Of a stretch of DNA of 22,338 nt, positions 1-22,338 are shown one piece after another. The position numbers and the translations under genes are program-made. The notes beneath the pieces are model-generated. The model did no database searches. It was not told the origin of the DNA and saw only the letters and a program-made list of their open reading frames with translations. The stretch lies in the IMG/VR virus record IMGVR_UViG_3300049855_000218, positions 1-22,338 of that record. One strand, written 5' to 3'. The stretch comes from a virus. Each line of letters begins with the position of its first letter. The first letter of the stretch is position 1.

Positions 1-1697
1 CTATAAGTCGTCATAAAAGATGTAATGTTAAAAACATTACCACTAGTTCCTGTGGAAGTGAATATACTTGTTCCATTAGTTACGGAATGTGTGTCAAAAG
101 TAAATCTTCCTGCGGTCATGTTCTTATTATTTGAATTAAATATTCCACTAAAGAACGAGCAAAGTCCTGTACTAACCATATTAAAATCATCAGCTAGTGT
201 ATAAGTATTTGTACTAACCATATTAAATTGAAATTGAATATGAGGGAATACTTGTCCTGCGGAAGTTAAAGTAAAGGTGTTTCCTGTACCACTACCATTC
301 ATATTAATAAATGCGGAGGCGTAAGCCGTCATAGACATGGCTGAAATTAAAGTCAAATTTCCATAAAATATGGTATCAACTTGGAAATCCCAAACAGGGT
401 TATTTAAACAACCAGTCCAATCAATATTTCTTCCTAATCTCTCACAACCAATACCACAACGAATTATTGTATTTGTGGCTTGTATAGAATTTGCGTCAAA
501 TCTAGCATCATCTTGTGGTAAAGGTCGTCTGGCTTGTCCCCCAGTACCTCCACTCGCTAAAAACCAATTGTTAGCATCAATCCAATTCTTAACACCACTT
601 GTAAGGGCGTAAAAATAACAAACAATGCCTGTTGTAAAAATAATTCCTGTATTAGTTCCTAAATCCCCAACACCACCAACACTTGCGGACAAATCATTTG
701 TTACGGACAATGTTATGTAATTAAAATCTGTGTATTCTACTCTTACGGAAGTTGAATTAGGTACTGTAATTGTCCTAACCCCTGTGTTGTTACTATGAAC
801 TCGATTTCTTCTAGTATTAGAACCAATAACAACAAGCCCGTCAACAGTATCCGTAACTGTAAATCCTGTATTATTTACTTGTAATCTATCTTCTCTACCA
901 TCACCTAAGTTTATACCACCCATTGCTTTTACATATTTAAATCTTGTTGTATTGGAAGCCGTAAACATTGTGGCAATTCCACCAAAATAATACTCAACTC
1001 CAAAATCCCAATTAAAAGTTCCTGCTTGCATCAAAGGTGCAAAGCACAAAATAGAACGATACATTTTAATTACTGCGGTGTGTGCCGTAAGTGTCAATCC
1101 TGTAGTTGTTGCACATAACCAACAATTATTACCGACACCAGTTAGTCTAAATTCAGAAGCACCTAAAGTTAAAGTGCGAGTATTAGAATTAGAAGAAGTG
1201 AACTGACCACCAGTACAAAGTTTTCCATTAGTGTTTAAAGTGCCTTTGGTGAATGTAACTGTAGCAAAAAAATCTTCCCAAGCATGGTCATCTTCATACT
1301 TCCAAGAACCATTACTTGAAGCATTATATGTAACATTTCCAGACTTTTTACCACCCCAATAAATTGACTGTACTGTGGCAGAAGTTGAAATAAAAGAAAA
1401 TGCGGAATTCGCAGGGTGTAGTTTAGTATAAGTCATGCCTGCGACTAATTTAAGTGCGATATTTCCTGCGCCTGCCGTTCCATCACCAATAGTTAAAGTA
1501 AAAGCACCATGAGTAAAGACACTGACATAATTATCAAAATTTAATGAACGACAAACTCCACCACTTGCATCTAATTGCAAATTTCCACTAGTTCCTGTGG
1601 CAACAACATCATCACTTGCTAAAGGAATAGCCCCCTCAACCCATGAACCAGTAGAAAACCAACTTCCACCAGAATTTGAAATTGTTCTAGTAGCCAT
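1..1697 (-). CDS. Large tail fibre / adhesin-like beta-solenoid protein, partial (C-terminus beyond the window)
   Basis: This minus-strand reading frame begins with ATG at 1697 and stays open to base 1, giving about 565 residues without a stop; the C-terminus lies outside the window. The start overlaps the stop of the preceding gene as TAATG. The protein is rich in Thr, Ser, Asn and Gly. It contains two copies of a module with a W...W...P..DD pattern: near residues 13-30 (GSWFSTGSW then IPLASDDVV) and near residues 370-395 (NWIDANNWF then LPQDDARF). It also has recurring beta-strand units of the type T.GTLNTNGK...F.S...TRTLTLG, typical of right-handed beta-helix phage appendages and bacterial adhesins. 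I infer a virion tail fibre, tailspike or receptor-binding protein. No enzyme motif was recognised, so lyase or hydrolase activity cannot be claimed. It directly follows another tail-fibre-like gene. Confidence 0.7.
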   Translation of the reverse strand, partial: MATRTISNSGGSWFSTGSWVEGAIPLASDDVVATGTSGNLQLDASGGVCRSLNFDNYVSVFTHGAFTLTIGDGTAGAGNIALKLVAGMTYTKLHPANSAFSFISTSATVQSIYWGGKKSGNVTYNASSNGSWKYEDDHAWEDFFATVTFTKGTLNTNGKLCTGGQFTSSNSNTRTLTLGASEFRLTGVGNNCWLCATTTGLTLTAHTAVIKMYRSILCFAPLMQAGTFNWDFGVEYYFGGIATMFTASNTTRFKYVKAMGGINLGDGREDRLQVNNTGFTVTDTVDGLVVIGSNTRRNRVHSNNTGVRTITVPNSTSVRVEYTDFNYITLSVTNDLSASVGGVGDLGTNTGIIFTTGIVCYFYALTSGVKNWIDANNWFLASGGTGGQARRPLPQDDARFDANSIQATNTIIRCGIGCERLGRNIDWTGCLNNPVWDFQVDTIFYGNLTLISAMSMTAYASAFINMNGSGTGNTFTLTSAGQVFPHIQFQFNMVSTNTYTLADDFNMVSTGLCSFFSGIFNSNNKNMTAGRFTFDTHSVTNGTSIFTSTGTSGNVFNITSFMTTY

Positions 1698-2908
1698 TAC
1701 CCTCTTTTTCTTTCCATTCCTAAGAATGTCCACTTGGCGTTTACTCTATTCCAAGCAAAGTGATAAATACCACTTTTATTAATCGTTGCATCTAAGAAAG
1801 GTGAAGGTATTGGATTATCTAAACCACCTTCAAACTTAGAGCCTAAAGTCATTGTGTAAGGTGTTGCACCCATTGTAACTGTTAGAACTAAAGGTGTACC
1901 CTCCTCTGTTGGGTCAACAGGGCAAGTTAAACCTACAACATTTGTATTCATAATAACTTCTACATTTTTAGAAGTCATCATATCCACACTTGCGCCTGCA
2001 CTTGCGTTTACTGTTGTCGTTGGTGCATCACTTCTACCACTACCACCACCGCCTGCACCCCATGAAGGTAAACCACCAGTAACTTTTAAAACTTGACCAT
2101 TACTTCCAATTCCTAAATTAACAATATTTAAACCATCATAATACAGAATATCGCCACTTGCCAAACTAATTAATGCAATATCCGTCAAATTAATATTAGA
2201 GTCTTGTTTAAATGCTAAGGCATTAGTTATGGCTAAGGTTGTTGGATACTTAATATTATCTGGGCTAGATAAATTTACGGCTTTATTATTTTGGTTTTCT
2301 GCAACATACCCAATATTATTTTCTGTAACCGCCCAATTTGCGTCTATTTGTCCTGGTGTATCCACTAAAGCACGAACTAAATCTCCATTGGTAACGGAAA
2401 CACCGCCCATTACTGTTGCCGTTGGGCAATTACTAATTGTATATAACCAACCTTTTAGAATACCACCAACAGATGGATATAAATTTGAATTTGCGGAAGG
2501 GTCATAATTCCCCTTGTCCTCTACAAAACCTAAAAGACTGGCATCTGTATAGGCTTGTGCCGTGCTTAAAACTAAAGCATCTGCAAGGGCTTGTGCCGTT
2601 GATACTGGCTTATTCATATCACTAGTATTGTTTACATTATCAATACCTAAATCAATTTTAACTTGTGTAGGAGTTCTGTTTGTCCACACCCCTGCCTTAA
2701 TCTGCATGAAATCCTCATTTGCGCCACTGATAGCAACAAATTCACTTAACAAGGCATACTCGGCATCTGTCAAAACATTAACATCTGGATTTTCTAACAA
2801 AACATCTAATACATCAGACGCTAAAACATCTTCAATGGCAGGCTCTCCTAAATGAATACCTACATTTACCGTCGCAAATTTTTGTATTCTTCCAATCGTG
2901 TTAGGCAT
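1697..2908 (-). CDS. Tail fibre-like protein
   Basis: This 403-residue protein carries segments that recur in phage tail fibres. Residues 85-103 contain IDLGIDNVNNTSDMNKPVS. Residues 126-150 contain a GFVEDKGNYDPS...YPSVGG stretch. Residues 250-283 contain GDILYYDGLNIVNLG and NGQVLKVTGGLPSWG, followed by a flexible GAGGGG linker near 285-289. The last 110 residues form a separate beta-rich domain with no family I can name, possibly a receptor-binding or attachment head. The start ATG overlaps the stop of the upstream small membrane protein as TAATG, and its own stop overlaps the adhesin start the same way, so the three genes are translationally coupled. The role as a fibre or fibre-attachment protein is inferred from these motifs and from position after the capsid gene. 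No lytic enzyme signature is visible. Confidence 0.75.
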   Translation of the reverse strand: MPNTIGRIQKFATVNVGIHLGEPAIEDVLASDVLDVLLENPDVNVLTDAEYALLSEFVAISGANEDFMQIKAGVWTNRTPTQVKIDLGIDNVNNTSDMNKPVSTAQALADALVLSTAQAYTDASLLGFVEDKGNYDPSANSNLYPSVGGILKGWLYTISNCPTATVMGGVSVTNGDLVRALVDTPGQIDANWAVTENNIGYVAENQNNKAVNLSSPDNIKYPTTLAITNALAFKQDSNINLTDIALISLASGDILYYDGLNIVNLGIGSNGQVLKVTGGLPSWGAGGGGSGRSDAPTTTVNASAGASVDMMTSKNVEVIMNTNVVGLTCPVDPTEEGTPLVLTVTMGATPYTMTLGSKFEGGLDNPIPSPFLDATINKSGIYHFAWNRVNAKWTFLGMERKRG

Positions 2909-3183
2909 TAGGAATCGTCCTTGTTTAATATTGTTTCGATTGTTGCTAAACGAACGAAAACACCATCTTTCCCATTATTTAACAAATCAACCATTTTTTC
3001 ATTAGATTTTTCAACATCGTCAATACGGAAATGAATACGCTTTATGCCTTCGTTAATATTTTTTAACTCTAAGGCACGATTTTTAGCTTCTTCGGTACGG
3101 AGTCTACCTGCCATAGCATTTTGATACGCTAAAAAAGCACCTAATACGGCTATTACTATTTGGATAATTAGATTCCAATCCAT
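2908..3183 (-). CDS. Small membrane-anchored coiled-coil protein
   Basis: This 91-residue protein has one hydrophobic segment at residues 4-20 (LIIQIVIAVLGAFLAYQ) followed by a charged helical region likely to form a coiled coil. The start is preceded by AGGG about 7 bases upstream (3191-3194), and the stop overlaps the next start as TAATG. An N-terminal membrane anchor with a coiled coil fits an inner-membrane spanin (Rz type), a holin-associated protein or a small structural protein; the sequence alone does not decide. It sits directly after the capsid terminator and before the fibre genes, where podoviruses sometimes carry lysis genes. No outer-membrane spanin partner is visible next to it. 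Function unknown. Confidence 0.65.
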   Translation of the reverse strand: MDWNLIIQIVIAVLGAFLAYQNAMAGRLRTEEAKNRALELKNINEGIKRIHFRIDDVEKSNEKMVDLLNNGKDGVFVRLATIETILNKDDS

Positions 3184-3205
3184 AACACAACCCTAAAAAA
3201 AGTTC

Positions 3206-3236
3206 AAAAAACTAGGTAGTCACACGACTACCTAGT
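3206..3236 (-). terminator. Rho-independent terminator after the major capsid gene
   Basis: Bases 3211-3221 (ACTAGGTAGTC) pair perfectly with 3226-3236 (GACTACCTAGT) around a 4-base loop. On the minus strand the hairpin is followed at once by five T (3210-3206) and, after GAAC, by seven more T (3201-3195). There is no T run on the plus-strand side, so it works only for leftward transcripts. It lies 20 bases after the capsid stop codon, as expected for terminating or stabilising the capsid mRNA. Confidence 0.88.
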
Positions 3237-3255
3237 AAATATTTTGTGTTACAAA

Positions 3256-4449
3256 TTACGACTTAATGTTACCCCAGCGTGCCAAAGTTTCTGGTACGGC
3301 AATCTTCATACCAACTTCGGTCAACCAAGAATCTTGGTAACCATCATCAGACGGTAAACCAACATCAGTCTTGAATCTTGACATTGCATCACCAACATAC
3401 TCCAAATTAATGTGAGCAGGGTCGATGAGGGTAAGTGCATTACGATATAAACCGTAACGCATCAAATCATGGCGAACCAAATGTAAAGTACCAGTTGAGA
3501 ACTCAAAAGTAGTTACATTTAACCCGAAAGAAGTTAGGTGATTTTCAGTACGAACAGTGTTCAATACCAAATTCCCTAAAATCGCTAAAACTTCGCTACA
3601 AGCAAAGCCCCATTTTTCTTGACCACCGTAAGCGAAACCTTGTGAGGCAAGGAACGCTTGGAAGCCTGCAAGTGTCGCAACGCCTGCGCCTGCAATGTCT
3701 ACACGATTATCAACGCCTGCGGTAGCAGACTCTTGTAACCAGTAGTCAATACCACCAGTCATTCTGCGTGGAGAACCTGACCCTGCACCTTCAATACCCT
3801 TACGACCAAACAACATAGCAGACTCAATTTCACGAGTATGCTCTCTGCGTTTTTCGTCACGATTTGTTTGCAATTCTTTTTCACGCATACCTGCAAAGAA
3901 TTTAGTAGACTCCCAGAAAGTTCTTGAATAAGAACTAGAGTGTCTAAAAATTTGAGTGTAGTTTGAAAAAGGAATCAAATCTTCCGCTACTGGAGTAGGG
4001 ATAGGGCTGTATTCTTGTTGTGCATTACCGATGCGTAAGATAATATCATTATCTGCAATGTTTGCATCAGAGGTTCCTGCTAAACCACGAACCAAAGTCA
4101 ACACATTTGTTGAAGTGTTTACTGCGGTTACTCGGTGAATAGCTAAAAGTGCTAAAGTGGTTTGGTCAATAACACGAATAACATCGCCTGGAACAAACAA
4201 CGAGGCGTTATCAACTTTTAAAGTTGCACCAATCAAAGACGCACCATCTGCAAGAGTGGATTGCGCTCTAATGTTTTTGTTGAACCATTTGAACTCTGGG
4301 TCACCAACTTTTGTTTTCTTCAAACCAACCATCAAAGCCGTAAATGGGCTTTCATCTGGTTTCTTTAAAAAAATTGTTTCTGTTACATCGAAATAACGAT
4401 TCGCCTGTAACGGTGTTTCTGTACTCTGCGCACCATAACGGATAGGCAT
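3256..4449 (-). CDS. Major capsid protein, DUF5309 / SU10-like
   Basis: This 397-residue protein matches what I know of the HK97-fold major capsid family of phiEco32/SU10-like podoviruses (DUF5309). An insertion domain at about residues 75-140 has the pattern VPGDVIRVID...LVRGLAGTSDANI. It is followed by the segment FSNYTQIFRHSSSYSRT (161-177) and by an acidic/basic helix with REHTREIESAMLFGRKG (202-218). The N-terminal part contains DESPFTALM (32-40). A strong SD (AGGAG) precedes the ATG. The gene is flanked upstream by a scaffold-like gene and downstream by a strong intrinsic terminator, as expected for the most highly expressed virion gene. The protein should form the icosahedral shell. 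The family name comes from motif recognition, not from a search. Confidence 0.88.
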   Translation of the reverse strand: MPIRYGAQSTETPLQANRYFDVTETIFLKKPDESPFTALMVGLKKTKVGDPEFKWFNKNIRAQSTLADGASLIGATLKVDNASLFVPGDVIRVIDQTTLALLAIHRVTAVNTSTNVLTLVRGLAGTSDANIADNDIILRIGNAQQEYSPIPTPVAEDLIPFSNYTQIFRHSSSYSRTFWESTKFFAGMREKELQTNRDEKRREHTREIESAMLFGRKGIEGAGSGSPRRMTGGIDYWLQESATAGVDNRVDIAGAGVATLAGFQAFLASQGFAYGGQEKWGFACSEVLAILGNLVLNTVRTENHLTSFGLNVTTFEFSTGTLHLVRHDLMRYGLYRNALTLIDPAHINLEYVGDAMSRFKTDVGLPSDDGYQDSWLTEVGMKIAVPETLARWGNIKS

Positions 4450-4461
4450 GACTTAATCTCC

Positions 4462-5430
4462 TTATATCTTCCTTTTAACAAAAATATCTTTGCTAGATAA
4501 AGAGTCTCCAAACATCTTTTTAGCTAAAGCATCAACATTTCTGATAGGCGTAGTTCCTTCTTTAGGATTGCCAAGCACTTTCGCTGGCTTAATTTCCTTT
4601 GGTTTTTTAGTAGAAGTAACTACATCGGTTTCTTTTTTACCAAAAATAGTCATGTAGGCTTTTCTAGGGTCTTTCCCTGCTCTTACGAGTAGAACAATAT
4701 CCTTAGCTTCCTCACTATTTGGCTTAATTTTTACTCCAAAATCTCTTTGAGCCTTTTCTAATTCTTCATAGGCTTTTTCTTCCCTTGACTGCACCGCCTG
4801 TTTCTTAACAGTTTCATGGTGTTGAGTCAAAGAATCGACTTGGGCTTTCAAACTGTTAATAACTGCTATTAGTTGTTGATTTTCTCGCTTGGTATTATTA
4901 GCGGTAAACTCAACAGTTTCTAATATGTTTTCAAAAGGTTGAACATCTAAGTCTTTATATTTTTCCCCTTTTAACAAACTTCTGACCGCATTTAGCTTCT
5001 GTCCAATATCAACGGTATTTTGTTTACCGCCAAGTTCTTCTTGAAGCCATGCGTTCATTTTGTTATATAAAACAGGATTCTGTGCTTGCATATTAAGTAA
5101 TGCTTGACCAGTCTGTAAAGCCAATTTATCGGCTTCATTAACTTGTGGCACACCACTTACTTTTGACAATTCCAACTGTTTCATTAATAAAGCATTTTGT
5201 TGCTTTAATAACTCAACTTGTGAAATTGGTTCTTCACCTTCACTTTCACCTTCCTCACCATTATCATCTTGAACGGCTTCGTCTTGTTCATCAGCATCAA
5301 TATCTGCACCAAACATATCAAAATTCTTAGAGGCTGATACATCTAAAGCCTCGACAGAATCCACTACATCTGATGTTAATTTACCACCGAACAAAATTGC
5401 TTCCGCTTCTGTTTGATTTTTTTCTGGCAT
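4462..5430 (-). CDS. Probable capsid scaffolding protein
   Basis: This 322-residue protein is strongly acidic at the N-terminus (residues 40-75, DADEQDEAVQDD and GEEGESEGEE). It then has long Gln/Lys/Glu-rich helical stretches likely to form coiled coils (about 75-95 and 175-230) and a basic C-terminus ending KRKI. This composition, a charged helical protein immediately upstream of the major capsid gene, is typical of internal scaffolding proteins that nucleate procapsid assembly and leave before packaging. The C-terminal basic tail would be the usual shell-binding part. An SD (AAGGAG) precedes the ATG. No protease motif is seen, so it is not an evident protease-scaffold fusion. The call rests on position and composition. 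Confidence 0.65.
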   Translation of the reverse strand: MPEKNQTEAEAILFGGKLTSDVVDSVEALDVSASKNFDMFGADIDADEQDEAVQDDNGEEGESEGEEPISQVELLKQQNALLMKQLELSKVSGVPQVNEADKLALQTGQALLNMQAQNPVLYNKMNAWLQEELGGKQNTVDIGQKLNAVRSLLKGEKYKDLDVQPFENILETVEFTANNTKRENQQLIAVINSLKAQVDSLTQHHETVKKQAVQSREEKAYEELEKAQRDFGVKIKPNSEEAKDIVLLVRAGKDPRKAYMTIFGKKETDVVTSTKKPKEIKPAKVLGNPKEGTTPIRNVDALAKKMFGDSLSSKDIFVKRKI

Positions 5431-5440
5431 CTAAATCTCC

Positions 5441-5830
5441 TTATTCAATACTTTGAGAGCCTTTTACTTTTTGGGAGTTTACATCGCCCCCACCTTTACC
5501 AATAGAGTTGGATTCTTTAGAAGTTTGTGAATTTACATCACTAGTTCCTTTACCCAACTTCATGCCTGCATTGCGAATGGTTTGAGCGTTTACATCACCG
5601 CCACCTTTCCCAATTGTATTAGTCTCTTTGTGTTTTTGCATATTTACATCACCACCGCCCTTACCAATAGTATTACTACCTCTAGCGGTTTGTGAATTAG
5701 GGTCTGTAAGTTTCCCAAACCCACCTTCTAAATGTTGCTTGTTGTTTTTTTGGCTATTGGGTCTAGCAGAACTACTTCCAGAAGCCGTAGCCCCTTTAGA
5801 ATCATTTTGAAAATTTTGTTGAATAGCCAT
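5441..5830 (-). CDS. Small glycine-rich repeat protein of the head module
   Basis: This 129-residue protein is hydrophilic, without membrane segments or cysteines. Its second half is built from 18-residue repeats: residues 52-69, 70-87, 88-106 (19 residues, more divergent) and 107-124, with a partial fifth unit at 125-129. The shared core is N-[TS]-I-G-K-G-G-G-D-V-N-x-Q. The first 50 residues are Ser/Asn/Gln-rich, and a degenerate unit may occur at 36-51. A clear SD (AAGGAG, 7 bases before ATG) supports translation. It lies between portal and scaffold genes, with gaps of 2 bases to the portal gene and 10 to the scaffold gene, so it is part of the head operon. Low-complexity and repetitive, it may be disordered; an ejected, decoration or portal-associated protein is possible, but I recognise no family. 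Confidence 0.7.
   Translation of the reverse strand: MAIQQNFQNDSKGATASGSSSARPNSQKNNKQHLEGGFGKLTDPNSQTARGSNTIGKGGGDVNMQKHKETNTIGKGGGDVNAQTIRNAGMKLGKGTSDVNSQTSKESNSIGKGGGDVNSQKVKGSQSIE
5459..5677 (-). repeat. Four in-frame tandem repeats of about 54 bp inside a coding sequence
   Basis: The repeat is visible in DNA as recurring TTTACATC followed by a C-rich ACC/GCC segment on the plus strand, with 54-57 base spacing. It encodes the G-K-G-G-G-D-V-N units of the small head-module protein. One unit (residues 88-106) is longer by one codon and diverged, having GKGTSDVN instead of GKGGGDVN. Confidence 0.8.
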
Positions 5831-5832
5831 TT

Positions 5833-7767
5833 TTATACTCCTTGTTGTTGTGCTTGTTGAGGTGCGGATTGTTGGGTCTGCGCCTGTGTCTGTGCTTGCA
5901 TTTGTTGTTTTAAAAATTCTTCTTTTTTCTTTAATCGCTTAATTAAATCAGCTTTATTCGGTAAATTAATATTATCCAAAACAAATTGGTAGTCAATAAT
6001 ACCAGGACTCCCTGTACTTGGGTCTGCATTACCATATTGAAGTAACATAGTAAGGAGTTCCATCATTTGGTCTGGGTCATTTACTGTAAGAGGGTGGCTA
6101 GAAACAACATAATCATATTCCCCCTCCGTCAAGTCATTTTTCCATTCCATAACCCCTGCACTAAGAACCATTTCTCTTAATTCTTTTTCTGGGATAACTA
6201 GTCCTGCTTGACCAGAACGAACTAATTGGTCTAACTGCGCCTTAAACTCTGGGTTCTTTTCATTAACAATAACATTAACAACTTTTAAATTTTTAGTAAT
6301 GGCAGGATTATTAAGAGATTCTGCGATTTGTTCAATAATAGTATCATCTAAAAAATCAATAGGGGCATCATCACGATTAGCTAAACTTACTGTTGTATTT
6401 ACAGGAGTATTTATTTGAATTTCTTTTATTATTTTTTTACCAATTTCCTCAATAGCCCTATGTGAGCCTCTTAAAAACTCTCTTATTCTAGTAATAGAAG
6501 CGTTAAAATTTGCTCTTACAGTGCCAGGTCTTGAGCTTTGTGCGCCACTACCAAAAGTAACATCACTAACCCCTGCACTAGCCATAATCTCTTGTCTTTT
6601 TTGTGCCAACATTTGAAATACTTCGGAAGGGAGTTGTACACCACCTACTTTATCAAACATATCTTCGTTCTTATTGCGCATAGTAATAACAGAATTAGGA
6701 ATAGGTACAAATTGGTCAACATCAATAACACCTTCTGTCGCCACCCATATAGGATTAGTGTTTGATTTTGTGTTGTCTACAATCATAGACTCTAGGGCAT
6801 TAAGTTCCTCTTGCGCAAACTTCATAGGAGTTATTAGGCTTTGCCCAAAAAACTCGTCTGGCATCTTAATTAATGGTACATTAATATAAGGGAATCCAGT
6901 TTTAAGAGCATAATCTTCAAGAACCACATCACCATAAAGAACTACGCAACGCCCATGAGGGTATTTTTTAATTCTTTTCTTAATGGCTTTTACGCTAGTA
7001 TCTTCTGCTTCTTCATTATCATATTCAAGGAGGGTTAAATCTTTAAAATAACAATACCAAATATAAACTGCACTACTCATAACTTCGTTAGAAGTTCTAG
7101 TTTTTGCGCCTTCTTCACCAATAGCATCGGTAGGAAGCCCATCACTAACTACAATTTTGTCCGCAAAATCGGGGTAATGTTCTAATAACCAAGATTTACT
7201 GACTCTTTTTCTTTCATAAATATATTCTGCCTCATCAACACAATTAGCTAGGGGGTCAATATAAAAATCAAATGGAGAGATTCGTTCAACTTGTACCTTT
7301 AATAATTCTTTACAATATTTGTTATACCAAACTTTAATAATCCCAAACCCAAAAAACAATCTATCTTTCTCAATGGCTGACATGATTTCTGGGACTCTTT
7401 GTTTATCCCAAGTTTGTTTTATTAGATTATCTAAAATGCGTTCAACTTGATACGAACCTCCTGCGACTCGTCTCACAAATGCGATTGTCTGGTCGTCTGT
7501 GAGAAGGGCATGGACTTGTTCAATTGTTTGAAAAATAATATTATTTACAGACAAACTTCGCCAAGAAGCTAAATTGTCTGTGTATTCTTTAGTGTATTGA
7601 TTGCCAATATAAAATTGTGTGTTTTCTAACCATTCAGAGGAGAATCTGCCATCTTTGTAGTCGATTGCAATTGTGCGGTAAAAGGATAAATCATCAACGA
7701 GTTCTTGGAGTTCTTCTTCATCATACTCCAGTTCCTCCGTCTTTTGGTTTTCTGTTGAATAAGCCAT
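5833..7767 (-). CDS. Portal protein
   Basis: This 644-residue protein has the size and position of a podovirus-type portal, between the large terminase and the scaffold/capsid genes. Recognisable traits are an acidic N-terminus (EELEYDEEELQELVDDL), a YIGNQYTKEY segment near residue 52, a YPHGRCVV-like strand near residues 270-275, a PYINVPLIKM then FFGQSLITPMKFAQEELNAL segment in the middle, and a Gln-rich C-terminal tail (residues 619-644) typical of portal C-termini that line the DNA channel. It should form the dodecameric ring through which DNA is packaged and ejected. The start overlaps the end of the preceding coiled-coil gene by 47 bases and has a weak SD (GGA). Confidence 0.85.
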   Translation of the reverse strand: MAYSTENQKTEELEYDEEELQELVDDLSFYRTIAIDYKDGRFSSEWLENTQFYIGNQYTKEYTDNLASWRSLSVNNIIFQTIEQVHALLTDDQTIAFVRRVAGGSYQVERILDNLIKQTWDKQRVPEIMSAIEKDRLFFGFGIIKVWYNKYCKELLKVQVERISPFDFYIDPLANCVDEAEYIYERKRVSKSWLLEHYPDFADKIVVSDGLPTDAIGEEGAKTRTSNEVMSSAVYIWYCYFKDLTLLEYDNEEAEDTSVKAIKKRIKKYPHGRCVVLYGDVVLEDYALKTGFPYINVPLIKMPDEFFGQSLITPMKFAQEELNALESMIVDNTKSNTNPIWVATEGVIDVDQFVPIPNSVITMRNKNEDMFDKVGGVQLPSEVFQMLAQKRQEIMASAGVSDVTFGSGAQSSRPGTVRANFNASITRIREFLRGSHRAIEEIGKKIIKEIQINTPVNTTVSLANRDDAPIDFLDDTIIEQIAESLNNPAITKNLKVVNVIVNEKNPEFKAQLDQLVRSGQAGLVIPEKELREMVLSAGVMEWKNDLTEGEYDYVVSSHPLTVNDPDQMMELLTMLLQYGNADPSTGSPGIIDYQFVLDNINLPNKADLIKRLKKKEEFLKQQMQAQTQAQTQQSAPQQAQQQGV

Positions 7768-8128
7768 TTTTTTCCATCAACGCTAATTGTTCTTCTCTGG
7801 ATTTAGCCCCCAAAATCCTAGAATTAACCTCTGAATTTTTTTCATCAGCAGGAGAAATATTTCTAGATTTGTTTGCAAGTTGTATTCTACCTATTGCGGT
7901 TTGCAAATCAAGTATTGCACTATTTTGCGACTTTACGGTAGATTCTAGCGTGAGTAGTCGAGTTAAAATTTCTTGAAAAAGCCTAGCGTCTACGCCCAAC
8001 ACCCCTCCCAACGAGGCTTGCGTTTCTGCTCTGTCTTGCTCTAATTCTTTTAAGTTTTTCCGAATTTGTTCCCTCAAAAGGGCTTGGCTTTGTTGACTCA
8101 TTGATAACTCTTTGCCCATTCCGAACAT
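7721..8128 (-). CDS. Unknown coiled-coil protein overlapping terL and portal genes
   Basis: This 135-residue protein is highly charged, with a helical N-terminal half (residues 14-75) likely to form a coiled coil; it has no cysteine and no membrane segment. The ATG at 8128 is preceded by GAGGGAG with 7 bases of spacing (on the minus strand), a strong SD, so I keep this start although it overlaps the last 146 bases of terL in another frame. Its C-terminus overlaps the portal start by 47 bases. There is no plausible later Met start before the terL stop that would still fill the 215-base space between terL and portal. Position suggests a packaging- or head-related role, perhaps a portal or terminase accessory, but no family was recognised. 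Confidence 0.7.
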   Translation of the reverse strand: MFGMGKELSMSQQSQALLREQIRKNLKELEQDRAETQASLGGVLGVDARLFQEILTRLLTLESTVKSQNSAILDLQTAIGRIQLANKSRNISPADEKNSEVNSRILGAKSREEQLALMEKNGLFNRKPKDGGTGV

Positions 8129-9560
8129 TGCGTTTCTCCCTCTTTAAAAAATACACTTGGGCATCTTTATCACAGGCAAAATAACGAAGATTATCCATAA
8201 ATTCATCGTTTTTCTTGACTGGTAGCCCTGTTTTTAAATCTTCACGATATTTACCAAACTCTCTAATAGTGTTTATACAATTAGAGGTTACATATAATGT
8301 AGGGTTAATTTCGTCTGTAAATTGTAACATTTCCCTAACAAAGTTTATACCTAGTGTAACATCTTTCACACAATTTGCACAAGAAATTCCGTACTCTAAA
8401 AATTCATCACGCACAGAATTACCTTTACCCATTCTAGTTTTAGCATTTCCTGCGAAGTCTAAAATAGTTTTAGCTATTAGGTGTCCTAACCCATCACAAA
8501 TCATTTTTATTTTTTTAGCTACATCACTAACTAAACCATCAAAAAATAATTCATTAAATTGAATAACCCTACCATCATCAAAACACCCAATAAAAGACAC
8601 TGCAATTGGTTTAACTGGGTGAGGGTCGATAACCCTAAAAATTGCCCTACAATGCTCTTTTATATAAGCGTTATTTATAGGTTGAATAATATGAATGTCC
8701 TTATGAAAATTATAAATAATCCCATGTTTCTTTTTATAATCTCCCTCAAATCTAGCCCTCAATTGGTCGGCTGAACCTGCGCTATTTTTCATCAAAAACT
8801 GTTTAGTCTTATCAGAAACATAAGGGTTATCGAACAACGAAATTTGGTGAACTTTTATATCATACTTTTTCTCATCATCTTCGGCTCTAGGGAGTAGAAC
8901 CTCGTCCATAAATTGGTCTTTGGCAGGGTCTAGGTTGGGGGTAGCAGATATTATAATTAAAGGCACTTCTCCAGAATCGCTAATACGAAACAACAATTCG
9001 TCATAAAAATCTGCGTCTTTAATACAATTTTCATCAACCCAGACAAAGTCTAAACGAGAGCCTTGCAAAGAAGCACGCCCTGCTTTAGCGGAACGCATTA
9101 CAATAGATGAACCATCGTTTAGCCAAATAGTGTCTAAAATATTACGGTCAAATTTTTTCTTCTTAATTTTTTCCTCTGGAATCATAGAAAGTAGTTTGGA
9201 TTGAGAAGCCCCATGTTGGGTAGCCTGTCTAGCATCTTCTACCACTAACATACCATGCACAGGCTTGGTTTTCTTATTCCATTCTGGTTTATAAGGGTGG
9301 GTTTTTGTGAGAAGAAAAACCGTTTCTACGGAGGCGGTAAAAGTTTTACCAGACGAGTTACCTCCAGTAATAATGCGGATTGTTGTATTGTCTTTAAAAA
9401 ATATTTCCTGCTTAGGGAAGAATTTGATTAAAGATAAGGGATTCTTACCAGAAGATTTTATAACTGCTTCTTCCTCCTCCCTAGCTTCCTCCCTTAACCT
9501 AGCAATCGTGGCTTCTACCTTATCCCGATTTTTTAATAATTTGTCAAGACTATTTACCAT
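7983..9560 (-). CDS. terL: Terminase large subunit (ATPase-nuclease)
   Basis: This 525-residue packaging motor has the expected motif order. Walker A is GGNSSGKT at residues 66-73, Walker B is LDFVWVDE at 170-177 with the catalytic Glu, and the coupling motif SAT is at 205-207. A C-terminal RNase H-like nuclease has likely metal ligands Asp312 (VIDPHP) and Asp368 (ILDFAG). The tail is very basic (RARQSRNASLVGRGVGRRR). An ATG at 9560 with AGGA 8 bases upstream is preferred over a TTG one codon earlier. It overlaps the end of the upstream small-terminase-like gene by 11 bases. It translocates DNA into the procapsid and cuts concatemers. The last 146 bases also encode the start of another protein. 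Confidence 0.93.
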   Translation of the reverse strand: MVNSLDKLLKNRDKVEATIARLREEAREEEEAVIKSSGKNPLSLIKFFPKQEIFFKDNTTIRIITGGNSSGKTFTASVETVFLLTKTHPYKPEWNKKTKPVHGMLVVEDARQATQHGASQSKLLSMIPEEKIKKKKFDRNILDTIWLNDGSSIVMRSAKAGRASLQGSRLDFVWVDENCIKDADFYDELLFRISDSGEVPLIIISATPNLDPAKDQFMDEVLLPRAEDDEKKYDIKVHQISLFDNPYVSDKTKQFLMKNSAGSADQLRARFEGDYKKKHGIIYNFHKDIHIIQPINNAYIKEHCRAIFRVIDPHPVKPIAVSFIGCFDDGRVIQFNELFFDGLVSDVAKKIKMICDGLGHLIAKTILDFAGNAKTRMGKGNSVRDEFLEYGISCANCVKDVTLGINFVREMLQFTDEINPTLYVTSNCINTIREFGKYREDLKTGLPVKKNDEFMDNLRYFACDKDAQVYFLKREKRNVRNGQRVINESTKPSPFEGTNSEKLKRIRARQSRNASLVGRGVGRRR

Positions 9561-10101
9561 CAATCATATCCTGTAAATTATCACTAATCCATTTTTTAAC
9601 CTCATGTCGAGGAATACTACTTAACAACTCATCAATATTAGTACCACTCCCACTTTTAGTACCACTCATTTTTATGTTATTTTGTTGTAATTGAAAAAAG
9701 GCTCTGTTAAGGTCATTGGCAGGCTGTAAAAATATCTTATCTAGTAGTTCAACCAAGCGTGTCATGGCTCTTGTATCTTGTCTAACTTTCGCCATTCTTA
9801 ATGCCTCTTTTAAATGGTCTATAATATCATTATTGCTAAAACCATTTTTCTCCGCCAACTCTAAAAAAGCCTCCTGCTTTTGCAACTTAGCCATATCAAT
9901 TTCAGCAGATTTTTTACTAAGTTTGGAGGCTTCGGATAACATACTTTCAAATATTTTAGCCGATTGCATGGCAGGACGAATATCTGGAGAATCAAACTTA
10001 GAAGAAACCATAGACTCTATAACGGCTTCATGTTCTGGTTCTTCTGGTTCTTCCACAATAGGAACTTCGGAATCTTCGTCTAAAATATCTTCATCACTCA
10101 T
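9550..10101 (-). CDS. Probable small terminase subunit
   Basis: This 183-residue protein lies just upstream of the large terminase gene, the usual place of terS. It has an acidic N-terminus (about residues 1-28), a helical centre (about 50-130) and a C-terminus rich in charged residues. No clear helix-turn-helix was identified, and the acidic leader is atypical, so the assignment is positional. In other phages TerS binds the packaging site as a ring and hands DNA to TerL. The start ATG overlaps the stop of the polymerase gene as ATGA, so packaging and replication genes are joined in one transcript. Confidence 0.55.
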   Translation of the reverse strand: MSDEDILDEDSEVPIVEEPEEPEHEAVIESMVSSKFDSPDIRPAMQSAKIFESMLSEASKLSKKSAEIDMAKLQKQEAFLELAEKNGFSNNDIIDHLKEALRMAKVRQDTRAMTRLVELLDKIFLQPANDLNRAFFQLQQNNIKMSGTKSGSGTNIDELLSSIPRHEVKKWISDNLQDMIDGK

Positions 10102-12179
10102 ATTATATGCACCTGTAAATCAATAATATTATCTAAAACATCACAAGCAACTATATCCGCACCTTTTGGTATAAACTCCTCTAAAAACGCCTTTTCCTCT
10201 TTTTCTTTGAAATATTTGGGGTTAATGTCTAAATCTTTTTTAAATCGTATAGCCACTTTACCTAAACGACCATCAACATAGAATGTTAATAAATAATCTG
10301 TAATTTTATCCATTTTCTCCCATACAGTTAATTTTCCATTGCTATCATAAACAGACTCAGCTTCTTTTTCCCAACGAGTCATTAATGCAGGCTCGGCTTT
10401 AATAATCTTTACATCTGGAAGAAATTTACTCATAGCATTAATCATAATTTTACTTAATGCCATTGCTTCTTCATGTGCATTGTCTATTGGGACTTCAAAA
10501 ATAATCTCATCATGTACTACTAATTTTGGGATAGATTTTAAATCCCCAAAAAATGTTGCATTACAAACATCTATAAATGCTTGTTTTACGCCATCACTAG
10601 CTAAACCTTGAAAGAATGTGTTACAAGCCGAACAATAAGCACTGTCGGGAACCATTCTCACCCTATCCGTAAACACTTGCTTACACTCATAAAAAGTACC
10701 AATATCTTTAGTAACAAGTAGCCTTTCCATATATCTATGATAAAACTCCACCTCTGGGTAAGCTAAGAAAAACGCTTCACGAATCTTTTTAGCTTCTTCT
10801 TCCGTAACAATAACACCATAAGAAGTTCTCGCATAATCCACAAATGTTTTGTACATCAAACCACCAGGATACCCGAAATTACCTGCCTTTGACATTTGAC
10901 GATATTGCTTAAAAATTTTATCCTTTAAAGCTAATTGTTGAATAAATTCTTCATACGAACACCCCATAATATTTGAACCAGTAACACAATGTAAATCTTT
11001 ACCTTGATTAATGGCTAGTAACATTTGAGAAACAACACCATACTCTTGAAACATGGTATGGGTTACTTGGGCTAGGGCTAACAACTCTAATTGGGAGTAA
11101 TCAATAGAACAAAAATAATAACCCTCTCTTGGTACGATACACCCACGAATACGCCCATTACGAGGCACATTTTGCAAATTGGGAGAATAGCAACTCATGC
11201 GCCCAGTAGCTTTAAGCATATCTAAACTTGGTTTAATTTCCTCTTTACCCTGCCACGCAAGTAAAAAAGTGTTTACAGAAGTCGAGGCACTGCCAATTTT
11301 TAATAAGGCGTCTATACCCTCATGTTTACCTTCCAAAAAACCTAAACTATCCGCATCACAAGAAATATTCCCCTTATCTGTTGTTGGTACATCTAAGCCC
11401 ATACTTATGTAAAGTTGACTTACAACTTCTTTAATTACGGAAGTGTTCTTTTTTAATGTTAGGTCTTTTTTAGATTTAGGTTCTTTAAAATTTAAGCGTA
11501 CTAAAATCTCGTCTTGTTCTGAAATTAATTTTTGGAGTTCTGATAATTTAGTTTCTAAAAACCCATTATCAACTTTCAAACCCTCTACTTTTGTAGTTAT
11601 TGTACCCAACCAATCACAATAAGATTGAACTCTTACATCTTTAATTTTTTTGACACCTAGTTGTTTTTTAAATACATTTAAACAATAAACTGCGTCCATC
11701 TTAGCATATCTAACCGCCTCAGAATCCCAATTCTCCATAGGCACATCAATAAGTTTGTTATAATTTAAACGCCAAGAATCCTCTGTCTTGTCTTTTGAAA
11801 TATCAATACCTAAATACTTTTCCACACAAAATGCCAAACTAAATTCTTTACCATCAATAGAACCGTCATAAGCTAGGCGTATTAGTTTTTCATTCATTTT
11901 TGTGCAAATTATTTTGCCATCTTTATATTTTTTATTTATTAAGAACATCATTTCTGGAAAGGCTACTGCAAGCACACTAAAATCGAAACTCGCACTGTGC
12001 GCTACAATAGTTATATCATCATCTTTAAGCAAATTTTCTAAAACAGTTAATAGTAAAGGATTGTCATCTTTATATAACTGTGTTTCTTGTCCATCAGAAA
12101 CACTCATACATACTAACTTTGGAATCGGTGACTCCTCCGTTATAAGGAATGTTTCTGTATCTAAGCCTACTAGTTTCAT
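10098..12179 (-). CDS. DNA polymerase, family A, with 3'-5' exonuclease
   Basis: This 693-residue replicative polymerase has both domains. The exonuclease motifs are LDTET (Asp7, Glu9), HSASFD (Asp66) and YAKMD (Tyr158, Asp162), so proofreading residues look intact. Polymerase motif A is IDYSQLELL (Asp360, Glu365), motif B is RQMSKAGNFGYPGG (Arg427, Lys431, Phe435), and motif C is VHDE (Asp557, Glu558). Phe435 sits where E. coli Pol I has Phe762, which favours exclusion of dideoxynucleotides. The tyrosine equivalent to Tyr766 is replaced by Gly439, with a PGG turn. About 90 residues (605-693) extend past the normal end of the family. No 5'-3' exonuclease domain is present. The start has AGGA about 7 bases upstream. 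A 117-base untranslated leader with a hairpin precedes it. Confidence 0.93.
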   Translation of the reverse strand: MKLVGLDTETFLITEESPIPKLVCMSVSDGQETQLYKDDNPLLLTVLENLLKDDDITIVAHSASFDFSVLAVAFPEMMFLINKKYKDGKIICTKMNEKLIRLAYDGSIDGKEFSLAFCVEKYLGIDISKDKTEDSWRLNYNKLIDVPMENWDSEAVRYAKMDAVYCLNVFKKQLGVKKIKDVRVQSYCDWLGTITTKVEGLKVDNGFLETKLSELQKLISEQDEILVRLNFKEPKSKKDLTLKKNTSVIKEVVSQLYISMGLDVPTTDKGNISCDADSLGFLEGKHEGIDALLKIGSASTSVNTFLLAWQGKEEIKPSLDMLKATGRMSCYSPNLQNVPRNGRIRGCIVPREGYYFCSIDYSQLELLALAQVTHTMFQEYGVVSQMLLAINQGKDLHCVTGSNIMGCSYEEFIQQLALKDKIFKQYRQMSKAGNFGYPGGLMYKTFVDYARTSYGVIVTEEEAKKIREAFFLAYPEVEFYHRYMERLLVTKDIGTFYECKQVFTDRVRMVPDSAYCSACNTFFQGLASDGVKQAFIDVCNATFFGDLKSIPKLVVHDEIIFEVPIDNAHEEAMALSKIMINAMSKFLPDVKIIKAEPALMTRWEKEAESVYDSNGKLTVWEKMDKITDYLLTFYVDGRLGKVAIRFKKDLDINPKYFKEKEEKAFLEEFIPKGADIVACDVLDNIIDLQVHII

Positions 12180-12296
12180 GTTAGTTTCCTAAAAATGGGA
12201 GTCTGTTAGGACGAGGTATTCCCAACCCCTTTCTATGACATACCGAAATATGCCACAGAACAATGCCACTCTCTTACACCAAAGACCCCAGTTAAT
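12180..12296 (-). promoter_or_regulatory. Structured leader upstream of the polymerase gene
   Basis: This 117-base gap is the largest in the replication module. On the minus strand it contains a 10-bp hairpin (12233-12258; arms CTGTGGCATA and TATGTCATAG, two G-U pairs, 6-base loop) and a smaller possible hairpin GGGGT/ACCTC just after it. GTGGCAT occurs twice. No run of T follows, so it does not look like an intrinsic terminator. No tRNA fold or known riboswitch was recognised. It could regulate polymerase translation or be an RNA processing site. Confidence 0.4.
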
Positions 12297-12767
12297 TTAC
12301 GCTTGTACTAACTCGTCAAAAATACCGAAATCATATCCTAACACAACCACACCCTTCTTAGTCGTAACAGGCGTACCATCTTTTCTCTTTTTAACAGAAA
12401 CATTAACTCTACAAGTATTCCCCTTTATTTCTTCCAATGTAGAAATCACTTCTTTACCAGTCAACTGTTCTTCGCTACCAGTAGTTTGACTAATAAACTT
12501 AGCCAAATCTTTTGCACCGAACCCATCTTTGTCTTTGAAATAAGGAATTGAATACTTATTTCCAACCAAAACATCTTTGTTATCGGTTTCTTTCACTTCA
12601 ACATACAATTCCATACGGTCTAATCCGTCTCTTGTACTAGGAATAAATTTCTTATCCAAATACACAACCTTGTAAACGCCTGCTGGCAAATTGTTAATCT
12701 TACTTTGAATCTTCTCATTCAAACTCTTACCAAAAAAATCACCAGAATCTTCACTAGACTTTCCCAT
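12297..12767 (-). CDS. Candidate single-stranded DNA-binding protein (DUF669-like)
   Basis: This 156-residue protein has a beta-rich core with the pattern LPAGVYKVVYLDKKFI, then RMELYVEVKE, then a CRVNVSVKKRKDG strand pair. This resembles phage DUF669-type proteins thought to bind single-stranded DNA through an OB-like fold, usually beside the polymerase. The C-terminus is Asp/Glu-containing (GYDFGIFDELVQA), acidic and aromatic like many SSB tails. The start has AAGGA upstream and overlaps the lipoprotein gene end by 14 bases. It would coat ssDNA at the fork and recruit partners. The family name is a tentative match by eye. Confidence 0.55.
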   Translation of the reverse strand: MGKSSEDSGDFFGKSLNEKIQSKINNLPAGVYKVVYLDKKFIPSTRDGLDRMELYVEVKETDNKDVLVGNKYSIPYFKDKDGFGAKDLAKFISQTTGSEEQLTGKEVISTLEEIKGNTCRVNVSVKKRKDGTPVTTKKGVVVLGYDFGIFDELVQA

Positions 12768-13302
12768 CGCTTTTCCTTCTATTATTAAAAGTTTTTCTTA
12801 ATTTTTCATGTCTTACTTTTTCATCTGGCTCGTGTGCTATTTCATTAATGGCACAAGCGAACTCTTGCTTCTTTTTCTTTTCCTTTCTTCTCATATACTC
12901 CACACCGCCTGCGACTGCGCCCATCACTAGACCACCCCAGTTTTGTGTAAGTATATTTTTCCCTGCCTCTGCTAAAATTCCCAAACCTCCTTCCTCTGTA
13001 AAAAAAGTAACTAAACCACTAAACATACCCTTCCACCAACTTTCCGCTAACTTTTCCTTAATCTTAACGGCATCTTTCTTTAAAGCAAGTGATTTTCCCC
13101 TAGCTTTTAAAATTACTCCTTTAATTTTCTCGTTGTTACCTTCTAATACTCCTTCCCCTAATGTAGCAATTCGTTCCTCCGTCTCGGCTTGATTCTCAAC
13201 TGTCTTAACAACAACTTGTTTTATAACCTCACTCTTTTTACACCCAGACACTATCGGAATCGTTAGTAGCATCAATAAAACCCACACTTGTTTTATACTC
13301 AT
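12754..13302 (-). CDS. Predicted lipoprotein with C-terminal glycine-rich hydrophobic segment
   Basis: This 182-residue protein begins with a type II signal peptide: Lys4, a hydrophobic stretch VWVLLMLLTIPIV (6-18) and the lipobox VSGC, placing the lipidated cysteine at residue 21. I chose the ATG at 13302 because GGGGAG lies 6 bases upstream of it but directly abuts the other ATG at 13308. After a charged helical section (24-88), a glycine-rich hydrophobic stretch at about 104-135 (with WGGLVMGAVAGGV) could enter a membrane, and a very basic cluster (RRKEKKKK) follows. The first 65 bases overlap the helicase gene in another frame and encode almost exactly the signal peptide. Superinfection exclusion or membrane anchoring of replication are possibilities; neither is shown. 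Confidence 0.75.
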   Translation of the reverse strand: MSIKQVWVLLMLLTIPIVSGCKKSEVIKQVVVKTVENQAETEERIATLGEGVLEGNNEKIKGVILKARGKSLALKKDAVKIKEKLAESWWKGMFSGLVTFFTEEGGLGILAEAGKNILTQNWGGLVMGAVAGGVEYMRRKEKKKKQEFACAINEIAHEPDEKVRHEKLRKTFNNRRKSDGKV

Positions 13303-15007
13303 AAGCATCTCCCCAATCAGCTAAAATGAATTTTTGCTTCTTATCAATAGTATTAAGATTTTTAGATTGCCTGTAAACTGTTTTTAACAGTTCCTTATCT
13401 TCTGGATTAGCAACCAAAATATCTACCTCCACACAGTCGGCTTCCTGCCCTTGTCTGTGTGTCCTCCCTATTAATTGTTCCATCAAAGCACCCGAACTTG
13501 GTATATCAAGCAACAAGTTTTTGCTAAGATGTTGCAAATTTTTTCCTTCGGCATGAGCAAAACTACAAATTAGGATTTTATTCTGCCTAAGTAATTCAAT
13601 ATCAGCTTCCGCAGGGCAATGAACAGAATTCGGTATGGCTTGGGCTAATTCCAAACCTACTGCGTCCCATTCATACCATATTATACCTTTTTTATTTTCT
13701 AAAGCCCACTTCTTAGCTTCCCGAATCTTATAATCCGAAAGCCAAATAGATTCCCTACTCCTTTCTTGTACAATCCCCTTAATAGAATCTTTCCAATCTT
13801 TATACACTTGTTGTAAACTATGTACCTCTGGGTCGCCTCTTTCCAAAGCCTTTTCTACCAACCCTAAAGTATCTAACTTAATTCGGTGTCTATATCTAAT
13901 CCATTTTTTAATTGTGTTGACTAACAAAACTCGTTTTTTATGGTGGTCAATTTGCCAATCTTCCGTATCCTCTTTCCAATACAACCGATAATAGAATCCA
14001 GAACTAATTTGTTTAGAGGCGTTGGTTAGGCTTAAATAATCTTCAAGCAAATCCCCATCTGGAGTTTCCCACTCCTCCCCTAATTTTTTAAGGTGTTCTG
14101 TAATAGCAGGGTCTTTTTTCATTTCAATAGGGTTAATGAACAAAGAACAATCAACACTTTGGTTCTCGGTTCTAACAGTTGCAGGAGAACAGTCAAAAAG
14201 GTGTGTCATAAATTCTCTAGCCTTTTCTACATTAACTAAATATTCCCCATACCCTGCCTTTAATTGTGGGGCTAACTTGCAAAGAAACTTAGAAGAATCT
14301 ACTTTCTTAAAATTCTTATATGAAATCAGTTCATCGATGTCTAAAGCTAATTGATTGTCGTGTGGTAGTGGTGATAAATGTTTTAAACCCCTAGTAATAA
14401 GGTGGTGATAATCCATAATAGATTTTCTTATTATTGTGCCACTCATAAAACAAAGAGAACAGTCTGTATACTTATCAATGTAATCTAAAAATCTAGTAAT
14501 CTTGGCATTGCCGAAATTTTTTAAGTAATGGCACTCGTCACAAATAATAAGGTCGGCATTACTTAGTTCTAAAAGGTCTGTGGTGTCCTCTGTGCTAAGT
14601 ATTGAATAAGGGAAGATGGTTACTCGGTGCTTATTCATTAAATTGCGTCTTTGGTGTTGGGATTTATCTTGTAAAGAACACCAGTCTAATTTAATATGAA
14701 ACCATTTTTCAAATTGGGGAATATCTATCTTAGTTAATTGACCAACCAAATTGCTTGGGACAAACAACAAAGCCCTATAACTTCTAGTAACTACCGAAGC
14801 TAAGATAGATATAAGTGTTTTGCCATGACCTACACCAATAGAGCCAAAGACCCTGCGATACTGCACTAGCCCTGCAAGATACTCGACTTGGCAAGGACGA
14901 AGTGTAATATGTTTACTATTAAAACAAGAAGCGATTCCCTCCTCAATATTTTTAGTGGAGGGTTTTGGCGCTTCTAATAATATTTTTAGGCGTGTTAGGT
15001 CGTCCAT
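13238..15007 (-). CDS. SNF2-like superfamily 2 helicase / DNA translocase
   Basis: This 589-residue protein carries the SF2 helicase motifs: motif I VGHGKT (residues 59-64), motif II DECH (157-160) within DLIICDECHYLKN, motif III SGT (189-191), and C-terminal motif VI QLIGRTHRQGQ (511-521). RTHRQGQ is typical of SNF2-type proteins. The Q-box-like start LRPCQVEYL (36-44) and the order of motifs indicate a double-RecA-fold translocase. In phages such proteins remodel forks or assist recombination (compare T4 UvsW), but the precise role here is an inference. It overlaps the upstream small gene by 13 bases, and its 3' end is shared with the lipoprotein signal peptide. A short AAGG precedes the ATG. 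Confidence 0.85.
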   Translation of the reverse strand: MDDLTRLKILLEAPKPSTKNIEEGIASCFNSKHITLRPCQVEYLAGLVQYRRVFGSIGVGHGKTLISILASVVTRSYRALLFVPSNLVGQLTKIDIPQFEKWFHIKLDWCSLQDKSQHQRRNLMNKHRVTIFPYSILSTEDTTDLLELSNADLIICDECHYLKNFGNAKITRFLDYIDKYTDCSLCFMSGTIIRKSIMDYHHLITRGLKHLSPLPHDNQLALDIDELISYKNFKKVDSSKFLCKLAPQLKAGYGEYLVNVEKAREFMTHLFDCSPATVRTENQSVDCSLFINPIEMKKDPAITEHLKKLGEEWETPDGDLLEDYLSLTNASKQISSGFYYRLYWKEDTEDWQIDHHKKRVLLVNTIKKWIRYRHRIKLDTLGLVEKALERGDPEVHSLQQVYKDWKDSIKGIVQERSRESIWLSDYKIREAKKWALENKKGIIWYEWDAVGLELAQAIPNSVHCPAEADIELLRQNKILICSFAHAEGKNLQHLSKNLLLDIPSSGALMEQLIGRTHRQGQEADCVEVDILVANPEDKELLKTVYRQSKNLNTIDKKQKFILADWGDAYEYKTSVGFIDATNDSDSVWV

Positions 15008-15330
15008 TTTTCCTTATAGGCTTGGTAAGAAAGTTCATGGTTCATACAAGCAAAACAATCCTCCTTCATTATAGAAGAAACATTTATCACCCCATCACGC
15101 ACCGATTCCTTGTTCATAAGTGCAACTGGTCGTTGTACTACGGCAATAGAGAACGAGTGCATATTAGGGTAATAAGATTCAACATCTGAATTTTGTTTTA
15201 GTAAGGTGTAAATTTCTTCAATATTCATACCAAAGAAATTACACAACCCTCTAAAAATATCCCATTCAGCCTTCTTCTGCAAAAAGGTTGCCTGTTTTTT
15301 CAACCTCAACTTCTTGCTCAACTTGGGCAT
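14995..15330 (-). CDS. Unknown 111-residue protein
   Basis: No family is recognised. It has a very basic N-terminus (KLSKKLRLKKQ), a predicted helical middle, and near the C-terminus a DCFACMNHE sequence (Cys92, Cys95, His98) that could be half of a metal site. The ATG at 15330 has a strong SD (GAAGGAG, 7 bases upstream), which supports the 65-base overlap with the preceding gene. It overlaps the helicase start by 13 bases. Located between recombination genes, it may assist the helicase or nuclease, but that is only context. Confidence 0.65.
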   Translation of the reverse strand: MPKLSKKLRLKKQATFLQKKAEWDIFRGLCNFFGMNIEEIYTLLKQNSDVESYYPNMHSFSIAVVQRPVALMNKESVRDGVINVSSIMKEDCFACMNHELSYQAYKEKWTT

Positions 15331-15493
15331 TACTTAACTCCTTCTTTAAATTATCTATTAAATTCTTTACATCTACTGCGTGTTGTAATTGTTTCATAGT
15401 AGGGAAATCTAATTTATTTAACGCCTTATTGTTTAATGCACCATAAGCGTCTATAATAGCAATCCCTAACTCCAAATCAAACTTTGTTAGCAT
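15266..15493 (-). CDS. Unknown 75-residue helical protein
   Basis: This is a small protein without cysteines, probably all helical, ending in an acidic section (EVEVEKTGNLFAEEG). The start overlaps the end of the RuvC-like gene by 17 bases and has AAGGTGG upstream; the 3' end overlaps the next gene by 65 bases. The acidic/aromatic tail ending LFAEEG is the sort of short motif used for protein contacts, but no partner is known. No family recognised. Confidence 0.6.
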   Translation of the reverse strand: MLTKFDLELGIAIIDAYGALNNKALNKLDFPTMKQLQHAVDVKNLIDNLKKELSNAQVEQEVEVEKTGNLFAEEG

Positions 15494-15962
15494 AATACCA
15501 CCTTCCTATACCGATTGCGTCCATAATGTCTGGTTGCATATCGGCAAAATGTACTAGGGCAGACCCCAGTTTAAGTTCCTCATCACGAATACGCTTATGA
15601 TGAATTTTTTTAGGTATAGATTTTTTCCAAGTGCTAGGCTCAACAAAAGTAACATATTTGACAAATTCGTGAGGAATTATCATATATGACATTGCGCTAA
15701 GTCGTAAAAAATCGTCCATACCCATACGGTCGTCTTTACGCCTAACTTGCTTTTCTACCACACAATCAATGCTAGGGTCTTGTACACCAATAGACTCACC
15801 TAAAAAAATCCTCATTTCTATTGCTTGAAACCGCATAGCATCAAACCTTGTTAATTTTAATGGTGTCTTTATATGTTTTGAGGCAACAATTTCTTGGTTG
15901 TAGAAAAGAACCGCCCCTGTACTACGCAGGGACGGGTCTATTGCTAATAAGTAATTATTCAT
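15477..15962 (-). CDS. RuvC-like Holliday junction resolvase
   Basis: This 161-residue protein shows the RuvC (RNase H-fold) catalytic set with near-canonical spacing: Asp9 in LLAIDPSLRSTG, Glu70 in CVVEKQ, and Asp145/Asp148 in DIMDAIGIG. E. coli RuvC has Asp7, Glu66, Asp138 and Asp141. It should cut four-way or branched DNA, resolving recombination intermediates before packaging. The ATG at 15962 is preferred to a TTG five codons upstream because it forms an ATGA junction with the preceding gene stop and has GGGGA 6 bases upstream. It sits beside the helicase and the RecB-like nuclease, completing a recombination set. Confidence 0.85.
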   Translation of the reverse strand: MNNYLLAIDPSLRSTGAVLFYNQEIVASKHIKTPLKLTRFDAMRFQAIEMRIFLGESIGVQDPSIDCVVEKQVRRKDDRMGMDDFLRLSAMSYMIIPHEFVKYVTFVEPSTWKKSIPKKIHHKRIRDEELKLGSALVHFADMQPDIMDAIGIGRWYYANKV

Positions 15963-16267
15963 TTTGTTTCCCCACAAACTAATTTATGAATCACATCTAC
16001 CTGTTTTAAAATTATTTCTTTTTGTCTTTCTATAAGTTCATATAAATCATTTATATACTCGTCTGGAGGAGGCAACGGTTTTATCTTTTCAGGCTCTTTT
16101 TTATCCTCTATATCTATCATACCAACCCCAGTATCCGCACAAGCACGACACAACCTTACATGAGCGTGCAAACCTACATACTCAATACAAGTTGTATTTC
16201 TATTCTCGCACATATAGCAATCACCCTTCTTAAATATTTGCATACTACAACTTTTTTTCAACGGCAT
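15959..16267 (-). CDS. Small zinc-finger-like protein
   Basis: This 102-residue protein has five cysteines arranged as CxxC (17, 20), Cys27, then CxxC (40, 43), suggesting a zinc ribbon or treble clef. The second half is charged, with PLPPP and a helical stretch ending in KLVCGETK. The start overlaps the nuclease gene stop as TAATG with AGGAG 9 bases upstream; the stop overlaps the RuvC-like start as ATGA. It resembles other small phage zinc-binding proteins of the replication region, perhaps DNA-binding or adaptor proteins. No family name can be supported. Confidence 0.65.
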   Translation of the reverse strand: MPLKKSCSMQIFKKGDCYMCENRNTTCIEYVGLHAHVRLCRACADTGVGMIDIEDKKEPEKIKPLPPPDEYINDLYELIERQKEIILKQVDVIHKLVCGETK

Positions 16268-17793
16268 TAGAATGTACTCCTAATAAGTTTAAATCTTTTT
16301 TGTCCATCTTTTCTTACATCTAAATCCATAATCATTGTATATACTAAAGCATCAACTGGTCTACGAATGTCAATATTAATACTGTCGTAATTTTCGTAAA
16401 TCTCATTTAAAATGCTTTGAGCAAAAAGCATTACAGACTTGTTAGCCTTTGAAAACTCGGAACAAGAAATATGAGGAATGTTTTCTTGTTTCAAAATTGG
16501 TGCAATGTATTTTTCATGTAAGAAATCACTTGGATTATTTTTATCTTCCTCTAGGAAAGCGCAACCGACAAGAACAAATACTTGTTTCTTTTTTATTACA
16601 TCTTCTGCCATAGCCTTACCTAAATCAGTACCTATTTTTTTACCAACTTCTTCCATATCTATAGGCTCTTGAAATGTATTTTCTGATTGTTCCGCCATAG
16701 CAATTTCTGCTTTCGTTCTTCTAGTTCTTTTTTTAACAACTTCTTCCTTAGTACCTACATTTTGTGTAGCAACATCTACATACGCCTTAGTATCTAATGC
16801 GTGAGTTTCTTCTTTTTTCTGAACCAAGTGAGATTCTGGTTTAATTTCTGTGTTAGTATTAGTGAACACACTATCAGTTTCCTTAGCCTTCGCATCATTT
16901 TTCTCTTTCAACAATTTCAACTTCTCTTGTAAAGTTCCCATCTTAGCACCTTTCTCTAAAATTTTATTAAATTCTTGTTCTTTTTTTAATTCTTCCAACC
17001 TAGCCTCTGGCTTCATTTCTGCCAATTCCTCTTTACTTCTTTCCTTCACATACGGATTCATAAGTTCCTCCAAACTAATCTGCCCTTTACAAAAATTTCT
17101 ATTAGGACAACCACCGAATTTATCACAACTGTCCCAATTCTTCTCCACCTTTTCTATTGGTAATGATTGCAACTCTGCCATATCTTCGCCACTCATTACA
17201 ATCCAATCATATATCCTTTTACCTTGTTCCCTGTCATAAGGAACTCTTACCATTCTTCTCATACCCGTCTTTTTATTGAACTGAATATGCTCTAACCATA
17301 TTGGTACTAGCCCAAACAACTTTTTATCTATGAAATAAGCATAAATATTAACTTGCTCGTCTGCACTAAGTTGAATATCTGTTAAAGCCCAACGCCAATC
17401 CGAAACAGTTTTATAATCCCTTACTATTACTCTTTTATTTTGCCCTTCACCTTCCTCATATAAAGCATCAATATAGCCTTCAAAATTTAATTCCTCAGTC
17501 AACTTCAATTTCAATTCAAACTCTGCTTGGATTTGTGACTCTTTAGGAATATTATGAATGAACTCAATATTTTTATTATAAAGCTCTTTAGCTACATCAG
17601 ACTCTTTAAACAAATAAGAGAATGGTTGTTTTTTTGTAATAAGTTCTAAAATTTTTCCAAAAATAGAGCCTATGCGTAAGGCAGGGGTGTCCTCTCTAGG
17701 TACACCCACCACCTTATCTAAGTACCATTTCATATTACAGTCTTGAAATGTCTTAGCGGAAGAAACAGAAACCTTAAAAGGTTTATTCATCAT
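16267..17793 (-). CDS. PD-(D/E)XK nuclease, RecB/Cas4-like, with unknown C-terminal domain
   Basis: This 508-residue protein begins with a RecB-type nuclease domain: the box SSAKTFQDCNMKWYLDKV (11-28), Glu92 and Asp109 (YIDAL), the core RDYKT (Asp126, Lys128) and QVNIYAYF (147-154). Cys19 together with Cys223, Cys229 and Cys235 matches the one-plus-three cysteine layout of Cas4/AddB-type 4Fe-4S clusters. After about residue 260 comes a charged linker rich in Lys and Glu with the basic patch KKRTRRTKAEI, then a final domain of about 100 residues (VFVLVGCAFLEED...) that I do not recognise. The second ATG (17790) has better SD spacing (AAGGAG, 7 bases) than the first. Likely a replication/recombination exonuclease. 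Confidence 0.8.
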   Translation of the reverse strand: MMNKPFKVSVSSAKTFQDCNMKWYLDKVVGVPREDTPALRIGSIFGKILELITKKQPFSYLFKESDVAKELYNKNIEFIHNIPKESQIQAEFELKLKLTEELNFEGYIDALYEEGEGQNKRVIVRDYKTVSDWRWALTDIQLSADEQVNIYAYFIDKKLFGLVPIWLEHIQFNKKTGMRRMVRVPYDREQGKRIYDWIVMSGEDMAELQSLPIEKVEKNWDSCDKFGGCPNRNFCKGQISLEELMNPYVKERSKEELAEMKPEARLEELKKEQEFNKILEKGAKMGTLQEKLKLLKEKNDAKAKETDSVFTNTNTEIKPESHLVQKKEETHALDTKAYVDVATQNVGTKEEVVKKRTRRTKAEIAMAEQSENTFQEPIDMEEVGKKIGTDLGKAMAEDVIKKKQVFVLVGCAFLEEDKNNPSDFLHEKYIAPILKQENIPHISCSEFSKANKSVMLFAQSILNEIYENYDSINIDIRRPVDALVYTMIMDLDVRKDGQKRFKLIRSTF

Positions 17794-18058
17794 TCAACTC
17801 CTTCGCAACTAAGGTGGCATATCCTGCAATATCTACCCAATTATCCTTATAGTCAGGGTCACCATTTACAATACGAGATATTTTTTGAAAAATTATGTTA
17901 AGAGCTTCTCTTTGAAAACCTCTCAATCTTTTATAAGTAACTCCGCTTTGTAAAGCGGTTTGTAGGTAAGCGGAAGTATAAGCATTATCGACAAATCTTC
18001 CGTACCTATCCCCTCTTTCTTCCAAAGTCTTTGCAACATCAACATTATTTGAAGTCAT
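17783..18058 (-). CDS. DUF6378-like protein
   Basis: This 91-residue protein has the signature of a family common in phages, DUF6378 by my recollection: LEERGDRYG near the start, and ALNIIFQKISRIVNGDPDYKDNWVDIAGYATL toward the end (shown here as a pattern of key residues R-x-N-G-D-P and W-x-D-I-A-G-Y-A). The helical make-up with acidic residues recalls MazG-like all-alpha NTP pyrophosphohydrolases, but enzymatic activity is not established. I prefer the ATG at 18058, with GAGG 9-10 bases upstream, to an earlier ATG at 18073 without any SD. It overlaps the nuclease start by 11 bases and the preceding gene by 14. Confidence 0.7.
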   Translation of the reverse strand: MTSNNVDVAKTLEERGDRYGRFVDNAYTSAYLQTALQSGVTYKRLRGFQREALNIIFQKISRIVNGDPDYKDNWVDIAGYATLVAKELNDE

Positions 18059-18386
18059 TTTTGTGTGCCTCATAAAAATTTAATGCGTCTCGCACTTTTT
18101 CTAACTTTTCCCGAACTTCATCACAGTTCTTTCCACCAAAAAACTCCATACCATCTTCTTCTAAAGAAAGAATCTCATCATCAGAACCCCCTATAAGAAA
18201 AGCCATTGGGTGTTTTTTAGTAATAAGGGTGTATCTCGTGTAAGGTTTAGCTACTTTTATGAGAGTCATAGCTTTATCTAAACAACTTTTACAAGACCAT
18301 TTACCATTCAAATTTACACAAGACTGTCTTTTCTCATCTTTACACACTTCACAAAACCGATTCAACTCTGCAATCAACTCTGCCAT
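18045..18386 (-). CDS. Small zinc-ribbon-like protein
   Basis: This 113-residue protein has CxxC at 12-15, Cys23 and CxxC at 32-35, an N-terminal zinc-ribbon or finger arrangement, then a mixed alpha/beta region and a charged helical C-terminus. No known family was recognised. It is the first gene after a 61-base gap with a promoter-like element, and has AAGGA 6 bases before the ATG, so it may start a second transcription unit. It overlaps the DUF6378-like gene by 14 bases. Confidence 0.65.
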   Translation of the reverse strand: MAELIAELNRFCEVCKDEKRQSCVNLNGKWSCKSCLDKAMTLIKVAKPYTRYTLITKKHPMAFLIGGSDDEILSLEEDGMEFFGGKNCDEVREKLEKVRDALNFYEAHKNDFK

Positions 18387-18422
18387 TCCTTTTCCTTTCT
18401 AAAATAGTTATTTTGAGGCCTT

Positions 18423-18450
18423 ATTCTACACTACTATTATGTTTTGTCTA
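18423..18450 (-). promoter_or_regulatory. Candidate sigma70 promoter, leftward
   Basis: On the minus strand TAGACA (-35, 18450-18445) is separated by 16 bases from TAGAAT (-10, 18428-18423). Each box matches the consensus in 5 of 6 positions. Transcription would begin near 18416, about 30 bases before the next start codon at 18386. It overlaps the stop codon of the primase gene, in the only real gap between 20.7 and 12.3 kb. Confidence 0.5.
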
Positions 18451-20721
18451 GTCTTTCTCCACTTCCAAGTTATTAATTTCTTCATCTAAACCAAAATCTT
18501 TTAAAATTTCTAAAACAGTTGTCTTAGAAACACGCCACCTTGACGCACCTGTCGAATTTGTATCCCTTCTAAAAACTCCCTTATGTTCGCGAATAGGCTT
18601 TTTCAAAATACTCTCCATTTCTTGCACCGAAAGCCTTTTATTAATAATTCTATTCTTCAATAAATCTTCAAAAAATGCGTCAACAAAAACAACACACTCT
18701 TTATTTTCTTGTTTTGTTACATTGCAAGATTTATGATAAAAATATTCTTGAATAACCCTGTGTTCCCTATTGAAAGTGAAGGATTTTTTATCTGTATTAG
18801 CCGTTTTAATAGGAGACAAAGCCAAAATATCTGTACTTCTTTTCTTAAAATTAAACGCTTGCGGATTTTCTCTAACATATTTGCAATGTTCCCTAAAAGC
18901 CGAACTTAACCAACTACTTGTAACAGAAACCCCACCAATTTTTTCCAAATAATCTACATTGTTTTGAGTAAATTGAATTGGTTGAATCCTTCTAAGTAAC
19001 GCCCCATTATCCGAACTACTAAAAGCAGGGAAAGTTAAGAAGTCGTCATTAACTGCCGTAAAAATTCTTGAATACCCTTTAACATACATAGCCGTTTTAT
19101 ATTTTTGGCGTATAGAAACCATGTTAGAAGTAACAATATTCTTAATTTCGTCTGGTCGATTAGGTATTTTTTCGTCAAAAAGAATGATTGGGTTAGTTCC
19201 TGCGGTGTCTTTAAACCCCCCTTTCTCGTCAATATAATCTTCAATAGGGGAAGTATTCCATATAGAAGCCACTAATTTACAAAGTAGGGTCTTTCCTGCA
19301 TTACTTACACCATAACAATGGATAATAGGAAGGGCAACAGACAAGTCTGTTACATAATAGATGTACTCATAAAGCCAATCCGTTGGTATATTTAGTTGAG
19401 ACAACCAATTATGAATGTCTTGGTGGAAGGTGGCTTTACAAGGAACTTTGTAATGGTTTGCCGTAAGCAAGGTATTACTAGATTTTTCATAGAATCTACC
19501 ATATTTATCAGCGCCAAGTAAGTAACAAACCTTATCGGGTTGTTTTATATGTCTAGCCATGAAGTCTGAAATATCTTCTGTATAACGAAACCGCTCATCT
19601 TCTGCGTCCCAGAATTGAATTTCATTCTTTTTTAAAGCAAAAATGTCGGCATCTGTTATTTTTACCTTAGACCTAGCCACAATTGGGGTGTAAAGGTCTG
19701 CGTATAAATGCACAATGTCGTCCGATTCTGTATTGTTAAGGGCTAGATAGTAATTTCCTTTTTCTTCCCCCTTCACCATTTTAATAATTTCTGGATTTAT
19801 TTTTGGCAAGGGGCAACCTACTTCTTTGGCATAGAAATAAATGGTAGCTATTGAATAGCTGTTTTGTGTGTGATTCCAACAGTAATCAAACTTTTTTATT
19901 AGTTCCTCTTGACTTGCACACTTATCCTTATCTAGTTTTGAAAAAGAAATAAAATATTCTAGGCACGCAGATTTTGAAATGTTGTGAGCCTTCAAAGACA
20001 CGCAAGCAAAACAAACCGCAATCCATTTTTGGTGTGTGGGAGTAATAGAAAGATTCTTTTCTTTTAGGTACTGTAAAATTTTTTGTAATTTAAGTGCAAC
20101 AATCTCTCCAGACTCTAAGAAAAAAGATTCACTATTATCAGATTCTTGGGAACTCTCCAAGTTGTCCAAGTCGTCTACAACTTCTACACTAGTTGAAACA
20201 TATAAAGGGTTTCCTTCATTAAGAAAAAATGTTTCTAGTTTAGAACTGTTAGGAATATAAAAAAGGCGTGATGGGTCATTACAAGCAGGGTCGTAAGGTA
20301 CTTTTCCATCAAAAAGGTGTTTGTAAGTTTGTTTAAACTGTGTTGTAGAAGTAATAGGGGTGGAGGTTGTGGTTATAATCCGATACTTAGGTTGCTCTTG
20401 TGTAGAACTTGGAGTCTCATAAAGAATAAACCCAATATTCCCTTCTGTAAGTTTTGTAAGAAACTCTGTCGGGTCGCCTTCGTCCACATCTAAAACAAGA
20501 AGTTGTGTAGAAACGAAATCCTCTGTTGTTCTTCGGTCACCTTTAAAAATGGAAGGGATAAAACGAGATAGTTTATTTTTGGGGGTGTTAGGTAACTGAA
20601 TACTACATTGGTATCGTAAAAACTCGTACACTCCTTCAAGCCCTTCTACCTCTATTGTTTCCCCAATAGCCCCTAAATCCCTATTTGCAGGGGTAAAGTT
20701 AAATTTGATTGTTTTCGTCAT
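18448..20721 (-). CDS. Primase-helicase: AEP-like primase fused to superfamily 3 helicase
   Basis: This 757-residue replication initiator-type protein has an N-terminal segment like an archaeo-eukaryotic-type primase: LLVLDVDEGDP (74-84, acidic pair Asp78/Asp80), YRIITTTSTPI (113-123), and DPSRLFYIPN (149-158). A central region (about 205-305) resembles the PriCT/primase C-terminal helical domain. The C-terminal SF3 helicase has Walker A GVSNAGKT (471-478), Walker B IILFDE (512-517), motif C IFTAVND (553-559) and a candidate arginine finger at 577/578. Together they would synthesise primers and unwind the fork as a hexamer. A strong SD (GGGGAGG, 6 bases) precedes the ATG, and the gene overlaps the HTH-like gene by 23 bases. 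The primase assignment is less certain than the helicase. Confidence 0.85.
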   Translation of the reverse strand: MTKTIKFNFTPANRDLGAIGETIEVEGLEGVYEFLRYQCSIQLPNTPKNKLSRFIPSIFKGDRRTTEDFVSTQLLVLDVDEGDPTEFLTKLTEGNIGFILYETPSSTQEQPKYRIITTTSTPITSTTQFKQTYKHLFDGKVPYDPACNDPSRLFYIPNSSKLETFFLNEGNPLYVSTSVEVVDDLDNLESSQESDNSESFFLESGEIVALKLQKILQYLKEKNLSITPTHQKWIAVCFACVSLKAHNISKSACLEYFISFSKLDKDKCASQEELIKKFDYCWNHTQNSYSIATIYFYAKEVGCPLPKINPEIIKMVKGEEKGNYYLALNNTESDDIVHLYADLYTPIVARSKVKITDADIFALKKNEIQFWDAEDERFRYTEDISDFMARHIKQPDKVCYLLGADKYGRFYEKSSNTLLTANHYKVPCKATFHQDIHNWLSQLNIPTDWLYEYIYYVTDLSVALPIIHCYGVSNAGKTLLCKLVASIWNTSPIEDYIDEKGGFKDTAGTNPIILFDEKIPNRPDEIKNIVTSNMVSIRQKYKTAMYVKGYSRIFTAVNDDFLTFPAFSSSDNGALLRRIQPIQFTQNNVDYLEKIGGVSVTSSWLSSAFREHCKYVRENPQAFNFKKRSTDILALSPIKTANTDKKSFTFNREHRVIQEYFYHKSCNVTKQENKECVVFVDAFFEDLLKNRIINKRLSVQEMESILKKPIREHKGVFRRDTNSTGASRWRVSKTTVLEILKDFGLDEEINNLEVEKD

Positions 20722-20926
20722 TAGGAACCTCCCCTCTGAATATTAACTTTTTATAATCTTCTTCTAAAAGATAGGGGGTGTTGTCCGCTAATTTTCGAGT
20801 TGTTACATTAGCCTTTTTTAAGTAATAATACACCCGACTCAAACTCACATTTCCTAGTAGAATTTGAACATCTTGGAGGCTCAAAATATTCGGGTTTTCT
20901 TTTTTCGCCTGTTCCATTAAACTCAT
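20699..20926 (-). CDS. Small winged-helix-turn-helix-like DNA-binding protein
   Basis: This 75-residue protein resembles MerR/excisionase-type wHTH domains: LSLQDVQILLG (16-26) as helix one, VSLSRVYYYLKKANVTTRKL (27-46) as turn plus recognition helix, and PYLLEEDYKKL (51-61) as the wing and following helix. It is the first gene downstream of the TTGACACC array and overlaps the primase gene by 23 bases. It has a good SD (AAAGGAG, 8 bases). It might bind the repeats to control the promoter or load the helicase; that is an inference from location. Confidence 0.65.
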   Translation of the reverse strand: MSLMEQAKKENPNILSLQDVQILLGNVSLSRVYYYLKKANVTTRKLADNTPYLLEEDYKKLIFRGEVPNDENNQI

Positions 20927-20960
20927 AAAATAAACTCCTTTTTCTGAATAAGTCGAGCAT

Positions 20961-20988
20961 AGTTTAAGTATAAGTTATAATAAGTCAA
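20961..20988 (-). promoter_or_regulatory. Weak candidate promoter directly before the HTH-like gene
   Basis: On the minus strand TTGACT (20988-20983) is 16 bases from TAAACT (20966-20961), with a TATAA-containing AT-rich spacer. The -35 box is good and the -10 box matches 4 of 6. Transcription would begin near 20954, giving a short leader with the SD for the gene starting at 20926. Confidence 0.35.
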
Positions 20989-21179
20989 GAATAATTTCAA
21001 GCAAAAATGCCGTTTTTCGTGTCAAAGGGGGTTGACACCATACACGAAAAAACTTGACACCATAGGTTTTAAAATGAATTTTGGGTGTTTTTTAAGGTTT
21101 TTAGGTGTCAAGGTGTCAAAATTATTTTTTCGTTTGACACCGTTTTTGACACCTCAGAAATTTTTATAAGTGGTTGAAA

Positions 21180-21208
21180 ATAATAGAATTAACTACTAAG
21201 AGTGTCAA
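21180..21208 (-). promoter_or_regulatory. Strong candidate sigma70 promoter whose -35 box is an array repeat
   Basis: On the minus strand TTGACA (21208-21203) is exactly 17 bases from TATTAT (21185-21180), a consensus -35 and a 5 of 6 -10. Transcription would start near 21173 and read left into the HTH-like and primase-helicase genes. The -35 lies within the element at 21201-21208, and the next elements (21146-21153 and 21134-21141) fall 20-40 bases downstream of the start. Confidence 0.6.
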
Positions 21209-21230
21209 GGTGTGTTCTTTTTTCTTACCC

Positions 21231-21263
21231 TTATAGTATAATAATAATAATAATATATATATA
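21231..21263. other. 33-base A+T tract, possible DNA unwinding element
   Basis: All but one of the 33 bases are A or T, including ATA and AT dinucleotide runs. It lies between two groups of TTGACACC elements and beside the small inverted repeat GGGGTTTACCCC (21264-21275). An easily melted segment next to iterons is the usual layout of a replication origin; it could also simply be spacer. Confidence 0.5.
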
Positions 21264-21319
21264 GGGGTTTACCCCCCTTGACACAGACACCTTGACACCT
21301 ATTCTAGTTGTAAACTATT

Positions 21320-21580
21320 TTACTCTAAAATATCTTTTTTAATTTTCTTATCTAAATCCTTCTTTTCTTGGGGCTTCAAATCGCTCGTCCAAATAATACT
21401 TTTTTCAGTGATTAGGTTTAGATGTTTGCAATGTTTACAATACACATTGGGAAGGCATACAGGCTCATTAGAAACACAATCCAGTACCATCATCTGTTCT
21501 GGTCGCTTATTTATAGGATTGTTTTTCAGTATTGGCTTTTTGCATTTCTCACATTGAATGATGTACTTTTCCTTTGACAT
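21320..21580 (-). CDS. Small zinc-ribbon protein
   Basis: This 86-residue protein has CxxC at 10-13 and CxHC-type CKHC at 48-51, with extra Cys35 and Cys42, consistent with a zinc ribbon; the C-terminus is Lys-rich (about 70-84). The ATG at 21580 has a good SD (AGGAG, 8 bases). It is the first well-supported gene at the right end and reads left toward the repeat array. It could be an early regulator or a host-takeover protein. Family unknown. Confidence 0.65.
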   Translation of the reverse strand: MSKEKYIIQCEKCKKPILKNNPINKRPEQMMVLDCVSNEPVCLPNVYCKHCKHLNLITEKSIIWTSDLKPQEKKDLDKKIKKDILE

Positions 21581-21764
21581 GATAGTTTACTCCTGTAAAA
21601 CTGGTAAGACAAAACGCCCCCATACCCCCTTGATATAAAGGCAGGGTCATTATACCCTCATAGGGGGTGTTGTCCAAAAATTCAATTTCAATATATGGGT
21701 TATGCTTTGTAAAATATAAAATATAATATTTGTAAGATGACCATTGTACCCCATCTCTTATCAA
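21549..21764 (-). CDS. Doubtful small ORF
   Basis: This would be a 71-residue protein starting with TTG at 21764, with only a weak AGGG upstream, overlapping the zinc-ribbon gene by 32 bases. It has no recognised domain. The middle of the ORF is occupied by a set of inverted repeats (21608-21674), so this stretch may be a leader of the following gene rather than a coding sequence. Kept because the frame is open and leftward like its neighbours. Confidence 0.25.
   Translation of the reverse strand: MIRDGVQWSSYKYYILYFTKHNPYIEIEFLDNTPYEGIMTLPLYQGGMGAFCLTSFTGVNYHVKGKVHHSM
21608..21674. promoter_or_regulatory. Nested inverted repeats upstream of the zinc-ribbon gene
   Basis: GACAA (21608-21612) pairs with TTGTC (21670-21674). 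ACCCCC (21624-21629) or an alternative CCCCC run (21617-21621) pairs with the G5 run at 21663-21667. An inner hairpin has AGGGT (21643-21647) and ACCCT (21654-21658) around a 6-base loop. The competing C runs would allow two exclusive folds. In a leftward transcript this would lie 28-94 bases before the gene start at 21580. Confidence 0.35.
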
Positions 21765-22091
21765 CTATTACCCTGAATTACCCTGCCACCCCTATAAAAT
21801 CCCTAGACTTTTGCCTTGACAATCTCCAAGATAAGTTACTTGTACATTAAACAAACACAATTAACAATGGTGGATTGCAGGCGTATACAAGAGCAAGGCA
21901 AGGGAAATGTTAGGGGAATTAGGTTAGTGTGTGGGTTTGGTCTTTTGGTACTAGGAATTGCCCCAAGAAAGTTTGGGGGTCGTTGGGGAAATGAAATTTG
22001 CAAATAGTAAATGAAACTAATTGGTTGTAAATTGATGACCGATTCAAACCCTATTGTGTTTGCGCCCAAAAGCTAGTTAAAACAAACTATG

Positions 22092-22179
22092 TAATTATGC
22101 ACTAGCAATGCATATTTACATTTAATTATGCACTAGCAATGCATATTTACATTTAAATATGCACTAGTAATGCAGATTT
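22092..22179. repeat. 31-bp tandem repeats, 2.8 copies, each with a dyad
   Basis: Units start at 22092, 22123 and 22154. The first two are identical over 31 bases, and the third is diverged and truncated near 22179. Each has the core ATGCACTAGCAATGCAT or a variant, in which ATGCA and TGCAT form inverted arms around seven bases; the third unit has TAGTAA in the centre and TGCAG on the right. A 31-base period is close to three helical turns, so protein dimers bound to the units would lie on one face of the DNA. Confidence 0.85.
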
Positions 22180-22205
22180 GATAAAGCAAATGGTACTAGA
22201 CAACT

Positions 22206-22250
22206 ACCTATTTTTTCCCCAAAATAGTAATTTTGGGCTAAAAAATAGGT
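22206..22250. repeat. Large 19-bp hairpin/cruciform
   Basis: ACCTATTTTTT (22206-22216) pairs perfectly with AAAAAATAGGT (22240-22250), and CCCAAAAT (22218-22225) with ATTTTGGG (22230-22237). One base on the left and two on the right bulge out, and the loop is AGTA. The T run lies inside the arm on either strand, not after the stem, so it is not a standard intrinsic terminator. Confidence 0.8.
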
Positions 22251-22338
22251 TCAATTATAATATAAATACTATACATAAATATAAAAATACAAGATTTATT
22301 TGCCCTTATAATTTTTACCTATGTAAATTATATAAAAG

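Follow-up and report, generated by a model that had tools for sequence, protein, structure and literature searches.

The non-coding segment at 21018-21299 of the viral sequence analysed here is probably the replication origin of a phage, built in the style of the origins of P4 and the SaPIs. We infer this function from direct observations: an array of sites, the statistics of that array, the genes around it, and similar arrays that accompany replication genes elsewhere. The window is an entire linear IMG/VR virus record of 22,338 bases. It is a fragment, and our octamer counts cover these 22.3 kb, not a complete genome. Three elements of a P4/SaPI-type origin are present: several clustered copies of a short non-palindromic word in non-coding DNA, an A/T run within the cluster, and a linked SF3-type helicase with a primase. 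What is new is the word, an octamer of the phage's own within this known class. The segment is a concrete origin candidate for a podovirus-like phage that is without close database relatives.

All recognisable phage genes of the record lie on the minus strand. The left end holds the tail-side genes, capsid, portal and terminase; a family A polymerase, an SF2 helicase, a PD-(D/E)XK nuclease and, last, the primase-helicase follow (Table 1). Both PriCT_2 and DUF5906 of the primase-helicase exceed Pfam gathering scores and PHROG matches are to primase/helicase; its AEP part gives weak matches. The AlphaFold model of the neighbouring 75-aa protein (pLDDT 83) has SoxR, pSK1 Par, RacA, BldC and phage excisionases as its top Foldseek matches (E 0.008-0.05). 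The preliminary description, made from the sequence alone, had placed an HTH-like protein and a primase-SF3 helicase nearest to the array, and both identifications are confirmed. A gap of 393 bases separates the HTH gene from that of an 86-aa CxxC protein with no significant family in Pfam or PHROG. Rfam and tRNA scans of the sequence returned no match. Close relatives were found neither by single-protein scans of viral contigs (primase, polymerase, portal) nor by tblastn of the primase in phages. A polymerase profile search reached three remote loci, and the nearest polymerase relative, ctsHD2, is without the octamer array.

Table 1. Features of the window (positions in bases) and loci elsewhere that carry arrays of the same octamer
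Feature	Position or locus	Strand	Remark
Family A DNA polymerase with 3'-5' exonuclease	10098..12179	-	operon-like run shared with the primase-helicase
Primase-helicase: AEP-like N-terminus, PriCT_2, DUF5906 (SF3-type) helicase	18448..20721	-	Pfam, PHROG; favoured initiator
75-aa winged-HTH protein, MerR/excisionase/AlpA-like fold	20699..20926	-	first gene downstream of the array
Array: ten TTGACAC heptamers, including seven exact TTGACACC	21018..21299	both orientations	candidate initiator-binding region
Facing pairs: tandem GGTGTCAAGGTGTCAA against TTGACACC-N4-TTGACACC	21102..21154		hairpin-capable
Promoter-like site TTGACA-N17-TATTAT, 11/12 matches	21180..21208	-	consensus match only
A/T tract, 27 pure A/T bases	21237..21263		no longer pure A/T run in the record; separates copy groups and may serve as the DNA-unwinding element
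86-aa CxxC/Zn-ribbon-like protein	21320..21580	-	bounds the other side of the gap
phrog_2597 primase-helicases (PriCT_2 + AAA_25) with TTGACACC arrays	L007/L010, L012, L014, L019, L021, L022, L035, L067, L106, L116, L118, L129, L140		
DUF5906 SF3 proteins with TTGACACC arrays	L073, L074, L110		L110 by homology
VapE-type proteins with TTGACACC arrays	L097, L150/L053		
PriCT_2 protein of a nanohaloarchaeon with TTGACACC array	L126		array upstream, as in the window
DnaC-like loader with TTGACACC array	L032		
Lambda-O-like initiators with TTGACACC array	L043, L046, L052, L066, L070, L071, L080, L101		array in or beside the gene

How unusual is the array? Seven exact copies of TTGACACC were counted in it, in both orientations (21032+, 21054+, 21104-, 21112-, 21134+, 21146+ and 21292+), as had been described. 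The 'about five' near copies proved to be three with one mismatch: 21018- (TTGACACG), 21201- (TTGACACT) and 21278+ (TTGACACA). All three keep the heptamer TTGACAC, so that ten heptamers fall within 282 bases, in good agreement with the intergenic segment of about 280 bases first reported. The octamer is not frequent elsewhere: the sole copy outside the array lies at 11650+, within polA. The record total of eight compares with 0.62 expected, and none of 100 shuffles reached eight. When all octamers were scanned blind, the array was the densest cluster of the record (seven within 300 bases, against four for the next unrelated best), and in 60 whole-record Markov simulations the maximum cluster never exceeded four. 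The heptamer tells the same story in the 393-base gap, where ten copies stand out: 2000 simulations averaged 2.8 and never gave more than 6.

The sites are spaced irregularly, at distances of 8 to 146. Rep-type plasmid iterons are direct repeats of 17-22 bp at regular spacing. The earlier reading of the array as an iteron origin survives as an origin layout, of the P4 kind; the sites themselves are too short, irregular and bidirectional for the iteron pattern. We rejected a Rep_3-type iteron plasmid origin on the spacing and the mixed orientation of the sites, and on DnaA boxes: the window has no exact box (TTATNCACA), and one-mismatch boxes are not in excess, with none inside the array. An A+T tract does lie between the copy groups, at 27 bases of pure A/T; the 33 bases originally given include one G. 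The segment folds strongly as a single strand (z -4.7) because octamer copies face each other. With the folding so accounted for, a pRN1-like stem-loop origin (PMC4234260) is not favoured. Cumulative GC skew gives no information on the origin, since the record stops at 22.3 kb and nearly all its genes are on one strand. Of the observations that would have contradicted the preliminary description, none was made.

How might such an origin fire? We propose that a phage initiator would bind the ten TTGACAC(C) sites cooperatively and that the adjoining 27-base A/T tract would then open. The SF3-type primase-helicase would be loaded there and would supply primers to the family A polymerase that the phage encodes. 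It may itself read the octamer, through a C-terminal DNA-binding domain like those of P4 alpha and SaPI Rep. We regard this neighbouring enzyme as the most likely reader of the sites and put its chances at about even. Its C-terminus yields an unreliable model (single-sequence AlphaFold, pLDDT 38) and shows no profile similarity to the C-termini of P4 alpha or phrog_2597. Next in line as reader is the 75-aa HTH protein, which is perhaps a regulator of the operon.

Could the array be a transcriptional operator instead, through which the 75-aa HTH protein, or some other regulator of the phage, controls the leftward replication operon? It lies upstream of that operon, and the adjacent protein has a MerR/excisionase-like fold. 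A strong promoter-like site in the gap, with 11 of 12 consensus matches, has a near-copy of the octamer as its -35 box and is directed into the operon. Ten sites across 282 bases plus an A/T tract, however, exceed what an operator typically needs. Moreover, TTGACACC arrays elsewhere are mostly 3' of replication genes or inside them, where an operator for that gene would make no sense. We consider a purely regulatory array unlikely. One array can serve as origin and operator at once, as autoregulated iteron replicons show. The -35 box and the direction of the promoter-like site suggest that origin and replication-operon promoter may overlap.

It is quite unlikely that the origin lies elsewhere and the octamer array is an accessory. 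One alternative place is 22089-22181, where three 31-bp tandem repeats (ATGTAATTATGCACTAGCAATGCATATTTAC), each unit with a palindromic core, make up the best tandem array of the record. The right end in which they lie is largely non-coding. Against them, the copies number only three, are further from the primase-helicase and are unmatched to known origins in this analysis. They could be an operator, a partition element or a second origin element. Two further features were noted at this end of the record. A terminator-like hairpin of the minus strand (21615-21643) separates the small genes from the repeats at the right end. A stretch AGGGGGTGTTGTCC occurs twice, at about 20775-20789 in the HTH gene and at about 21664-21678 in what may be a small ORF (21549-21764), and encodes DNTPY in both.

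The array is very unlikely to be a partition centromere or to consist of integrase arm-type sites. The HTH model does resemble the DNA-binding domain of pSK1 Par and excisionases, and one TTGACACC cluster in another sequence (L123) adjoins an integrase gene. Within the 22 kb examined, however, no ParA-like or integrase gene was recognised, the 75-aa protein is without a coiled-coil, and the neighbours are replication genes. Finally, could the repeats serve chiefly as -35 boxes for several sigma-70 promoters? TTGACA is the -35 consensus, and -10-like partners stand 16-18 bases from three of the copies. The remaining seven lack such a partner at the threshold used, the unit that is conserved is longer than a hexamer (TTGACAC, mostly CC), copies face both ways and 12 promoters were found against 7.9 expected in shuffles. 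We regard this reading as most improbable.

The origin reading gains from arrays at or near replication genes in many unrelated phages; the preliminary description had suggested looking for the array in related phages. Sequence collections were scanned for GGTGTCAAGGTGTCAA, or for three octamers within 84 bases; the loci are thus selected by motif and biased. The scans returned many viral loci and 68 genome stretches. Many triples on one strand are tandem repeats within coding sequence, their spacings multiples of three. Among those examined, the irregular or 22-base-spaced TTGACACC clusters lie mostly at replication genes (Table 1), and in eight such records, of 12 to 45 kb, the octamer is nearly restricted to that single array. 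Against the origin reading, clusters also occur outside replication: in coding tandem repeats, beside the integrase at L123, in Micromonospora and other actinobacterial genomes, and in Planctomycetota. The Micromonospora, Planctomycetota and L123 clusters were left out of the replication comparison. Searching with blastn for the arrays in phages gave nothing useful, and a text search for the octamer found no relevant mention among the papers listed.

Some genome loci show patterns of their own. Pairs of TTGACACC with a third, inverted copy recur in Actinobacteria and Chloroflexi (L136, L139, L154, L161, L163, L172 and others), at spacings of 14 and 27-29, or of 10 and 27; these may mark a conserved regulator site that has nothing to do with phage origins. 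Thermoactinomyces daqus has octamer clusters of near-equal spacing in two places of one genome (L138 and L150), one adjoining a VapE gene and the other without a replication gene nearby.

Does a shared octamer point to common descent? A control octamer of equal composition, TTCAGCAC, forms the same mixed-orientation pattern in 3 viral stretches, against 16 for TTGACACC. One control array, of ten TTCAGCAC copies at L204 (485-680), lies within the gene of an HTH_36 replication-like protein and looks like a genuine origin found with an arbitrary octamer. Another lies about 1 kb from a Prim-Pol gene.

The primase-helicases of phrog_2597 allow a closer look. Those of their phages that carry TTGACACC arrays (L106, L116, L118, L014, L007 and others) resemble the window in having the same octamer, in mixed orientation and almost nowhere else in the record, with 4-15 copies within about 100-265 bases. 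They differ in having an AAA_25 (RecA-like) helicase where the window has SF3, and in placing the array at the 3' end of the gene. As a check on bias, ten phrog_2597 phages were taken by protein alone and their 5-kb loci scanned for heptamer clusters. None of the ten has a TTGACACC array. In eight, the densest or equal best cluster, of another motif, lies directly after the primase; the position of the array is therefore conserved while the word changes. In the gap after the primase, three Streptococcus phages have 7 to 11 copies of AGGGACA, a fourth has 7 copies of AAGGACA and EFC-1 has 6 of AATAGCT; Vegas, Javan377 and Javan131 have weaker clusters there, that of Javan131 not significant. 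Streptococcus phages Javan311, Javan68, Javan47 and Javan273 (L192, L195, L196, L198) carry 7-11 AGGGACA/AAGGACA copies after a repA-type primase-helicase gene, and these dense arrays are probably origins unannotated in their records.

The C-terminal HTH is the variable part of phrog_2597, with 38% identity among the TTGACACC phages against 69% in the rest of the protein. Its second helix reads N-S/T/A-I/V-K in the TTGACACC phages, and EKT-I/V-RRW with a five-residue insertion in the AGGGACA phages. Judged from sequence, this divergence fits a C-terminal reader, as in SaPI Rep, Cch2 and P4 alpha, and is confounded by ancestry.

We therefore rejected the view that sharing the octamer proves common origin: the loci were selected by motif, the control octamer also sits at replication loci, and the phrog_2597 phages picked by protein have words of their own. 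Because the control marks replication loci too, and position is kept while the word changes, octamer arrays at phage origins are general; sharing TTGACACC with the window is suggestive at most. It is unlikely that TTGACACC is a recurrent origin word across phages, and perhaps archaeal elements, held in common through a shared host factor or constraint rather than ancestry. If the sharing is more than coincidence, one would have to ask why unrelated initiators (SF3 DUF5906, VapE, AAA_25 primase-helicases and lambda-O-like proteins) settled on one word.

Known origins provide a further control. In phage P4 the blind octamer scan recovers the annotated type 1 repeat GGTGAACA, whose six copies, in both orientations, occupy 9310-9413, plus the crr cluster. 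In the right part of Streptococcus phage Sfi21 it recovers the annotated 302-bp origin, with a score of only 4, tied with another site. A simple scan for clustered octamers that finds annotated origins offers origin annotation for uncultivated phages, and it also flags the gap adjoining the primase-helicase genes in most phages of one family (phrog_2597).

Like the window array, the Sfi21 origin is non-coding and beside a primase gene, with short repeats in both orientations flanking an A/T tract; unlike it, the repeat word is another and the origin lies downstream of the gene. The staphylococcal SaPI and SCCmec Cch2 origins also have short repeats beside a helicase gene. SaPI Rep and Cch2 bind these iterons, which lie directly downstream of rep, through the helicase's C-terminal domain (PMC7581432), whereas the window array is upstream with one small gene between. 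P4 alpha likewise binds its repeats through a winged-helix domain (PMC4234260). P4 differs from the window in its word (GGTGAACA against GGTGTCAA, 5 of 8 identical) and in its primase, which is Toprim-type where the window's is AEP-like with PriCT_2; the two C-termini have no detectable similarity. P4 also requires its second cluster, crr, whereas the record fragment, with one further copy at 11650, shows no second cluster of TTGACACC. In layout the two agree closely. Both have 8-bp non-palindromic sites in both orientations at irregular spacing (six in about 104 bases in P4), with an A/T-rich stretch separating the groups. In both, the array stands upstream of a leftward operon in which a small excisionase-type HTH gene comes first and a primase-helicase lies within.
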